This document shows, one piece after another, positions 1 through 64,000 of a DNA stretch of 64,000 nucleotides. How positions within the stretch are numbered: position 1 is the stretch's first letter; every line of letters starts with the position of its first letter. Both the position numbers and the translations under genes were made by a program. The notes under the pieces are model-generated. The model searched no databases and had not been told where the DNA came from. It saw nothing but the letters and a program-made list of their open reading frames with translations. Origin of the DNA: Methylocystaceae bacterium (GTDB lineage: Bacteria; Pseudomonadota; Alphaproteobacteria; Rhodospirillales; Terasakiellaceae); assembly GCA_013373205.1 (NCBI GenBank), contig JABXIG010000003.1, positions 496,001-560,000 on the forward strand. Reading direction: 5' to 3'.

Positions 1-16
1 TCACTCTCGCCATTTT

Positions 17-52
17 AAAAAAGCCTGCTGATTAAGTTCAGCGGGCTTTTTT
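17..52. terminator. Rho-independent terminator, probably bidirectional
   Basis: A 15-bp stem (17-31 with 38-52, one G-U pair) encloses a six-base loop and is flanked by an A-run on one side and a T-run on the other. It would end transcription from the gene to the left of the window and may also work in the opposite direction. Confidence 0.85.
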
Positions 53-63
53 AATACTCTGTA

Positions 64-138
64 TTTGAGCGATCACTAAAATGTGATTTGAGCAATTGCT
101 AAACTCTCTGTAAAAGGTTTTTTGAGCGTTCACTCAAA
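64..138. promoter_or_regulatory. Three tandem TetR-type operator candidates
   Basis: Three related dyads occur at 64-80, 87-103 and 121-138. Each begins TTTGAGC, has a palindromic core of the form AGCRNNYRCT, and ends in AAA. The middle core, AGCAATTGCT, is a perfect palindrome. The sites lie 57 bp or more upstream of the AhpD-like gene whose operon ends with a TetR regulator, so the simplest reading is autoregulation by that TetR. A further TTTGAG half-site is at 154-159. Confidence 0.6.
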
Positions 139-194
139 TTGAAAACGAGAAAGTTTGAGTAACTTTTTATGACCCTATAAATCAGGAGAGACTG

Positions 195-764
195 ATGACC
201 GAATTTACTTTGCACACCGAAGAAACCGCCCCAGAAGAAAGCAAGCCTATGATTGTGGAGGCAAAAAAAGCGTTTGGCATGCTGCCGGGGCTTTTTTCGG
301 TGATGGCAGAAGCACCGGGCGTCTATAATGCCTACAATTTGCTGCACGAAAACTTTTCTAATTCCAGCTTTAATACAGAAGAACTCACAGTGATTTGGCA
401 GGCGATCAATGTGGAACATGGTTGTCACTATTGCGTGCCCGCGCATACCGCTATTGCGAATATGATGAATGTGGATCAAGCTGTCACTGATGCATTGCGC
501 AATGAAACTACGTTGCCGACAACCAAGCTGGAAGCTTTGCGCGATTTTACCCTGAGCATGGTTCGTGAACGTGGCCGTGTGGATGATGATAAAGTACAGG
601 CTTTTCTTGATGCGGGTTTTACAAAGCGTCAGGTGTTGGAAGTGGTCTTGGGGATTTCACAAAAGATCATGTCGAACTATATTAACCATCTGGCAAACAC
701 GCCGGTTGATGCAGCCTTTCAACCATTTGCTTGGGAAAAGGCATCGGCTCAGGCCGCTGAATAA
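195..764 (+). CDS. AhpD-like carboxymuconolactone decarboxylase family protein
   Basis: This 189-residue protein carries the AhpD core E74-x2-C77-x2-C80-x3-H84. In the peroxidase-related members of this all-helical family, that motif forms the redox-active disulfide and its proton relay. The start at 195 is supported by an AGGAGAG ribosome site at 184-190. It is the first gene of a three-gene operon with an FrnE-type oxidoreductase and a TetR regulator. That context suggests thiol redox or electrophile defence rather than aromatic catabolism. The true substrate is unknown. Triple operators upstream imply tight repression. Confidence 0.88.
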   Translation: MTEFTLHTEETAPEESKPMIVEAKKAFGMLPGLFSVMAEAPGVYNAYNLLHENFSNSSFNTEELTVIWQAINVEHGCHYCVPAHTAIANMMNVDQAVTDALRNETTLPTTKLEALRDFTLSMVRERGRVDDDKVQAFLDAGFTKRQVLEVVLGISQKIMSNYINHLANTPVDAAFQPFAWEKASAQAAE

Positions 765-831
765 GACGCAAGACGCGATGGGGGCTTTTGCCTCTGTCGC
801 ACGCTTTAATTAAACAATGATGGGATATCTT

Positions 832-1491
832 ATGAACACATCCAGCCCTTTAAAAATTGACATTATTTCTGATGTTGTTTGCCCTTGGTGTGTCGTTGGA
901 TATCGCCAGCTTTTGCAGGCGTTGAATGTGACAAACACGGCTTATGAGCTGACATGGCATCCTTTTGAGTTAAACCCGGATATGGGGCCGGAGGGTCAAA
1001 ACCTGCGTGAACATATTATGGAAAAATATGGCACGACGGCCGAAGAGTCTGAAAAGACGCGCAATCACATCACCAAAATGGGCAAAGAAGTGGGATTTGA
1101 TTTCGCCTTTCGTGACGATATGCGCATGTACAATACCTTTGATGCCCACCAGTTACTTCATTGGGCGGGGGAAGAAGGCAAGGCTAATGATTTGAAACAG
1201 GCGTTCTTTGCAACTTATTTCACCGATCAGAAGAACCTGTCTGACCGTGATGTGTTGGCGGATGTTGCAGCCAGTGTCGGTTTGGAAAAAGTCGAAGCAC
1301 TGAAGGTTTTGAAAGATCAACGTTTTGCCCAAAACGTACGTCAGCTTGAAAATTTCTGGCATGAACAGGGGATACTCAGCGTGCCAGCCATTGTCTTTAA
1401 GAGCAAACATCTGGTGAGCGGCGCGCAAGGTATTGAAAATTACATTGCGATATTACAACAGCTTGTTGATCTTGAAAGTGCAGAAGGATAA
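832..1491 (+). CDS. FrnE-like DsbA family oxidoreductase
   Basis: This is a 219-residue thioredoxin-fold protein of the DsbA/FrnE group. It has a CPWC active site at residues 17-20, directly after the first beta strand, and no signal peptide, so it should act in the cytoplasm. The ATG at 832 is preferred over the one at 817 because it has a GGGA ribosome site at a suitable distance and starts at the usual family position. FrnE proteins elsewhere are disulfide oxidoreductases or isomerases linked to oxidative stress tolerance. The gene follows the AhpD-like gene by 67 bp and precedes the regulator by 38 bp, consistent with one transcript. Confidence 0.88.
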   Translation: MNTSSPLKIDIISDVVCPWCVVGYRQLLQALNVTNTAYELTWHPFELNPDMGPEGQNLREHIMEKYGTTAEESEKTRNHITKMGKEVGFDFAFRDDMRMYNTFDAHQLLHWAGEEGKANDLKQAFFATYFTDQKNLSDRDVLADVAASVGLEKVEALKVLKDQRFAQNVRQLENFWHEQGILSVPAIVFKSKHLVSGAQGIENYIAILQQLVDLESAEG

Positions 1492-1529
1492 GTCTGGACA
1501 GTTTCACGCGATTTACTCTATTTATCATT

Positions 1530-2123
1530 ATGTCCAGAGCACAACCATATGATCGTAAAACGGCCCTGAATGCGGCCATGTCCCTGTTTTGGGAAAAAGG
1601 CTATCATGCAACCTCCTTGAAAGATATTGAGGCTGCGCTCAAAATGAAGCCCGGCAGTATCTATGCGGCTTTTGGCAGCAAAGAAGGGTTGTTTTTAGAA
1701 GCATTGGATTGTTATTTCGACAAGACACGCACGCAGCTGTTGACACAGGTGAATAAGGCTTCTTCCCCTCTTTGCGGGCTTATCGGGGTCATTAAAGGTT
1801 TTGCACATCTGCCGGATCACCATGAACAGGCGCAGGCCTGCATGTTGTTAAAAACCTTGGTGGATACAAAAGCCACTGACCCGACCATAGCGACGCGGGC
1901 ACAGGATCATCTTGGCAGGATGCTGGATGAATTTACAGCCCTGTTTGAAAAAGCAAAAGAACAGGGTGAATTGTCGCAAGAGGCTGATGCCCGCCGTCTG
2001 GCCCGACGGTATCAGGCAAACCTTATGGCGATCCGTATGGAGCGTCATCTGGGCAGTGCAATTGATGACGTTAAAGCCCTTGCAGAAGACATGGCTCAAG
2101 AGTTAGAACGCCTTCGTCTTTAG
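1530..2123 (+). CDS. TetR/AcrR family transcriptional regulator
   Basis: The 197-residue protein has a typical TetR N-terminal helix-turn-helix at about residues 8-55 (ending GSKEGLF), followed by a helical ligand-binding domain. It is the last gene of the AhpD/FrnE operon. By position it is the likely repressor acting on the three palindromes at 64-138. The ligand cannot be deduced, but quinones or other electrophiles would suit the neighbours. Its codon usage matches its surroundings. Confidence 0.88.
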   Translation: MSRAQPYDRKTALNAAMSLFWEKGYHATSLKDIEAALKMKPGSIYAAFGSKEGLFLEALDCYFDKTRTQLLTQVNKASSPLCGLIGVIKGFAHLPDHHEQAQACMLLKTLVDTKATDPTIATRAQDHLGRMLDEFTALFEKAKEQGELSQEADARRLARRYQANLMAIRMERHLGSAIDDVKALAEDMAQELERLRL

Positions 2124-2133
2124 GCATTTGAGA

Positions 2134-3615
2134 TCAGGTCCCGCAAAAAGTTCTAGCAACAACCTGATCCTTGGTTGGGGCAAGCTGATAACTGCTATAT
2201 TGGCTTTGCTCCCTGTAGGGCTGCTTTAAAACCTGTAGAATTTCATGAAATTTGGTTAAGTCTGCCTGTACTTCTGCGGCATATAACGCTTCTTCAACTT
2301 TATGGTTTCTGGGGATGTAGACAGGGTTGTTTTGTTGCATCACATCCTTTGGGCTGCCTTTTGAATGGCTGTCACTTTTTTGACGCTCTTTAAATGTCCG
2401 GTACCAGTTTTTAAAGTTTTCTGATTGGTAGGGGGTGTCATGCAGGGCGCTGTCATCGCTTAAGTCCCTGAACGTGTTGGTGTAGTCCACGGATGACTTG
2501 TGCATCCAATCCAGCAGTTGTTGGACCAGCGATCCATCCTCAGCGCGCACGTCAGACAGGCCAAGTTTGGCGTTCATCATGGTTTGCCAGGATGTATTAA
2601 AATCATCATTAAAGCTTTTCAGGATATCTTCGGCAATTTCAATTGCCTTTGCCGGGGTGTTGTCCATTAACGGTAGAAGTGTTTCTGCAAACCGTGTCAA
2701 ATTCCACAGGGCCATATCAGGTTGGTTGGAAAAACTGTAGCGGCCATATCGGTCGATGGAGCTAAACACTTTATCTTTGTCATAGTGGTCCATAAAGGCG
2801 CATGGCCCGTAATCAATGGTTTCCCCGCAAATGAGCATGTTGTCTGTGTTCATCACCCCATGGATAAAACCAACGCGCATCCAGTTTGCAATCAGGTCGA
2901 TTTGGCGTGCCATCACTTCTTTCAGGAGGTCTTGATAAGGGTTTTCACTGGCTTTCAAATGGGAGTAATGCCTGTTGATGACGTAATCGGCAAGCTTCTT
3001 TAATGTTGCTGTGTCGCCGCCTGCCATTAGATATTGAAAGGTACCAACGCGGATATGACTATCGGCGATGCGGGTCAGAACCGCACCGGGCAGAATGTCT
3101 TGACGGACCACGGGATCACCAGTTGTGGTCACAGCCAGACTGCGCGTGGTCGGGATGTTCAGACTATGGAGGGCCTCGCTGATGATATATTCACGTAACA
3201 TGGGTCCCAAAGCGGCTTTACCATCACCTGAACGTGAATAGGGCGTACGTCCGGACCCTTTAAACTGAATGTCAAAACGCTTGCCTGTTGGTGTTACATG
3301 CTCCCCCAATAGATGTGCACGTCCATCTCCCAAATTGGTAAACCCACCAAACTGATGACCTGCATAAGCTTGTGAAATCACATTTGAATCTTCGGGCAGG
3401 CATGCGCCAGAAAACAGGTCGCACAAAATCTCGTTGGATAAACCAGACCCATTTAACCCCAGATCTTGGCCCAGCTCGTCATTATAGATAATGAGGCAGG
3501 GGTTAGAGGGTGTTTCAGGTGTTGTCGCCTTATATAGGGTCTTTGGCAGCGCACTATAGCTATTGTCAAAATTAAACCCGATATCGTGCGATTTAGTCTC
3601 TGGACGATCCAGCAT
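2134..3615 (-). CDS. selO: Protein adenylyltransferase SelO (YdiU/UPF0061)
   Basis: The 493-residue protein matches SelO throughout. Conserved blocks include the glycine-rich AGHQFGG segment (85-91), QFKGSGRTPYSRSGDG (117-132) and the catalytic loop HGVMNTDN (252-259) followed by DYGP at 268-271. SelO is a kinase-fold pseudokinase that transfers AMP to protein Ser, Thr or Tyr residues and is linked to redox homeostasis. A cysteine sits three residues from the C terminus, the position of selenocysteine in eukaryotic homologues. It converges on the TetR gene with a 10-bp gap and appears monocistronic. Confidence 0.95.
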   Translation of the reverse strand: MLDRPETKSHDIGFNFDNSYSALPKTLYKATTPETPSNPCLIIYNDELGQDLGLNGSGLSNEILCDLFSGACLPEDSNVISQAYAGHQFGGFTNLGDGRAHLLGEHVTPTGKRFDIQFKGSGRTPYSRSGDGKAALGPMLREYIISEALHSLNIPTTRSLAVTTTGDPVVRQDILPGAVLTRIADSHIRVGTFQYLMAGGDTATLKKLADYVINRHYSHLKASENPYQDLLKEVMARQIDLIANWMRVGFIHGVMNTDNMLICGETIDYGPCAFMDHYDKDKVFSSIDRYGRYSFSNQPDMALWNLTRFAETLLPLMDNTPAKAIEIAEDILKSFNDDFNTSWQTMMNAKLGLSDVRAEDGSLVQQLLDWMHKSSVDYTNTFRDLSDDSALHDTPYQSENFKNWYRTFKERQKSDSHSKGSPKDVMQQNNPVYIPRNHKVEEALYAAEVQADLTKFHEILQVLKQPYREQSQYSSYQLAPTKDQVVARTFCGT

Positions 3616-3725
3616 TCTCGATCCTTATGGTCGGAGGGAAGGTTTATTGCGTTGGTGTAGATATAAATAACTGACTATTTTAGTCAAGTTTAGATTTTGT
3701 GTTTTTAAAGTGTAATAAAAGTAAT

Positions 3726-4778
3726 TTAGTACGGTGGTAAACGATCTTTAAAGCGGAACTCGGGTAAGAAGTTCATGAGACGGTGACGCCATGCATGCCA
3801 CCAAGTTGCCAGTACTGTGATTGCAAGCCCTAGAATGAAAAGGCTTATATAGTCAGTATCAATTCCAATGCTTTTGGTTGCCCAACTCAGCAAAAAGCTC
3901 ATGTAAATAATGCCTGTTGAAATAAATGAACGTCGGTCTATCACAAGGGCGATGATTACAAACAAGCACAAGAGAATAGCTGTTAGAGCATAGGATATTA
4001 GATTGCCATCATAATAAAGATTGAAGGCAAAAACATTTAACAGAGCTGGCCCAGCAAGTAGATGCAGCCAAAAAGCTGTCTTGGAAGCATTGCCAATACG
4101 GTGTGGATCACGAAAGTCAAAATAAAGGCCGATGATTAATGTGATTAGTCCGAATAAAAGAATACTGGCAGCAAGAGCAGGCTGAACGGTCAAGTCCAGC
4201 ATTTTGGTGGGAGTAATATGTTCATATTCCGTGGTGTAAACGAGACCTCCAAGTGAAAGCATGCTCATTAAGCCAGTGCAGCCAGCAATAAAGGCAAGGT
4301 AAGGAAAACGATAAAACCTAAACATTACGATTAACAGGCAAAACACTATCAATGAGCAGACGAAAAGGCTTGAAGGTGTCAGGTTTGATATCATGCCTTC
4401 AGCCATGGTGATTAGGGCGACTATCGTGGTAATGGCAAACGCACTTGTCGCGATAATACTTGGAAGTACCATACGTCTTTTTTTAATAAAGTAATGGGAC
4501 AGAAGAATACTTAGAATAGCCATCAGGGAAGCAGAGGCAAAGGGACTACTCAGAAAGGCAAGAACACCCAAGGTTCCGGCATAGAGTATACACAAGCCAA
4601 TCGATATGAAGATTTCTGAAAAACCAAGGAAAATAGCAAAAGGCTCGTCTTCATCCGCGAGGTTTTTCTGGGCAAATTCTCGAGCCTTAGCTATCTGAAC
4701 GATAGCACTATACTGTTGTTCGTTGATTATCTCTCTTTGGATAGCAGCCTTTAAATCGTCATGGTTTAATTGTTCCAT
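3726..4778 (-). CDS. Multi-pass membrane protein of unknown function
   Basis: This 350-residue protein has a soluble N-terminal region of about 50 residues and then roughly ten hydrophobic segments separated by short basic loops. The overall plan resembles DUF2157-like inner-membrane proteins, but I cannot confirm membership. No catalytic motif is visible. It is a single gene between selO and the tmRNA gene. Confidence 0.75.
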   Translation of the reverse strand: MEQLNHDDLKAAIQREIINEQQYSAIVQIAKAREFAQKNLADEDEPFAIFLGFSEIFISIGLCILYAGTLGVLAFLSSPFASASLMAILSILLSHYFIKKRRMVLPSIIATSAFAITTIVALITMAEGMISNLTPSSLFVCSLIVFCLLIVMFRFYRFPYLAFIAGCTGLMSMLSLGGLVYTTEYEHITPTKMLDLTVQPALAASILLFGLITLIIGLYFDFRDPHRIGNASKTAFWLHLLAGPALLNVFAFNLYYDGNLISYALTAILLCLFVIIALVIDRRSFISTGIIYMSFLLSWATKSIGIDTDYISLFILGLAITVLATWWHAWRHRLMNFLPEFRFKDRLPPY

Positions 4779-4910
4779 TATTCCCTCTGTTTTCTTTTGG
4801 TGGTTAGACTTTATGCTATTTGACGTTTTAAAGGAATGGGCTTTATGTTTTTGCCAGCATGAATATTAAATTCTTAGCTACTGTATCTCATTCTCAGATG
4901 ATCACCCCCC

Positions 4911-4939
4911 TTGACCTGCCTTTAAAATAACCTTACATC
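4911..4939 (+). promoter_or_regulatory. Sigma-70 promoter of the tmRNA gene
   Basis: A TTGACC box (4911-4916) is followed after 17 bp by TACATC (4934-4939). This places the start of the transcript near 4946, just before the first structured part of the permuted tmRNA. Confidence 0.6.
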
Positions 4940-4945
4940 TAGGGC

Positions 4946-5280
4946 GTTCGCCTTCGGGTGGACTACGGCGCTAGAGGCCGGTATGGAATAAGCTGACTGG
5001 ACCCGGGGGCGGTACCCGGCGCCTCCACCATAAGCTGATCGAGTTTGGTCGGTTTGTGAGGGGGGCGAAATAGGATCGACAGCGGTAGTAAAGATACATG
5101 GTTGCGCTCGGTGAGCTACCACCGACATCGGTGCAAACTTTACTAAATGCCAACGACAATCGTATGGCTCCGGTTGCAGCTGCTGCGTAACGCAGTCGCT
5201 TGACCAAATTCAATTCCTGCATAGGTGAGTCTATGTAGGTGGGGTTCGGGGGTACCTAGCAACAGAGACCCCCACTTCTC
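4946..5280 (+). ncRNA. ssrA: Circularly permuted two-piece tmRNA
   Basis: The acceptor piece comes first and ends CGCCTCCACCA at 5020-5030. A spacer (5031-5060) is removed, and the coding piece starts GGGGGCG at 5061. These ends pair as a seven-base acceptor stem with the G3-U wobble recognised by alanyl-tRNA synthetase. The tag reading frame starts at GCC 5149 and stops at TAA 5188-5190, encoding ANDNRMAPVAAAA. Together with the uncoded first alanine this gives a typical alphaproteobacterial degradation tag. tmRNA rescues stalled ribosomes and tags the nascent chain for proteolysis. The exact 5' and 3' limits are estimates; the 3' part includes pseudoknot-like pairing up to about 5275. Confidence 0.93.
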
Positions 5281-5318
5281 TCCCATTTTCATGATAAATC
5301 TGCACATATTTTAGGCTG

Positions 5319-5335
5319 TGCCCATTTGGTGGGCA
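5319..5335. promoter_or_regulatory. Dyad upstream of the sigma-54 promoter, enhancer candidate
   Basis: TGCCCA (5319-5324) and TGGGCA (5330-5335) form a perfect six-base dyad with a five-base spacer, the 17-bp geometry of NtrC-type sites. It is centred about 110 bp before the predicted start of the Anbu operon, a usual distance for sigma-54 activators. An overlapping longer dyad (GCACA at 5302-5306 with TGTGC at 5317-5321) is also present. The alternative is a weak terminator of the tmRNA gene. Confidence 0.4.
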
Positions 5336-5409
5336 TATTTATGGATGTTTTTTCTTCTATCTTTGTTTGAAATTGGCGTATTTCTTGGGTTTTCATCTTG
5401 CGAGCTAAC

Positions 5410-5425
5410 TGGCATGGAAGCTGCT
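5410..5425 (+). promoter_or_regulatory. Sigma-54 (RpoN) promoter candidate
   Basis: The sequence TGGCATGGAAGCTGCT keeps the invariant GG and GC dinucleotides of the -24 and -12 elements with exactly ten bases between them. It departs from the TGGCACG-N4-TTGCT consensus at two positions. It lies 38 bp upstream of the ATP-grasp start codon and would drive the whole four-gene Anbu cluster. Confidence 0.65.
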
Positions 5426-5462
5426 ACAGCTAAAGGTAAAACCTAGTTTTTGGAGAGGGAAG

Positions 5463-6899
5463 ATGCTGAAAAATTTCTTTGATGAAATGCATGCCGAAAG
5501 CGGGGAAGTTCGTGAGCCTTACGAAACCTATTCCGCCTGGCTGCATTCTACCCAGGTGGACGAACTGGTACGTTGCCATGAACAGGCCGATCTGATTTTT
5601 CGCCGTGTCGGGATTACCTTTAACGTATATGGTGCCGACGGTGGGGTGGAACGCCTTATTCCCTTTGATATCGTGCCGCGTATTATTTCAGCTAGTGAAT
5701 GGGAATTGATTGAACGTGGCGTGATCCAGCGAGTCAATGCACTGAACGCTTTTTTACATGATATTTATCATGATCAGGCGATCTTGAAATCTGGCCTGAT
5801 CCCGCCTGACCTGATCTTGACGAATGAAGCTTTTCGCCCTGAAATGCTTGGTCTGACCCTGCCGCACCATGTGTACTCGCATATCTCTGGTGTGGATATT
5901 GTGCGTGTGGATGAAGAAACTTTTTATGTGTTGGAAGACAATGCGCGCACCCCCAGCGGGGTTTCCTATATGTTGGAAAACCGTCAGGCTATGATGCGTC
6001 TGTTCCCTGACCTGTTTGCCAAACATCGCGTGGCACCGGTCAGCCATTATCCTGAATTGCTGTTGGAAACGCTTAGTTCCGTCGCGCCCAAGGGCAACAG
6101 CCAGCCGACCATTGTGTTGCTGACACCGGGGCAATTTAATAGTGCTTACTTTGAACATGCTTTCTTAGCACAAGAAATGGGAATTGAGTTGGTGGAAGGT
6201 CAGGACCTGTTTGTCGATGAGGGCTATGTCTATATGCGCACCACACGCGGCCCCCGCCGTGTCGATGTGATCTATCGTCGGATTGATGATGATTTCCTCG
6301 ACCCGCTTGCCTTTAGGCCTGATAGTGCGCTAGGTGTGCCGGGGCTGCTGGCAGCTTACCGCATGGGCAATGTGTCCATCTGTAATGCGGTTGGCGGCGG
6401 GATTGCTGATGATAAAGCGATCTATACCTATATGCCTGACATCATTAAATTCTATCTCGCTCAAGAACCGATCTTGAAGAATGTGCCGACCTATAATCTG
6501 CGCCGTAAAGATGATCTGGCTTATGCGCTGGAGAATATGGAAAAGCTGGTGGTGAAAGAGGTTCATGGCTCCGGTGGGTACGGGATGCTGGTGGGGCCAG
6601 CTTCGACCAAAAAGCAGGTGGCGGAATTTAAGGAAAAGGTCAAAGCCGATCCGGCTAATTTCATCGCTCAGCCGACATTAAGCCTGTCGACTTGCCCGAC
6701 CTTTGTCGATCAGGGGATTGCACCGCGTCACGTGGATTTGCGCCCTTTTGTTCTGTCAGGACGGCAAACGAAGGTGGTGCCTGGCGGCCTGACACGGGTT
6801 GCGATGGAAAAGGGATCACTGGTGGTGAATTCATCACAAGGTGGCGGTACCAAGGATACATGGATTTTGGAGGGGGCAAATGCTAGGACGCGCCGCTGA
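5463..6899 (+). CDS. Circularly permuted ATP-grasp family protein
   Basis: The 478-residue protein belongs to the circularly permuted type 2 ATP-grasp group. Its blocks include ENARTPSGVSYMLENR near residues 160-175 and VKEVHGSGGYGM near 365-376. ATP-grasp enzymes ligate a carboxylate to an amine or thiol through an acyl phosphate, so a peptide-like bond-forming reaction is expected; the substrate is not known. The start has a strong GGAGAGGGA ribosome site. The gene overlaps the next one by 20 bp and is first of the Anbu operon. Confidence 0.92.
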   Translation: MLKNFFDEMHAESGEVREPYETYSAWLHSTQVDELVRCHEQADLIFRRVGITFNVYGADGGVERLIPFDIVPRIISASEWELIERGVIQRVNALNAFLHDIYHDQAILKSGLIPPDLILTNEAFRPEMLGLTLPHHVYSHISGVDIVRVDEETFYVLEDNARTPSGVSYMLENRQAMMRLFPDLFAKHRVAPVSHYPELLLETLSSVAPKGNSQPTIVLLTPGQFNSAYFEHAFLAQEMGIELVEGQDLFVDEGYVYMRTTRGPRRVDVIYRRIDDDFLDPLAFRPDSALGVPGLLAAYRMGNVSICNAVGGGIADDKAIYTYMPDIIKFYLAQEPILKNVPTYNLRRKDDLAYALENMEKLVVKEVHGSGGYGMLVGPASTKKQVAEFKEKVKADPANFIAQPTLSLSTCPTFVDQGIAPRHVDLRPFVLSGRQTKVVPGGLTRVAMEKGSLVVNSSQGGGTKDTWILEGANARTRR

Positions 6900-7821
6900 T
6901 AACTTATACTGGATGGCCCGCAATATGGAGCGTATCGAAAATATGATACGTCTTATCAGAACGGGTCGCACCGCGAATATGCTTTCTGAAGCCGGCAAAC
7001 AGGGGGATAATATCTGGGAAATGCCGCTGGAGATTTCGGGGCAGAAAGAACTGTTTTTGAAAGACTACGGTGAGATCTCGGGCGGGCGAGTCTGCGCCTT
7101 TATGCTCAGTGATATGAACAACCCGGTCAGTGTTAAAAAGCTTCTGTCCAATGCGCGTGAAAATGCGCGTGCGACACGACATTTCCTGACTTCGGATGTT
7201 TGGGAATGTATCAACCGCACTTGGTTGGCTGTGAAAGAGTTGACCTATAGTGATATTAAAAAACAATCGGTGGACGATCATCTGGATTGGATGGTGGACC
7301 GGTCCTACATGTTTAAAGGGATGCTGTCCGGTTCGATGCGTCGCGGCGAAGGTTTGCAATTTTCTAATCTCGGCCTGTGTGTTGAACGCGCGGATCATAC
7401 GGCACGTTTGTTGATGGTGCATTTTTCGAATGCCGAGAAAAATACCACACAAATGGGGGGGTTACAGGTACGTGATTATTATCGTTCCATGGTGATCTTG
7501 AATGCGCTCAATGCCTATAAAGCCTATCGTGAAACGTTCCATAGCAGTATCGAACTTGATAAAATTGCTGAACTGATGATCCTGCATAAAGAAGTCCCGC
7601 GTAGCCTGCGTGCCTGTGTGGATGAAATTGCGGATGTCTTGCGTGCCTTAAACCCGACAGCATCAGTAATGAAGGAAGTCTATGATCTTCAGTATCGTCT
7701 GGAAACGGTGCAAATTGCACAGTTGCGTCGGGTCGGTCTGGACCATTTCCTGGTTGATTTCTCAAAACATATGGATGAAATCAGTCTGAACATTCAACAT
7801 GACTTTATGATGGTGCAGTGA
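6880..7821 (+). CDS. Alpha-E domain protein
   Basis: This 313-residue, almost all-helical protein starts MLGRAADNLYWMARNMER, the signature opening of the alpha-E family. The ATG at 6880 is chosen over an in-frame upstream codon because a GGAGG sequence precedes it. It therefore overlaps the end of the ATP-grasp gene, which suggests translational coupling. Alpha-E proteins are nearly always encoded beside permuted ATP-grasp and transglutaminase-like genes. Their biochemical role is unproven and may be as a partner of the ATP-grasp ligase. Confidence 0.92.
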   Translation: MLGRAADNLYWMARNMERIENMIRLIRTGRTANMLSEAGKQGDNIWEMPLEISGQKELFLKDYGEISGGRVCAFMLSDMNNPVSVKKLLSNARENARATRHFLTSDVWECINRTWLAVKELTYSDIKKQSVDDHLDWMVDRSYMFKGMLSGSMRRGEGLQFSNLGLCVERADHTARLLMVHFSNAEKNTTQMGGLQVRDYYRSMVILNALNAYKAYRETFHSSIELDKIAELMILHKEVPRSLRACVDEIADVLRALNPTASVMKEVYDLQYRLETVQIAQLRRVGLDHFLVDFSKHMDEISLNIQHDFMMVQ

Positions 7822-8627
7822 TGAGAATCAAAATAAGACATGAAACCCATTATGTGCTGGAACAGGCAGCACGGCGTGCCATGCAATATCTGCGACTAAC
7901 ACCGCGCAATGACCGAAATCAACGTGTCGGCAACTGGTCGATTTCGGGGCCAGAAAAACTGACGCAATGGCTGGACGGCTTTGGCAATGTCGTGCATTTT
8001 GCTTCGGAACATACGGACCATAATGATCTTAAAATCGTTGTGGAAGGCGAGGTGGAGACCAAAGAAACCAACGGCGTTTTGCCGCTGGATGATGGGCTGC
8101 CCCCCGGTATGTTTATGCGCCCGACACCTTTGATCAAATGTGATGAAGTCTTGGGTGCTTTTAGTGATGAACTTAAAGGCATCATTGAAAAAGATGGTGA
8201 GCTTTCTTTTCTGCATGCGTTAATGGCGGCGCTGGCTGATGAAGTCACCTATGAATCCGGTCAATCCACGGTCGCCTGTAGTGCCACCGAAGTTTTTGAA
8301 CGTAAAAAAGGCGTCTGTCAGGATTTTGCCCATTTATTTATCGCGGGCTGTCATCGCCAAAATATTCCAACACGCTATGTCTCCGGATATATCACGAACG
8401 GGGCAGGGGATCCGGCTTCACATGCTTGGGCGGAAAGTTACGTTAGTGGTTTAGGCTGGGTCAGTTTTGATCCCGCCAACCGACAATGTGCTACAGAAAG
8501 TTATGTGCGTTTGGCGGTAGCCTATGATTATGCAACAGCCGCGCCTATTATTGGTGTAAGAACTGGTGGTCAAGGCGAGCAAATGAATGTAAATGTTCAG
8601 GTCGATCAAGTACAGGTACAAAGTTAA
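7821..8627 (+). CDS. Transglutaminase-like cysteine protease
   Basis: A 268-residue protein with an N-terminal beta-rich domain and a transglutaminase-like core. The catalytic triad is visible as C166 (KGVCQDFAH), H201 (SHAWAE) and D217 (FDPANR). Bacterial members mostly act as peptidases or amidases rather than cross-linkers. The ATG at 7821 shares the TGATG overlap with the alpha-E stop codon; a GTG one codon upstream is possible. Its partners suggest that the operon makes and breaks a small peptide-like product. Confidence 0.93.
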   Translation: MRIKIRHETHYVLEQAARRAMQYLRLTPRNDRNQRVGNWSISGPEKLTQWLDGFGNVVHFASEHTDHNDLKIVVEGEVETKETNGVLPLDDGLPPGMFMRPTPLIKCDEVLGAFSDELKGIIEKDGELSFLHALMAALADEVTYESGQSTVACSATEVFERKKGVCQDFAHLFIAGCHRQNIPTRYVSGYITNGAGDPASHAWAESYVSGLGWVSFDPANRQCATESYVRLAVAYDYATAAPIIGVRTGGQGEQMNVNVQVDQVQVQS

Positions 8628-8642
8628 AGAGCTATCAGAAAA

Positions 8643-9377
8643 ATGAGTTATTGCTTGGGCATGTTGCTGGATGCTGGGTTGGTATTTATGTCCGACACCC
8701 GCACAAACGCAGGGGTGGATAGTATTGCCTCTTACCGTAAAACCTTCTTGTTTGATGAAAAGGATGATCGCCGCATTGTGATTTTGGTCGCGGGTAATCT
8801 GGCGATTACACAAAATGTCATCAGCCGTCTGGAAGAATGTCTTGAACATGATGATCCAACTTGCAACATCTATTCAGCCACCAGCATGTTTGATGTGGCG
8901 CGGATTGTCGGTTCAGCCGTGCGTGATGTATTCAAGGAAGAAGGCGAAGCTTTAAAAGCGCATGGCGTGGAATTTTCCGCAAGCTTCATCGTTGGCGGGC
9001 AAATTGCCGGGCGGCGCATGCGTTTGTTTAATGTCTATTCAGCGGGCAACTTTGTTGAAGCCACGAATGAAACCCCCTATTTCCAAATCGGGGAAACCAA
9101 ATATGGGAAGCCGATTATCAAGCGTGTTTTAACCCCGCGCACATCCATCCCTGAAGCGGTGAAATGTGGGCTGGTGTCGTTTGATTCTACGATGAATGCC
9201 AATCTTTCTGTTGGCTTACCCCTAGATTTGACGATCATTCCGCGTGACCAGCTTGGCTTAACGGAAAGCCACCTGATCGCAGAGGATGATCCTTATTTCA
9301 GCAATATTGGCAAGATTTGGGGGGAAGGTCTGCGTGCCTTATTTGCAACCCTTCCTGATCCCAAATGGGTGCGTTAA
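8643..9377 (+). CDS. anbu: Anbu, proteasome-like protease
   Basis: This 244-residue Ntn-hydrolase of the Anbu (ancestral beta subunit) group is related to HslV and proteasome beta subunits. After removal of Met, Ser becomes the N-terminal nucleophile (MSYCLG). The supporting residues are D18 (SDTRT) and K33 (YRKTF). Many Anbu proteins use Thr or Ser here, so it is probably active or weakly active. Anbu forms open lock-washer-like multimers rather than closed rings, and its substrates are unknown. It is last in the operon, 15 bp after the transglutaminase-like gene, and its end overlaps the convergent DUF2270 gene by four bases. Confidence 0.95.
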   Translation: MSYCLGMLLDAGLVFMSDTRTNAGVDSIASYRKTFLFDEKDDRRIVILVAGNLAITQNVISRLEECLEHDDPTCNIYSATSMFDVARIVGSAVRDVFKEEGEALKAHGVEFSASFIVGGQIAGRRMRLFNVYSAGNFVEATNETPYFQIGETKYGKPIIKRVLTPRTSIPEAVKCGLVSFDSTMNANLSVGLPLDLTIIPRDQLGLTESHLIAEDDPYFSNIGKIWGEGLRALFATLPDPKWVR

Positions 9378-10051
9378 CCCATCCCAACCCCTTGATATCG
9401 TCGATCCAGCCTTGAAATTTTGTCATGATAAAGTGTTGCAAGCGCGACGACGATCCAACTGGCGTGGAAGGCGATATGCATGAAAATGACAAATTCACCA
9501 GTGATCGGGCCAATGGCTGCGCGATCAAAAATCTCGTCAATGGTCCCAATGGGGGTGGGATGGATGATTAGCTTACCATAATAGGCAATCGCTTGTATGG
9601 TTAACAGCCAGGCGTAACTACGCCTCAAACGTCGACCAATGGCGCGTATCATACTAATATGGTGGCGCGGGTGGATGTAGTCTTTTGCCAGAATTTCGTG
9701 CCAGTCGCCATGACGTTCATAGTCTTTGCCCAGCAGCATGGGCGCGTAAAGTTCTGTTTCAATGTGACGGGCACGGGCGCGCCAGACGTTAAAATAGCGA
9801 TAGCGCCGCGCTTCAAATACCAGAAATACAATCACCAGCAAGCCAACCAGTACCAAAGGCAGGGGCGAGGCATTTTGTCCGCTAAAAGTAATGGAAAAGG
9901 CAATGCCAGTTGTGACCACGGCCCAGTTGGTAGTGTTGTCCAGTCGGGTTCGCCAGGTGGTGGAGCGATAAACCTCACCACGGTACAGGTGGGCAAGAGC
10001 CCCGAGTTCGGCCGAGGTGAAATCTTTCATTTCATTTTTTTCTTTGGTCAT
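9374..10051 (-). CDS. DUF2270 family membrane protein
   Basis: The 225-residue protein carries the DUF2270 N-terminal signature (SAELGALAHLYRGEVYRS) followed by a paired hydrophobic hairpin at about residues 42-85. Two further hydrophobic segments lie near the C terminus. Its role is not established. It is transcribed away from the small-peptide locus, and the shared intergenic region carries two LexA boxes in mirror orientation. It may therefore be part of the SOS response. Confidence 0.88.
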   Translation of the reverse strand: MTKEKNEMKDFTSAELGALAHLYRGEVYRSTTWRTRLDNTTNWAVVTTGIAFSITFSGQNASPLPLVLVGLLVIVFLVFEARRYRYFNVWRARARHIETELYAPMLLGKDYERHGDWHEILAKDYIHPRHHISMIRAIGRRLRRSYAWLLTIQAIAYYGKLIIHPTPIGTIDEIFDRAAIGPITGEFVIFMHIAFHASWIVVALATLYHDKISRLDRRYQGVGMG

Positions 10052-10119
10052 TTTTATACAATCCCTGTTTTTCTTACAGAGTGCGACATTGACGCACAGG
10101 TTTCAACCCTGCAAAAATA

Positions 10120-10134
10120 GAACATTAAAAGAAC
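10120..10134 (-). promoter_or_regulatory. LexA box facing the DUF2270 gene
   Basis: GAACATTAAAAGAAC is GAAC-N7-GAAC, the reverse of the alphaproteobacterial SOS box GTTC-N7-GTTC. Read on the minus strand it lies 69 bp before the DUF2270 start codon. It forms the left arm of a 20-bp inverted repeat (10116-10135 with 10155-10174, 19 of 20 matching). Confidence 0.75.
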
Positions 10135-10155
10135 AAACCTTGACACGTGAGTAGT

Positions 10156-10170
10156 GTTCTATTAATGTTC
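10156..10170 (+). promoter_or_regulatory. LexA box in front of the small-peptide transcript
   Basis: GTTCTATTAATGTTC is an exact GTTC-N7-GTTC direct repeat. It follows a TTGACA -35 box at 10140-10145 and covers the expected -10 position, so bound LexA would block RNA polymerase. It is 33 bp upstream of the 27-codon gene. Confidence 0.8.
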
Positions 10171-10202
10171 TATTTAACGAGTCGCTGATTTGGAGATGTA
10201 AT

Positions 10203-10286
10203 ATGTATATTCCGACGTTTGCTAAAGAATTTCTCGCTCTGGGTAGTATCTTTGTCGCGGGTTATGCCTGGTCCTTTATTTTATAA
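10203..10286 (+). CDS. 27-residue membrane peptide under LexA control
   Basis: The frame runs ATG to TAA, encodes 27 residues beginning MYIPTFAKEF, and has a GGAG ribosome site seven bases before the start. Residues 9-27 are hydrophobic enough for one membrane span, with a positive charge at K8. It lies directly downstream of a LexA box and is followed by a second small gene and a strong terminator, so it is on its own short transcript. Small SOS-induced inner-membrane peptides are known, for example the 29-residue Caulobacter division inhibitor SidA. Functional equivalence here is inference from size, topology and regulation only. Confidence 0.7.
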   Translation: MYIPTFAKEFLALGSIFVAGYAWSFIL

Positions 10287-10317
10287 TCGCAAAAAGAACA
10301 AAACAGGAATTTGAGAG

Positions 10318-10497
10318 ATGACTTATCGTGAATTAGGGGAAGCGCGGATTCTAAAGCGCCCCAGCCAGCAAGAGTTTTTAAAACCGGTTCGTCGTCCGGT
10401 GCAACAAGACGGGGCTGCCCAAGACTGGCAGAGTCTGGGCCAAGCGACGACGCAGTTTTTACGCCATGTCAAACCGGCGTGTGTGACTGCCTCTTAA
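10318..10497 (+). CDS. 59-residue hypothetical protein, same SOS transcript
   Basis: A short frame with ATG at 10318 and a GAGAG sequence just upstream encodes a soluble, basic, glutamine-rich protein of 59 residues with no recognised domain. It lies 31 bp after the 27-residue peptide gene and before the hairpin terminator at 10522, so the two should be co-transcribed from the LexA-boxed promoter. No transmembrane segment is visible. Confidence 0.6.
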   Translation: MTYRELGEARILKRPSQQEFLKPVRRPVQQDGAAQDWQSLGQATTQFLRHVKPACVTAS

Positions 10498-10521
10498 AAG
10501 GGAGTGTCGGTTTGATTTTTT

Positions 10522-10589
10522 GCGAAACGGTGTGTGCATGTGTTTTGAGCTTCGCCCAAAAGCTCCACCACATCCGTTTCGCAATTTTT
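10522..10589 (+). terminator. Two-level hairpin terminator
   Basis: GCGAAACGG (10522-10530) pairs with CCGTTTCGC (10574-10582) and encloses a second stem GAGCTT/AAGCTC (10547-10552 with 10560-10565). A run of seven T follows. It closes the small-peptide transcript. Confidence 0.75.
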
Positions 10590-10658
10590 TTGAACATCTG
10601 ATTTTCTACGATGGCCGGAAGCTTCCTAATGCCAGATGGTATTCTAAAAAGTACAAAC

Positions 10659-11072
10659 CTAGTTCAGGGATAATTCATTATCTGGAACCGGGGGAAGGCT
10701 ACGTTTCTTACCGTTTTCGTCAATGGCAACAAAGGTAAAAATGCCTTCTGTGACTTTTTCGCGTTTTAATGTGGCGCGGCGCAAAGCCCATAGTTCGACA
10801 CGGATCGCCATGGATGTGTTGCCTTCACGCACAATGTCGGTGTACACACAGACCACATCACCGACCCGCACGGGTTTTAAGAATGACATGGCCTCAACGC
10901 CAACGGTTGCAACACGCCCTTGTGCCCGCCAGCCTGCTGTAATGCCGCCCGCTAAGTCCATTTGCGACATGACCCAGCCGCCAAAAATATCGCCGTTGGG
11001 GTTTGTATCGCCGGGCATGGCGAGGGTGCGGATCGCGGGGGTGCCTGTGGGGGAGATGTCATTCTTAGCCAT
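10659..11072 (-). CDS. yciA: Acyl-CoA thioesterase, YciA-like hotdog protein
   Basis: A 137-residue single hotdog domain with the YciA-type block NPNGDIFGGWVMSQMDLAGG near residues 24-43. That block contains the catalytic Asp and the hotdog helix. YciA-type enzymes hydrolyse a broad range of acyl-CoA esters in the cytoplasm. The gene stands alone and is divergent from parE. Confidence 0.9.
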   Translation of the reverse strand: MAKNDISPTGTPAIRTLAMPGDTNPNGDIFGGWVMSQMDLAGGITAGWRAQGRVATVGVEAMSFLKPVRVGDVVCVYTDIVREGNTSMAIRVELWALRRATLKREKVTEGIFTFVAIDENGKKRSLPPVPDNELSLN

Positions 11073-11198
11073 AAGGAGGGGGTGTCCGATTGGTTGATAG
11101 GAAAAAAGCTGTTGATAACGACAATATCATGCTTGCCCGAAAGGTCCATCCTTCCTATCATCGGCGCGACGAATTTTTTATCAGGGGTATAAAGTAAA

Positions 11199-13190
11199 TT
11201 GTCTACGGATTTATTTGAGAACGACACACCGAAGGTTGAAGGCGACTATACCGCGCAGGATATTGAAGTCCTTGAAGGGTTGGAGCCTGTGCGCAAGCGC
11301 CCGGGCATGTATATTGGTGGCACGGATGAACGTGCCTATCATCACTTGGTTGCCGAAATTCTCGATAACTCTATGGATGAAGCTGTTGCCGGACATGCCA
11401 GCCGGATCGAACTGGAACTGGATGAAAATGGCTATGTCACCGTGCGCGATAATGGTCGTGGGATCCCGGTTGACCCGCACCCTAAATTTAAAGATAAATC
11501 TGCCCTTGAAGTGATCCTGACCACGTTGCACTCAGGTGGTAAGTTTTCCGGTAAAGCCTATCAGACATCTGGTGGTTTGCACGGTGTTGGGATGTCTGTG
11601 GTGAACGCGCTTTCCGATGTGCTGACAGTTGAAGTCGCGCGCGATCGTACGCTTTGGCGCCAGACCTTTAGCCGTGGTATTGCGCAAACGAAACTGACAA
11701 ACGAAGGTCAGGTCAACAATCGTCGCGGTACGACCATTTCTTTCCATCCGGATCCTCAAATTTTTGGTGCACGTTTGCAGTTTAAACCTGCGCAACTTTA
11801 CAAGATGGCCCGTTCCAAAGCCTATTTGTTTAAAGGCGTGGAAATTCGTTGGAAATGTGCAGAAAGCTTACTCAAAGATGGTGACAAAACACCAGCACAA
11901 GGGGTCTTGCACTTCCCGGGGGGGCTGTCTGATTACCTGACACATGTTCTGGAAGACCGTGAAGTAAAAACAGATGCACCTTTTGCAGGGGATGTGAAAT
12001 TTCCTGATGAGCAAGGCAAAGTCGAATGGGCGATCGCTTGGCCGGAAGATGAAGAAGCTTTCTTTAATTCATACTGTAATACCGTACCGACACCGTTGGG
12101 CGGCACACACGAACAGGGGTTTCGCAATGCGCTGACCAAAGGTATTCGCGCTTATGGGGAACTGATTAACAATAAGGCAGCATCCAAAATTACCGCAGAT
12201 GACGTGATTAATGGGGCCTGCATTATGCTGTCGGCCTTTATCCGTGATCCGCAATTCCAAGGTCAGACCAAGGAAAAACTGGGCACACAGGAAGCGGCTA
12301 AGCTGGTTGAAACGGCCATTCGTGATAATTTTGATCATTGGCTTGCGGGAAATCCGGAAATTGGCACGCAACTGGTTGAGTATTTGATTGAACGTGCTGA
12401 AGTCCGTCTGCGCAAGAAAAACGCCAAACAGATGAAACGTCAGTCAGCAACCAAACGCTTGCGTCTGCCGGGGAAATTGACCGATTGCACCCGTTCCGTT
12501 TCAGAAGGGACTGAAATCTTCTTGGTGGAGGGTGATTCTGCAGGCGGTTCTGCTAAACAGGCACGCAACAGGGATACTCAGGCCATCCTGCCTTTGCGGG
12601 GGAAGGTTCTGAACGTGGCGTCAGCCAGCATTGATAAAATCCATGCCAACCAGGAACTGAATGACCTGGGCGAGGCTCTTGGGTGTGGAACACGTGAAGC
12701 CTTTGAACTGGATGATTTGCGTTATGAAAAAATCATCATTATGACCGATGCGGACGTGGACGGGGCGCATATCGCCTCATTGCTGATGACATTTTTTTAT
12801 CAGGAAATGCCGGGACTGGTTGAGTCTGGACGGCTGTATCTCGCACAGCCCCCGCTTTATCGTCTGGCAACGGGTGCCAAGAGCATTTATGCCATGGATG
12901 ATCTTGAAAAAGATGAATTGATGGAAAAAGAATTTAAAGGCAAGAAGGTCGATATCAGCCGCTTTAAAGGTCTGGGTGAAATGCCGCCTGCCCAATTAAA
13001 AGAGACGACGATGGACCCAAAAAAACGCACCTTGTTGCGTGTGACGGTCCCCCATGGCCACAGTGATGAAGATATCGAAGGGGCCAAAGAAACTCAGGAT
13101 TTGGTTACCAGGCTGATGGGTAAAAAACCGGAACTGCGGTTTCAGTTTATTCAGGAACGGGCAAAATTTGTCGAAGATTTGGATGTGTAA
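11199..13190 (+). CDS. parE: DNA topoisomerase IV subunit B
   Basis: The 663-residue protein has the full GyrB/ParE plan. The GHKL ATPase (ILDNSMDEA, DNGRGIP, GGLHGVG) is followed by the transducer domain and the TOPRIM domain with EGDSAGGSA near 442 and DADVDGAH near 517. The absence of a long GyrB insertion and the overall length favour ParE. It supplies ATP-driven decatenation with ParC. The likely start is a TTG at 11199; no better ATG matches the family N terminus. Confidence 0.95.
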   Translation: MSTDLFENDTPKVEGDYTAQDIEVLEGLEPVRKRPGMYIGGTDERAYHHLVAEILDNSMDEAVAGHASRIELELDENGYVTVRDNGRGIPVDPHPKFKDKSALEVILTTLHSGGKFSGKAYQTSGGLHGVGMSVVNALSDVLTVEVARDRTLWRQTFSRGIAQTKLTNEGQVNNRRGTTISFHPDPQIFGARLQFKPAQLYKMARSKAYLFKGVEIRWKCAESLLKDGDKTPAQGVLHFPGGLSDYLTHVLEDREVKTDAPFAGDVKFPDEQGKVEWAIAWPEDEEAFFNSYCNTVPTPLGGTHEQGFRNALTKGIRAYGELINNKAASKITADDVINGACIMLSAFIRDPQFQGQTKEKLGTQEAAKLVETAIRDNFDHWLAGNPEIGTQLVEYLIERAEVRLRKKNAKQMKRQSATKRLRLPGKLTDCTRSVSEGTEIFLVEGDSAGGSAKQARNRDTQAILPLRGKVLNVASASIDKIHANQELNDLGEALGCGTREAFELDDLRYEKIIIMTDADVDGAHIASLLMTFFYQEMPGLVESGRLYLAQPPLYRLATGAKSIYAMDDLEKDELMEKEFKGKKVDISRFKGLGEMPPAQLKETTMDPKKRTLLRVTVPHGHSDEDIEGAKETQDLVTRLMGKKPELRFQFIQERAKFVEDLDV

Positions 13191-13239
13191 TCGTCCAAAC
13201 ATTCCAGATTGCTTTATTCTTTAGATACAATAAAACCGT

Positions 13240-13271
13240 CACAAAAGGTTAGATGATCTTTAACCTTTGTG
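13240..13271 (+). other. Hairpin upstream of a small gene
   Basis: CACAAAAGGTTA pairs with TAACCTTTGTG across a nine-base loop with one bulged A. No T-run follows, so it looks like a leader structure or mRNA end-stabilising hairpin for parE rather than an intrinsic terminator. Confidence 0.4.
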
Positions 13272-13313
13272 CATTATGGTTGTGGGGAAGTATGAAAGAT
13301 TGATGTGAGATGT

Positions 13314-13496
13314 ATGATGAATAAAGATCAAATTTTCCTGATTAAATACGGTATCCATAACTTTGTCAGCTGCGCGATCAATGGCAGTAAAAAAGTATTC
13401 TATATCCGTAAATCAGAACGCGAAACCATGATCGCCCATGCGCGCAACCTTATTGTTGGCGGCTATGGCGATGCTGTGGAAATCCAGCTTGTCTAA
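13314..13496 (+). CDS. 60-residue conserved-looking hypothetical protein
   Basis: The frame from the ATG at 13314 encodes about 60 residues with a mixed, soluble composition (KYGIHNFVSCAINGSKKVFY). It ends 29 bp before a strong terminator, which supports a real short transcript. A GTG at 13305 is an alternative start. I recognise no family. Confidence 0.55.
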   Translation: MMNKDQIFLIKYGIHNFVSCAINGSKKVFYIRKSERETMIAHARNLIVGGYGDAVEIQLV

Positions 13497-13524
13497 AGGC
13501 AGGTCGGTTTTAATAAGGTAAGTC

Positions 13525-13554
13525 AGGGCGAGGGGAAAACCATCGCCCTTTTTT
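13525..13554 (+). terminator. Rho-independent terminator
   Basis: AGGGCGA (13525-13531) pairs with TCGCCCT (13543-13549), followed by a T-run. It separates the small plus-strand gene from the convergent minus-strand gene at 13563. Confidence 0.85.
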
Positions 13555-13562
13555 ATGACTTT

Positions 13563-13994
13563 TTACATATTGAGCATGGCGCGCTTGGCCGAAATCTCGA
13601 CATCAATATCTTTCAGAATTTCGTAGGCCTTGCTGTTGGTCAGCCCTAAATGTTCTGAAATTTCCAGAAGCAGTTCGCGTTCGGCCCGATCGGATTGCCC
13701 GACTTCCACGCCTTCAATCATAGCGGTGATTGTATCTTTAATCTTATGGAAGGCTTCTTCATCGCTCAGGTCGCGCACGGTCTGGATGATGCGCACAATA
13801 TCGCCATCAATATAGATGATATCTTCTGCGCGGGTTTGATCTTCCCCAACCTCGACAGGTTGGATAACCACAGGCAACCAGCCGAGATTACGCAATGTCC
13901 CGGCTGCAGAGCTTGAAAGAGGCTCTCCCGTTTCAGGGTGGGTTGGATCTTTCGTGATTTTTATCAGTTTATTGGCTTCGACATAAGCAAACAT
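13563..13994 (-). CDS. Hypothetical protein, 143 residues
   Basis: The protein is soluble and acidic. Its N-terminal half contains a predicted beta region (DIIYIDGDIVRIIQTV near 68-83), and its C-terminal half is a long helical stretch. Composition and layout recall phage tail assembly chaperones, but there are no phage genes around it and I do not assign it. It is a single gene. Confidence 0.6.
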   Translation of the reverse strand: MFAYVEANKLIKITKDPTHPETGEPLSSSAAGTLRNLGWLPVVIQPVEVGEDQTRAEDIIYIDGDIVRIIQTVRDLSDEEAFHKIKDTITAMIEGVEVGQSDRAERELLLEISEHLGLTNSKAYEILKDIDVEISAKRAMLNM

Positions 13995-14059
13995 GTTAGC
14001 ACCTTACATTGATGTGATGCGTGCATGCTATCATAGCTCTTCTTGGCTGCAAAGGAAGA

Positions 14060-14542
14060 TTAAGGGTTGAGAAGTTTAGGCCAGTTTTCATCTGCTTTTT
14101 TAATAAAACCCGGTATGTCTGTGCTCCAAGTTGCTTTTACATCAGCGTTATAGTTCAAATAGAGCTTCTTATCCACAATCGCCCAGTAGTTGGCATCTCC
14201 CTTGGCTGTATAGCCTTCAGCAACAGCCCAGGCACAATAGCCACCATATTGCGGTGCATAGGCTTTGGGGTCATTTTTAAATGCAGCGAGATTTTCAGCA
14301 CTGGAAAAATGAAAATCAGCCCCTTGATATTCGGTACTGAATTTATCACTCCCTTTGACGGGTTTGCCTTGCTTGAAATAAGCGACGACATCATGTCCCT
14401 GCACTGCCACGTTGCTAAGGAAACTTGTATAAATGGGGTCGGTTCCAGCCATCGCAGCGGGCGTGAAAGCAGCCCCGCCTGCGATGATAAGCCCCAGCCA
14501 CAGAATGCTGGCTGTGCTTAATTTTTTAAATATTTTCATCAT
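14060..14542 (-). CDS. Exported YHS domain-containing protein
   Basis: A 160-residue protein with a signal peptide (hydrophobic stretch about residues 12-31, cleavage likely after AMA) and a YHS-like domain: DVVAYF, FSSAENLAAFKNDP and GGYCAWAV. YHS domains are small metal-associated modules found in heavy-metal ATPases and monooxygenases. The lone periplasmic version has unknown function. The cysteine in GGYCAW is the only obvious metal ligand candidate. Confidence 0.88.
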   Translation of the reverse strand: MMKIFKKLSTASILWLGLIIAGGAAFTPAAMAGTDPIYTSFLSNVAVQGHDVVAYFKQGKPVKGSDKFSTEYQGADFHFSSAENLAAFKNDPKAYAPQYGGYCAWAVAEGYTAKGDANYWAIVDKKLYLNYNADVKATWSTDIPGFIKKADENWPKLLNP

Positions 14543-14670
14543 GGGAAAAGGATGCCTCTTTTGTGCTAAACAGGCAAATAACCTTGGTTCAACTTTTTGT
14601 GATCAAACTTATTGCAATATAATAAATTAAAACGGATAGTTTTTTATAAACTCTAACAAGGAAAAAGATC

Positions 14671-15627
14671 ATGTCGGCATTGGTGACAGCATGGCAGTTT
14701 GATAGCAAAGGAAGCGGTGAAGAGCTTTCACTGGAAAAGGCGCAATCTGCCCCTAGCGATAAAATCGTTTGGGTGCATCTGGACGCCACCCATCCAGATG
14801 CAAAAAAGATCATTCATGATTTTGCAGATTTGAATGACCATGTGGTCGCCAGTCTTTTTGCAGATAACACCCGGCCCAGATGTGATGTGTTTGATGATGG
14901 TTATTTGATTAACCTGCGCGGGGTCAATGTCAATGAAGGGAAAGACCCGGTCGATATGATTGCCGCACGGATCTGGATTTCTGGCACCAGGATTATCTCG
15001 TTACGCCGCCAACCCATGATGGCCTTTAACGACTTGCGCCATGCCTTTGCCAAAGGGCGTGGCCCAACAGGGCAGGGGGACTTTATCGCGCGTATCGCGA
15101 ATTCACTGACTGAACGGATGTCACCGATTTTGGAAACCATTGATGATCGCATTACAGAATTCGAAGATATGGGCTATCTGGATAGTAAAACGGATAGTGA
15201 ATTGGTGGAACTGCGCCAGGATATTGCCCGGTTAAACCGCTATATCACCCCGCAGCAACAAGCGTTGTTAAAACTGTCAAACCTTGAAGCCGACTGGTTA
15301 AGTGATGGCTGCAAGGCAACGATCCGTCATGCACTGGATAGCGTTATGCTCTATCTCGAAGAATTGAAAGAACTAAAGGAACGTATGCAGATCCTGAGCG
15401 ATCAATTACAGACACAATCAAACGGGCGCATCGAACATACCATGTATGTCCTATCCGTCATTGCGGGCATCTTCCTGCCCCTTGGGTTTTTGACAGGTTT
15501 GCTGGGCATCAATGTCGGGGGGATGCCTGGTGTTGAAGATGAAAATGCTTTTTGGCTGGTTACCGTTCTGATTGGTGCCATTGGCTTGGGACAGTATCTT
15601 TATTTCCGTTGGAAAAAGTGGATTTAA
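14671..15627 (+). CDS. zntB: Zinc transporter ZntB, CorA superfamily
   Basis: The 318-residue protein has a large cytoplasmic N-terminal domain, a long helix, and two C-terminal membrane helices. The pore signature is GINVGGMPG near residues 281-289, with GIN replacing the classic GMN of CorA, as is common in ZntB. It should form a pentamer in the inner membrane. It converges on the TPR-sulfotransferase gene with a four-base overlap. Confidence 0.9.
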   Translation: MSALVTAWQFDSKGSGEELSLEKAQSAPSDKIVWVHLDATHPDAKKIIHDFADLNDHVVASLFADNTRPRCDVFDDGYLINLRGVNVNEGKDPVDMIAARIWISGTRIISLRRQPMMAFNDLRHAFAKGRGPTGQGDFIARIANSLTERMSPILETIDDRITEFEDMGYLDSKTDSELVELRQDIARLNRYITPQQQALLKLSNLEADWLSDGCKATIRHALDSVMLYLEELKELKERMQILSDQLQTQSNGRIEHTMYVLSVIAGIFLPLGFLTGLLGINVGGMPGVEDENAFWLVTVLIGAIGLGQYLYFRWKKWI

Positions 15628-17378
15628 AGGACGCCTCGGTTAGTGAAATCAGCTTTTAGGTCAGATAGTTCATTTTCATAATTGTGCCAGCGATTGATCG
15701 CTTTTTGATATAGCGGCTGTCGCACTTGTATGTAGCTTGCCGTGTTAACCACTCGGTCCTGTTCATAAAAGCTCAGGCAGTCTTTGTGATAGTCAAGGCC
15801 ACAATGCTTTAACAAGGACGTGGTCTCACCTTCAATATTTTGAACGATTTCTTCATAGGCTATTGTGTGGATGTCATCTTGAAAAAGATCAAACCAGTGG
15901 CTCATTAAATTCTGATACTGCTGATAATAAAAGGCGATGTCTTTTAGATCATAAATAAAGGCCATGGTGCTGCCAAAACTTTGCATAAAGCAGGATAAGG
16001 CAACATCCATGGGGTTCCTTTTTGTATGGATAATAATTGCATTGGGAAAAATTGTCTTAATCATCCCAATCTGCTCAAAGTTAAGCGGCAGTTTATCCGT
16101 GACAAAGTGTTTACCCTTGGCAATTTTTTGTAGGTTTGACAGATAATATTCGCGCACATGTTCGAGCTTCGCCGCATCTAGCTTGATCTCTCCGTTAAAG
16201 TAGCCCGGTAGATATTTCTTGATTGCGTCTTCCATAAACGTCAACTCACCTGCGCCTTGAATGTCAGGGTGCTTTGCAAGGATTTGTTCGACCAAAGTTG
16301 TGCCGGACCGTGGCATGCCCAAGACAAAGATGGGGGTTATATTACAGGATGTTGTGATCTTTAAGTCGTTTATAGTGGTGGCTTGAAACTGTTCTTTAAG
16401 AGCCCTGAAATAACGTTCTGTCTGTTTATGAGTGAATTTAAACTTTGCCCGTTTGATCTTGTTGGCAGCAAGAAGATAAGGAAAGGCTTGATCATAGAGA
16501 CCTTGATTGTCCAGAGTTTTCGCCAGAGCAAAACCGATCTGTTCTTTATCTTCATCTCCTGCTGTGTTGAAGATGGTTTTCATTTGATCCATCAAAGGAT
16601 CATCTTTTGTGATTACATCTAGGGAGGCAAGTTGATAAAAGGCATCGCTTAGGGGCTGAAGCGATAAAGCTTTTCGCAGATTTTTTTCAGCCAGATCAAG
16701 GTGCCCGCTTTCCATATAGCGTCGCCCCAGTGATTTATAACAAAGGGCAAAGTTAGGGTCTCGTTTCAAGGCTTCTTGATATCTGGATATTGCCTTGTCA
16801 TGAAAGTCGTTTCTGGCAAGGGATTCTGCCAGATGAAAATGAAATAGGGCGGTTTCAGGACCTTTTTCAACAGCCTTTTGATAAGCTGCCATAGCACTTC
16901 CATGATCTTGCATCTTTTCATAATAAAGGCCGAGATTGTTGTAACTCGCGGGTTGATCCGGGGCGAGGGTAATCGCTTTTTGCAGGTAGCTTTCGACCTT
17001 GTCAAGCTGGTCTGATTTGATCAGAATCAGTGCGAGGTTATTGAGCACAGCAAAATTATTAGGGTTTAGGGAAAGTGACTTTTCATAGGCTTTGCGTGCA
17101 TTGTGCTTTTTGTCGCTGAGTTCTAAAGCCCGGGCATAATTGGCCCAAATTTGCGGGTCTGTTTTTAACAGTGCTGTGGCTTTTTTATAAGTGGCTGTGG
17201 CCTTGTCAAACATCCCCAATGCCATTTGGAACATGCCGATACTGTTGTGTAGATGTGGGTCACGTTTGGCAAACTTGAGCAAAGGGTCTAGTAACATCAA
17301 GCCTTCCTGATAGTGCCCCTGTTGATACAGTTGGATGGCTTTTTGATGGGTAAGGTTAATCTCGGCTGGGGATTTCAT
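15624..17378 (-). CDS. TPR repeat protein with C-terminal sulfotransferase domain
   Basis: The 584-residue protein has about seven tetratricopeptide repeats in the first 270 residues. A sulfotransferase domain follows, with the PAPS-binding loop VLGMPRSGTT near residue 350 and a 3'-phosphate motif region TKRNPMDVALS near 455. The family transfers sulfate from PAPS to a protein or glycan acceptor, and the repeats probably dock the acceptor. It is followed upstream by a 113-residue gene and a TAXI receptor gene with tiny gaps, which suggests one operon. Confidence 0.9.
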   Translation of the reverse strand: MKSPAEINLTHQKAIQLYQQGHYQEGLMLLDPLLKFAKRDPHLHNSIGMFQMALGMFDKATATYKKATALLKTDPQIWANYARALELSDKKHNARKAYEKSLSLNPNNFAVLNNLALILIKSDQLDKVESYLQKAITLAPDQPASYNNLGLYYEKMQDHGSAMAAYQKAVEKGPETALFHFHLAESLARNDFHDKAISRYQEALKRDPNFALCYKSLGRRYMESGHLDLAEKNLRKALSLQPLSDAFYQLASLDVITKDDPLMDQMKTIFNTAGDEDKEQIGFALAKTLDNQGLYDQAFPYLLAANKIKRAKFKFTHKQTERYFRALKEQFQATTINDLKITTSCNITPIFVLGMPRSGTTLVEQILAKHPDIQGAGELTFMEDAIKKYLPGYFNGEIKLDAAKLEHVREYYLSNLQKIAKGKHFVTDKLPLNFEQIGMIKTIFPNAIIIHTKRNPMDVALSCFMQSFGSTMAFIYDLKDIAFYYQQYQNLMSHWFDLFQDDIHTIAYEEIVQNIEGETTSLLKHCGLDYHKDCLSFYEQDRVVNTASYIQVRQPLYQKAINRWHNYENELSDLKADFTNRGVL

Positions 17379-17385
17379 CGGATGC

Positions 17386-17727
17386 TCATTTCATCTGCTC
17401 TTGAATATCCTCAGTAGTACTTGATTGCAACATTGTAATCAATCGCTTGGCCAGTCTTATTTCACGATTAAGTTTGGTGAGTGACCCGTCAGGGGTGATG
17501 CTTAAAAAGAGATCACCGTTCTGATTTTTAAAAAGTTGGATCAGCTCGATGTCTTGATCAAAGATCAGACGTGTTTCAGTCGGATCTATTGCTTTTTTGT
17601 CAAACGGCCTGAGGCTGTTGAGCCAATTTTCAAAGTCATCAGAGTGTTGTTGCTGATAATAAAGCAGTTCATAGAGCTGTTCCATCAAGCCATTTCGCAG
17701 CTTAATTTTGCCATCCCGCTCCTGCAT
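17386..17727 (-). CDS. Hypothetical protein, 113 residues
   Basis: A soluble, charged, mostly helical protein (YELLYYQQQHSDDFENWL near 17-34) with no recognisable domain. Its eight-base gap to the sulfotransferase and direct abutment with the TAXI receptor place it in the same operon. I cannot assign a function. Confidence 0.65.
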   Translation of the reverse strand: MQERDGKIKLRNGLMEQLYELLYYQQQHSDDFENWLNSLRPFDKKAIDPTETRLIFDQDIELIQLFKNQNGDLFLSITPDGSLTKLNREIRLAKRLITMLQSSTTEDIQEQMK

Positions 17728-18699
17728 TTACCGTAGCAAGCCTTTTTCCATGATGTAATCCATGGCAGCGGGATGGAAGGGGGCGATGACACCGTCTTCC
17801 AGCATTTCTTTTTTATCGAGGTTTTTGAGCGCAGGATGAAGGGATTTCAGTTGTTCAAAATGTTCAAAAATGGTTTGCATCATTAGGTAAACGATTTTGC
17901 GGTCCAAATCGGCATTGGTCAGCAGGCTGGCTTTTGGACCGAAGGTTTGGATGGGGCTGGATGAGGTGACATAGGTTTTAGCGGGGATTTTGATTTTGAC
18001 ATATTGGCGGTTGTCCAGCATCAAAATGCGTACCCATTCCCCGGTGATGTTGATCAGTTTAATGTCACAGTCCTTGGCTGCTGTGCGCATGGCAGCATTT
18101 CCAAGCCCGGCAACCCAAAAGGCTGCATCGATGGTGCCTTTGCATAAAGCATCCATTTGTTCTGGAGTGCCAAGGTTGAGGACTTGTTCAAAGCTTGTGT
18201 TTTTCCAGCCTTTTTCTTTCAGTATCAATTCCGCCAATGTGTGAGAGCCCGAGCCCAGACTACCCAAACTGATCTTCTTGCCTTTGAGGTCATCGAAGTT
18301 TTTGATATTGCTTTGAGCTGAAATCATCAGATGCAAGGGCTCGCCATGCAGAGAAAGCAGGGAACGTAAGAACACAAGCGACCTTTCCTTGCTGAAGGTC
18401 TTGATCCCGTTGAGTGCGTACATCTGCACATCCGATTGCACCAGAGCGAAATCAAATTTCTTTTTATCCAGACCGCGCGCATTTTCGACGGAACCTTCTG
18501 TCGTGATCGCTTCGCATATTAAATTATGTTCGGCTGTTTTTTCGTTGATCCAACCACATATGGTCTGCCCGATGGGATAATAAAGGCCTGTTTCACTGCC
18601 GGTTGCGATGCGAATGGTTTTGGTCTGTGCCTGTGCCACAAAGGGCTGGCTGATGAGTGACAGGCTAAAAGCAAAAAGAAAAAATAATGTTCGAACCAT
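17728..18699 (-). CDS. TAXI family TRAP transporter solute receptor
   Basis: This 323-residue periplasmic binding protein starts with a signal peptide (MVRTLFFLFAFSLSLIS, cleavage likely after AQA). The TAXI N-terminal block IRIATGSETGLYYPIGQTIC comes next. The ATG at 18699 is chosen because a GGAGG sequence precedes it at the right distance. TAXI receptors usually pair with fused TRAP permeases, but none is encoded nearby. It may serve a distant permease or act as a sensor partner for the adjacent histidine kinase. Confidence 0.9.
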   Translation of the reverse strand: MVRTLFFLFAFSLSLISQPFVAQAQTKTIRIATGSETGLYYPIGQTICGWINEKTAEHNLICEAITTEGSVENARGLDKKKFDFALVQSDVQMYALNGIKTFSKERSLVFLRSLLSLHGEPLHLMISAQSNIKNFDDLKGKKISLGSLGSGSHTLAELILKEKGWKNTSFEQVLNLGTPEQMDALCKGTIDAAFWVAGLGNAAMRTAAKDCDIKLINITGEWVRILMLDNRQYVKIKIPAKTYVTSSSPIQTFGPKASLLTNADLDRKIVYLMMQTIFEHFEQLKSLHPALKNLDKKEMLEDGVIAPFHPAAMDYIMEKGLLR

Positions 18700-18816
18700 G
18701 GATCTATGCCTCCCCCAAAGCAATGGTGCAGATTGTTACTATAGGCGCAAAAGAGCCAGAGACCTATCGTGAACTGACAGCATCGTATATTTTTTTAGAT
18801 ACGTTTGAGAAATGGC

Positions 18817-20583
18817 CTAGGCTACTGCATCAAATATTCTCTGTTTAAAATGTTCAAAAGTGAAAGGTTTGGTGATGACCCCGTTCATACCAACCTGCAT
18901 GCATTTCTCTTTTGTTTGAGTGAATGCATCTGCCGTGAGGGCCAGGATGGGCACATCGTGACCGTTGCTCATTTGGCGAATGGCTTTGGTGGCTTCTAGG
19001 CCATCTAGATGGGGCATGTTGATATCCATTAAAATCAGGTCAGGTGATTTTTCTTTGAATAGTCTTGTGGCTTCATACCCATCATGGGCAACACTGACCA
19101 TAAGCCCCATATGTTCCAAAAAACCCTTGGCAACAACGGCGTTTACCAGATTATCTTCAGCGACAAGGGCACGCAGCCCGGACATGGAATGGTTGGGGTT
19201 GAGCCGTTTGGTCTTATGATGCTGCAGTTCTTCTTTTGTTGCTTTGGCAAAGGGGATCTGGATGGTGAATTCTGTCCCTTTATTTGGTGTACTGATTAAA
19301 CTGATCTCGCCGTCCATCAGCTTGACCAGTTCTTTCACGATGACTAACCCGAGGCCATTATTTTTATATTTATCAAAAACTTCCTCACATTTATCTTCAT
19401 TCATGCCGATACCCGTGTCAGAAATTTCAATCTTGATATTGCAAAAACGGCGATCCTGTTGGGATTGTAATTTGCTGACGCAGGCATAAACTTCGATGCG
19501 TCCTTCCTTGGTATATTTCAAGGCATTGCTTAACAGATTTGACAGTACCTGACGTAATTTTGTTGGATCGCACATGAGATAGCCAGCGTCTTGTAAGTTG
19601 CTGTAATAATTTAGTAATAATCCATTTTCACTGGCTAGGTTTTTATAAAAGTCGGTTGTTGTCTGTAGGAGATAATCCAGATCGGTCGGAACCTGTTCCA
19701 AACGCAGTTTATCTTTTTCCATTTTGTCCAGATCCAGAACATTATTTAAAATGCCGAGCAGAAGTTCCCCAGAAGACTGGATCAGGCCGAATTGGTGCTT
19801 TTCTTCGCGTGTCAGTTTTTTGACATTCAGCAATTGGATCAAACCTAAAATCCCATTCAGGGGGGTACGGATTTCATGACTCATGGTCAGAAGGAAGTCT
19901 GATTTCGCCTGGCTGGCCCGTTCTGCTTTATGGGTTTGAGTTTGGATACGATGGATCAAGGCAAAAATTAAAGCGGCTGTGGCGAGAATATTTAGAATTA
20001 AGATATAGCCATAACTGATAAAGTGTTGGGCCGCCTGTTCTTTTTCTTTGGCAAGTTCCAGGGTTGTCTGGGTTACTTTCGATTGCAGTTGATATATTTT
20101 CCGGAAGCCTTCAATGGCAAGACTGTCATCAACTTTAACAAGTCGATCATCCATGGTGACTTGATCTGAAATAAGGTCAGGAGAAAGGATCATTAAATTT
20201 TTAAAATACTGGTCAATGGTATAACGAATATCATCCAGTTCTTTGGTGAAATTAGCCCCAAGGTTGGCTTGTTTCAGATCATTAATTTGTTTGGTGGCCC
20301 TTTGATAATTTTGTTCTGCCTTTTCTTTGTAGCTAGGATCACGTCTTAGGACATAATTTTTAAAATTGTGAATAAAGCCACCATACCCAATTTCGGAAGA
20401 AAGGGTCGATATGGTCTGAACAGTCTGTTCGGTTGTGACCAGCCGTTCTGCAAGTATGTCAGAGACTTCCTTAAACCGCTTTTGAGCTTCAAAAACGTAA
20501 AGGAAAAGGGCAATAAGGCAAACAATAGTTGCACAGATGGTGAGCGTTTTTAAGTTGATGGTGTGTTTGACGATCGTGCTCAT
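18817..20583 (-). CDS. Hybrid sensor histidine kinase with receiver domain
   Basis: The 588-residue protein has a membrane helix at about 12-31, a periplasmic helical sensor region to about 188, and a second membrane helix at 191-211. A HisKA domain follows with phospho-acceptor H236 (MSHEIRTPLNG). The HATPase domain has the N-box LSNLLSNALKYT and G-box DTGIGM. A C-terminal receiver has its acceptor Asp in LMDINMP near 517. The sensor lacks PAS or HAMP domains. The TAXI receptor encoded just downstream could be its periplasmic ligand-binding partner, which is inference. Confidence 0.93.
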   Translation of the reverse strand: MSTIVKHTINLKTLTICATIVCLIALFLYVFEAQKRFKEVSDILAERLVTTEQTVQTISTLSSEIGYGGFIHNFKNYVLRRDPSYKEKAEQNYQRATKQINDLKQANLGANFTKELDDIRYTIDQYFKNLMILSPDLISDQVTMDDRLVKVDDSLAIEGFRKIYQLQSKVTQTTLELAKEKEQAAQHFISYGYILILNILATAALIFALIHRIQTQTHKAERASQAKSDFLLTMSHEIRTPLNGILGLIQLLNVKKLTREEKHQFGLIQSSGELLLGILNNVLDLDKMEKDKLRLEQVPTDLDYLLQTTTDFYKNLASENGLLLNYYSNLQDAGYLMCDPTKLRQVLSNLLSNALKYTKEGRIEVYACVSKLQSQQDRRFCNIKIEISDTGIGMNEDKCEEVFDKYKNNGLGLVIVKELVKLMDGEISLISTPNKGTEFTIQIPFAKATKEELQHHKTKRLNPNHSMSGLRALVAEDNLVNAVVAKGFLEHMGLMVSVAHDGYEATRLFKEKSPDLILMDINMPHLDGLEATKAIRQMSNGHDVPILALTADAFTQTKEKCMQVGMNGVITKPFTFEHFKQRIFDAVA

Positions 20584-20773
20584 GGGACATAGCCTGACAA
20601 AGTAAAGTGCTGGTTATGTATTTTAGGTTTGTATTCAGGGCGGGAGTTTCAAGATAAAAGATCAACCATAAAATGCCATTATTTATAGGGATATTTGGAA
20701 CCTTTTGTTTGTTAAGGGTTTAATGGATGCAACTATGAAGGTGTTTTCGATAAATATAGGTTTTTCTGTGTGA

Positions 20774-20802
20774 TTGACTTTCCTTATGGGATGAGGAATA
20801 CT
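20774..20802 (+). promoter_or_regulatory. Sigma-70 promoter of a candidate small RNA
   Basis: TTGACT (20774-20779) and AATACT (20797-20802) are separated by 17 bp. The predicted start is near 20809, about 90 bp before an intrinsic terminator. The remainder of the gene-free stretch from 20584, upstream of this promoter, shows nothing else recognisable. Confidence 0.55.
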
Positions 20803-20808
20803 TTTGCT

Positions 20809-20922
20809 CATGAACAGACAGACACACACACACCTGTTTCGAATTATCTGCATCATTCCATAGGAATGGTGGGATTTATCTATATCTGATTATTAAACCC
20901 GCCCAAAGAGGCGGTTTTTTTT
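20809..20922 (+). ncRNA. Candidate small RNA
   Basis: Between a sigma-70 promoter and a terminator lies a segment of about 114 bases without an open frame. It contains a CA-rich unpaired region (20822-20833), an eight-base-pair hairpin at 20852-20870 (CATTCC-ATA-GGAATG core), and the terminator stem with eight T. This is the plan of a trans-acting small RNA. I do not recognise the family, and expression is unproven. Confidence 0.45.
20895..20922 (+). terminator. Rho-independent terminator
   Basis: CCGCC (20899-20903) pairs with GGCGG (20910-20914), with flanking A and T bases extending the stem. A T-run follows. Confidence 0.8.
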
Positions 20923-20960
20923 ATTGCGTGCTTCTTGGGCAAAATTGTTAAGGAAGTAAC

Positions 20961-21484
20961 ATGAAAAAAGTCGCATATTTGGTAATGCAGGTGGGGGAAA
21001 GTCCACACTGGCAAAAAAACTGGCTGAAGCAACCGGACTACCATTACATACTATCGATAAAATGAAATTTCAACCGGGCGGTGTTGAAATTGCGCATGAA
21101 GACTATTTGAAGAACCATGGTGATATCTTGGGACATGATGAATGGATTTTGGATGGTTTTGGTTGTGTTGCTTCGACTTGGCAGCGTATGGAAGCGGCAG
21201 ATACGTTGATCTATGTGGATTTGGCTTTGTGGCGGCATGTTTGGTGGGTAACGAAACGCTTAATGAGGGGGGCTTTTACTCTGCCGGAAGGCTGGCCTGA
21301 AAAAAGCCCGATCCTAAAAAGCAGCTGGAACAGCTTTCGAGTTTTTGGACTTTGCCATAAAAAGTTAACGCCACAGTATCGTCAGTATGTGGCCGAGGCA
21401 CAGAATCAAAAGCAGGTTTTTCATTTGCGCACACCGCAAGACATCAGGCGGTTTTTAGAAGGGGAGGCGATTAAAAATTCCTGA
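20961..21484 (+). pseudogene. P-loop kinase-like gene (FlaR/topology modulation type) with early frameshift
   Basis: ATG at 20961 has an AGGAAG ribosome site, but its frame does not lead into the domain. From 20978 the next frame reads FGNAGGGKST, a Walker A motif, and continues without interruption to 21484 (HTIDKMKFQP, ILDGFG). One base appears lost after GTCGCA; restoring an A gives MKKVAIFGNAGGGKST, as expected for this small adenylate-kinase-like family. A run of six A at 20964-20969 would allow a -1 slip into the correct frame. So this is a pseudogene, a slippage-expressed gene or a sequence error. Confidence 0.75.
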
Positions 21485-21598
21485 CCACCCCAAGGCCCGA
21501 GAATATCCGTGCTACGAATATTTGTTTTGAAGGACCCTTATGGTCGTTTCGATCATGCGACTTAAGGAAATGAGCCGCTAATAAGTTGTTTTAGAACG

Positions 21599-21790
21599 CT
21601 ATTTTTCTATTTCTTCCAAAAGGCGTGATTCTTCTTCAGCTTCGCTCGCAAGGATTCTGTCCCACTCTTCACGCCGGCGCTTGCGCTCCGTCTTTATTTG
21701 CTGAAAAAAACGAACCGGTGACATCGCTTTCCAGGTAATCATCAAAAATGCCCCAATAATTAAAACGGGCACAACAGGCATCCAATCCAT
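21599..21790 (-). CDS. 63-residue membrane-anchored hypothetical protein
   Basis: One hydrophobic segment at residues 5-22 is followed by a highly charged helical tail rich in Arg and Glu, a typical single-span inner-membrane protein with a cytoplasmic coiled tail. Function is unknown. Confidence 0.6.
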   Translation of the reverse strand: MDWMPVVPVLIIGAFLMITWKAMSPVRFFQQIKTERKRRREEWDRILASEAEEESRLLEEIEK

Positions 21791-21977
21791 GGCTAATCCT
21801 TTAGGTAGACGAGCAAGGGCACGCTTATATATGCTTAACGTGTATTTGCAAAGTGGATTAATGAATGTTTATTGCATCTAGAGTTGTTAGTCAAAAACTT
21901 GCTATATGCTATGGTGTAATTAAACATTACCTTAAAAAGTAAAATGTATTTCCTTACTATTTTTAGTATTAATTCGT

Positions 21978-22005
21978 TTGATCTTGTATCTTTTGTTCTG
22001 ATACT
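21978..22005 (+). promoter_or_regulatory. Promoter of the HsdR_N-type gene
   Basis: TTGATC (21978-21983) and GATACT (22000-22005) are 16 bp apart. The -10 element lies inside the LexA box. The predicted start near 22012 fixes the translation start at 22037 rather than at any upstream codon. Confidence 0.55.
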
Positions 22006-22009
22006 GTTC
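21995..22009 (+). promoter_or_regulatory. LexA box
   Basis: GTTCTGATACTGTTC is an exact GTTC-N7-GTTC. Together with the two boxes near 10145 it fits a longer shared form, TGTTCTNNTANTGTTC. It overlaps the -10 region of the downstream nuclease-like gene. Confidence 0.65.
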
Positions 22010-22036
22010 CACTTTGAATTTGCTTATAGGTGTGAG

Positions 22037-23095
22037 ATGGATTTGTCAGAGGAAGTGCGTACGTTAGCAAAACGTGCAAAGGAGCTTATTGGAAGTATAG
22101 AAACTGAGGAAGCGACTAAAACAGCCCTTGTTTTACCAATGTTGAGAGCTTTGGGATATGATGTTTTCAACCCTCTAGAAGTGGTTCCAGAGTTTAACGC
22201 TGATGTAGGTATTAAAAAGGGTGAAAAAGTTGATTATGCGATTTACAATGGCGGTAAATTGTCTGTTCTAATAGAGTGCAAGAAAATTGGTGAGCCCTTA
22301 GCTGGGTGTCATGCTAATCAGTTATACCGCTATTTTACTGTCACAGAAGCTCGGTTCGGTATTTTGACAAATGGTATAATATATGAGTTTTATTCAGATC
22401 TAGATGAGCGCAACAAGATGGATAATAAACCATTTTTCATCTTTGATATTTTATCTAATAGTGAATCGGATCTTCGTGAATTAAAAAAATTTGGCAAGGT
22501 TAAATATCAAGAAGATACGATATTATCGGCTGCTAATAACTTGAAATATGCTCGGCTATTACATGCAGTTATTACAGAAGAATTAGAAAACCCCTCTGAA
22601 GAATTTGTTAAATTACTAGGCACAAGAGTCTATGAGGGGCGTATGACCTCAAATGTTCTTGAATGGATGAGTAATCTTGTCAAGGACGCATTGGCGCATA
22701 CAATTCGAGCTCGTGTACGGGCGAATTTGGAATCTGCATTAGATAAGGGAAACTTAGAAGAAGAGACTACAGAGGAGGTTGATGATCTTGAAAGAAACGG
22801 GGTCATCACAACAGAGCAAGAAATAGAAAGCTTTAATATAGTAAGGGCAATTTTGTCTGAAGTTGTAGAAACTGACCGTATTTTTATGCGAGATTCAAAG
22901 ACTTATTGTGCCATTATATTCGATGACAATAATCGTAAACCTATTTGCAGATTATATTTGGATGGTCGGCAATGGCGTGTCGGGACATTTGAAGAAAGGC
23001 AGGAGCGTAAAAACGATATTAATCAAGTCTCAGATATTTTTAAGCTGAAAACACAGTTGAAGGCTGCGATTAGTAGGTATGAAGCTTCAAGCTAA
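22037..23095 (+). CDS. HsdR N-terminal domain protein, stand-alone restriction-type nuclease
   Basis: The 352-residue protein has the type I restriction HsdR N-terminal fold. ATKTALVLPMLRALGYDV near 26-43 leads to a PD-(D/E)xK centre with D66 (KVDYAI) and E80-C-K82 (LIECKK), followed by NQLYRYF and FGILTNG blocks. The helicase motor and specificity subunits of a type I system are absent. The second half has no recognised domain. The ATG at 22037 is chosen over an upstream frame opening because promoter and LexA box lie just before it. Codons are more AT-rich than in the neighbouring ribosomal genes. SOS control suggests a role in damage or phage response. Confidence 0.8.
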   Translation: MDLSEEVRTLAKRAKELIGSIETEEATKTALVLPMLRALGYDVFNPLEVVPEFNADVGIKKGEKVDYAIYNGGKLSVLIECKKIGEPLAGCHANQLYRYFTVTEARFGILTNGIIYEFYSDLDERNKMDNKPFFIFDILSNSESDLRELKKFGKVKYQEDTILSAANNLKYARLLHAVITEELENPSEEFVKLLGTRVYEGRMTSNVLEWMSNLVKDALAHTIRARVRANLESALDKGNLEEETTEEVDDLERNGVITTEQEIESFNIVRAILSEVVETDRIFMRDSKTYCAIIFDDNNRKPICRLYLDGRQWRVGTFEERQERKNDINQVSDIFKLKTQLKAAISRYEASS

Positions 23096-23104
23096 AACAA
23101 AAAA

Positions 23105-23133
23105 ACCCGCAACCAATTGGCTGCGGGTTTTTC
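23105..23133. terminator. Bidirectional rho-independent terminator
   Basis: ACCCGCA (23105-23111) pairs with TGCGGGT (23122-23128), with A-run before and T-run after. It serves the nuclease gene and the convergent rplM-rpsI operon. Confidence 0.85.
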
Positions 23134-23162
23134 GTATCCGTATGTCTCGGAGGCGTAGTTGA

Positions 23163-23654
23163 TTAACGCTTGGAGAACTGGAAGGAACGGCGGGCTTTTG
23201 CTTTACCGTATTTCTTACGTTCAACAACGCGAGAGTCACGAGTAAGGAAGCCAGCTTTCTTCAGAGCCGGGCGCAGGGCCGGTTCGAAGTTGTTCAGGGC
23301 ACGGGACAGGCCGTGACGAACCGCACCAGCCTGGCCGGACAGACCGCCACCAGTAACTGTTGCAACAACGTCGAATTGACCTTCGCGTTCTGTAACTTCA
23401 AAGACCTGATTCAGGATCATTTGCAGAACGGGACGTGCGAAATATTGTGCAACGTCGCGACCGTTTACAGTGATTTTACCAGAACCTGGTTTCACCCAAA
23501 CGCGTGCGATGGCGTTTTTACGACGACCTGTGCCGTAAGCACGGCCTTGTTCGTCGATTTTTGGTTCAGCAGGTGCGACTGTTTCAGCAGCTGCCGGAGC
23601 TTCAGTTGTTGCAACTTCTGCCAAATCTTCCAAAGTTTTCTTTTCTTCAGCCAT
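23163..23654 (-). CDS. rpsI: 30S ribosomal protein S9
   Basis: A 163-residue S9 with the conserved block [18 protein letters not shown] and the C-terminal RRSFQFSKR tail that reaches the P-site tRNA. An acidic Ala/Glu-rich extension of about 30 residues precedes the core, as in other alphaproteobacteria. It follows rplM by three bases in the universal L13-S9 operon. Confidence 0.98.
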
Positions 23655-23657
23655 GGC

Positions 23658-24122
23658 TTATGCGCTCCGCTTATTCTTGTCGTTCATGGAAGCTACGTCG
23701 AGAACTTCCGGCTTTTGGGCTTCATGCGGGTGCTCAGAACCAGCATAGATGTGCAGCTTTTTCATTTGCTGACGGCCCAACGGGCTGCGTGTGATCATGC
23801 GTTGAACAGCTTTTTCGATCACGCGTTCCGGATGTTCACCATCCAGAATTTGTTCAGCTGTGCGTTGCTTGATCCCGCCCGGGTGACCTGTGTGCCAGTA
23901 GTACACTTTGTCAGTGCGCTTGCGCCCTGTCAGTTGTACTTTTTCAGCATTGATGATGACAATGTTGTCACCAGTGTCGATGTTCGGTGTATAAGTCGGC
24001 TTGTGTTTGCCGCGCAGATATTGCGAGACGATTGCAGCCAAACGGCCCAGAACGACGTCTTCAGCGTCGATCACGAACCATTTGCGTTCTACTTCGCTCG
24101 GCTTAGCAGTGTATGTTTTCAT
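23658..24122 (-). CDS. rplM: 50S ribosomal protein L13
   Basis: A 154-residue L13 with [18 protein letters not shown] at 11-28 and [10 protein letters not shown] near 88-97. It is the first gene of the operon, behind a clear sigma-70 promoter and a short hairpin leader that could host autogenous control by L13. Confidence 0.98.
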
Positions 24123-24155
24123 TTCAGTCCACTTGCATACGGATTAAAAACTGGG

Positions 24156-24187
24156 TTTCACAAAGGTCAAAAACATGACCCGTGAAA
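24156..24187 (-). promoter_or_regulatory. 5' leader hairpin of rplM-rpsI
   Basis: On the minus strand TTTCAC-GGGTCA pairs with TGACC-GTGAAA around a short U-rich loop. The hairpin begins within a few bases of the predicted transcript start near 24190. Ribosomal operon leaders of this kind are often bound by a product protein. Confidence 0.5.
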
Positions 24188-24196
24188 GGAGCGCGC

Positions 24197-24224
24197 ATTA
24201 TGTTTATTTTTCAGCATAAGTCAA
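24197..24224 (-). promoter_or_regulatory. Sigma-70 promoter of rplM-rpsI
   Basis: Read on the minus strand, TTGACT (24224-24219) and CATAAT (24202-24197) are separated by 16 bp, giving a start near 24190 and a leader of about 68 bases. Confidence 0.75.
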
Positions 24225-24261
24225 CAGCAAAAAAACGTTTAAAAACAGCGATCTAAAAATG

Positions 24262-24277
24262 CGGTATTATAATACCG
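24262..24277. other. Perfect 16-bp palindrome
   Basis: CGGTATTATAATACCG lies 60-90 bp upstream of the predicted rplM start. It may be an activator site or a weak terminator of the AEC transporter transcript. Confidence 0.35.
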
Positions 24278-24373
24278 TTTCTGTGTGGGGCAGAAAATAA
24301 TGGGGTTCAGAAGCTTGCGTGTTTTTATTGTTTTCAAGAGGTTAAGGGATGCATGATCGATAAATTGTGCCGT

Positions 24374-25309
24374 TTATGGGCTGGGGAATAAAAGCAAAAA
24401 AGCACTAAGCGTGATGACGGACAGGCTGGTGGTTAAGAGAATCGTGTTTCCGGCAATCCTGTCGCCCACGCCATATCGTGTGGCGAAGATAAACGGGTTT
24501 GCCCCTGTGGGCATGCAAGCGCCCAATGTGGCGATCATGGTCCATAAGGGCGATGCGTTCAGGATATAGGCACAGATCAGATAGACCAGCACAGGCATGA
24601 CCATTAATTTGGCAAAGCTGGCAATCAGGACGGGGCGTTTGGTATCATCCAGCCTTAGGGAATAACGCGCCATGCCACCACCCACAGCAAAGAGGGCACA
24701 AGGCGGGGCGGCGAGACTGAGCATCTCGGTCGTGCGATCAATGATGCTGGGTAGCTTGAGCCCGGTTTCCGAAAAGACCCAACCGCTGACAAGTCCGATG
24801 ACCAGCGGATTTGTGATGACGCTTTTGACGGAACCTAAAACGATCCCCATCAAATTGGCGTTGGGATTACGCCCGGTTTCGATCATGACACAAGGTATAG
24901 TGAACAAAATCATCGCATTAAAAGTGATGATCGTCATCAAAGGGACCAAGGCTTCGGGTGGGTAAGCTGTCTGCACAATCGGCAGACCGATCAGGGCAAG
25001 GTTTGAAAAACAGGCGGCAATGGCTGTGACCACAGCACGTTCATGTCCATGGCGTTTGGCGACCCAATAGACCAGAAACAGAACGCAGATACCGACACCA
25101 TAATAGGCCAGCAGGATAGAGAGTTCCAATCGATGGGCCATCACGCCACTGGCTGAGGTGCGAAAGAGAAGGGAAGGCACCGCCAGATAAAAGATAAAAC
25201 GCGTTAGGTCATCCACACCGCTTTGACTAAACAAGCCACGCTTGACCATTAAATAGCCAAGTGCGATGAGGGCGAAAACCGGGAAGATAATAATGATAAC
25301 CTGTTGCAT
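24374..25309 (-). CDS. AEC family transporter
   Basis: The 311-residue integral membrane protein has ten predicted spans arranged as two five-helix halves, the auxin efflux carrier plan. FSNLALIGLPIV lies near 105-116 and GACMPTGANPFIF near 270-282. Bacterial AEC proteins export or import organic acids such as malate or malonate. The substrate here cannot be told. It is a single gene. Confidence 0.9.
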   Translation of the reverse strand: MQQVIIIIFPVFALIALGYLMVKRGLFSQSGVDDLTRFIFYLAVPSLLFRTSASGVMAHRLELSILLAYYGVGICVLFLVYWVAKRHGHERAVVTAIAACFSNLALIGLPIVQTAYPPEALVPLMTIITFNAMILFTIPCVMIETGRNPNANLMGIVLGSVKSVITNPLVIGLVSGWVFSETGLKLPSIIDRTTEMLSLAAPPCALFAVGGGMARYSLRLDDTKRPVLIASFAKLMVMPVLVYLICAYILNASPLWTMIATLGACMPTGANPFIFATRYGVGDRIAGNTILLTTSLSVITLSAFLLLFPSP

Positions 25310-25437
25310 GCCAAATTATTAGGCCGCAGTTCAACAAAACGCCAGTTCTATTCTCTACTACCAGCTATAAGATTTTGTCATGAGATGTTTGTGAAGCTGC
25401 AGCGCCTGCTGGCTTAATCGGTGATGGTAGGGCTGTT

Positions 25438-25455
25438 CACCTGCGAAAGCAGGTG
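25438..25455. repeat. REP-like hairpin, copy 1
   Basis: CACCTGCGAAAGCAGGTG is a seven-base stem capped by a GAAA tetraloop, followed by TCTCTTTCAA. A close relative is at 34682-34701. The 243-bp gap around it has no other feature. Confidence 0.6.
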
Positions 25456-25552
25456 TCTCTTTCAAAGCATGCTCTGGCAGGAACAAGGTCCCTTTGTTCA
25501 AAGGGACACAGTAAGAAGCAAGTTGATGACGTTACTGGAGAACCTAGAGCTT

Positions 25553-25972
25553 TTATCTTTCTGGCGGGATAGAATAAGTTCCGGTGGCATGGGCAACAGG
25601 TTCATTATGACCATCGCTATGCAGCGTTACTTCCATAACGGCCAGTCGTTTGCCGAGTTTTAAAATTCGACCTTCTGCCATTAAATCAGCCGGGGCAGGG
25701 CGGTGCATGAAGTTGATGTTGAAGTTTGTGGTCACTGCCAGTTTGACTTGCCCGATAGCTGATAAGATCACCGCATACATGCAGGCATCTGCTAACGCCA
25801 TCATTGTTGGGCCGGAAACCGTACCGCCGGGGCGCAGCATACTGTCGTTAAAAGGCAGGCGCAGGGCGGCAGCATTTTCGCCAATGCTTTCGGTTTTCAT
25901 GCCAATTTCTTCTGCCCAAGGCAGTTCGGTTTCAATGATATGGTCGAAATCTTCTTTGTTTATTTTTGCCAT
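25553..25972 (-). CDS. PaaI family hotdog thioesterase
   Basis: A 139-residue hotdog protein with the PaaI-type active-site block RPGGTVSGPTMMALADACMY near residues 47-66. Such enzymes hydrolyse acyl- or aryl-CoA esters. It diverges from an enoyl-CoA hydratase gene, and the two share a 20-bp palindromic operator, which suggests joint control in acyl-CoA catabolism. Confidence 0.88.
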   Translation of the reverse strand: MAKINKEDFDHIIETELPWAEEIGMKTESIGENAAALRLPFNDSMLRPGGTVSGPTMMALADACMYAVILSAIGQVKLAVTTNFNINFMHRPAPADLMAEGRILKLGKRLAVMEVTLHSDGHNEPVAHATGTYSIPPER

Positions 25973-26012
25973 TAGTGCACCCTGTATGTCATATTTTTAT
26001 AAAGATGGTATC

Positions 26013-26032
26013 TGACGTTTACGTAAACGTCA
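26013..26032. promoter_or_regulatory. 20-bp perfect palindromic operator
   Basis: TGACGTTTACGTAAACGTCA lies between the divergent thioesterase and enoyl-CoA hydratase genes. It resembles sites of MerR-type regulators of branched-chain amino acid and fatty acid catabolism (LiuR type) in proteobacteria. No regulator is encoded alongside. Confidence 0.65.
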
Positions 26033-26091
26033 ATTTTATATAAGATGTCAAAAAGTCTAAACAAGCATCAATAAACAGGGAGCATAAAAGA

Positions 26092-26895
26092 ATGTCTGCA
26101 CAGGCTGAAACCGCAAACGACCCTCTCGTCACTCGCACAGATGTGGACGGGATTGCGACACTGACTTTAAATCGTCCAAAGAAATTCAATGCCTTGTCCA
26201 TGGCTGTGCTGGAAAGCCTTTTAGAAGAATTGACCAAGGTTGAAAATGACGGCACGGTTCGGGTGGTCATTCTAGCAGCCGAGGGCAAAGCTTTCTGCGC
26301 GGGACATGATTTAAAAGAAATGCGTGAAGATACTTCCCGTCTGGCCATGCAAACCCTGTTTGGCAAATGTAGCGAAGTCATGTTGAAGATCAGCCAGATC
26401 CCCCAGCCCGTGATCGCACGTATCCATGGGATTGCAACGGCAGCGGGCTGTCAGCTGGTGGCGACCTGTGATCTGGCTATTGCGGTTGAAGAAGCCCGCT
26501 TTGCCACATCCGGCATTAATGTCGGTTTGTTCTGTTCTACCCCCATGGTGGCGTTGACACGCAATGTGACGCCTAAAAAAGCGTTTGAAATGCTGGTCAC
26601 CGGGGACTTTATTGATGCAGAAACGGCCTTGCAGTATGGCCTCATTAATAAGGTCGTTTCGGCGGATCAACTAGATGAAGCGGTGATGGAAATGGCGGGC
26701 AAGATTGCTTCCAAACCGGCGATTTCTATCGCGTTTGGGAAAAAGCTGTTTTACAAACAGTTGGAAGCGGCCCGCGATGTGGCTTATGACATGGCAGCCG
26801 ATACGATGACCTGCAATATGCTAACTGAAGATGCCCAAGCCGGTGTGGATGCCTTTATTGCCAAGCAACCGATGCCAGAATGGAAAGGCAAGTAA
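26092..26895 (+). CDS. Enoyl-CoA hydratase/isomerase family protein
   Basis: The 267-residue crotonase-fold protein has LTLNRPKKFNALS at about 25-37 and the oxyanion-hole blocks AFCAGHDLKEMR and GIATAAGCQLVATCDLAIA. The length and the GHDLKEM variant match the ECHDC3-like subgroup. One of the two usual catalytic glutamates seems replaced (TSGINVG where classical hydratases have PEI), so the exact reaction is uncertain. It is likely controlled by the palindrome 60 bp upstream. Confidence 0.9.
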   Translation: MSAQAETANDPLVTRTDVDGIATLTLNRPKKFNALSMAVLESLLEELTKVENDGTVRVVILAAEGKAFCAGHDLKEMREDTSRLAMQTLFGKCSEVMLKISQIPQPVIARIHGIATAAGCQLVATCDLAIAVEEARFATSGINVGLFCSTPMVALTRNVTPKKAFEMLVTGDFIDAETALQYGLINKVVSADQLDEAVMEMAGKIASKPAISIAFGKKLFYKQLEAARDVAYDMAADTMTCNMLTEDAQAGVDAFIAKQPMPEWKGK

Positions 26896-26900
26896 ATAGG

Positions 26901-27101
26901 TTAAAGTAGATTTTTTTGGGTGATGGATTGCGTTTCCTCACCCAATGCGTCAAGCAAGGTGATATGATTTACCACATGCAACCAAAAGTCTGCATCGCGA
27001 CCATCTGCTGCCATCTGCATATTATGGAATGCAATAAAGCTCGCCTGTTTCAATCCGTGTCTATTATATAGTTCTAGCGCCGTTTTTTTAATCTCAGACA
27101 T
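26901..27101 (-). CDS. 66-residue hypothetical protein
   Basis: A short soluble protein (ALELYNRHGLKQASFIAFHNM) that looks helical. It converges on the hydratase gene with a five-base gap. Plausible codon use supports it, but no family is recognised. Confidence 0.6.
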   Translation of the reverse strand: MSEIKKTALELYNRHGLKQASFIAFHNMQMAADGRDADFWLHVVNHITLLDALGEETQSITQKNLL

Positions 27102-27173
27102 TGTTTTTCTTGTTATCCGAAGTTTGTTTATCAGTGATTGAATAGCATTTTAAGGATTGTTCTAAATTCATGC

Positions 27174-27196
27174 ATCACCCATTTGGAGGGGGTGAT
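27174..27196. other. Hairpin upstream of the CoA-binding gene
   Basis: ATCACCC (27174-27180) pairs with GGGTGAT (27190-27196) across a nine-base loop. It lies 70 bp before the start codon. No T-run follows and no riboswitch core is apparent. Confidence 0.35.
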
Positions 27197-27266
27197 TTGT
27201 AGATAAAGTAACAATAATGTTTTATTTCTATGTTTGTTTTCATTCTTTAAAGGGTAAAGGTTGTAT

Positions 27267-27758
27267 ATGTCCTCATTACTATATGATGATCGTTTTTTAA
27301 GTGATGTCCTTAAATCGGTGAAGGTTATCGCTATGGTCGGGGCGTCTGCGAAATGGAACCGACCCAGTAATTTCGCCATGAAGTATCTACAAGGCAAAGG
27401 CTACCGTGTCATCCCGGTGAACCCTGGTCTGGCAGGTGGGGAAATCCTTGGCGAAACAGTTTATGAAAATCTTGCGTCTATCCCCTTTGGGTATCAAATG
27501 GTGGACATTTTCCGAAATTCAACCGCAGCTGGTGAAATTAGTGATGAGGCGATTGCGCTTAAAGATGAAAAAAAAATTGAAGTTGTCTGGATGCAGTTGG
27601 GGGTGCAGCACAATGAAGCGGCACAGCGCGCAGAAGAGGCAGGACTGAAGGTCGTGATGGATCGCTGTCCCAAGATCGAATATGGCCGTCTGTTTGGGGA
27701 ACTCAGTTGGGCAGGTATTAATTCAGGTATCATTACATCCAAGAGGTTAAAGAGATGA
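27267..27758 (+). CDS. CoA-binding domain protein (YccU type)
   Basis: A 163-residue Rossmann-fold protein of the succinyl-CoA synthetase-like CoA-binding family: VIAMVGASAKWNRPS near 22-36, GYRVIPVNPG, and RCPKIEYGRL near the end. The ATG at 27267 follows an AAAGG site; an upstream TTG is less likely. It overlaps metY by four bases (ATGA). This pairing is common, and the protein may bind CoA or act as a regulator of methionine synthesis. Confidence 0.9.
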   Translation: MSSLLYDDRFLSDVLKSVKVIAMVGASAKWNRPSNFAMKYLQGKGYRVIPVNPGLAGGEILGETVYENLASIPFGYQMVDIFRNSTAAGEISDEAIALKDEKKIEVVWMQLGVQHNEAAQRAEEAGLKVVMDRCPKIEYGRLFGELSWAGINSGIITSKRLKR

Positions 27759-29044
27759 GCACAGGGCCAAAAGAATATGGCATCGAGACCCGCGCCATTC
27801 ACGCAGGTGCCCGCCCCGACAGCGAAACAGGCGCGCGCAACACCCCGATTTATCAGACCACATCCTATGTGTTTGACGATGTGGATCATGCCGCCGACTT
27901 GTTTAACCTGCAAACCTTCGGCTTTATTTATTCGCGCCTGACCAACCCGACCGTGGCTGTGTTGGAAGAACGCATTGCCAATTTGGAAGGCGGACGCGCC
28001 GGGGTCTGTTGTGCGTCTGGTCATTCCGCGCAGTTTCTGGCCTTCTTTTCTATTATGGAACCAGGGGATCGGTTTTTAGCGTCCAGAAATCTTTATGGTG
28101 GATCCATCACCCAGTTTGGTAGCAGCTTTAAACGTCTGGGCTGGCATGTGGATTTTGTTGATGCAACGGACCTTGAAGCCGTTAAAGCAGCTATTCGCCC
28201 CGAACATAAAGCGCTCTTTATCGAACCGCTGGCCAATCCCGGCGGCGTGGTGCTGGATACCCAAAGACTCGCGGATATTGCCCATGAAAATAACATGCCG
28301 CTGATCGTGGATAATACGCTTGCCACCCCGATCCTGTTTCGCCCGTTTGAACATGGCGCGGACATTATCACCCATTCCACCACCAAGTTTCTCGGCGGGC
28401 ATGGCACGTCCATGGGCGGCGCGATTGTGGAATCTGGTAAGTTTGATTGGGCGAAAGCGGGGAAATATCCCACGCTCACGGACCCAGACCCGGCCTATCA
28501 CGGCTTAAGCTTCTTTGAAACCTTCGGCGATTTTGGCTTTTCCATGAAGACCCGCTGCGTGGGCTTGCGCGATTTCGGCCCGGCTATGAGTCCCACCAAC
28601 GCTTTTAATACCATCACAGGCATGGAAACCTTGCATATCCGCATGGAACGCCATGTGGAAAATGCCTTGAAAGTCGCAACATATTTGGAAAATCATCCGG
28701 CGGTGGCTTGGGTGTCCTATGCAGGCTTAAAATCCAGTCCCTATTATGACCTGGCGCAAAAATACCTCCCACGTGGCGCTGGCTCCGTCTTCACCTTTGG
28801 TGTTAAAGGGGGCTATGAAGCAGGCGTTAAGGTCGTGGAAAGCGTGAACCTGATCTCGCATCTCGCCAATATCGGCGACACGCGCAGCCTGATCATCCAC
28901 CCGGCCAGTACCACACACCGACAGCTCAACGAAGACCAACAAATCGCCGCAGGCGCGGGCCCCGACGTGCTGCGCCTGTCCATCGGTCTGGAAACGGCCG
29001 ATGATATTATCCGCGATTTGGATGAGGCATTTTTGTTTACTTAA
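27755..29044 (+). CDS. metY: O-acetylhomoserine aminocarboxypropyltransferase
   Basis: The 429-residue PLP enzyme of the Cys/Met metabolism family has the cofactor lysine at K211 in HSTTKFLGGHG and the block YSRLTNPTVAVLEERIA near 59-75. The length and insertions fit O-acetylhomoserine sulfhydrylase rather than MetB or MetC. It joins O-acetylhomoserine with sulfide to make homocysteine directly. Confidence 0.93.
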   Translation: MSTGPKEYGIETRAIHAGARPDSETGARNTPIYQTTSYVFDDVDHAADLFNLQTFGFIYSRLTNPTVAVLEERIANLEGGRAGVCCASGHSAQFLAFFSIMEPGDRFLASRNLYGGSITQFGSSFKRLGWHVDFVDATDLEAVKAAIRPEHKALFIEPLANPGGVVLDTQRLADIAHENNMPLIVDNTLATPILFRPFEHGADIITHSTTKFLGGHGTSMGGAIVESGKFDWAKAGKYPTLTDPDPAYHGLSFFETFGDFGFSMKTRCVGLRDFGPAMSPTNAFNTITGMETLHIRMERHVENALKVATYLENHPAVAWVSYAGLKSSPYYDLAQKYLPRGAGSVFTFGVKGGYEAGVKVVESVNLISHLANIGDTRSLIIHPASTTHRQLNEDQQIAAGAGPDVLRLSIGLETADDIIRDLDEAFLFT

Positions 29045-29096
29045 GGTGAGTGAAGTAGTATCTGATAAACTTATTAGTTATCAAGGAAACGGCATA

Positions 29097-30311
29097 ATGA
29101 TGAATAATGAAATGGATTCCGAAAAGTTAGAGGATTTACAGAAGATCAATGGGGCAATCTCAGAATTAAGTAATATTATTGATGAGCAGAAGAAACGAGA
29201 AGAATCTGGAAGTGCGATCCTTGGTGTTGCCGTTTTAAATATCTTGGCGAAAGCTAGAGATAGTTTGATTGGTATCCGTCCATTAATTGAGCAAAAAGAA
29301 CAATTTTTAGCAGATATTATTGAACCAGTTACTGATAAGATAAGGCAAAATAGTAGTTTGTTAAGTTATATAAATCAAAAGCAGGCGCGGCAGACTCGAT
29401 ATTATGGCTATATAGGTATTGTGGGTACCTTGCTAAGTTTTTTATCTCTATCATTTTATTTTTATGAAAGTTTGTTTAGTGTATTTTATGTAAAAGATAC
29501 GGTTTCTTTGAACAATATTTCTAATAATTCGGGTAAGTGTGTTGAAACAAAGATTAAATCAGCTAATTATATTAAAGAAAGAAATATAGTTATTTTAGAA
29601 GGGGAGTGTTTTAATTATTCTGATTATAAAATTGGGGGTGTATCAGTTCGTTATGACTATGTTTCAGATCGTTATATTGAGATCAATACTATTCCTCCAA
29701 TTCAAAGTGAGCGTGAGGCTGTTGTTGAGATATTTCCGTACTTAGTAATTAATAAGAATGATAAGTTTGGTGCTCCTGGTATTCAGTTTTCCAAAAATAT
29801 GTATTCAAAAAACGGAGGGGTCCTTACTCAGTGGAATACAGATAGATTTGCTATCAAAAATTACCCTAAAAATCATATCTACGACATGGGTGTGTCTTTA
29901 ATTGAAAAACCATTTTATATAGGCGACTTAAATGCGTATCATTTATGGGACGAGAGTGTTAAGGGGGAAGAAAGTAAGTTTATTAAGTTTAAAACTGAGG
30001 CAAGAGAAGGTTATCTTTATATTAGGGGGTATGGGATTGATTTACCAGTTTATAAGTGTAAAAATAAAAATGCTTTTTCGACACTTCCTTCTGTCAGTCT
30101 AAATGGTGATGAACTAGGAATCTTCGAATTGGGAAGTTCTTTGCCGGATGTGCTGCAATGTAAAGATGGTGACCTTGGGTCTAAATTCCCATTTGAATAC
30201 ATTTTTAGAGTATCATACAAGGATTCTAACGAATTGATTTTCAGTCGGGGTGTGTTTACTAGTGAGAACGTCGAGCATTTCGTTGTCAGTGATGTTCGTT
30301 TGTTGTACTGA
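29097..30311 (+). CDS. Orphan single-span membrane protein, AT-rich
   Basis: The frame from ATG 29097 (AAGGAAAC site upstream) encodes 404 residues. A charged helical N-terminal region of about 100 residues precedes one membrane span near 106-128. A beta-rich domain of about 270 residues then probably faces the periplasm. Base composition is clearly more AT-rich than metY before it and the genes after it, pointing to recent gain. No family is recognised. The gene lies between metY and a GIY-YIG gene with no mobile-element hallmarks. Confidence 0.7.
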   Translation: MMNNEMDSEKLEDLQKINGAISELSNIIDEQKKREESGSAILGVAVLNILAKARDSLIGIRPLIEQKEQFLADIIEPVTDKIRQNSSLLSYINQKQARQTRYYGYIGIVGTLLSFLSLSFYFYESLFSVFYVKDTVSLNNISNNSGKCVETKIKSANYIKERNIVILEGECFNYSDYKIGGVSVRYDYVSDRYIEINTIPPIQSEREAVVEIFPYLVINKNDKFGAPGIQFSKNMYSKNGGVLTQWNTDRFAIKNYPKNHIYDMGVSLIEKPFYIGDLNAYHLWDESVKGEESKFIKFKTEAREGYLYIRGYGIDLPVYKCKNKNAFSTLPSVSLNGDELGIFELGSSLPDVLQCKDGDLGSKFPFEYIFRVSYKDSNELIFSRGVFTSENVEHFVVSDVRLLY

Positions 30312-30316
30312 GCTGA

Positions 30317-30580
30317 TCACGTCACGTTTTTCAACAATGCCTTAAATTTCCGATCTTTCTTGATCTCAAGCTCGCGGCTTTGGGCCTCACTGCGTCCTTC
30401 AAACCCGCTTTCCACATAAATGATTTCCCATGGCCTGCGCGCGCGGGTGTATTTGGCACCGCCGGGTTTTAGGCCGTTATGTTCATCCAAGCGGCGATCC
30501 GGGGTTTCGTCATAGGTGAGCCCGGTGTAGGCGTCGCCGCGTTTATTCAGCAGAACATAAACGAACCAGCGTTTTTTCAT
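30317..30580 (-). CDS. GIY-YIG nuclease family protein
   Basis: An 87-residue small GIY-YIG protein of the YhbQ/UvrC-like single-domain class: FVYVLLNKRG for the first motif, AYTGLTYD for the second, with R29 and a later E as likely catalytic residues (DRRLDEHN, ESGFEGRSEA). It overlaps the hydrolase gene by one base. Such proteins are often annotated as endonucleases without proven targets. Confidence 0.88.
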   Translation of the reverse strand: MKKRWFVYVLLNKRGDAYTGLTYDETPDRRLDEHNGLKPGGAKYTRARRPWEIIYVESGFEGRSEAQSRELEIKKDRKFKALLKNVT

Positions 30581-31371
30581 TAAACTTTCTCGCTAATCCA
30601 GTCCGCGATATAGCTTGCGCTTTCTTCCCAGCGTTTATCCAGCATTAAAGCATGCGGGCCGTCTTTGATGATATGAAGGTCCGCGCCGTGGAAGGTTGCG
30701 GTTTCGCGCAAGGCCGTGTGGGGGATCATCACATCGGCATCCCCGCCAATGACTAGGATGGGAAAACCGGGCTGGGCTTGTTTTCTCGGGATATCCATGA
30801 AGGTGATATCGGTGAGGGCGCGCAAGGATTCGGCCTGTAGCAATCCATGGGTTTCGGCCAAACTCGCAGGGTGCGTATCATCTGAGACCAACATGCGTTT
30901 AAGCGCATCAAAACTGACCACTTCCGGGCTAAAGAGGATGGCTTGATTGAGCGTCCAATAGAGGTCTGGCGTGTGGGTCATCATATGAACAACCGAGCTG
31001 AACGACCCGCTAGGCGGCAGGGAATTCATCAAGATTGCGCCCTTGCAAGCGTTGCTTTCCATATATTTCTGCACCACCATGCCGCCTAAAGAGTGGCCGA
31101 CGATGATGGGAGCTTGTCCAATGGTTTCAACGGCCTTTTCGATATCTTTGACGAAATCATCCAGCCCATAAAGGTGTAAAGACCAGTTGGAGCCACTTTG
31201 TCCATGCCCACTTAAAGAGACGGCATAACAATCATAACCCAGTTCAGCAAAATAGGGCATGTAGCGATAGCGCCAGATGGGGGCGGAGCAAAAGGATCCA
31301 TGGACGAAAAGCAAAGGCGGTTTATTTGAAGGGCCGGATTTTGCTTTGAGTTCAATAAGTTCGAGGGACAT
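30580..31371 (-). CDS. Alpha/beta hydrolase
   Basis: A 263-residue alpha/beta hydrolase with the oxyanion segment LLFVHGSFCSA and the nucleophile S94 in GHSLGG. An acid near 220 (GGDADVMIP) and a C-terminal histidine (DGPHALMLD) complete the triad. The ATG at 31371 gives a normal family N terminus; a GTG at 31422 would add 17 residues. The substrate is unknown. Confidence 0.85.
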   Translation of the reverse strand: MSLELIELKAKSGPSNKPPLLFVHGSFCSAPIWRYRYMPYFAELGYDCYAVSLSGHGQSGSNWSLHLYGLDDFVKDIEKAVETIGQAPIIVGHSLGGMVVQKYMESNACKGAILMNSLPPSGSFSSVVHMMTHTPDLYWTLNQAILFSPEVVSFDALKRMLVSDDTHPASLAETHGLLQAESLRALTDITFMDIPRKQAQPGFPILVIGGDADVMIPHTALRETATFHGADLHIIKDGPHALMLDKRWEESASYIADWISEKV

Positions 31372-31552
31372 AAATTTGTTATTATCTTTTCTGGTCTTAT
31401 AGAGTGGACCCACATCAAGCACGCTTTTGATAAAAAGTGCAAGGGATCATGCGGTTTTTTTGCCGCTTTCTTTGCTTGCCTATATTTTGACTCTCAGGTA
31501 GTGTGCGCCAACGTTTTAAGGCCTTTTTATTTTGCCAAAGGATCACTAGTCG

Positions 31553-33523
31553 ATGACCTCGCATAAGGATATGGCGAACGCCATTCGTTTTCTTTCCGCT
31601 GATGCCGTTCAAAAAGCCAAATCCGGCCACCCGGGTATGCCCATGGGGATGGCTGATGTTGCCACTGTTTTATTCACCAAATATATGAATTTTGACCCCA
31701 AGCAGCCAAAATGGGCGGATCGCGACCGCTTTGTTTTGTCCGCAGGTCACGGGTCCATGTTGATGTATTCATACCTGTATCTGACAGGCTATGAAGACAT
31801 GACCATTGAAGAAGTATCAAACTTCCGTCAATTGGGTGCAAAAACGGCAGGCCATCCAGAATATGGTCATGCAACAGGGATCGAAACGACAACTGGTCCA
31901 TTAGGTCAAGGCATCACAACGGCTGTAGGTATGGCGCTGGCAGAAAAACTGCAAAATGCGCGCTACGGCGATGATGTGGTTAATCACTACACATATGTCA
32001 TCGCAGGTGATGGTTGCTTGATGGAAGGTATTTCTCACGAAGCGATTTCCACAGCAGGTCACTTGGGCTTGAACAAGCTGATCGTATTTTGGGATGATAA
32101 CGAGATTACCATTGATGGTAATTTGAATGTGGCGGCTTCTGATAATCAGCTGAAACGCTTTAAAGCGTCTGGTTGGGATGCTCATACCATCGATGGTCAT
32201 GACCCGAAAGAAATTGCTAAAGCGATTGAAAAAGCACAGAAATCAGACAAGCCGTCCTTGATTGCCTGTAAAACCAAAATTGGTAAAGGCGCGCCAAGCC
32301 TTGAAGGTTCACATAAAACCCATGGCGCACCGTTGGGTGATGATGAAATCGCAGCGATGCGTGAAAAGCTGGGTTGGGATGCGGCCCCGTTTGAAGTGCC
32401 TGAAAAGGTTTTGAAAGCATGGCGTAAAGCTGGTGCGCGTGGGGCCAAAACCCGCGAAGCCTGGCAGGAACGTTTTAACGAGCTGGACCTCGATACTCAA
32501 GAAACCTTCGTTCGCACCAATGATGGCGGTCTGCCCGATGGCTGGGAAGACAAGGCAAACGCTTACAAAAAACAATTATGTGAAGATGCACCGAAAAAAG
32601 CCACCCGTCAGGCGTCGCAAATGGCATTGAATACATTGGCTGAAATCATCCCTGAAATGCTGGGTGGGTCAGCTGATTTGACAGGATCCAACCTGACCAA
32701 AGCAGAAAGCCAGAAGTCAGTCACACCGGATGACTTTAGTGGCAATTACATGCACTACGGCATTCGTGAATTCGGCATGGCAGCATTCATGAATGGGGTT
32801 GCACTTCACGGCGGGTTTGTGCCATATGGCGGCACGTTCCTGGTCTTTGCTGATTACATGCGTGCGGCGATGCGCCTGTCTGCTTTGATGGAACAACGCG
32901 TCATTTATGTCCTGACCCATGACTCGATCGGTCTGGGTGAAGATGGTCCGACCCATCAACCTGTTGAAACGGTTGCCTCGCTTCGGGCTATGCCAAACAC
33001 AAATGTCTTCCGTCCGGCTGATGCGGTTGAAACATTTGAATGCTGGATGCTGGCGCTGCAATCTGAAAAGACACCGTCTGCTATGGCATTGTCGCGTCAG
33101 GGGTTGCCTGCGGTTCGCACAGAATATTCTGAAGAAAACAAATGTGCCAAAGGTGCGTATGTGTTGCGCGATGCCGAAGGTCCGCGCAAAGCAACCATTA
33201 TCGCCACAGGGTCTGAAGTTGAAATTGCTTTGGCGGCACGCGATACCTTGCAGGCTGATGGCATTCCGACAGCTGTTGTCTCTATGCCGTGTTGGGAACT
33301 GTTTGAACAACAATCTGATGCTTACAAACACGACACATTGGGTGATGGCATTCGTGTGGCTGTAGAAGCTGGTCTGCAAATGGGCTGGGATCGCTATATC
33401 GGGGCCAATGGTGCCTTTATTGGCATGACAGGCTTTGGAGCCTCTGCACCAGCGGGTGATCTGTACAAACATTTTGGTATCACAGCAGAAGCTGTGTCCG
33501 ATGCGGTTAAAGCCCGCGTTTAA
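31553..33523 (+). CDS. tkt: Transketolase
   Basis: The 656-residue thiamine diphosphate enzyme has the N-terminal [13 protein letters not shown] block (23-35), the ThDP/Mg motif starting GDG at 152-154, and the pyrimidine-domain block [16 protein letters not shown]. It moves two-carbon ketol units in the pentose phosphate and Calvin pathways. The following aldolase and epimerase genes support a sugar-phosphate cluster. Confidence 0.96.
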
Positions 33524-33531
33524 TAATTTAG

Positions 33532-33558
33532 GAGGCGGCTCAGGGAAAGGGCCGCCTC
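33532..33558 (+). other. Stem-loop between tkt and fba
   Basis: GAGGCGGC (33532-33539) pairs perfectly with GCCGCCTC (33551-33558). Weakly T-rich sequence follows, so it may be a partial terminator or an mRNA-stabilising hairpin. Confidence 0.55.
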
Positions 33559-33603
33559 TACTGCTTTTACTTAAGATAAGTATTAAAACTTGGAGGAAAT
33601 CCT

Positions 33604-34668
33604 ATGGCACTCGTTTCCATGCGTCAGCTTCTCGATCATGCAGCTGAAAATGACTATGGCCTTCCGGCATTTAACATCAACAACATGGAACAAATGCTCG
33701 CCATCATGGCTGCGGCATCCAAAACCGATAGCCCGGTGATTATGCAAGCCAGCCGTGGCGCGCGTAAATATGCCAACGATGCGGTTTTGAAACATCTGAT
33801 TCAGGCCGCTGTTGAAATTTACCCGGACGTGCCTGTTTGTATGCACCTAGACCACGGGAACGAGCTGCGCACCTGTATGTCAGCCATGGCGAACGGTTTT
33901 TCTTCTGTCATGATGGACGGTTCACTTGAATCTGATGGCAAGACGCCTGCTTCTTACGAATATAACGTTGATGTCACCGCAGATGTGACCAAAGCCGCGC
34001 ATCTGATTGGTGTGTCTGTCGAAGGCGAGTTGGGTTGCCTCGGTTCGCTGGAAACGGGCGAAGGTGAAAAAGAAGACGGTCATGGTTTTGAAGGTAAGCT
34101 GGATAAAGAAGCTTTGTTAACTGACCCGGATCAAGCCGTTGATTTCGTTAAGAAAACTAAGGTTGATGCACTCGCAATCGCCATGGGGACATCGCATGGG
34201 GCGTACAAATTTACCCGTAAGCCGGATGGTGATATTCTGGCGATGGACGTTGTGAAAGCGATCCACAAAAAATTGCCAAACACCCACCTTGTCATGCATG
34301 GCTCATCAAGCGTTCCCCAAGAACTGCAAGACATCATCAACAAATATGGTGGTGAGATGAAGCAGACTTACGGTGTGCCGCTGGAAGAAATCGTTGTCGG
34401 CATTAAAAACGGTGTCCGTAAAGTCAATATCGATACGGACAACCGTATGGCGATCACAGGTGCGATCCGTAAAGCTCTTATGGAAGATGCCAGCCAGTTC
34501 GACCCGCGTTACTATCTAAAACCAGCCATGGCCGCGATGGAAAAAGAATGTATCCAACGTTACGAGCTGTTTAACTGCGCTGGTCAAGGGTCCAAGATCA
34601 AGCCGATCTCTTTGAACGATATGGCCAGCCGCTACGAAAACGGCTCCCTCGACCCAGTCTTGGGTTAA
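33604..34668 (+). CDS. fba: Class II fructose-bisphosphate aldolase, Calvin-cycle subtype
   Basis: The 354-residue zinc aldolase has the metal and catalytic block MHLDHG (H81, D83, H84), [14 protein letters not shown] and VMHGSSSVP. These features and the length fit the CbbA-like subtype. It interconverts fructose-1,6-bisphosphate with triose phosphates (and sedoheptulose-1,7-bisphosphate in the Calvin cycle). A TTGGAGGA ribosome site precedes the ATG. Confidence 0.95.
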
Positions 34669-34681
34669 GCCAATACACCGT

Positions 34682-34701
34682 GTCCCTGCGAAAGCAGGGA
34701 C
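34682..34701. repeat. REP-like hairpin, copy 2
   Basis: GTCCCTGCGAAAGCAGGGAC is an eight-base stem with GAAA loop, followed by CTCTTTCTTTCAA. It shares loop, inner stem and 3' tail with the copy at 25438. Confidence 0.65.
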
Positions 34702-34726
34702 CTCTTTCTTTCAAGACGAGGCTGTC

Positions 34727-35371
34727 ATGCTCAAAATCGCCCCCTCCATCCTTTCCGCCGATTTTGCCAAATTGGGTGAAGAAGTCGCCGCTGTCGATAA
34801 AGCTGGCGCTGATTGGATCCATATCGATGTGATGGACGGCCATTTCGTCCCGAACCTGACCTTCGGCCCGTGTGTGATCAAGGCGATCAGAAGCTATTCC
34901 GATAAACCCTTCGACGTTCATTTGATGATCGACCCGGCCCAACCGTACCTGAAAGACTACGCCGACGCTGGCGCAGACCTCATCACGGTTCATGCCGAAG
35001 CCGACAAACATTTGCACCGTTCTGTGCAGTACATCAAAAGCCTGGGCAAAAAAGCAGGTGTGTCGCTCAACCCGGCAACCCCTGTGAATGCGGTGAAATA
35101 CGTGCTGGACGAAATCGATCTGATTTTGGTCATGAGCGTCAACCCCGGCTTCGGTGGCCAAAAATTCATCCCATCCCAGTTAGAAAAAATCAAACGCCTG
35201 AAAGACATGATCGGCGACCGTGACATCGATATTCAGGTCGACGGCGGCGTAAACCCCGCCACCATCAAAGACGTGGTTGATGCAGGTGCCAATGTCGTCG
35301 TCGCAGGTTCTGCCGTATTTGGCGGGGATTATGCTGAAAATATGCAGGCGATCCGAGATAATGCCAAGTAA
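34727..35371 (+). CDS. rpe: Ribulose-phosphate 3-epimerase
   Basis: A 214-residue TIM barrel with the family residues H32 and D34 ([10 protein letters not shown]), H65, [11 protein letters not shown] near 136-146 and DGGVN. It interconverts ribulose-5-phosphate and xylulose-5-phosphate, joining the transketolase and aldolase encoded just upstream. Confidence 0.96.
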
Positions 35372-35402
35372 TTATCGGATAAAACCAAAAATCCTGTCCA
35401 CA

Positions 35403-36185
35403 TTATACAGCTGATAAAATACAATCCGCCAATTGGCAAAAGCCATATCCACCGTTTTGGCTCGTTATGTATTGTGGCATGTGGACGAGGTCTTCAAGAT
35501 ATGGGCTGATGTTTGCGACCCCAACGCTATGTTGATACTGCTGAAACATGGTGTCATCATTGAGTGAATCACCGATGAAAATGCAGTCATCCGCGTGAAT
35601 GTCCGGATGGTTTTCCAACCATTTTTGTGATGTTTTTGCTTTCGTGTAGCTCCCTGCCCATACATTGATATGGATTGAACTTAACCTCGCATTTAATCCC
35701 TTTTTGCTCCACCATTGGGCTGCCTGTCGTGCCTGTTCAGCTTCGATTTTTACTTGTTGACCAATGTCGAAAGCAATATCGGTTAGTCTGAAGTTTTGAT
35801 CCTCTGTGAAGTTAATTTGGGGAAAGGTGCTGTGGAACTCTTCTGCAATTTTTTGTAATTGTTCTAAATATTGCGCCCGATCTTCTGGCTTTTCCATGAA
35901 ATGACGTTCAACAAAGCCTTCATCATTGCGTTCCATCCAGAAACTACCATTTTCTGCAATGACCGTATCAACGGGCCATGTTCTTACAATACAATCGGCC
36001 CAGCCAGCACAAGCCCCCGTTACGGGAATAACCCGGATGCCAGCTTCCTTCAGACGTTGTAGGGCCTGAAAGGTTTCTACGGGCAAGCGCCCTTTCCAGG
36101 TTAAAGTATCATCGATGTCACTAAAAATGACCTTGACGGTTGAAGGCCAGACTTTTGGAAGTGCGAGGGGCAAAGGCTGTGTCAT
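35403..36185 (-). CDS. HAD superfamily hydrolase, Cof/IIB type
   Basis: The 260-residue protein has the nucleophile motif FSDIDDTLT (D23, D25), the second motif PVTGACAGW, and the C-terminal GDSLNDDTMF. The cap lies between motifs two and three, as in type IIB sugar-phosphate phosphatases. It is the last gene of the long ABC-transporter operon and overlaps the preceding gene by four bases. This suggests it removes phosphate from an imported phosphorylated compound. Confidence 0.9.
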   Translation of the reverse strand: MTQPLPLALPKVWPSTVKVIFSDIDDTLTWKGRLPVETFQALQRLKEAGIRVIPVTGACAGWADCIVRTWPVDTVIAENGSFWMERNDEGFVERHFMEKPEDRAQYLEQLQKIAEEFHSTFPQINFTEDQNFRLTDIAFDIGQQVKIEAEQARQAAQWWSKKGLNARLSSIHINVWAGSYTKAKTSQKWLENHPDIHADDCIFIGDSLNDDTMFQQYQHSVGVANISPYLEDLVHMPQYITSQNGGYGFCQLADCILSAV

Positions 36186-37009
36186 TTGAGCTCGATAAAA
36201 ATAGGTTGATGATCTGAGGCATCGGTATTCTGATCCACTTCAAGTGAATTTAACGCCGTGTCTAAAGAAGGTGAAACCATGAAAAAATCCCGGCAGTTAG
36301 CCCCTTCATTCCATTGTTCCCTATCAAAGATGCCACAAGTTGCCTCGTGAAATGCATCAGGATATAAAATTGTCCAGCTGTCCATCCATTTTCCCTGTGT
36401 GATTAGATATTCATATTCTTTCATGTGAGGTGTCAGGTTTAAATCACCGCATAACATGAAATGATCGGCTTCTTGTTGTACCTCATATGCAGCTTCCCCA
36501 TCTTGTTGAAACGGGGCTGCGCATCTCGCTAGACCTTGTGCTTTTAACTGGCTGATATATTCCACCTGAGCTTGGCGTTCATCATAATTATGGTAGGCCA
36601 GATGGGTATTGTAGAGACACAAGACCTGTTCGTGATATTGAATGCGGGCCTCCACTAATGAGCGGGGCATTTGCATCATCCCTTGTGCTGGGGGATTGGG
36701 TAAGCTATGCACCCGTGCATCTTGTAACAGTCCTTCGCGAACCAAAGTCAGATTTCCAAATTCCCGACGTTGCCTGTTCTGTTTAAATGGCAGGCTCATG
36801 GCTGGTGCCCAGATTACATTGTATTGTTGAAAGGCTTCTTTGAAAAGCTGAAGCTGATCATTGCCCCCATATTCACTGAAATTACGCGAAATTTCCTGAA
36901 GACAGATAACATCGGCTTGATACGGGATGATGTGTTTATATATACGATCAAAATCAAACCGCCCATCACAACCGCGCGTACTTTGTATATTCCAACTTAA
37001 AATTTTCAT
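36182..37009 (-). CDS. Endonuclease/exonuclease/phosphatase family protein
   Basis: A 275-residue protein with the EEP fold: ILSWNIQSTRGCDG at the N terminus, DVICLQEISRN with the metal-binding Glu, CGDLNLTP and a terminal SDHQPIF. The operon context and lack of DNA-binding extras favour a phosphodiesterase or phosphatase on a small metabolite over a DNA repair nuclease. It overlaps the permease gene by one base. Confidence 0.9.
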   Translation of the reverse strand: MKILSWNIQSTRGCDGRFDFDRIYKHIIPYQADVICLQEISRNFSEYGGNDQLQLFKEAFQQYNVIWAPAMSLPFKQNRQRREFGNLTLVREGLLQDARVHSLPNPPAQGMMQMPRSLVEARIQYHEQVLCLYNTHLAYHNYDERQAQVEYISQLKAQGLARCAAPFQQDGEAAYEVQQEADHFMLCGDLNLTPHMKEYEYLITQGKWMDSWTILYPDAFHEATCGIFDREQWNEGANCRDFFMVSPSLDTALNSLEVDQNTDASDHQPIFIELK

Positions 37010-37818
37010 TATTTGATGCCCGTACTCATAAAAGACTGCACAAATTGACGTTGGAAAACTAAAAAGACGACAAGAAGCAAGGAGACTGAAATTAAGGTAC
37101 CCGCTGAAATCACCGGCCAGTCAACGCCGGATTCAGGCGCACCAAAAATTGCCATACCCACGGTTAATGGGCGGCTGTTTTCGGTATTTGTTGTGACGAG
37201 GGGCCACAGAAAGTTGTTCCAATGATAACTGATGGAAACCAATGAGAAAGCCAGATAAGTCGGTTGCGCCAGCGGCACATAGACTTTCCAGATGATTTGT
37301 AAACGCGAACACCCTTCAATTCGTGCAGCATTTTCCAGTTCCTGTGGCACCGTCATAAAGGTCTGGCGTAATAGAAAGATCCCTAACGCACTGGCAAAAT
37401 AAGGTAGTCCAACACTCAAATAGGTATCAACCAGCCCGAGGGAAGCAACCGTTTGATAGTTTTCGACAATCAGGATTTCGGGCACCACCATTAACTGCAT
37501 CAGGATCAGCCCAAAAAGAAGACTGCGTCCTTTAAACCGAATACGCGCCAGTGCATAACCAGCCATTGTGCAAAGCACAAGCTGAACCGCAAGGATCATC
37601 AAGGTAATGACCATTGTATTGATCATATAACGCAAGAATGGCGCCTGATTCCATGCCGTACGAAAGTTATCAAACGTAATGGGGGCATCAAAGGCAAAAC
37701 GGGTTGCATATTCTCCGCTATGGAATGCCGCCCAAAGCGCATATAGCAACGGAAATATCCAAAGTAGCCCGAGAAACCATGCACAAACCGTCATCACAAT
37801 TTTTCTGATTTTTTCCAT
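37009..37818 (-). CDS. ABC transporter permease, UgpE/MalG-like
   Basis: A 269-residue permease with six membrane spans and the cytoplasmic EAA loop NAARIEGCSRLQIIWKVYVP. The ATG at 37818, four bases after the other permease's stop codon, is preferred; a start further upstream would overlap that gene. It belongs to the carbohydrate uptake transporter-1 family. Confidence 0.92.
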   Translation of the reverse strand: MEKIRKIVMTVCAWFLGLLWIFPLLYALWAAFHSGEYATRFAFDAPITFDNFRTAWNQAPFLRYMINTMVITLMILAVQLVLCTMAGYALARIRFKGRSLLFGLILMQLMVVPEILIVENYQTVASLGLVDTYLSVGLPYFASALGIFLLRQTFMTVPQELENAARIEGCSRLQIIWKVYVPLAQPTYLAFSLVSISYHWNNFLWPLVTTNTENSRPLTVGMAIFGAPESGVDWPVISAGTLISVSLLLVVFLVFQRQFVQSFMSTGIK

Positions 37819-37822
37819 AGGG

Positions 37823-38689
37823 TCACCGATAATGAATGCGTCGTTCAAGTACGCCAAATTGAATAAAGGCCAAAAAGACAAGGATAATCAATAATAATAC
37901 GGTCAGCGCCGCAGCATAGGCTGTATCAAAAAAGGAAAAGGCATTTTCATAAATATAATAAAGTAAAAGGTTACTGGCATTGTTGGGCCCGCCCTTGGTT
38001 AAGATGAATAAATGGTCGACCATTTTAAAGGCATTCAGGACCGCATTTACCAAAACAAACAAGGTTGTCGGCATCAGTAAGGGCAAGGTAATGCGCCATA
38101 ATACCGTCAAGTTACCTGCACCTTCCAGACGTGCTGCTTGATAAAGGTCGGGACGAATTCCCTGAAGTGCGGCAAGATAAAAAATCATGAAAAATCCGGC
38201 TTCTTTCCAGACCGTCATTAACATAATACTGCCCAATGCGGTTTGGGGATCACCCAGCCAGTTATAGCCATCATGGCCAAACCACCCCATAACAGAATTA
38301 AAAAGACCAATTTCGGGGCTATAGAAAAAAAGCCAGATATTTGCCACCGAAATCATGGGCAGAACGGTTGGGGTAAAATAGGCCAAACGTAACAAGGATC
38401 GGCCACTTAATCGGGCATTTACCCAAATTGCCATCGTCAAAGCGATTATGATTGAGGCCGGAACCGTTATGGTCATGTACCAGAAACTATTGCTCAAGAC
38501 CTGCCAGAGTACATCATCCTCAAAAAGGAATTGATAATTGCTGGGGGTAAATTCGCCCGTCACATTGGTCCGGATGGAAAAAAAGCTTCGCCAAACGGTT
38601 TTTAAGGTCGGCATATGGGTAAAAGCTGCCAACAACAACATTGTCGGCAATAGAAGCAACCCGGCGTGAACAAAATTATATTTTTTCAT
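37823..38689 (-). CDS. ABC transporter permease, UgpA/MalF-like
   Basis: A 288-residue permease with six spans and an EAA loop YQAARLEGAGNLTVLWRITLP. Together with its partner it would form the channel of a sugar or glycerol-3-phosphate type importer. The ATG at 38689 is preferred over a TTG three codons earlier. Confidence 0.92.
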   Translation of the reverse strand: MKKYNFVHAGLLLLPTMLLLAAFTHMPTLKTVWRSFFSIRTNVTGEFTPSNYQFLFEDDVLWQVLSNSFWYMTITVPASIIIALTMAIWVNARLSGRSLLRLAYFTPTVLPMISVANIWLFFYSPEIGLFNSVMGWFGHDGYNWLGDPQTALGSIMLMTVWKEAGFFMIFYLAALQGIRPDLYQAARLEGAGNLTVLWRITLPLLMPTTLFVLVNAVLNAFKMVDHLFILTKGGPNNASNLLLYYIYENAFSFFDTAYAAALTVLLLIILVFLAFIQFGVLERRIHYR

Positions 38690-38703
38690 GGCATACAAAA
38701 AGG

Positions 38704-38739
38704 CGGGATGTTTTCATTGTCTTGAATGAAAACATCCCG
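38704..38739 (-). terminator. Intra-operon hairpin after the binding-protein gene
   Basis: A perfect 15-bp stem (38704-38718 with 38725-38739) with a six-base loop and a short T-run on the minus strand lies between the binding-protein and permease genes. Such hairpins let binding proteins be made in excess over permeases, by partial termination or mRNA protection. Confidence 0.8.
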
Positions 38740-38747
38740 GTTTCACC

Positions 38748-40016
38748 TTATTTCTTGTAACGTTTCAGAATGCTGCTGGCTTGTTTTTGTGCCGCACCCA
38801 ACGCTTCTTTTGCTGTTTGTTGACCTGTCAAAACAGATTGAATAGCATCATCCAGCAGTTTACGAACACGACCGGATTGATGTGTTGAAAATTCAGCTGT
38901 TGCGTAGTCCAACTGATCACGCGCAACGGCAGCCGGTGGGAAATCTGCAACATATTGTTTCAATTCAGGTGTTTGGTAAGATGCTGGGCTGACCCCCATG
39001 TACCCTGTTGAAATACTCCATTTCGCAGCTTGCTCAGGAGATGTCATAAATTTCACCAGCTTCAGTGATGCTTTACGTTCTTCAGCAGAAGATTTTTTGA
39101 ACAGATAGAAGTTCCCGCCGCCTGTCGGTGAGCCGAATTCTTTTTTCTTTGGCAACATGGCAACACCGAAGTCAAATGTTGCGTTCTTTTTAACAGCGGT
39201 CAGGTTCCCTGTAGAATGCCACATAATCGCTGTTTTTTGTTCCAGGAAGTTCTGGCGCAATGTGCCCCATTCAATGGTTCCTTGCGGCATGATTTTATGT
39301 TGGCTGCCCAAAGATTTCCAATAATCAAGTGCTTCAACGACACCTTCTTTATCAAAATAGGTTTCATTACCCGCTTGGTTCATCAGAACTTCGCCGTTTT
39401 GCTTGGTCAAGGCACCAAACATCCAGTAAGGGTAACCTGTAGACGGGATCATCGCGCCCCATTGGCCGTCTTTTGTCAGTTTTTTACCCATGCTGACCAG
39501 CTCGTCCCATGTTTGCGGGGCTTTTTCTGGGTCGAGGCCGGCTTTTTTAAACAGGTCTTTGTTGTAATACATGACAATGGTGGAACGTTGGAAAGGGACA
39601 CCATAGGTTTTCCCGCCAACTTTACCATTTTCCATCAATGCCGGATAAAAACTGTTCAACCATTTTTTATCTTCTTCTGTTGAAACGACATCATCAAAGG
39701 GGATGATCGCATCCAATCCCATCAATTCATGTACATCAATGGAAAACATAACGGACAACTGGGCGGGTTGCCCACTTTGCAGGGCAGCCAATGCTTTGAT
39801 GCGGGCGTCGTTGTAGTTACCTGCATAAATCGCAGTAACATCAATGTCCGGGTTTTTCTGTTCAAATTCGTCAATCATGGAATCCACGACTTTTGTCAGC
39901 GGACCACCAACAGAAACCGGATAATACATGGTAAGTTCTGTTTTAGCGTAAGCAACGGTTGTCATGCTGGCGGCAAGAAGACCGGCAATCAAACCTTTTT
40001 TTGCAAGATGCAACAT
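38748..40016 (-). CDS. ABC transporter solute-binding protein, UgpB-like
   Basis: The 422-residue protein has a signal peptide (cleavage likely after AYA at about 24) and the two-lobed family 1 binding fold (KTELTMYYPVSVGG, GKTYGVPFQRSTIVMYYN). The closest named group is the glycerol-3-phosphate or glycerophosphodiester binders. A phosphorylated ligand would fit the phosphatase-type genes at the operon end. Ligand assignment is inference. Confidence 0.92.
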   Translation of the reverse strand: MLHLAKKGLIAGLLAASMTTVAYAKTELTMYYPVSVGGPLTKVVDSMIDEFEQKNPDIDVTAIYAGNYNDARIKALAALQSGQPAQLSVMFSIDVHELMGLDAIIPFDDVVSTEEDKKWLNSFYPALMENGKVGGKTYGVPFQRSTIVMYYNKDLFKKAGLDPEKAPQTWDELVSMGKKLTKDGQWGAMIPSTGYPYWMFGALTKQNGEVLMNQAGNETYFDKEGVVEALDYWKSLGSQHKIMPQGTIEWGTLRQNFLEQKTAIMWHSTGNLTAVKKNATFDFGVAMLPKKKEFGSPTGGGNFYLFKKSSAEERKASLKLVKFMTSPEQAAKWSISTGYMGVSPASYQTPELKQYVADFPPAAVARDQLDYATAEFSTHQSGRVRKLLDDAIQSVLTGQQTAKEALGAAQKQASSILKRYKK

Positions 40017-41050
40017 TAAGAAAATCCTTCAATAATTGAATGTGACAGGGAGTGGTTGGTCAATCTTCGGCCGGTATTAAGACAGAAGTGATGTTCTCGT
40101 TCGCGATCCCAGGTAATCGTAAGTGGGGTCCCAAAACGATGTGTGTGGTGCCCTTGCTGGATAAAGCGCAAGGTCTGACCACGAAAATCGACTGCAATCA
40201 AAGTATTTGCACCGTGATAATCACAATCGATAACTGTTGTTGAAAGTCCGTCTACAGACTGTGAAGACGATAGAGATAAAGAAATATCTTCTGGTCGAAT
40301 GCCTAGAAGTGTCTCTCGCTGTTGGATAAGGTTCATCGGGGGATGACCAATGAATCCGGCACTAAACGCACTTTCAGGGAAATTATAAAGACGATCCGGC
40401 GTATCATTTTGTTCGATCCGACCGTTATTTAACAAGATCACACGATCTGCCATGCTCATGGCTTCAATTTGATCATGAGTGACATATATAACGGTCAGAT
40501 CTAGTTTTTTTTGTAACGCGCGGATTTCGGTGCGCATCTCGTTTCGCAGTCGGGCGTCCAGATTTGAAAGCGGTTCATCCATCAAACAAATGGGGGCTTG
40601 GGATACAATCGCGCGTGCCAATGCAACGCGTTGACATTGCCCGCCAGAAAGCTGGCCCGGTTTTTTATCAATATGATCTTTTAAATCCACCAGTTCGAGC
40701 ACATTCTCCAACCGGTTGGTTTGTTCATTGGTCGGCACTTTTCGGGCTTTCAGACCAAATAGAATGTTTTCGCGCACATTCAGGTGGGGAAATAACGCAT
40801 AGGACTGGAACACCATCGAAAGCCCACGTTTTCCCGGTGCTGTATGGGTCATATCCTGATCTGCAAAATAGACTTTTCCGCGACTTGGATCTTCCAAACC
40901 GGCCAGCATCATCAAGGTTGTGGATTTTCCGCAGCCGGAAGGCCCCAGAAGCGCGACAAATTCACCTTTATTGGCTTCAAAAGTAATATCCTCGACGGCG
41001 CTAACACCATCGTAATATTTGCTCAATCCTTCAACACGTAAATAACTCAT
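40016..41050 (-). CDS. ABC transporter ATP-binding protein, UgpC/MalK-like
   Basis: The 344-residue ATPase has Walker A GPSGCGKST (37-45), signature LSGGQCQRVALARA, Walker B ICLMDEP, and a C-terminal OB-fold regulatory domain. It overlaps the regulator gene by four bases and the binding-protein gene by one. Confidence 0.94.
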   Translation of the reverse strand: MSYLRVEGLSKYYDGVSAVEDITFEANKGEFVALLGPSGCGKSTTLMMLAGLEDPSRGKVYFADQDMTHTAPGKRGLSMVFQSYALFPHLNVRENILFGLKARKVPTNEQTNRLENVLELVDLKDHIDKKPGQLSGGQCQRVALARAIVSQAPICLMDEPLSNLDARLRNEMRTEIRALQKKLDLTVIYVTHDQIEAMSMADRVILLNNGRIEQNDTPDRLYNFPESAFSAGFIGHPPMNLIQQRETLLGIRPEDISLSLSSSQSVDGLSTTVIDCDYHGANTLIAVDFRGQTLRFIQQGHHTHRFGTPLTITWDREREHHFCLNTGRRLTNHSLSHSIIEGFS

Positions 41051-41826
41051 TCGTCATCTCCGTTTGGCTTACAGGAAATGACTTTGACATTTGCACGTTT
41101 ACAAACAGCTGTAAGCGCTTCGGGGAATTCATCTATATAAAAACGATCAATGTCTTTTAGATAGCCCGTGCGTACGGGGGCGCTGCGTAGGTATTTTTGT
41201 CGATCTGCAACTAGGATACGTTGATCGCAATTTTCCATGATGGCACAGGATACATGTGACTCTTCGGGTGAAAAATCACGTAAAGAACCATCCGAGCCAA
41301 TACCGCCAACACCGAAAATACCATAATTAACCTGAAACTTTTGCAGATAACGGGTCGTTTCTTCACCCATTGTATCTTGATCGGAAGCACGCATTTTCCC
41401 GCCCGCAAGATAGGTGTCAATTCGTTCATTGCGACATAAAATTAAAGCAGCATTCAGATTATTCGTTACCACTGTTAATCCGGGATGAACCAATAAAGCT
41501 TCGGCAATTTTCTGCAAAGTCGTCCCGATACCTAGAAAGATGCTGGCTCCTTCTGGTAAATCGTTCACCAGACGATGCGCAATCATTTCTTTGGCTTCGT
41601 AATTGATGATCTGTCGATTTTGAAAAGACAGGTTCCGTGACTGAATTGGTAGAGTAATCCCACCATGCACACGTTTTACCAGGCCTAAATCACTCAGGTC
41701 ATTAAGGTCTTTTCGAATGGTTTGAACAGAAACATCAAATGAGTCGGTTAAAACGCTACTCGAAATAGTTCCGCCTTCGTCGCGAAGGCGTTTAAGGATG
41801 AGTTGTTGTCTGTCAGATAATTGCAT
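41047..41826 (-). CDS. DeoR/GlpR family transcriptional regulator
   Basis: The 259-residue protein has an N-terminal winged helix (QLSDRQQLILKRL to RKDLNDLSDLGLVKRVHGG) and a DeoRC sugar-phosphate sensor domain (IFLGIGTTLQKIAEAL, GVGGIGSDGSLRDF). The ATG at 41826 is chosen over one at 41910: a GGAAG site precedes it, and the longer form would bury three operators in coding sequence. It is the first gene of the operon it probably represses, with a phosphorylated compound as inducer. Confidence 0.9.
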   Translation of the reverse strand: MQLSDRQQLILKRLRDEGGTISSSVLTDSFDVSVQTIRKDLNDLSDLGLVKRVHGGITLPIQSRNLSFQNRQIINYEAKEMIAHRLVNDLPEGASIFLGIGTTLQKIAEALLVHPGLTVVTNNLNAALILCRNERIDTYLAGGKMRASDQDTMGEETTRYLQKFQVNYGIFGVGGIGSDGSLRDFSPEESHVSCAIMENCDQRILVADRQKYLRSAPVRTGYLKDIDRFYIDEFPEALTAVCKRANVKVISCKPNGDDE

Positions 41827-41843
41827 AACTTCCGTACCAAAAA

Positions 41844-41898
41844 TTTCGTACGAAACCATATTTGCTTCATAAGAAACTTTCGTTTGTTTCTTATGAAA
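41844..41898. promoter_or_regulatory. Three tandem operators of the GlpR-type regulator
   Basis: Sites at 41844-41855 (TTTCGTACGAAA, a perfect palindrome), 41865-41876 and 41887-41898 all fit TTTCNTANGAAA with at most one mismatch. Their spacing of 21 and 22 bp puts them on the same face of the helix. The last two also form a 12-bp inverted repeat with an eight-base gap. Confidence 0.65.
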
Positions 41899-42074
41899 AT
41901 TTTGTGACATTTATCGACTTATGGTGCTCAAACGAGCGATACGTTCTTTATAAGAAGTTGGCCCTCCATGAGCCGACCAGCGTGCTTGGGATTGGAATCG
42001 AGCTAAAAAAACTCTCTTTGGGGTAAATTCCGCACTTTACCCGCACATATACGTCCTGTATGTTGCTCACACTT

Positions 42075-43694
42075 TTACATAATGCACCCGTGGCACAGCT
42101 GGATAGCGCGTCGCCCTCCGAAGGCGAAGGTCAGAGGTTCGAATCCTCTCGGGTGCACCAAATCGGAACCAGAGTCAGCAAAAGCGTTTAGGAGCTTTAG
42201 CGGCTCTGCGATTCCGGCGGTTCGATACCCCTCTTTCCAGCAGTATTCGAAATTATGCGGAAATAGCATACGCAATAGCATAACTCTTAATTCAAATACC
42301 CCTGAATTCCATATTTTCCAAGGGTTTGAGAGAAGTGTGCAAGCGGTTCGATAAAGTTCATCAAATGAGGCGACGGTTTGACCAGCGTTCTTGGCGCGAT
42401 CTAACAATCCAACTTTTTGACGATCTAGTTTTTCAATCTCTTTCTCAAAGGCTTTGGCGACTCGTTCATTGTCAGTATGAACAATTCGAGTGACAAGGTT
42501 TGAGATTTGGTTTTCAATAGCAACCGCTTCCACTTTGACGTTTTTCACTTCTTCACGGGAACGCTCATTCTGTTTTTCCCACAGAGCTTTCATAATCGCT
42601 TCAAACGCCGCGAGTATCTCTGGAGCTGGTTGCAGTTTTCTCAAGACGCCGAGAAAAGCCCCTTCAATGTCAGCACGGCGAATTGATTTTTTATAGGACG
42701 GACAGCCTTTTGTCTGACAGTTGTAATACGGATAATAGGCGCTACGCCCCTTGGAAAAACCAGCCGTGAGCTTGTTGCCACAGGATGCGCAACGTACATG
42801 GCCCCGCAATACAAAATCTCTGTTAATATCCTTGCGTACCGGAGTTTGCGATACGCCCTCCAGTCGGTCTTGAATCTTTTGCCATGTTTCAAAACTGATT
42901 AGCGGCTCATGCTTACCCGGATGTAAATAAATCTTCCACTTCGGGATGGTGATATATCCTGCGTAAAGAGAACGTTTCAGCATATCAATAACGGTTTGAA
43001 GACGAACTTCACCCTTTTGATTTTTCGGGATACAGGAAAAAGCACCCATAAAACGTGCGACTTCAATAGGTGACTGAAAACGACCGCTGGCAAACCCTTC
43101 CAGAGCTTCACGAACAATTGAAGCTTGTGGCTCATGGGGAGCCAGCATCTTATTCTTGTTTGACTCCTCAATATATTTATACCCGATAACGGGCGAGAAG
43201 CAATAATAGCCACTTTCCACACGCGCACGCATTTTCTGTTTGGATTGACGCGCATTTTGTTTGCGTTCCAGCGTCCCGACAGCTGCCTGAATGGTTTCGT
43301 TAAACTCCCCTTCGGGCGTGTCTTCAAAATTGAAATTCAAACATTCGCGAACGGCCCCGCGCTCTTCCATAATTCTGCGAAGCCGGAGATGGAACTCCGT
43401 ATCGCGGGCATAGCGTTTAAGGTCGTCGAAAATCACCACAAAACGTTCATTCGGATGCGCGTCCATATAGGCCAGTAAAGCAACCATCCCCTTGCGCTTC
43501 ATAAAGTCACCTTGCCCCGTTACGTCATCAGGGAATACTTTCACAACAGGGTATTCTTTCAGCTCTGCATATTGTCTACAGCGTTGCTCTTGCGAGTCCA
43601 GCCCGTGGCCTTCCTCTTTTTGGCGTTTGGTCGATACGCGACAATAAATCAATGCTTTTCGCGGTGAAACCTCTTCTTTAAACTCCTCTTTCAT
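42075..43694 (-). CDS. Large serine recombinase (integrase)
   Basis: The 539-residue protein has a resolvase catalytic domain with nucleophile S21 (YCRVSTKRQ) and the FDDLKRYARD block. A recombinase domain follows, then a zinc ribbon (CASCGNKLT with a second Cys pair TKGCPSY) and a coiled-coil region. The start at 43694 has an AAGGAG site; an upstream TTG would add 11 residues. The last 26 or so residues (PRGFEPLTFAFGGRR) are read antisense through the complete tRNA-Arg gene, so the true C terminus was set by integration. Confidence 0.92.
   Translation of the reverse strand: MKEEFKEEVSPRKALIYCRVSTKRQKEEGHGLDSQEQRCRQYAELKEYPVVKVFPDDVTGQGDFMKRKGMVALLAYMDAHPNERFVVIFDDLKRYARDTEFHLRLRRIMEERGAVRECLNFNFEDTPEGEFNETIQAAVGTLERKQNARQSKQKMRARVESGYYCFSPVIGYKYIEESNKNKMLAPHEPQASIVREALEGFASGRFQSPIEVARFMGAFSCIPKNQKGEVRLQTVIDMLKRSLYAGYITIPKWKIYLHPGKHEPLISFETWQKIQDRLEGVSQTPVRKDINRDFVLRGHVRCASCGNKLTAGFSKGRSAYYPYYNCQTKGCPSYKKSIRRADIEGAFLGVLRKLQPAPEILAAFEAIMKALWEKQNERSREEVKNVKVEAVAIENQISNLVTRIVHTDNERVAKAFEKEIEKLDRQKVGLLDRAKNAGQTVASFDELYRTACTLLSNPWKIWNSGVFELRVMLLRMLFPHNFEYCWKEGYRTAGIAEPLKLLNAFADSGSDLVHPRGFEPLTFAFGGRRAIQLCHGCIM
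42084..42160 (+). tRNA. tRNA-Arg, anticodon CCG
   Basis: The cloverleaf is complete: acceptor GCACCCG pairs with CGGGTGC, the anticodon arm TCGCC-CTCCGAA-GGCGA has CCG at the centre, and the T arm contains GGTTCGAATCC. CCA is encoded. It is the integration target of the adjacent mobile element and keeps its full sequence. Confidence 0.97.
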
Positions 43695-43695
43695 T

Positions 43696-44043
43696 TCAAG
43701 ACTCCTTTTCCTTGCCGCTCTGTTCAAGAGCAGTGTATTCGGCTAGATTTTCTTTGATAAACTGACCTAATAAGGATACTTCATTTTCGCCTGAAACTGG
43801 CATTTTTTCAGTGTTTCCAACCTCTTTTCCACAAGCTTGTTCCGCTTGCTGAATGGGGTGAATGTTCCCACCAAAAGATATCCATTGCAATGCAAATTCA
43901 TGAATCTCCTTAATACAAATAAGGGCCTGTTCTTCCGTCAGCCCCAATCCATCCAGATAATGAACAAATTCTTTCAAATCCAATAGGAGGGTTGGTTTTG
44001 AGAAATCTGTTTGTTGTTTGGTTTCTTTGGTCTTGTGAGGCAT
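43696..44043 (-). CDS. Hypothetical protein, 115 residues
   Basis: A soluble acidic protein (LLLDLKEFVHYLDGLGLTEEQALICIKEI) that ends one base before the recombinase start, so the two are probably co-translated. It might be a recombination directionality factor by position, but nothing in the sequence proves this. Confidence 0.6.
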   Translation of the reverse strand: MPHKTKETKQQTDFSKPTLLLDLKEFVHYLDGLGLTEEQALICIKEIHEFALQWISFGGNIHPIQQAEQACGKEVGNTEKMPVSGENEVSLLGQFIKENLAEYTALEQSGKEKES

Positions 44044-44173
44044 TGGCTTTGGCTCCTTTTATTTATTGTTCTCTTCTCGCCTTCGCCCTCTCCTGATTGA
44101 AGACACAAAATAGGAATATTATCATATTTATGATCTTTTTTCAACAGAAAGAGCGAAGGCAGGTCGTTCGCTA

Positions 44174-44512
44174 TCAGCGATTGCGAGAACGGTTTCTTTG
44201 GTTTTGAGGGGCGGCTTGACGTTTCTCACGAAAAGCTTCGCGCTCCAATTCTGATACACGGCTGTATGTTCTTCTCGCTAATTCCGAGAGGCGCAAAACT
44301 TCCGTGTCTGTAAAATTATTGGTATCGCGCAGCGTTCCGTCGCGATCCCTGTAGGTTTTGGCGAATTTGACCGTGAAGAAATCGCTGCGTTCGCCCTGAT
44401 TGCGCCAGATAGACGCTTTGAGGTTCTTATCGCGCACGGTATCAACAGGCCCATTCTTTGGTTCTGCGGCTTGTTGTGGTTGTGGTGTGGTTTGATTTTG
44501 ATCATAGGTCAT
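44174..44512 (-). CDS. Conserved plasmid-type hypothetical protein, 112 residues
   Basis: A Gln/Pro-rich start is followed by a compact beta-rich core (KASIWRNQGERSDFFTVKFA, residues about 31-50) and a helix, ending in a basic Arg-rich tail. Proteins of this pattern occur with transfer genes of proteobacterial elements and look nucleic-acid-binding. No exact function is assigned. Confidence 0.65.
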   Translation of the reverse strand: MTYDQNQTTPQPQQAAEPKNGPVDTVRDKNLKASIWRNQGERSDFFTVKFAKTYRDRDGTLRDTNNFTDTEVLRLSELARRTYSRVSELEREAFREKRQAAPQNQRNRSRNR

Positions 44513-44548
44513 AATGACATCTCCTGTTGTTTGGTTTGGGGGAAAGAA

Positions 44549-44908
44549 CTAACGGCTGCATTTGTTAAAGATGCGCACCTGTCCACCTGTTTGCGGGTCT
44601 GTGCGTTCTTGAATGTGCTTGCGGTCTGGGTTTTGAGTCTGCCGCTTGGCTTTAAAGGCGGCTTTTTCTGCGCTATCAGCTTCCGCCGACCATCTTGCAT
44701 TGAAACTGGTTCGGTCCGCTTCTTGGGCCATGCTTGGCGAGGGGCGTGGCACGGGATACGGACGGTCTTGCGTGACCATGCGAGAATTACGAGGCTCAGT
44801 GGCTTGGTTTTGCCCCTCATTGAAGGACGGTTTTAATTGTTCCACCCTATCAAGTGTTGAAGGGCTGGATGGCAGATTGCCCTTATTGTTGTGAGAAAAA
44901 CTGGTCAT
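44549..44908 (-). CDS. Hypothetical protein, 119 residues, transfer region
   Basis: The ATG at 44908 overlaps the coupling-protein stop as ATGA. The protein is hydrophilic, disordered in its first half and basic in its second (AFKAKRQTQNPDRKHIQERTD), without cysteines in conserved patterns. It is probably an accessory of the coupling protein. Confidence 0.6.
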   Translation of the reverse strand: MTSFSHNNKGNLPSSPSTLDRVEQLKPSFNEGQNQATEPRNSRMVTQDRPYPVPRPSPSMAQEADRTSFNARWSAEADSAEKAAFKAKRQTQNPDRKHIQERTDPQTGGQVRIFNKCSR

Positions 44909-46512
44909 GCGATGTAACTCCATGTGCCATTTTGATATTGCGGATAATGGGCGAACGCAGGTGAAACAGATTCCGTGATGACAGGTCGCCATTCAGGACC
45001 GCGCGCAGTCATAACCCGTACATGCGTATCAGGGGGAAAGAAGGGGTTAGGATGATAGCGCCCTGCCATAGAAGGCTGTTCGTAATAAGCCTTGCGGTCT
45101 GCCCAGACGGGATGAGAGAGACCATCAGCAAAAATCACTTGCTTATCGGCAGGCATGCCCAGAACTTCTGTAATCGTGCGCAAGGGCCTGCCGACAGTTT
45201 TTGGGATTTGGGCCAGTCGTGTTTGATGGGCAAGAGTCTGCATCGCTGCAAAAGGATCAGCCCCTTGCATGATGGACTGCATCGCCTGCATTTTGGCATG
45301 ACGCGCCAATTCCTGTGCATGCGTATCCTCATAATGCAAGGTCTCTTGACCGATCATGCGTGACAGGAGGGAGGCCGTCACTTCATCGCGCACACCAAAC
45401 CAGTTTTGCACCACTGCCGAGGCAGGAATAATATGTTCTGCATCAGGGGCCAGACTATTGAGCTGCTTGATACTCTGGACTACCCCCCAGATGCGAATAC
45501 CTGTTCCTGCATCACGGGTATAGGCTTTTACCGCAAGAGGGAAAGAACCCAATTGCCCCATTTCGTCCATCAACCACGTCTGGCGTGGTGCGGCGGGGCT
45601 ACGGGATTTGTAAATCTGTGCCCCGACGAACATGGATTTAATAATGCTGCTCCATGCCTCTACGAAAGTCGCATCAGGCATCAAATAAACATTATAGGCT
45701 TGCCCCTGCTCAAGCAGGTCGGCAAAAGAAAAATCAAACGGCGGCGAGACGGAGTCCAGCAAAACAGGGTCGGACAAGCAGGCAAAGGCGCGCGTAATTT
45801 CGCCTAATATGCCTTTGAATCCGCCGGAACTGTCTTTTCGTGCTGCGGCGATTTCATCTTCCACCCGTTCTGCGATATCAAAGCCGGATTTGGACATGTA
45901 ATAAGCAAAATCCAGCCATTTATCGCCGCCGCGCACCAGCAGATTAACCGCTTCATAAAGGGTTGGATAGGTGAGAACACCCTCATATTGCACAATCGTC
46001 AGAGCCATGCCTTCGACCAGTTCACGCGCACGACCTTCAAAATAGACACTTTGAGAGGCCCCACTAGGCGGCAAGGCATTTTCGGTAAAGACCTTGATAT
46101 CCGAAACAAGGCTGTAGCTATCCTTGCGAATGTAATCCAGCGGATTAATACGGTGCGCGGGAAGACCGTTGATCTTGCGCGGATTCCAATAGATGCAGAA
46201 CTTCTTGTCACCTGTCTGGTTGCGTGACACGGCAGCCAGTTCCCCGCCCTTGATATCCAGTATGATCATGGTCGGGGCGTGAATACCTTGGCAGATATTA
46301 TAAAGGATCAAATCCCTTCCCTTGCCAGCGCGCGGACCAGCCACCGTGAGCATACCACCAAGCCCGCTATACCACAGCGGATATTGCCCCATGAATCCGA
46401 TCAACAAGGCATGGGCATCTCGATTGAAATACCCCGCTTGCGCAATCTCCTCCGACTCTGCAAAACGCGCAGAACCGAAGGGATTTTGAGCGTTTGTAAA
46501 AGGTGCGCCCAT
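44905..46512 (-). CDS. Type IV coupling protein, VirD4/TraG family
   Basis: From ATG 46512 the protein has 535 residues, with Walker A GPRAGKGR at 59-66 and Walker B WLMDEMGQLG near 315-324. VVQSIKQLNSLA follows, a typical coupling-protein segment. The membrane anchor is not in this protein. The preceding 112-residue membrane protein may supply it, so the usual N-terminal transmembrane part appears split off. It would deliver the relaxosome to a helper secretion channel. Confidence 0.88.
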   Translation of the reverse strand: MGAPFTNAQNPFGSARFAESEEIAQAGYFNRDAHALLIGFMGQYPLWYSGLGGMLTVAGPRAGKGRDLILYNICQGIHAPTMIILDIKGGELAAVSRNQTGDKKFCIYWNPRKINGLPAHRINPLDYIRKDSYSLVSDIKVFTENALPPSGASQSVYFEGRARELVEGMALTIVQYEGVLTYPTLYEAVNLLVRGGDKWLDFAYYMSKSGFDIAERVEDEIAAARKDSSGGFKGILGEITRAFACLSDPVLLDSVSPPFDFSFADLLEQGQAYNVYLMPDATFVEAWSSIIKSMFVGAQIYKSRSPAAPRQTWLMDEMGQLGSFPLAVKAYTRDAGTGIRIWGVVQSIKQLNSLAPDAEHIIPASAVVQNWFGVRDEVTASLLSRMIGQETLHYEDTHAQELARHAKMQAMQSIMQGADPFAAMQTLAHQTRLAQIPKTVGRPLRTITEVLGMPADKQVIFADGLSHPVWADRKAYYEQPSMAGRYHPNPFFPPDTHVRVMTARGPEWRPVITESVSPAFAHYPQYQNGTWSYIA

Positions 46513-46514
46513 GA

Positions 46515-46853
46515 CTAAAACACCATTGAAGGCAGACCGCCGCCTACGACAGCGCGTTGCGCCAAGAAAGCGATCAAAGCCCCCAGAATGTACCAGAAGA
46601 ATATACGGCCTGCGGCATAGATCACTCCGCCGCACAGCACATAGCCGACATAGTACATAAGCCCCGCCAGTTCCCGCGAACCATAGGCATGATAAACAAT
46701 GCGCTCAACCCACGGCCCGATCCACTCGAACAGAGAAGGGGTCAAAAAGAATGCCCCTGAAGCTGCAAGCAAAATGCCTAGCAAATTTTGACCTGGCGGG
46801 GCATTCGTTTGCGATTGCGGGGCGTTAAAAGATTGATTTGGTTTCATGGTCAT
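46515..46853 (-). CDS. Membrane protein, possible anchor of the coupling protein
   Basis: A 112-residue protein with three hydrophobic segments (LLGILLAASGAFFLTP, YYVGYVLCGGVIYAAG and FFWYILGALIAFLAQ). The start at 46853 has GGAAGG at a proper distance. Its stop lies two bases before the coupling-protein start. This arrangement suggests that it provides the membrane part of a split VirD4. Confidence 0.7.
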   Translation of the reverse strand: MTMKPNQSFNAPQSQTNAPPGQNLLGILLAASGAFFLTPSLFEWIGPWVERIVYHAYGSRELAGLMYYVGYVLCGGVIYAAGRIFFWYILGALIAFLAQRAVVGGGLPSMVF

Positions 46854-46925
46854 GGTCTTCATCCTTCCATGCAAGGCAAAAAAGAACCCCGCCAGCCTTT
46901 CACGGCTGACGGGGATGCGGGGGCG

Positions 46926-47060
46926 TTATCCAGCGAAAGCGCGAATAACGATGATGACGATAACGCCAATCACGACAGTTCCCCATACGGCGTCCCAATC
47001 CGTTTTCTTGACGTAACGGGCACCTTTAATGTCGTGAGTTTTTACCATTTTTGTGAACAT
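46926..47060 (-). CDS. 44-residue membrane protein
   Basis: An AAGGAGA site precedes ATG 47060. Residues 1-25 are charged and the rest forms one strongly hydrophobic helix (TVVIGVIVIIVIRAF). It is the first gene of the leftward transfer operon. Confidence 0.65.
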   Translation of the reverse strand: MFTKMVKTHDIKGARYVKKTDWDAVWGTVVIGVIVIIVIRAFAG

Positions 47061-47159
47061 GTTGTTCTCCTTTTCAGGCAAACGAAGAATTAAACTTCGA
47101 TGCTCATAAGACCGGAAGGGATATTCCGGTTTCCATGATTTAAAGAGAGCACAATCAAA

Positions 47160-47203
47160 ATGTCGTATTCGACGTTTAAGAATATGACACAAGAATACGA
47201 CAT
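47160..47203. promoter_or_regulatory. Inverted repeat between divergent cargo and transfer genes
   Basis: ATGTCGTATTC (47160-47170) is repeated exactly in reverse at 47193-47203 with 22 bases between. It lies about 100 bp before the small membrane protein of the transfer operon and just before the rightward cargo, so it is a plausible shared operator. Confidence 0.45.
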
Positions 47204-47211
47204 TGAATGCA

Positions 47212-47589
47212 ATGAAGATAAACTATTTCTTTCAAAAATTTAATATATTTTACAATAAAATTGTGTTATTATTTATTTTGCTTATGAGAAAATTTTACGA
47301 CACATATTCAATTGAAAAAAAGGTAGACTCAGAAACTGGATTTGTTTTCAGTGAACAACATTTCCTCAATGGCAAGCTTCATCGCCTAGACGGTCCAGCC
47401 AAAGTTACAAAAATGGAAGACAATGGGTATATTCTCGAGGAATGGTTTAAAAATGGAAAACTTCATCGCGAAGGAGGAAAGCCCGCCAGAAAAATGTGGA
47501 TTGAAGGTTCAGGCGTAATTTCTCTTCAAGAATATTTCATTGAAGGGAGCGAGATAGTAAACGACTCAAATAATCCAGTGCCTTCTTGA
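47212..47589 (+). CDS. MORN-like repeat protein
   Basis: From ATG 47212 the product has about 125 residues. It contains a hydrophobic N-terminal stretch (residues about 12-25) and two copies of the pattern NGKLHR-x-DG/GG, typical of MORN-like variants found in phage and mobile-element proteins. An alternative ATG at 47284 would drop the hydrophobic part. AT-rich. Function unknown. Confidence 0.55.
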   Translation: MKINYFFQKFNIFYNKIVLLFILLMRKFYDTYSIEKKVDSETGFVFSEQHFLNGKLHRLDGPAKVTKMEDNGYILEEWFKNGKLHREGGKPARKMWIEGSGVISLQEYFIEGSEIVNDSNNPVPS

Positions 47590-47634
47590 CTACTCAACAA
47601 CTGTGTGATGAAGTTGTTTTCATAATATGAAAAC

Positions 47635-50600
47635 ATGCATTGCGAGAAAGCCATTAATAACTCTCCACCAAATAAACTGTCCTATGGGCAATTCATTAGC
47701 CTCTGTCCGGCAGAGATTCATTCTGAATTTAGAAAATCGGTTCGAAACAACCTTCAAGAACTATTCGAAGAACGCTCCCTTAAGGGCGTTTCTTGGAAAA
47801 AAATCGCTTTCCAAATGAAATTATTCAAACTTGGAGAGGCTTCTTTATTACAGAAAAGATCTCATACACAGAACTTGATTGCCGCACAGGGGAATAACTC
47901 TCATTTTATGGCTTTACTGTTTTGGCTTTACATTGATTACGAAGAACTACTGATAAGATATAAGGGGTTTGTAGAGAACAAAGTTGACGACAATCTGCTA
48001 CCAAGCAGTCCAACTACAAGACTCTATAAAGACGAGGAAGAGTTTCGCAAGAAATGCAATCAACGCGCTGCAAACATATTTCACGAGCTTTGGGGCCAAT
48101 CTGTTGAAAAGCAATATGCTCAGTTTGGTCCAGATGGTGCAAATTGGAAACCTAAGAAAAGTTCAGATTCAAATTCTAACATTCTAAAACCATTACCAAC
48201 GTTTAAAGAAGGCAGCAAAGCAGATTGGCTGAATCCGCTACGAAATGAAACCATTCCATTCGTATCGAGACCTGAAGAGAAGGCAAAGTTAGATACTTTC
48301 ATCAATTGTTCAGAGCCATTTCAAATCTGTGCTCTCGCAGGTCCATCTGGTGCCGGCAAAACGCGTTTAGCCGCTGAATTGATGAGAGAACTGAATGGTG
48401 AAAACTGGACTACAGGATTTACAGTTAACAACAACTCAGAACCTTCACGATCTTGGCAAAACTGGACCCCTAATCAAGACACTTTAATTGTTGTTGATTA
48501 CACCTTCTCTGCCTTGAATACCATAAACGCGATTATAGACCGTTGCGCTATTTTAATAAACGACACACTTTTTTCAGAAAAAATTAGAGTTCGCTTGCTA
48601 CTAATTGATCATATCTTTCCAGAAGATATGAAAAAATACTATTCACACCCAGTTCATAAGAACAGCTTAATCAAAGAAGCCGCTCAACATTATCAAACTG
48701 ACTTTTTTCATAAAGAAACACCTATCCAGCTTTTCGCGACTGAAAAACTTCTCAAAGACATATTATTTGTTTCAAGTGGTAATGAAATTCCGCCAAAATT
48801 TAAAGAAGACAACCTTGCCAGTGAACTAACAGTTGTTCTCGAATCAAAAGATGATTTTGAAGAGGAAAATCTTGCTCGGGAATGGGAGCAGCTTACAAGT
48901 GGATGCGAAATAGAACAAGAAATTAATGCGCTGCTTGAGTATTTGCTGAGCATGGAAAATTCAGCCCATCATCCACTTTTTGCCGCGATCTTAGGTCATG
49001 AATTACAAGAAAATTATTCCACCTTTAATTTGAATCAAAACAGATTTTCTTCGAACTCTAAACGTAGAGACCTTGTTGTCTCCTATCTTCAAAGCATTAA
49101 CAGACTTCCTTGGCTAAATGATACTTTAGACGACAAGACTGGAAGCTGGATAGGCATTTTAATTTCTGTTGCTACTCTCACTAGAGGAGCAAACATTAAC
49201 CTCCTCGCTCAACAGATAAACGAAGACACAGTCAGTAGACCAATTGAACAAATTATCCAACAATGCCAAAGCATTGTTTCTTCAAATGATCCTGTGATCC
49301 TTCAGCATTTTTCACCTGACTTCATGGGAGAGGTTTTTTTTCTCAGTTTTCTGAATTATAGCCAAAAAAGGAAGGGAATAAGCAATTATCTAATACAGAC
49401 TTTATCTTCGGTATGCCATGGGCCAAACGGCGAAATTAAGCTGCAATTTTTCCGTGAGACCATCAACCGTATTATTCTCAATCTAATTCAATCCTCAATA
49501 AATCGCCGGAATCAAGAGGGAAGCGCACCCCTCAATCCACAAGACCGATTAGATTGGGAGAACCTATGTGATTTTTTAACACCGAGCAACTTTCCAGAAG
49601 ACTCGCCAATTAAGCAATCCACATCACTTGTTTTATCCGATATGATTGCACATGCTGAATTCACGGAGTTTTACGATTTATCTGAAAACCTTTTGATGCA
49701 GATTGACTATCAAGTTTTATTGGATCAAGGTTTCACGCAAACATCAATTTACAGTCGGTATGCTTGCATTGAGTTCATTAAGCATATGAAAAATTTCGGA
49801 AAATCAATTTATCAACTCGAACAACGGCTGATTAGTTATCTTGGAAAGAATTTAGTAAGTAGAGATATCAAGCATGCTATTTTGATGAACTGTGCCGATT
49901 ATGATTTATTCAGAACCATAAAGTATCTTTTAGCACAAAAAAATATTAATATCGGGGTTATTGATAGAAATAAAACTAACGCGTTAATTATCGCAGCAGG
50001 CAATGGCGCGCATAATTCAGTTAGGTTGTTGGTCAAATACTTAGATGTTGACTATCTTGACATGTCAGGCAGAACAGCACTAAACGCAGCTCTTATTGGA
50101 AGCCATAACGAATGTGCAAAAATATTGTTGGAGAATGGAGCAGACCCCAATTTTGCTTATAAGGACAATTGGTACCCTCTAGAAGAAGCGGCAAACAATG
50201 GTAATCTAAGTCTTTTCAATACATTAATTCAACATAATGCCAAAATTAACTTAACATTCAATAGATATGGGAATTCATGCATTACGCTAGCTGCATATAA
50301 TGGACATGTTTCATTATTTGACAGATTGTTTGAATTAGGTGCGAGCCTTGACCTACCCATCAATACCTCAAATGATACTCCCTTGATTGCAGCAACAAGG
50401 AATGGGCACCTTGATTGTGTTAAATGGTTGCTTGATAAAAAAGCTGACCCTGACCTATCCAATAAGAAAAACGGTGCCTTTCCTTTGATCGTTGCTATCA
50501 TTAATAATTTTGATGATATCGTTTTAACTCTGTTAAATAATAAAGCAAACCCAAATCAACATGTTAACATTAACGATAAATATGGTTTAATATCATATAC

Positions 50601-51216
50601 GTCAGAACATAATGAGACAGATAGCTATACAGCCAAAATTCCCCTTATTGCTGCAATTATAGAGAAAAATGACATTATTTATAAAATGCTAATTGAAGCT
50701 GGCGCATCCTTATCAGCTAACGAAGCATCATTAGCTCTAAAAATTTCCCTATCAAACAATACGATAGATATTGCATCTTCCATTTTTAAGAAATTCTACA
50801 TCTCAAACATTGAGCAAAATTGGGAAAAAGTAATTCAATTAGATTCTTGTGATTTCATCAAAGAAATGCTGCGCAAGAATGCAGACCCCAATTATTTAAA
50901 TAGCGACAATCGAACTCCTCTTATTTTAGCACTGATCAATAAAAAGACAGAAATATCGAAGATACTTTTAGACAGTAATGTCTTAGTAAATCACGTTGTT
51001 AAACAACAAGGCTTTAGTATCAAAGAAGCTTCAACATACATTAAAGGTCTAATGGGTGATGACACCCTAAGTAAATTTATGGAAAATGAAACAGATCAAG
51101 AACTCGACAAAAGTTATACAGCTTTAGACATTGCACTAGAACATAAACTGGACGAAATAGTCAGTATTCTTAGAAAGAAAGGAGGAAAAACCTATAAAGA
51201 AATCAATTCATTATAA
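47635..51216 (+). CDS. STAND NTPase with C-terminal ankyrin repeats
   Basis: The 1193-residue protein has an unassigned helical N-terminal region of about 200 residues, then a STAND-type NTPase: entry segment IPFVSRPEEKAKL (207-219), Walker A GPSGAGKT (236-243) and Walker B LIVVDYT (284-290). A long helical middle region follows. About nine ankyrin repeats from near residue 780 (ALIIAAGNGAH, LLENGADPNFA, LLDKKADPDLS) form the C terminus. STAND proteins oligomerise on sensing a ligand, and several are antiviral. Here the ankyrin array would be the sensor and the N-terminal region the effector. The effector fold is not recognisable by eye. Confidence 0.85.
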   Translation: MHCEKAINNSPPNKLSYGQFISLCPAEIHSEFRKSVRNNLQELFEERSLKGVSWKKIAFQMKLFKLGEASLLQKRSHTQNLIAAQGNNSHFMALLFWLYIDYEELLIRYKGFVENKVDDNLLPSSPTTRLYKDEEEFRKKCNQRAANIFHELWGQSVEKQYAQFGPDGANWKPKKSSDSNSNILKPLPTFKEGSKADWLNPLRNETIPFVSRPEEKAKLDTFINCSEPFQICALAGPSGAGKTRLAAELMRELNGENWTTGFTVNNNSEPSRSWQNWTPNQDTLIVVDYTFSALNTINAIIDRCAILINDTLFSEKIRVRLLLIDHIFPEDMKKYYSHPVHKNSLIKEAAQHYQTDFFHKETPIQLFATEKLLKDILFVSSGNEIPPKFKEDNLASELTVVLESKDDFEEENLAREWEQLTSGCEIEQEINALLEYLLSMENSAHHPLFAAILGHELQENYSTFNLNQNRFSSNSKRRDLVVSYLQSINRLPWLNDTLDDKTGSWIGILISVATLTRGANINLLAQQINEDTVSRPIEQIIQQCQSIVSSNDPVILQHFSPDFMGEVFFLSFLNYSQKRKGISNYLIQTLSSVCHGPNGEIKLQFFRETINRIILNLIQSSINRRNQEGSAPLNPQDRLDWENLCDFLTPSNFPEDSPIKQSTSLVLSDMIAHAEFTEFYDLSENLLMQIDYQVLLDQGFTQTSIYSRYACIEFIKHMKNFGKSIYQLEQRLISYLGKNLVSRDIKHAILMNCADYDLFRTIKYLLAQKNINIGVIDRNKTNALIIAAGNGAHNSVRLLVKYLDVDYLDMSGRTALNAALIGSHNECAKILLENGADPNFAYKDNWYPLEEAANNGNLSLFNTLIQHNAKINLTFNRYGNSCITLAAYNGHVSLFDRLFELGASLDLPINTSNDTPLIAATRNGHLDCVKWLLDKKADPDLSNKKNGAFPLIVAIINNFDDIVLTLLNNKANPNQHVNINDKYGLISYTSEHNETDSYTAKIPLIAAIIEKNDIIYKMLIEAGASLSANEASLALKISLSNNTIDIASSIFKKFYISNIEQNWEKVIQLDSCDFIKEMLRKNADPNYLNSDNRTPLILALINKKTEISKILLDSNVLVNHVVKQQGFSIKEASTYIKGLMGDDTLSKFMENETDQELDKSYTALDIALEHKLDEIVSILRKKGGKTYKEINSL

Positions 51217-51286
51217 ACATATTAACATATTCTTCACCATATTAACTTATTATAAACGTGCAAAATACAACTTTAGCAGAGGCAAT

Positions 51287-51895
51287 TTGAGGCAAGATCA
51301 TAATTCATTTATTCAACAAAATCATTCACTTGATGATTTCAATGCCGAGCTTTCTGGTACAAAATCTGGGTACATTTATACAACCAGCGCCGCAAGTGAC
51401 GACAACCGTTCAAGTGGTCATGTCCAAAAAGCGAAAAAAGCACAGGCTGACATACTGCAACTCACTGTCTTACAACAACTTCTCGATGACCCCGCATATG
51501 CCAAAAGCTATTCTGAGGCGCTCAGCACCATCGAAACATTCAAAGAACGTATGAACAAACGGCTCAATCAGCTTGATCTGCGTATCGAAGAATTGGACAA
51601 GAAACAGGAAGACCTCGCTACAGATTCACCGGAACACAAACGCCTTTCTCAAAAGCGTGAAGACCTGCAACGTAAACAGCAAGATTTACTTGATTATTAC
51701 CACGAGACAGTAAAGCCCGTTGAAGATCGAATGAACGATCCAGATAATCCACCTTCCAAAGAAGAATTGGATGACTTCAATGAAAAAGTTCAAAAAGATT
51801 CACAGCACATCTTTGACCTTGAGCATAAAGCCATTCTCAATGAAAAGGCTCCACCGATTGAGCGCACTGCCAACCTTGAAATACCAACGCTTTAA
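51287..51895 (+). CDS. Coiled-coil hypothetical protein
   Basis: About 202 residues, starting at TTG 51287 behind an AGAGG site. Residues 85-150 are a strong coiled coil rich in Lys, Glu and Gln, and there is no membrane segment. Codon use returns to the element's less AT-rich style after the STAND gene. It may be a transfer or structural accessory. Confidence 0.6.
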   Translation: MRQDHNSFIQQNHSLDDFNAELSGTKSGYIYTTSAASDDNRSSGHVQKAKKAQADILQLTVLQQLLDDPAYAKSYSEALSTIETFKERMNKRLNQLDLRIEELDKKQEDLATDSPEHKRLSQKREDLQRKQQDLLDYYHETVKPVEDRMNDPDNPPSKEELDDFNEKVQKDSQHIFDLEHKAILNEKAPPIERTANLEIPTL

Positions 51896-51902
51896 TCAAG
51901 CC

Positions 51903-52250
51903 CTATTCAAATAACCGACCGCATTGCTTCCTGATAATCGCAAAGATCACAGCTTGGGGATTGTAAGTGGGATTTTTCTGCAATGTCACGCGAATAAAGC
52001 TATTGCGCTTATCCCGCGACGCTTCGTTCGCAGCATACCATTCGTCAATACATTGAGCCGCTTCTCTGCGATTTTGTGAGGCAATAACACCAGCCATACT
52101 AACAGAAGTGTGGAAGTATGAGTTCTGAGAAGAAATTTTCCATTTCAACAAATCTGCCGATGTAAAACCACCAGCTTCTGAAATATGTGGATAAACCGCC
52201 AGAAGACCAGCCAAACCGATTGCGAACAAGCCCCTTTTAAATGCAAACAT
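51903..52250 (-). CDS. Exported small protein, 115 residues
   Basis: A signal peptide (GLFAIGLAGLLAVYPHISEA) is followed by a small domain with two cysteines (AAQCIDEWY and RKQCGRL) that probably form a disulfide in the periplasm. The pattern is loosely like Rap1a/Tai immunity proteins, but key residues cannot be matched with confidence. Confidence 0.6.
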   Translation of the reverse strand: MFAFKRGLFAIGLAGLLAVYPHISEAGGFTSADLLKWKISSQNSYFHTSVSMAGVIASQNRREAAQCIDEWYAANEASRDKRNSFIRVTLQKNPTYNPQAVIFAIIRKQCGRLFE

Positions 52251-52412
52251 AAATGATCAGTTATTTTGAAGGCAGCTTATCACGATTATGGTAAATTTAA
52301 AAAAAACAAAACCCGCAAGTTCGCTAGGGTGTCAAAAAATAAAATGCCTAAAGGCACGCCATTTCTCTGTGTTGAAAGAAAGGATCGTTTTTTTCAAGGC
52401 AAGAGGCATAAT

Positions 52413-53012
52413 ATGACAATTTGGCCGCACATTGATTGTGGAGGGCGCAAAATAGGATATGCGCGGGTTTCAACAAAAGACCAAAAGCTCGGAATGCAAC
52501 TTGACGCCCTAAACGCTGTGGGTTGCGACAAAATCTTTAAAGATCATGGCGTCTCAGGGGCCAAAGGGTCACGCCACGGACTTGACCAAATGCTAGAAAC
52601 CCTCAAGCCCAATGACAGCGTGATTGTTTTTAAACTGGACCGATTGGGTCGCTCGGTCCTGCATTTATCTGATTTGCTGGTGAAGTTTAAAAAGGAAGGG
52701 ATACATTTTTGCTCGATCAGTGAGGGGATCAACACTACAACGCCCGGAGGGAAGTTGATATACCACATGTTCAGCGCATTCGCAGAGTTCCAACGCGACA
52801 TTATTGTCGAAAATACGGTTGCAGGTATTGAAGCAGCCCGAAAACGTGGCAAAAAAATCGGACGGCCTTATGCCATAGATGCAGAAACCGCAAACATGGC
52901 CCACGCCAGAATTATGCAGGACGGCATCCCCAGCCAAACGGTCGCCGCTCAACTGGACATATCCCATGTGACCCTGTTGCGAAATTTAGAACGCTTTGGC
53001 CTGAATGAATAA
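52413..53012 (+). CDS. Serine resolvase/invertase
   Basis: From ATG 52413 the protein has 199 residues, the usual size. The catalytic domain has S20 in YARVSTKDQ, the block KLDRLGRSVLHL and FAEFQRDIIVENT. A C-terminal helix-turn-helix (SQTVAAQLDISHVTLLRNL) binds DNA. It is related to Tn3-type resolvases and may resolve dimers of the element or invert a segment in it. Confidence 0.92.
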   Translation: MTIWPHIDCGGRKIGYARVSTKDQKLGMQLDALNAVGCDKIFKDHGVSGAKGSRHGLDQMLETLKPNDSVIVFKLDRLGRSVLHLSDLLVKFKKEGIHFCSISEGINTTTPGGKLIYHMFSAFAEFQRDIIVENTVAGIEAARKRGKKIGRPYAIDAETANMAHARIMQDGIPSQTVAAQLDISHVTLLRNLERFGLNE

Positions 53013-53396
53013 GCAAAACGTGTAGCTCATGAACACTGCAATAACAGTTCAACCTGACACAGGATAGGACGCAGAAAAAGAGATAAACCGAAACACGCGC
53101 AAACGCTATAGCATAAATCAAAGTATGGTGTTTGGCTCTAATGATAAGCCCTGACCTAAACAGTCTTGTATAAATCAACGACGCGCGCAAGATGTGCGTT
53201 GTAATACAACGCCTCTTGTCTGCGGTCGCTAAAGCGATCCTCGGGAAAAGGGCGTGCCGCCCTCTGTCCAACACCCTGCGAGTTGATGCGCCGCATCAAA
53301 TAAACCGTATCGCCGTTCAATCACTCTAGAAAACGTTACGCAATTCATAAGTTTTTTTATTCTTTGATCACTAACAAAAAAGTTGTATTTTTACAT
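53013..53396. other. 384-bp gene-free region with dyads
   Basis: No frame of useful length is present. It holds GCGTTGTA-A-TACAACGC (53196-53212), then GGTCGCT with AGCGATC and GGGCG with CGCCC within the next 60 bp. Cognate sites of the neighbouring resolvase, or the element's oriT, are the obvious options. Confidence 0.5.
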
Positions 53397-56300
53397 ATGA
53401 TAAAAGATCAAGAAAATGAACCTTACTTTCCCAATCCCTCTGAGTTTATGAGAGAAAGAAAACCTTATCTATACTCAGACAGTTCTTCTGAAACTTCGTT
53501 TCATTTGGACCGTACAGTATTTAGCCATTTTCTCGAAACATTAACTCAAAGAAACGAGCATCAAGATTTTGAACTCTTCTGCCGTAAATTATGTGAACGA
53601 GAAATTTGCCCTAACCTTCGCCCGCAAACAGGGCCTGAAGGTGGTGGCGATGGTAAGGTAGATACAGAAACCTATCCTGTTGCTGAGGAAATCAGTAACC
53701 TTTGGTATATTGGAGAAACGGGAGCAGCAAAAGAACGCTGGGCTTTTGCATTTAGTGCAAAGCAAAAATGGTCCCCAAAAGTACGATCTGATGTTGAGGG
53801 CATCATCAATGAAAATCGTGGATATCAAAGGATATTTTTCATCACAAGTCGACCTGTTCGAAACCGTGATAAATTAAGGATCGAAGATGAATTAACCAGT
53901 AAATATGATGTGCCAGTAACCATTCATGACCAGTCTTGGATCATTGAAAGAGTATTTGAAAACAAGCATTTTGCTCTCGCCTATGAATATCTCAATATAG
54001 GTGATCAGCTTTCAGATAAAAGAATACTAGGTCCAAATGATTTGGTTAATCAATCTGAGCTAGATGAGTTGGAAAATCTATTAAATGATCCTGAAGCATA
54101 TTTGGGCTTAGAGCATCAGCAGGCGAGAGATGCGTTAATTGCAGCCAAAATCTCTCGAAATTTAGAACTGCCAAGATTTGAAACGGATGGGCGTTTCATG
54201 AGAGCAATGAGACTTGCTGAAAAAGTTGGCTTTAGGCGAACATCACTTGAGGCTACTTATGAATATGCATGGACATTATATTGGTGGTTTGATGACTTTT
54301 TAGGTGCTTCAAATGCTTATGATGCTGTTGAGAACTTAGCAATTAATAGCCCTGATACAATTGACCTTGATAAAATGCTGAATTTACTGACTGTTCTATC
54401 AGCCTCTGTGAATCAAGGTCACATTAGTGAAGAAAATGCAAAACTAAACGAACGATTTGCAAAACTATTTGATGCACTTGATATTCTGTCTAAAGACCCC
54501 AATAGGCCTACTAATGCTCTTCAGGCTGAAACGAATATAATTTTAATGAATTTGCAAGTAGGTCGCCTCAATCATGATTCTGAGAAGATTTCTTCAGGAT
54601 GGAAAGAACTTGAGGCAGTCATTCAAAAAGCTTTAAAGCTTCCTGAATATCCAATGCAAAAGCCCATTCTGATGATTTCTCAACTTGCAGAAGTTATTGG
54701 TGACGACCCCGCTTTCGAACAATTGTTTGAAACCGTAGCGGAAATAGCCGGAGAAAGAGAGAGCGATGGAAAAAGCGGGATGTTGCTTCTTTCCAGAGCA
54801 AAGAAAAAACTTGATCTCGAGCAACCTCTTCAAGCATTGGGATATCTTGGACGAGCCGCTTTAAAACTCATGAAGCATGAATATCGGGATCATCAAGTAG
54901 AAGCACAATATTTGATCAGCGTTGGCTACAGAAGTGCTGGTTTAATGTGGTCCGCACGATCAGCATGCTTGAATGCACTGATGCATATTTTTGCTGATGC
55001 TGGCGAAAGCAACGAATTTCGTCCTCAGGTTATGCCTGCAATAAAGCTCTGGGCTTGGATTTCTCTAGAGTTAGGACACATCCCTGACACTCTTGCAGCT
55101 CTTGAAATGTTTAGAATATTTTCAAATACGTTGCCTTTAGATGACGAGAGTAAAGAATATGCTGAGTCTGAGTATTTTATTTTAGATGGATGCCTTGGCT
55201 GCCTATTAAGCAATTCTAACGAAGAAGAACTACCGAAGTTAAGTGAACTTCCAGATATATTAGGAGCAATCGATCTCATCGCATCTCAAGGCGCACTGTT
55301 ATATAGGATGGGCTATGAAGACTTTCTTCGAACTGAAGGATTTTTTCCAGCCAAAGGAACCGAGGATTTTGACCCATATGAATTTTATTCTAGCTTAGCT
55401 GCTCAACCTGCAAAGGATCAAACTCCTAGAATGCTTTTGACATTCTTTGACGATACCGTGGTCATGAAAACTAAGGTACTCGGCGTAAACGTTGAGTGCC
55501 ATGTGGAAAATACTGACAACGTAGTCGCATTCGCTGAATTTTTGTTAAGTGGTTTCGAAGCCTTTCTAGCAACTGCTCTCAATTCAGAAGTATATCCTCT
55601 CACCTCACGTTCAATAGTCCACATCATAGAAGATGAAACCATCGACAAACCTAAATACCAAATTGAAGAAATCAGTTTTAATGCAACAATCTCTTGGCCT
55701 TCAAAACTAAAAATATTTGACGCAGATGCCACTGAAACTCTTCAAACGTTCGTATATGAGTTTATCTTATTTTTTGCACACAACATTCTTGCAATGGCTA
55801 ACTCAGAGCAGTTGATCAAAGAGCTTGTTGAAAATGATCTTGCACCTGAACGGGCACTATCATTTTCACCACCAGCGCTAAACTATTCTAGAATTCTCCG
55901 GCGGTCGCGCTCATTAATATCTGATTGGAAAAAACATATAAAAAATCAATATACAGTAAAAGATGAACGCCCTGTCTTTAATGTAGACTTCACAATTAAG
56001 AATGAAGAAACAACAATTTCACCACAGGCAAATGATAATGAAATAGTCTTCAACAGGCATGACCAAATTAAGCTGCAATCATTTGGCAATCCCAGATTAT
56101 GGGACAAAGCAGAATGGAGCGGTGTTGCTTATGCTGTGAGACCAGATAATGTGCCACCATTAATGGGGATGCGTTTTGAAGATTACGTTACGGCAAAAAA
56201 AATATTTGCAGAACTTTACGAGAAACATGGTTCTCAAACATCAGATTCATCATTCAGAATTACAATCGTAAAGGGGATTTCGCGGCAGAACCCAACACAC

Positions 56301-56672
56301 TATAGGGTGTGTATCTCTCCCGAACCCAATAAAAATGATTTAGGAACTCAAGGTACTTTTATGATGGGTCGAACAAATACAATGGAACCAATTTCTACTG
56401 AAAACCTTGATCGATTTTTAGAAGATTATGAGAAAAAAGGGGCTTATATCTTCGCCTTAATTGAAGATTTCAGTAGTACTTCAGTTAAGATCGTAAATGA
56501 ATTTGCAATGATTAGACGGAAACTAGTAGTTACTGAAGCATGGCAAATTAATTTATATTCTCCTGATGTCTTTGCAATCAGAAGAGACGATGATCCTTTT
56601 ATTCCTTCACACGTTAAAAATGCACCAGTGCAAGACGTTCTGGCACAATTAAGACAAATAAATCAAAACTAG
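53397..56672 (+). CDS. Restriction-like nuclease fused to a long helical/TPR-like region
   Basis: From ATG 53397 the protein has 1091 residues. Residues 55-195 resemble an Mrr-like PD-(D/E)xK nuclease. A helix FELFCRKLCE is followed by GPEGGGDGKVDTETY with the metal-binding Asp (D85 or D89), FAFSAKQKW at 117-125 as the (Q/S)xK-type strand, and FFITSRPV. Residues about 210-620 are helical repeats of TPR type; the remainder is mixed with no recognised domain. This fits a sensor-nuclease defence protein. The HEPN-like gene follows by 18 bp. AT-rich. Confidence 0.75.
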   Translation: MIKDQENEPYFPNPSEFMRERKPYLYSDSSSETSFHLDRTVFSHFLETLTQRNEHQDFELFCRKLCEREICPNLRPQTGPEGGGDGKVDTETYPVAEEISNLWYIGETGAAKERWAFAFSAKQKWSPKVRSDVEGIINENRGYQRIFFITSRPVRNRDKLRIEDELTSKYDVPVTIHDQSWIIERVFENKHFALAYEYLNIGDQLSDKRILGPNDLVNQSELDELENLLNDPEAYLGLEHQQARDALIAAKISRNLELPRFETDGRFMRAMRLAEKVGFRRTSLEATYEYAWTLYWWFDDFLGASNAYDAVENLAINSPDTIDLDKMLNLLTVLSASVNQGHISEENAKLNERFAKLFDALDILSKDPNRPTNALQAETNIILMNLQVGRLNHDSEKISSGWKELEAVIQKALKLPEYPMQKPILMISQLAEVIGDDPAFEQLFETVAEIAGERESDGKSGMLLLSRAKKKLDLEQPLQALGYLGRAALKLMKHEYRDHQVEAQYLISVGYRSAGLMWSARSACLNALMHIFADAGESNEFRPQVMPAIKLWAWISLELGHIPDTLAALEMFRIFSNTLPLDDESKEYAESEYFILDGCLGCLLSNSNEEELPKLSELPDILGAIDLIASQGALLYRMGYEDFLRTEGFFPAKGTEDFDPYEFYSSLAAQPAKDQTPRMLLTFFDDTVVMKTKVLGVNVECHVENTDNVVAFAEFLLSGFEAFLATALNSEVYPLTSRSIVHIIEDETIDKPKYQIEEISFNATISWPSKLKIFDADATETLQTFVYEFILFFAHNILAMANSEQLIKELVENDLAPERALSFSPPALNYSRILRRSRSLISDWKKHIKNQYTVKDERPVFNVDFTIKNEETTISPQANDNEIVFNRHDQIKLQSFGNPRLWDKAEWSGVAYAVRPDNVPPLMGMRFEDYVTAKKIFAELYEKHGSQTSDSSFRITIVKGISRQNPTHYRVCISPEPNKNDLGTQGTFMMGRTNTMEPISTENLDRFLEDYEKKGAYIFALIEDFSSTSVKIVNEFAMIRRKLVVTEAWQINLYSPDVFAIRRDDDPFIPSHVKNAPVQDVLAQLRQINQN

Positions 56673-56690
56673 CTAAGCAAGAGTTCCTGA

Positions 56691-57359
56691 ATGAAACAGC
56701 AAAAATACAATATTTGGGAAGATGATGAGTTCGTCTATATTCCTGAAGAACTTTTTGAACACCTGCCTGAAGCATATCGCCAAGCAGCGGAGGCGACAAA
56801 ACAAAAAGGAGAAGAAATTCTCCGAATAGCAGATAAAGACATTCAATCATTGATCAGGTTGATGAAAGCGACACCAACCACCTCTAGCCTCAGTTATATT
56901 TTTCACCGTTTACGGACTACTCAGTTTGAACTGACGATGGAGAGCGTAATGGAGCAGGAAATACTTACTGCCGCTTTCATTGTCACTTACGGTCGACTTG
57001 CGGCAAGTAGTACAGGTGTCACAGGAATAAAGAGAAAAAGTATACCAGAACATCTAAGACCTGTTCATGATGAAATCATTGACCTACGAAACAAACGGTA
57101 CGCACACAACGGTGCTCATGAAACGGTGGACGGCGGGGTTGAAATTATTTTCGATGAGAACGGCTTTAAATTGAACCTACAAATGCACTTGGGCTTTCAT
57201 GTTGGAGGTAAAAATGAGTGGGAGGAACTTATTACCTTCATTGATTCATTGATGCACGAAAGATTAACAAAAATTCTTGATCGCCTGAAAGAGAGAACGG
57301 GTTACGAATGGACAATCCCTAACGGTCCACCACCTAGCTGGGTTGGTGACTATGGCTGA
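56691..57359 (+). CDS. HEPN-like helical protein
   Basis: The 222-residue, mostly helical protein has the segment VHDEIIDLRNKRYAHNG. It includes R133-x5-H139, the Rx4-6H pattern of HEPN ribonucleases and related helical domains. It lies 18 bp downstream of the nuclease-TPR gene on the same strand, so the two form a probable functional pair. HEPN proteins in defence systems cut RNA or act as toxins or partners. Catalytic activity here is inference. Confidence 0.6.
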   Translation: MKQQKYNIWEDDEFVYIPEELFEHLPEAYRQAAEATKQKGEEILRIADKDIQSLIRLMKATPTTSSLSYIFHRLRTTQFELTMESVMEQEILTAAFIVTYGRLAASSTGVTGIKRKSIPEHLRPVHDEIIDLRNKRYAHNGAHETVDGGVEIIFDENGFKLNLQMHLGFHVGGKNEWEELITFIDSLMHERLTKILDRLKERTGYEWTIPNGPPPSWVGDYG

Positions 57360-57363
57360 TGGA

Positions 57364-58257
57364 TCATTTGTGGTCCTGATTTGAGTCTAATCTCAATGGC
57401 AATATTGGTGATAACTCAGGATCAATTTCGCTAAGAGCAGTATGCGCTTCTGCTTTCTTCTGGATTGCAACAGCCATCATACTGCCGATTTCAGGGATGA
57501 GTTCGGATAAAAAGTCACCAATCGGACCTAACTTTTTTACTATCGATGCTCTAGCTTCAGGGTTAATGATCATGTAGGCGACAAACACAAAAGCAATGAC
57601 TTTTAATGCTGGTGGGATCGCATCATATATATTTTTGATGCCTCCAATGATTGCCTTTAGAGCCTCAAGGCTGATCGTCCCAATTATGACACCTCCAATA
57701 TGCAAGCTCATCTGGACCGTCTCGGCCCTTGCATATCTACGAGCAGACATAACAAACTCTAATTTTAGTTTCCGACCACCAAGTTCTCCAATGTGTTTGT
57801 CTCTGCTGAGAATGCCAATAGCATCAATTTTTTCCTGAAGTTCAACATACGGCACGTCTTTATGATCAGAATGGCTGCTTTCCTCAGAGGGAGGTTCTAA
57901 AAGGCTCTCATCCCATTGGACGATTTGTTTATAATTCACCCACATAGCTTGAAGCTCAACCTCATCCATTTTCTTTTTCTTAGCAAGCTGTGGGATTGTG
58001 CTGTTTGTCATTTCATGATCAAGCCACCTCGGGGCATGAACTTCCAAAACTCCTGCAATTGCGCATTCTTCAATTGATGTTTCAGAAACATCCGGTCTCT
58101 TGATTTTGTGAAGCAAATCAGCAGCAGCCATATTTGCATCAAGAACAACCTTGAATGAAGTCGGTAATCCAACAATCTTTTGTAATTCTGGAGCAGCTTC
58201 GAGAAATTCACGAAGCAAGGATAGAACATTTGATGGAATGAAGATTTCTTTAGACAT
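57364..58257 (-). CDS. PIN-domain protein with C-terminal membrane helices
   Basis: The 297-residue protein begins with a PIN-like nuclease domain: D40 (VVLDAN), E82 (DHEM), D134 (DVPYVELQ) and D153 (SRDKHI) match the four acidic positions of the family. Two hydrophobic segments at about 186-206 and 217-233 follow, then a helical tail. A membrane-tethered PIN nuclease is unusual. It converges on the HEPN-like gene with a four-base gap and may be a third component or a separate toxin. Confidence 0.7.
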   Translation of the reverse strand: MSKEIFIPSNVLSLLREFLEAAPELQKIVGLPTSFKVVLDANMAAADLLHKIKRPDVSETSIEECAIAGVLEVHAPRWLDHEMTNSTIPQLAKKKKMDEVELQAMWVNYKQIVQWDESLLEPPSEESSHSDHKDVPYVELQEKIDAIGILSRDKHIGELGGRKLKLEFVMSARRYARAETVQMSLHIGGVIIGTISLEALKAIIGGIKNIYDAIPPALKVIAFVFVAYMIINPEARASIVKKLGPIGDFLSELIPEIGSMMAVAIQKKAEAHTALSEIDPELSPILPLRLDSNQDHK

Positions 58258-58364
58258 TTGAATTCTCGAAATACTAGTAACTCGGGCTTCAATACCTTAT
58301 TTGAGAGATAAATGCATTGAGAAATGATATGTTTCTGATGAAATTGTCTTAGCTCAGATCAATC

Positions 58365-59702
58365 CTACCTCTCAATTTTCGGCCCATCCCTAGACCTTGA
58401 CCTGCGACGAGGACGTAATGAAGAACGCCGCCTTTCCTTGAAAGCCTCTTTCTCTGCATCAAGGTCTTTCGTTGCACCAATCTCCATATTTTTAAAGACC
58501 TTGGCATCCTCGCTCAAACTGCGAGATTGTGCTTTATTTTCTTCGCGCTGCTCAACATGTTCTTTCACCAGTTTTTTACGCTGTGACAGATGCTGTGCGC
58601 TAAGCTGACTGCGCTCTTGATTATCGCGCCTTTGCGAGACCTCCACCTCTTTCGCATTCTGTTCCACAGTACGCTTATGCGCTCCACGTATTTTATCCCA
58701 CAGTCCCAATAACCCCCCGCGAAAACGGTTTTGACGTTCCCTTTCTTCTGCCTGCCCACGCAACTGAACGGCTTTCTTAAAGGCTTCACGCTGTGCTTTT
58801 TGCTTGACCTGCAAGGTCGATTGTTTTTGACGGGCTTGTTCTTCCTCTTTTTGCGACTGGTCTTTGAGCGATTGCCGGAACTCTTGCATTTTGGGGTGCA
58901 TCGTTCTGGCAATCTCGATCTTTGTTTCAGCGACAGAAGGTAAAGCGTCCTTATCGCCCAAGCGCGCTTTGACTTCCTTCGTTTTTATACCCACACGCTT
59001 GGCGATATTGTGAACTTCACCATGAACATCAAGGGCGACATAGCCCCGTTTATCACCTCGACACAGCCAAAAACCACGTTCCTGCAAGGCCTGTTGAAAC
59101 GAAGCCTTGTTATCAGAAATCGCCCATGCATCCTGAAAGCGGGTTTTAATGGCGCGTGGGTCTTGCCCTGTCCGCTTCGCCTGTTGCCATTCTGCCAAGG
59201 TGAAGTTGCGCGGGTCACTGGCTCCGCTGACCGCCAAGCCTTTCGGCATTTTCCAGCCATGCTCCAGATACAACTCACGCGAAACGTCCTGCATCTTGCG
59301 TTTTGAATGAGGAAGTGCAACGGCTTTCATCTCCTCCACATTAATCCGGCTCCAGACCACATGGGCATGGCGGCGAACCTCGCCATCATCCCCGCGCTTT
59401 TCATGAAAGACAATTGCGCGTGGTTGTCCGTTCAGATCAAGTTTACCCTCTGCCAGATCAATGGCACGGATGAATTGATCATTAGAAACATCCGCACCCT
59501 TTGGCGGGTTGAGCGATAGGGAAAACAGGAATTGTTTACACCGTGTCCCACGGCTAATGGCATAACTTTCCTGAAAAGCGCCATCCAAATCGCCAGCAAC
59601 AAACCCCCGCAATTCATGGACTTCGACACGTTCATTTTCTTGCTTCATCAAATGACGCGCCAGATCACGCGCCCCGCCGCGCTGATTGCCGACAAGGATC
59701 AT
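58365..59702 (-). CDS. Relaxase / mobilization nuclease
   Basis: The 445-residue protein has an N-terminal relaxase domain with the HxH metal motif (H112, H114 in RRHAHVVWSRIN) and SRGTRCKQFLFSLSLNP upstream. A long charged coiled region and a very basic C terminus follow. It nicks oriT and leads the strand into the recipient. It overlaps mobC by four bases. Confidence 0.9.
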   Translation of the reverse strand: MILVGNQRGGARDLARHLMKQENERVEVHELRGFVAGDLDGAFQESYAISRGTRCKQFLFSLSLNPPKGADVSNDQFIRAIDLAEGKLDLNGQPRAIVFHEKRGDDGEVRRHAHVVWSRINVEEMKAVALPHSKRKMQDVSRELYLEHGWKMPKGLAVSGASDPRNFTLAEWQQAKRTGQDPRAIKTRFQDAWAISDNKASFQQALQERGFWLCRGDKRGYVALDVHGEVHNIAKRVGIKTKEVKARLGDKDALPSVAETKIEIARTMHPKMQEFRQSLKDQSQKEEEQARQKQSTLQVKQKAQREAFKKAVQLRGQAEERERQNRFRGGLLGLWDKIRGAHKRTVEQNAKEVEVSQRRDNQERSQLSAQHLSQRKKLVKEHVEQREENKAQSRSLSEDAKVFKNMEIGATKDLDAEKEAFKERRRSSLRPRRRSRSRDGPKIER

Positions 59703-60112
59703 GAACGTAATCCCAGTGCCGAAACCAACAAAGCGCGCATATCTTTGATGTCTTCACAGGCTTGAGACAATGCTTCGTGTTCCTGTTTTTCAAGCTGCAC
59801 ACGTTCATTCTCTACCGCTGCCAACATCAGAAACAAACATTTCACCTGATCAGACTTGCCTAAAAGTCCGAGGATTTGCGCAAACTCGGCATCACTGACC
59901 TTGGGCTTGCGTATCGCTGGCTTTCGCTTGGATTGATAGTCTCCCAGAAGCTGATCACGAATATAAGTCCCAAGCGGTTTACTTCCTGCCCGAGTTTCCA
60001 GCACAGTTCGTTCTTCGTCACTTAAGCGCAAAGACAATGGGGACGGGCGTTTACGTTTGGTTTTCTTCGTTATAGAGGATTGCTTGAAAGCATTTTGAAC
60101 CGAGGAACTCAT
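59699..60112 (-). CDS. mobC: MobC-like relaxosome accessory protein
   Basis: The 137-residue protein has a ribbon-helix-helix-like start (LSLRLSDEERTVLETRAG) and the family segment LGTYIRDQLL, then a helical C-terminal half. MobC proteins bind oriT and help relaxase nick. It overlaps both neighbours by four or fewer bases. Confidence 0.85.
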   Translation of the reverse strand: MSSSVQNAFKQSSITKKTKRKRPSPLSLRLSDEERTVLETRAGSKPLGTYIRDQLLGDYQSKRKPAIRKPKVSDAEFAQILGLLGKSDQVKCLFLMLAAVENERVQLEKQEHEALSQACEDIKDMRALLVSALGLRS

Positions 60113-60249
60113 GGTGCAGGCTCCTCTGTGTTATCCACAATATAAGAAAGCTGCTCAGGCGACAGTGTTTGTAATTGCGCCTCCCAGTCGGCAAGAGTAT
60201 CAAAAAGTTGGCAAAGGGAGTCTTCATTTGCCGGAAGGTTCGATATCAC
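60109..60249 (-). CDS. 46-residue protein upstream of mobC
   Basis: The frame ends TGA overlapping the mobC ATG and reads as plausible acidic helical sequence (LFDTLADWEAQLQTLSPEQL). GTG 60249 is the only conventional start. The GGAGG before it is too close for an ideal ribosome site, so the frame may be the tail of a gene cut at the element end. Confidence 0.4.
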   Translation of the reverse strand: MISNLPANEDSLCQLFDTLADWEAQLQTLSPEQLSYIVDNTEEPAP

Positions 60250-60273
60250 TCCCTCCAGCCGCGCCAGATTTTT

Positions 60274-60306
60274 AAAGACGAGTCCGTTAGATGGGCTCGT
60301 CTTTTT
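60274..60306. terminator. Bidirectional terminator
   Basis: A nine-base-pair stem (60274-60282 with 60296-60304) is followed by T on the plus strand. It ends cbiZ transcription on the minus strand three bases after the stop codon and may mark the host side of the element boundary. Confidence 0.75.
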
Positions 60307-60308
60307 CC

Positions 60309-60980
60309 TTATATATTCCAGTTTTTTATCGTCTTATGCCAGAGCGTACAGGCTTCCAATGAAGCGGCATAAACAGCTTCGCCAAGGGCTTTGCCCACAT
60401 TGGTATGAAGACCGGAAAACATAGTGTGACTCGCTCCTTTGGGGCTGGCGATGACAATACAATCCGTGCCTGTTCCGGTGACAGGTCGCATTTCTGGCAA
60501 ATGGGTTCGGTAATAATCCATGAGTGCGACGGTGCGTGCCTGTGTCGCGATGGATGAAGCTTCGATCATTGCGCCATCATTTAATGCGACATTCACGGCA
60601 CATAAAGAATTGATTGTGCCGACTCTTGTGAGGGCTTTTTCCGCATCTGGAAAACCTACATGCGCCCCATTGCTTAACCCTAATGTTGTCAGGCATTGCG
60701 CTTTCACAAAACCATGTGCGCGTTCAGCAAAATGATGGTGTTCGATATGTCGGGATGTCATTAACCCCAACGCCCCACCTAACCTGTTTTTATTCAACAT
60801 GGATTGTATATACTGCTGCGCATCAATATTCGGGTTCAGGTCAGAGTTTTTCACTTCAAGCCAAGCCACGCGATTATTGTGACAGAAACCGGGATGGGTA
60901 AGAGACCAGCTGAGCATGCGCTGTTCTGTTTCAAACTCAGCCACAAGCCACGGAGAGTTGTAGGAAAAAGAAAAAACCAT
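60309..60980 (-). CDS. cbiZ: Adenosylcobinamide amidohydrolase
   Basis: A 223-residue CbiZ with the family blocks LGLMTSRHIEHH, VGTINSLCAVN, and GTGTDCIVIASP. It cleaves the aminopropanol arm of adenosylcobinamide so that adenosylcobyric acid can re-enter cobalamin synthesis. It ends the Btu operon, seven bases after tonB, which supports cobamides as the transported substrate. Confidence 0.93.
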   Translation of the reverse strand: MVFSFSYNSPWLVAEFETEQRMLSWSLTHPGFCHNNRVAWLEVKNSDLNPNIDAQQYIQSMLNKNRLGGALGLMTSRHIEHHHFAERAHGFVKAQCLTTLGLSNGAHVGFPDAEKALTRVGTINSLCAVNVALNDGAMIEASSIATQARTVALMDYYRTHLPEMRPVTGTGTDCIVIASPKGASHTMFSGLHTNVGKALGEAVYAASLEACTLWHKTIKNWNI

Positions 60981-60987
60981 CTTGCAC

Positions 60988-61809
60988 CTAACTGTTCATA
61001 AGGTCGAAACGAATGGGAATGTTGATGTGACTGGGGATGCGTATTCCCCCTTTCAGTGCCGGTTGAAATGTCCATTTTTTAAGGGCTTTCAAGGCTGCTC
61101 GATCCAGAACCTTATGGCCACTGGATTTTCTAATCTCAATCTGAACGGGGTGACCGTCTTTATTGATGTGAACACTTAAAACTACACGCCCCTGCCAGCC
61201 CCTTTTTCGCGCCAATTTGGGGTATTTGGGTTTGGGGTTGTTGGCACTGCCTAACACATAATGTGCAGATTTTATTTCACCGGCAAGACCAGCCTGCTGG
61301 ATACCGGCGGCTTGTTTTGCCCCTTGTGTTGTCTGGCCGTGTTCCTGCCCCTTTACATTCTGTAAGGCCGTTTGGATTTGCTTTTTGTTTTTCACCACCG
61401 GTTTGTTTGACGGTGTTTCTTTTTTAACAGGTTTCTTTGCGCGTACGGGCGGGGCAGGTTTTCGTTGCAGAACCACATCAGCCAGTTTGGAGACAGGTGT
61501 ATTATAGATAAGATCTGCTTCTGTATGTCTTTCTTCTGTGATGTCCACAACAACATCTTCAGAGGGAGTAACCACGTCTTTTGGCGGCACATTTTCTACG
61601 GGGGCTTCGCGCTGGATCATTTGTTGTTGCAGACCGTCTGAGCCGCCGGGGTCCGGGCTCGCCATGATGATGTCAACAGACATAATATCAGCCCCGACGA
61701 TAATGGGCGGACTTACATCATCCCAAACAAGCAAAAGACCTGCGATCACCCCTGCATGCAACAGGGAGGAACAGGCAAATCCCGGGGATATATGTAAACG
61801 CTCGCTCAG
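60988..61809 (-). CDS. tonB: TonB family energy transducer with apparent CTG start
   Basis: The protein has an N-terminal membrane anchor (LLHAGVIAGLLLVW), a Pro/Lys-rich periplasmic linker and a TonB C-terminal domain (KPKYPKLARKRGWQGRVVLSV to IPIRF). No ATG or GTG stands at the N terminus. CTG 61809 overlaps the btuD stop as CTGA and has GGAGG eight bases upstream, giving 273 residues. TTG 61761 would give 257. It links the proton gradient to an outer-membrane cobalamin receptor. Confidence 0.88.
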   Translation of the reverse strand: MSERLHISPGFACSSLLHAGVIAGLLLVWDDVSPPIIVGADIMSVDIIMASPDPGGSDGLQQQMIQREAPVENVPPKDVVTPSEDVVVDITEERHTEADLIYNTPVSKLADVVLQRKPAPPVRAKKPVKKETPSNKPVVKNKKQIQTALQNVKGQEHGQTTQGAKQAAGIQQAGLAGEIKSAHYVLGSANNPKPKYPKLARKRGWQGRVVLSVHINKDGHPVQIEIRKSSGHKVLDRAALKALKKWTFQPALKGGIRIPSHINIPIRFDLMNS

Positions 61810-62582
61810 GATGTCAGCCTCCAGGGAACAATGTAGTTTTCGCCATGGTGCTGACCCAACAGAGCTTCAATACCATAAGCGTTGTTTATATGATCGGCTG
61901 TCATTACCTCTGAAACCGACCCTGCTGCTTTGAGCTTGCCGCCTTGCAGCAAATACAATCGATCACAAAAACGACTGGCAAGGTTAAGGTCATGCAGTAC
62001 TACGACACAGGCGATACCGCATCGGGCTTGATTTTGAAGCACGTTCATGACCTGTAACTGATGGCCCGGATCAAGGTCTGCTGTTGGTTCATCAGCAAAC
62101 AGGATATGCGGTGCACCAGCATGGGCACGCGCCAGCATGACGCGGGCACGTTCCCCACCTGATAATGTGGACACCAAACGGTCCTTAAGGTGGGTCAGGT
62201 GAAAAATGTCAAGAGCGTTGGAAATAGCGTCCAAATCCGCTGCGGTTTTCTGGCGAAACAGGCTTTGATATGGCAATCGACCCATTTCAACTACTTTGTT
62301 GACGCTCATGGGCCAGTGGCAAACACTGCCTTGAGCAACGTAGCCGATCTGGCGGCCTCGTTCCCTTAGCGACATATCTTTCAAGGGGTGATCTTTAAAC
62401 ATAACCTGTCCTGAGGCAGGTTCATTCAATCCGACAAGGGTTTTCAGCAAGGTTGTCTTGCCAGCCCCATTTGGACCGATCAGGCCGATTATTTCCCCTT
62501 GATTTATATAAAAAGAAAGGTCTTCTAAAAGTTTTTTACCGTCAATCGAAACGGAAATTTGTTCAGCTGAAATAATTGCCAT
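61806..62582 (-). CDS. btuD: Cobalamin-type ABC transporter ATP-binding protein
   Basis: The 258-residue ATPase has Walker A GPNGAGKTT (36-44), signature LSGGERARVMLARA and Walker B LFADEPTADLDP. It belongs to the FecE/BtuD group. The cobalamin assignment rests on the neighbouring cbiZ; an iron-siderophore role cannot be excluded. It overlaps the permease gene by one base. Confidence 0.9.
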   Translation of the reverse strand: MAIISAEQISVSIDGKKLLEDLSFYINQGEIIGLIGPNGAGKTTLLKTLVGLNEPASGQVMFKDHPLKDMSLRERGRQIGYVAQGSVCHWPMSVNKVVEMGRLPYQSLFRQKTAADLDAISNALDIFHLTHLKDRLVSTLSGGERARVMLARAHAGAPHILFADEPTADLDPGHQLQVMNVLQNQARCGIACVVVLHDLNLASRFCDRLYLLQGGKLKAAGSVSEVMTADHINNAYGIEALLGQHHGENYIVPWRLTS

Positions 62583-63568
62583 TATCGCATCTCCCGTCGT
62601 GTTTTCAGGATCAGATAAAGAAAAAATGGTGCCCCGATGAGCGCGGTCAAAACGCCAAGGTTGATCTCTGGTTTTGAAGGGATCAGGCGCACCGCGATAT
62701 CTGCAAGAACCAGCAAAACCGCACCACCTAATCCACTAACCAGCAAAAGACGGCTGGGTTGATAGGACACCAATGGACGCAACAGGTGGGGGACAACAAG
62801 ACCAATAAAACCAATGCTGCCCGCCGCTGATACCGATGCGCCGACACACATGGCTGTTCCGATGATCAAGCGCAGGTTCACGCTTTTCAAATTGATCCCC
62901 ATAGAACGCGCTGTCTCTTCGCCTAAGGTCAGCGCATCAAGTGCACGCGCCGTCGTTAGGATCAACACCCAGCCCATAACCATAAAGGGCAGGGTCAGTG
63001 AGACATCTGTCATACTACGATCTTTTAAAGCCCCCATCACCCAAAAGAGCATTTCCGTCACCGCCCATGGGGTAGGGGCAAGGCTCATGGTTAATGACGT
63101 CAGGGCCACAGCCAAGCTGCTGATGGCAACACCTGCCAGAATGATGGTGAGTACAGACGCGTCCCGGCCCGTCAGTACGAACAATAGAGCAACAGCCAAG
63201 CCTGCCCCTGACATGCTGGCGACGGGCAGTGACCATGCAAAGCTGCTGGCCAGACCAAAATAAATGGCAATCACGCCGCCTAATCCAGCCGTTGCTGAAA
63301 TGCCAACAACACCAGGCTCGGCCAATGGATTGCGCAACAGTCCTTGCATTGCCGCCCCGCTTAAGCCTAGCGAAAAACCAATGAAAACGCCTAATAAAAC
63401 CCGCGGCAGGCGGATTTCCTGAACAACGATTTGGTAGCCGCGTTCTGCATCACCCACAAGGCCACCCCAGAGGATATCAAGAGGTAACGGCGTGTATCCA
63501 ATATAAAGGCCGAGCCCCATCACAATCAAAACGCATAGAAACAGACTGGTGGTAAGTTTGATCATCAC
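62582..63568 (-). CDS. btuC: Cobalamin-type ABC transporter permease, FecCD family
   Basis: The 328-residue permease has nine to ten spans and the family blocks RLPRVLLGVFIGFSLGLSGAAMQGLLRNPLAEP (coupling region) and GFIGLVVPHLLRPL. It forms the inner-membrane channel for a large cofactor or siderophore. It overlaps the binding-protein gene by four bases. Confidence 0.92.
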   Translation of the reverse strand: MMIKLTTSLFLCVLIVMGLGLYIGYTPLPLDILWGGLVGDAERGYQIVVQEIRLPRVLLGVFIGFSLGLSGAAMQGLLRNPLAEPGVVGISATAGLGGVIAIYFGLASSFAWSLPVASMSGAGLAVALLFVLTGRDASVLTIILAGVAISSLAVALTSLTMSLAPTPWAVTEMLFWVMGALKDRSMTDVSLTLPFMVMGWVLILTTARALDALTLGEETARSMGINLKSVNLRLIIGTAMCVGASVSAAGSIGFIGLVVPHLLRPLVSYQPSRLLLVSGLGGAVLLVLADIAVRLIPSKPEINLGVLTALIGAPFFLYLILKTRREMR

Positions 63569-64000
63569 GTCTTCTTTTCTTTTAAATAATGAATCGCTTT
63601 ATAGAGAAACCAGCCCCCACAGGCCCAGTATTTGTCCGGTACATCAATAACAGGGGTGGACTTCATCAATTCTTGCATCGCACTATGTTGACGCAGTCGG
63701 GTGGAGAGGCTGTATTTGCCTTTTGTAAAAAAGCTCATGACCAGCACGTCTGGTTTTTTGAGCACCAGTTCTTCCAGAGACAGGGATGACCAGCCTTTTA
63801 ACCCTAATTCACTTGCGAGATTGCGATAGCCTGCGGCATGTAAAACCATTTCCACAAACGTGTTTTGCCCTGCGCTATAGCCGCCCGGCATAAAGTATGC
63901 AGCGCGCGGTCCATGAATGGGGGCATCAAGCTGCATTGTGTTTTTTAATTGAAAAAGAAGCTTTTCTGCTTGTTCCATTTCCCCTAATGCCTCGGCAACT
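63565..64000 (-). CDS. btuF: Cobalamin-type ABC substrate-binding protein, partial
   Basis: Only the C-terminal 144 residues lie in the window; the frame is open through position 64000. It shows the second lobe of a class III binding protein (AAYFMPGGYSAGQNTFVEMVLHAAG and LVLKKPDVLVMS). It would capture the ligand in the periplasm for the BtuCD pair. Confidence 0.88.
   Translation of the reverse strand, partial: VAEALGEMEQAEKLLFQLKNTMQLDAPIHGPRAAYFMPGGYSAGQNTFVEMVLHAAGYRNLASELGLKGWSSLSLEELVLKKPDVLVMSFFTKGKYSLSTRLRQHSAMQELMKSTPVIDVPDKYWACGGWFLYKAIHYLKEKKT

What the first reader, a model, noticed from the sequence alone, without database searches (positions are those of the whole stretch)
10116..10286. 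SOS-controlled locus for a 27-residue membrane peptide
Two exact alphaproteobacterial LexA boxes sit back to back (GAAC-N7-GAAC at 10120 and GTTC-N7-GTTC at 10156) and form a 20-bp inverted repeat around a TTGACA element. The right box lies directly before a short transcript with a good ribosome site, a 27-codon single-span peptide, a 59-codon gene and a strong terminator. Size, topology and regulation resemble Caulobacter SidA, an SOS-induced peptide that blocks cell division, but the sequence is different as far as I can tell. It could be an unannotated checkpoint peptide.
Basis: partly seen in the sequence, partly recalled or inferred. Interest (0 to 1): 0.85.

Follow-up and report, generated by a model that had tools for sequence, protein, structure and literature searches.

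The report
SOS-controlled membrane micropeptide family in Alphaproteobacteria
A 27-residue membrane peptide behind a double DNA-damage switch is a real, conserved gene and belongs to a small-peptide family found in several groups of Alphaproteobacteria, where it may act as a brake on cell division while DNA is repaired.

Summary
Two exact LexA boxes flank a TTGACA element; the right box covers the -10 of a promoter reading into a 27-codon frame. In all 6 Terasakiella genomes held, the inverted double operator, promoter and 27-residue frame are conserved (85-100% identity, mostly synonymous change). The 59-codon frame is conserved but diverges faster. Boxes of this form also precede lexA, recA and a umuD-like gene in this genome. 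Peptide-profile searches reached short open frames in other families of the order (21 of 24 fetched loci beside yciA and/or parE, as here) and in three families outside it. Of 66 accepted entries (65 distinct loci), 44 have an exact box within about 150 nt upstream; five control motifs hit 0 or 1. No Pfam, NCBIfam or PHROGs family covers it. Against: 15 of 23 relatives elsewhere in the order lack an exact box; two outside families were first singled out partly by their boxes; function is untested; Caulobacter SidA could not be compared because its sequence was not reached. Most likely: a LexA-repressed single-span micropeptide that docks on a membrane partner, probably the divisome, to delay division after damage. 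It works like SidA; kinship with SidA is open.

The parts
10120..10134 (-). Left LexA box (GTTCTTTTAATGTTC on the minus strand)
   Evidence: present in 6 of 6 Terasakiella genomes
10156..10170 (+). Right LexA box (GTTCTATTAATGTTC), overlapping the -10 element
   Evidence: present in 6 of 6 genomes, 36 bp from the left box in five and 35 in one
10140..10145 (+). -35 element TTGACA
   Evidence: read; invariant in 6 of 6 genomes
10163..10168 (+). -10 element TAATGT, 17-nt spacer, inside the right LexA box
   Evidence: read; invariant in 6 of 6 genomes
10176..10184 (+). Conserved leader block AACGAGTCG, about where the transcript should start
   Evidence: identical in 5 of 6 genomes; role unknown
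10203..10286 (+). ORF1, 27-residue single-span peptide MYIPTFAKEFLALGSIFVAGYAWSFIL
   Evidence: conserved, synonymous change prevails; hydropathy 1.82 over 17 residues; homologues
10296..10310 (+). GAACAAAACAGGAAT, one base off a LexA box, just before ORF2; may also serve as ribosome site
   Evidence: block GAACAAAAnnGGAAT identical in 6 of 6 genomes amid poorly conserved flanks
10318..10497 (+). ORF2, 59-residue protein without a clear membrane span, N-terminus conserved (Y.ELGEARILKR)
   Evidence: found in 6 of 6 Terasakiella genomes; among 297 genomes of the order the only hit outside the genus is weak (E 0.003, a stop inside)
10520..10591 (+). Intrinsic terminator: hairpin 10520-10584 and T run
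   Evidence: similar hairpins seen by eye in 4 of the 5 relatives
9374..10051 (-). Divergent neighbour, DUF2270 membrane protein; its start is 68 nt from the left box
   Evidence: neighbour in 5 of 5 Terasakiella relatives, no match in the other loci (flanks of about 1.5 kb)
10659..11072 (-). Neighbour: YciA-type acyl-CoA thioesterase, marks the conserved locus
11199..13190 (+). Neighbour: ParE (frame; named by eye), marks the conserved locus

Best explanation
LexA bound to two inverted boxes shuts a sigma-70-type promoter. When DNA damage triggers LexA cleavage, a short transcript is made that encodes a 27-residue inner-membrane peptide (short cytoplasmic N-terminus with a K/R-D/E pair, one helix, almost no periplasmic tail) and, in Terasakiella, a 59-residue partner. 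The peptide then docks through conserved helix residues (F..EF.AL...F...Y.W) on a specific membrane protein, most likely in the septal FtsW/FtsI/FtsN complex, and delays division until LexA is restored. Shown here by sequence: operator, promoter elements, frame, conservation, and a family across several alphaproteobacterial families with LexA boxes in many of them. Inferred: LexA binding, damage induction, membrane insertion, topology, target and phenotype.
For: Operator and promoter geometry. lexA is present with its own box 44 nt before it; recA (named by eye) and a Peptidase_S24, umuD-like gene also follow boxes. The frame evolves as protein: window against T. pusilla 12 synonymous and 0 amino-acid-changing codon differences. 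Homologues found by peptide profile or peptide query carry exact boxes in 44 of 66 accepted entries against 0, 1, 0, 1, 0 for five control motifs. In family f78 the inverted double operator recurs in 22 of 34 entries, usually at a different spacing (27 bp), as if strong repression were selected again. 21 of 24 fetched loci elsewhere in the order sit beside yciA and/or parE. Small membrane proteins acting on FtsW or FtsN are known damage-induced division inhibitors: SidA, DidA and YneA (passages of PMC4211646, and PMC13396833). In Caulobacter about 97% of SOS promoters carry only one box (passage of PMC12700426), so a conserved pair is unusual and fits a product harmful to growing cells (inference).
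Against: No experiment. Nothing in the sequence names FtsW or any target. 15 of 23 accepted homologues elsewhere in the order have no exact box, among them all seven of genus g49; most of the 15 keep one GTTC half-site in a T-rich stretch (by eye), while lexA in three g49 genomes looked at keeps an exact box. f78 and f34 were picked from 21 weak class hits partly because I saw boxes there, so their first members are not independent evidence; the later search within f78 used the peptide alone. Many f78 loci come from a few genera. Conservation towards one helix face is marginal (permutation p 0.045 to 0.10). Only 14 of 388 class genomes hit at E 0.05, two of them apparently noise, so the family is patchy or too short to detect.
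Confidence: 0.5

Rival explanations
1. SOS-induced membrane toxin of the TisB/DinQ sort: the peptide inserts and lowers the membrane potential, giving dormancy instead of a division block.
For: Same size class, hydrophobic, LexA boxes; DinQ is described as an SOS-regulated toxic single-span peptide (start of the abstract of PMC3567139 in the search listing). A tight double operator fits a toxic product.
Against: Residue identity along the helix is conserved across families, which suits binding a protein better than forming a pore (inference); the window peptide has no charged residue after E9, that is, none in its hydrophobic stretch; no Rfam family above its gathering score over 801 bases, though an unlisted antisense RNA is not excluded.
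Confidence: 0.2
2. SOS-induced regulator of another membrane protein (transporter, sensor kinase, protease or respiratory complex), not of division.
For: Conserved helix residues and K/R-D/E pair without toxin features; other small membrane proteins act this way (general knowledge).
Against: SidA, the characterised alphaproteobacterial SOS micropeptide, acts on division. In the 17 loci whose neighbours I listed, no common membrane target was recognised by eye.
Confidence: 0.22
3. The left box serves the divergent DUF2270 gene, and the double operator is two single operators back to back, not one strong one.
For: DUF2270 starts 68 nt from the left box and is the neighbour in 5 of 5 Terasakiella relatives.
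Against: No good -35 lies 17 nt from the mirrored TAATGT (read). Two f78 loci with the double operator (L092, L094) gave no DUF2270 match in about 1.5 kb on each side; other f78 loci were not tested for it.
Confidence: 0.25
4. Chance: ordinary intergenic DNA with LexA-like words and a spurious short frame.
For: Single boxes are common by chance.
Against: Conservation in 6 of 6 genomes, synonymous bias, homologues with the same operator.
Confidence: 0.01

Closest known systems
SidA of Caulobacter crescentus (SOS-induced inhibitor acting on FtsW)
   Same: 29-residue inner-membrane protein under LexA control (passages of PMC4211646 and PMC12700426).
   Different: Here two inverted boxes; locus beside yciA-parE in most order relatives. 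Sequence relation unknown: the SidA sequence was not reached. In 15 genomes chosen as possibly close to Caulobacter the family model gave 20 weak hits at E up to 10, nearly all inside long frames (one in a 53-codon and one in a 95-codon frame, not inspected), and it is not known that any of them holds sidA.
YneA, SosA, ChiZ (damage-induced division inhibitors of Gram-positive bacteria)
   Same: Small integral membrane proteins; YneA acts on FtsW, the others are predicted to bind it (passages of PMC13396833).
   Different: YneA has a LysM domain outside the membrane (same passages) and all three are longer (recalled); no sequence likeness was tested.
TisB and DinQ of Escherichia coli
   Same: SOS-linked hydrophobic micropeptides.
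   Different: DinQ is toxic and has antisense RNAs (start of the abstract of PMC3567139); TisB features are recalled. Here a conserved helix motif and no known RNA partner.
DidA of Caulobacter crescentus
   Same: Damage-induced small membrane division inhibitor.
   Different: 71 residues and SOS-independent (passage of PMC4211646).

Membership tests
LexA regulon (alphaproteobacterial box GTTC-N7-GTTC) | Exact box overlapping the promoter, LexA encoded in the genome | tested here: met
   boxes also before lexA, recA and a umuD-like gene
LexA regulon (alphaproteobacterial box GTTC-N7-GTTC) | LexA binding and damage induction | not testable with these tools
   needs ChIP or gel shift, and RNA measurement
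SidA-type division inhibitor | About 29 residues, single span, LexA control | tested here: met
   27 residues, hydropathy 1.82 over 17 residues, boxes; span and control are sequence predictions
SidA-type division inhibitor | Sequence homology to C. crescentus SidA | not tested
   SidA sequence not reached: the original paper is not held and no named Caulobacter record was fetched; the indirect attempt is no test
SidA-type division inhibitor | Binds FtsW and causes filamentation | not testable with these tools
   bench work
TisB/DinQ-type SOS toxin | Antisense RNA antitoxin at the locus | tested here: inconclusive
   no Rfam family above its gathering score over 801 bases; unlisted RNAs cannot be excluded
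Any Pfam, NCBIfam or PHROGs family | Match to a curated model | tested here: not met
   window peptide and ORF2: none in Pfam or NCBIfam. 25 family members: best hits one member each at E 0.55 (Pfam), 0.0079 (NCBIfam TrgA) and 0.042 (PHROGs). PADLOC: none for the window peptide and ORF2

The most novel reading that the evidence does not exclude
The peptide is the old SOS checkpoint effector of a large part of the Alphaproteobacteria: one unannotated micropeptide family, (K/R)(D/E)F.AL...F...Y.W, kept under strong LexA control by repeated evolution of inverted double or triple operators, with Caulobacter SidA as a diverged member or a local replacement.
Probability: 0.35. Interest if true: 0.8.

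Novelty: new variant of a known kind. Interest (0 to 1): 0.62.

Why it matters
SOS-induced division inhibitors differ from group to group, and I know of none described for alphaproteobacteria outside Caulobacter (recalled; searches). A conserved micropeptide too short for normal annotation, marked by its motif and its LexA operators, gives a direct candidate in Terasakiella and in other alphaproteobacterial families, testable by expressing one 27-codon frame. It also shows a way to find such genes: peptide profile first, operator as a check.

Tried and rejected
Tried without result: curated family libraries for both frames and for 25 family members; an f78 peptide against plasmids and the window peptide against phages; one of the two viral contigs found by pattern against phage records. 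ORF2 outside the genus: one weak hit in 297 genomes, taken as chance. Helix-face analysis: marginal. The Rfam microRNA hit at the inverted repeat (27 bits against a gathering score of 88, E 0.0087) is taken as chance. SidA: I searched papers, asked for the original paper (not held), looked for passages and tried to find Caulobacter-like genomes with a CtrA query typed from recall. Comparing it by eye with the PDB chain 4qpj (shown), which I recall as Brucella CtrA, my letters were nearer to that protein, so the choice of genomes is doubtful and no conclusion is drawn.

Rejected: artefact (conservation); a phage or plasmid gene in the window (stable chromosomal neighbours in 21 of 24 loci).

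Limits of the counts: of the order search (143 of 317 genomes at E 1, mostly noise) only the 30 best loci were fetched; five more hits between E 0.002 and 0.009 were not. Rows dropped before the operator count: L085, L172, L186 and L196, 4 of 70, by a rule on frame length and tail; three of the four carry boxes. Genome G698 is counted twice in the f78 set (L179, L192); it has no box. Of the 14 other genomes with the double-box pattern I looked at two loci.

Papers: passages only of PMC4211646, PMC12700426, PMC13396833 and PMC13384398; all others were seen only in search listings.

Full report
What is there. The window lies in a 4.09-Mb genome. Its genus is Terasakiella (Rhodospirillales): of the five other genomes that the tool places in its genus, two share contig length and sequence with records of T. 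pusilla DSM 6293 and T. brassicae. Between a divergent DUF2270 gene and an antisense YciA-type thioesterase followed by parE lies a unit of about 0.5 kb: LexA box, TTGACA, LexA box over TAATGT, leader, 27-codon frame, 59-codon frame, hairpin with T run.

Is the box real in this genome? There are 91 exact boxes; 65 lie inside open frames of 100 codons or more and 26 do not. The 26 include boxes before lexA, recA (named by eye) and a Peptidase_S24, umuD-like gene. lexA was found in 19 of 20 genomes tested in the order. In 17 of the 20 lexA loci printed (these 19 and the window's genome) an exact box of the form GAAC-YAAANTA-GAAC stands upstream; in one (G064) there is none, in two it was cut off by the print.

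Is the pair more than chance? The inverted pair with a gap of 15-30 bases occurs in 20 of 317 genomes of the order: once in each of the 6 Terasakiella genomes, always at this locus, and in 14 others. The reversed pattern occurs in 2 of 317. Seven of the 14 belong to one genus (g43), where the match is part of a longer array of GAAC/GTTC words; I looked at two of these, and in the one that shows the gene the array precedes recA. The other 12 were not examined.

Is the frame real? All 6 Terasakiella genomes have a 27-codon frame of the same length at the same place, 85-100% identical. Codon differences are mostly synonymous: 7 to 14 synonymous against 0 to 5 changing per pair; window against T. 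pusilla 12 against 0. The -35, the -10 and the GAAC/GTTC words of both boxes are invariant in 6 of 6. ORF2 is present in 6 of 6, with 42-69% identity to the window's copy and a conserved N-terminus; it is under weaker constraint (first 28 codons: 7-14 synonymous against 6-11 changing per pair). Before ORF2 the block GAACAAAAnnGGAAT is invariant in 6 of 6; it is one base away from a LexA box.

How far does it reach in the order? A profile of the six peptides (A1) was run over 317 genomes, and the 30 best loci were fetched. Apart from the 6 Terasakiella, 23 of the other 24 are short frames with the same core; one (L085) was dropped. By translated search 21 of those 24 loci have YciA and/or ParE beside the peptide, so they are positional counterparts. 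An exact pattern for the core hit 24 stretches in the named genome collection: 19 alphaproteobacterial records (two Terasakiella; one labelled Methylocystaceae whose contig equals that of a genome in the Terasakiella group; 16 labelled Rhodospirillaceae or Rhodospirillales) and 5 from other phyla, where the match lies in a long frame, is cut by a stop or ends a longer frame, and which I take as chance. 17 of the 19 have YciA and/or ParE hits nearby.

Outside the order. A profile of 24 peptides (A3) over 386 class genomes gave 22 genomes with a hit at E 0.1, mostly noise. Among the 21 outside hits I looked at six; f78 and f34 stood out by a short frame with the core and, in part, by their boxes. 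A profile of 29 (A4), which then included them, over 388 genomes gave 14 with a hit at E 0.05 and added f45. In f78, 41 of 79 genomes match one of its peptides at E 0.1. f78 has large genomes; I guess Beijerinckiaceae from sizes, untested. In the two f34 loci a gene that reads as DNA polymerase III alpha (named by eye) starts 169 and 183 nt after the start of the peptide match.

Check by operator. For 70 entries I located the peptide by profile, accepted those with a frame of at most 110 codons ending within 12 codons of the match (66 accepted), and looked for exact boxes from 150 nt before the match to 9 nt inside. Terasakiella 6 of 6, all double; other order families 8 of 23, one double; f78 27 of 34, 22 double; f34/f45 3 of 3, one double. 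Sum 44 of 66. Five control motifs of the same form gave 0, 1, 0, 1 and 0. Cautions: one genome is counted twice in f78, many f78 loci are close relatives, and f34 and the first f78 loci were singled out partly by their boxes; the order set and the later f78 set were drawn by peptide alone. The negative side is the 15 order homologues without an exact box: most carry TTTTGTTCT or a like half-site in a T-rich stretch (by eye), but I cannot show that LexA binds there.

How it most likely works. See Best explanation. The step from LexA-controlled single-span micropeptide to division brake rests on analogy with SidA, DidA and YneA (passages). In the window peptide the hydrophobic stretch runs from F10 to the last residue, so there is almost no periplasmic part; f78 relatives have up to five more residues. 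Several conserved positions (F6, E9, F10, L13, F17, Y21) tend to one helix face, but A12, A19 and W23 do not, and the statistic is marginal.

Novelty. No Pfam, NCBIfam or PHROGs family covers it, and I found no paper on it in open-licence PubMed Central. The kind, SOS-induced single-span inhibitor, is known; this family, its spread and its recurrent inverted double operators look new. If SidA proves to be a member, the finding becomes the wider family of SidA.

Noticed in passing
window 21995-22009 and 22037-22999 (+): Third exact LexA box of the window, 27 nt before the likely start of a protein with a type I restriction HsdR N-terminal domain; a possible SOS-controlled gene.
   Followed up: partly
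L018, L209, L251 (window's genome, outside the window): Three proteins that look like paralogues, each near an exact AT-rich LexA box; two were scanned and match PG_binding_1, one just at the cut-off. A LexA-linked multigene family of unknown role.
   Followed up: partly
window 10296-10310 and the same place in L034-L038: Invariant block GAACAAAAnnGGAAT before ORF2, one base off a LexA box, in 6 of 6 Terasakiella genomes.
   Followed up: partly
L290 about 6446-6532 and L291 about 4446-4532 (viral contigs): Two nearly identical viral contigs encode a 28-residue peptide with a core like this family, its start and stop overlapping neighbouring frames, no LexA box upstream in L291. It may be a phage-borne relative or chance.
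   Followed up: partly
L050 (genus g43, same order): An array of several GAAC/GTTC words starting about 110 nt before recA (named by eye); seven genomes of the genus match the double-box pattern.
   Followed up: partly
L191, L195, L197 (family f78): Three LexA boxes in alternating orientation before the peptide.
   Followed up: no
lexA loci among L112-L130: Many lexA promoters carry TTTTGTTC about 20 nt after the LexA box, like the half-site before box-less peptide genes (by eye).
   Followed up: no
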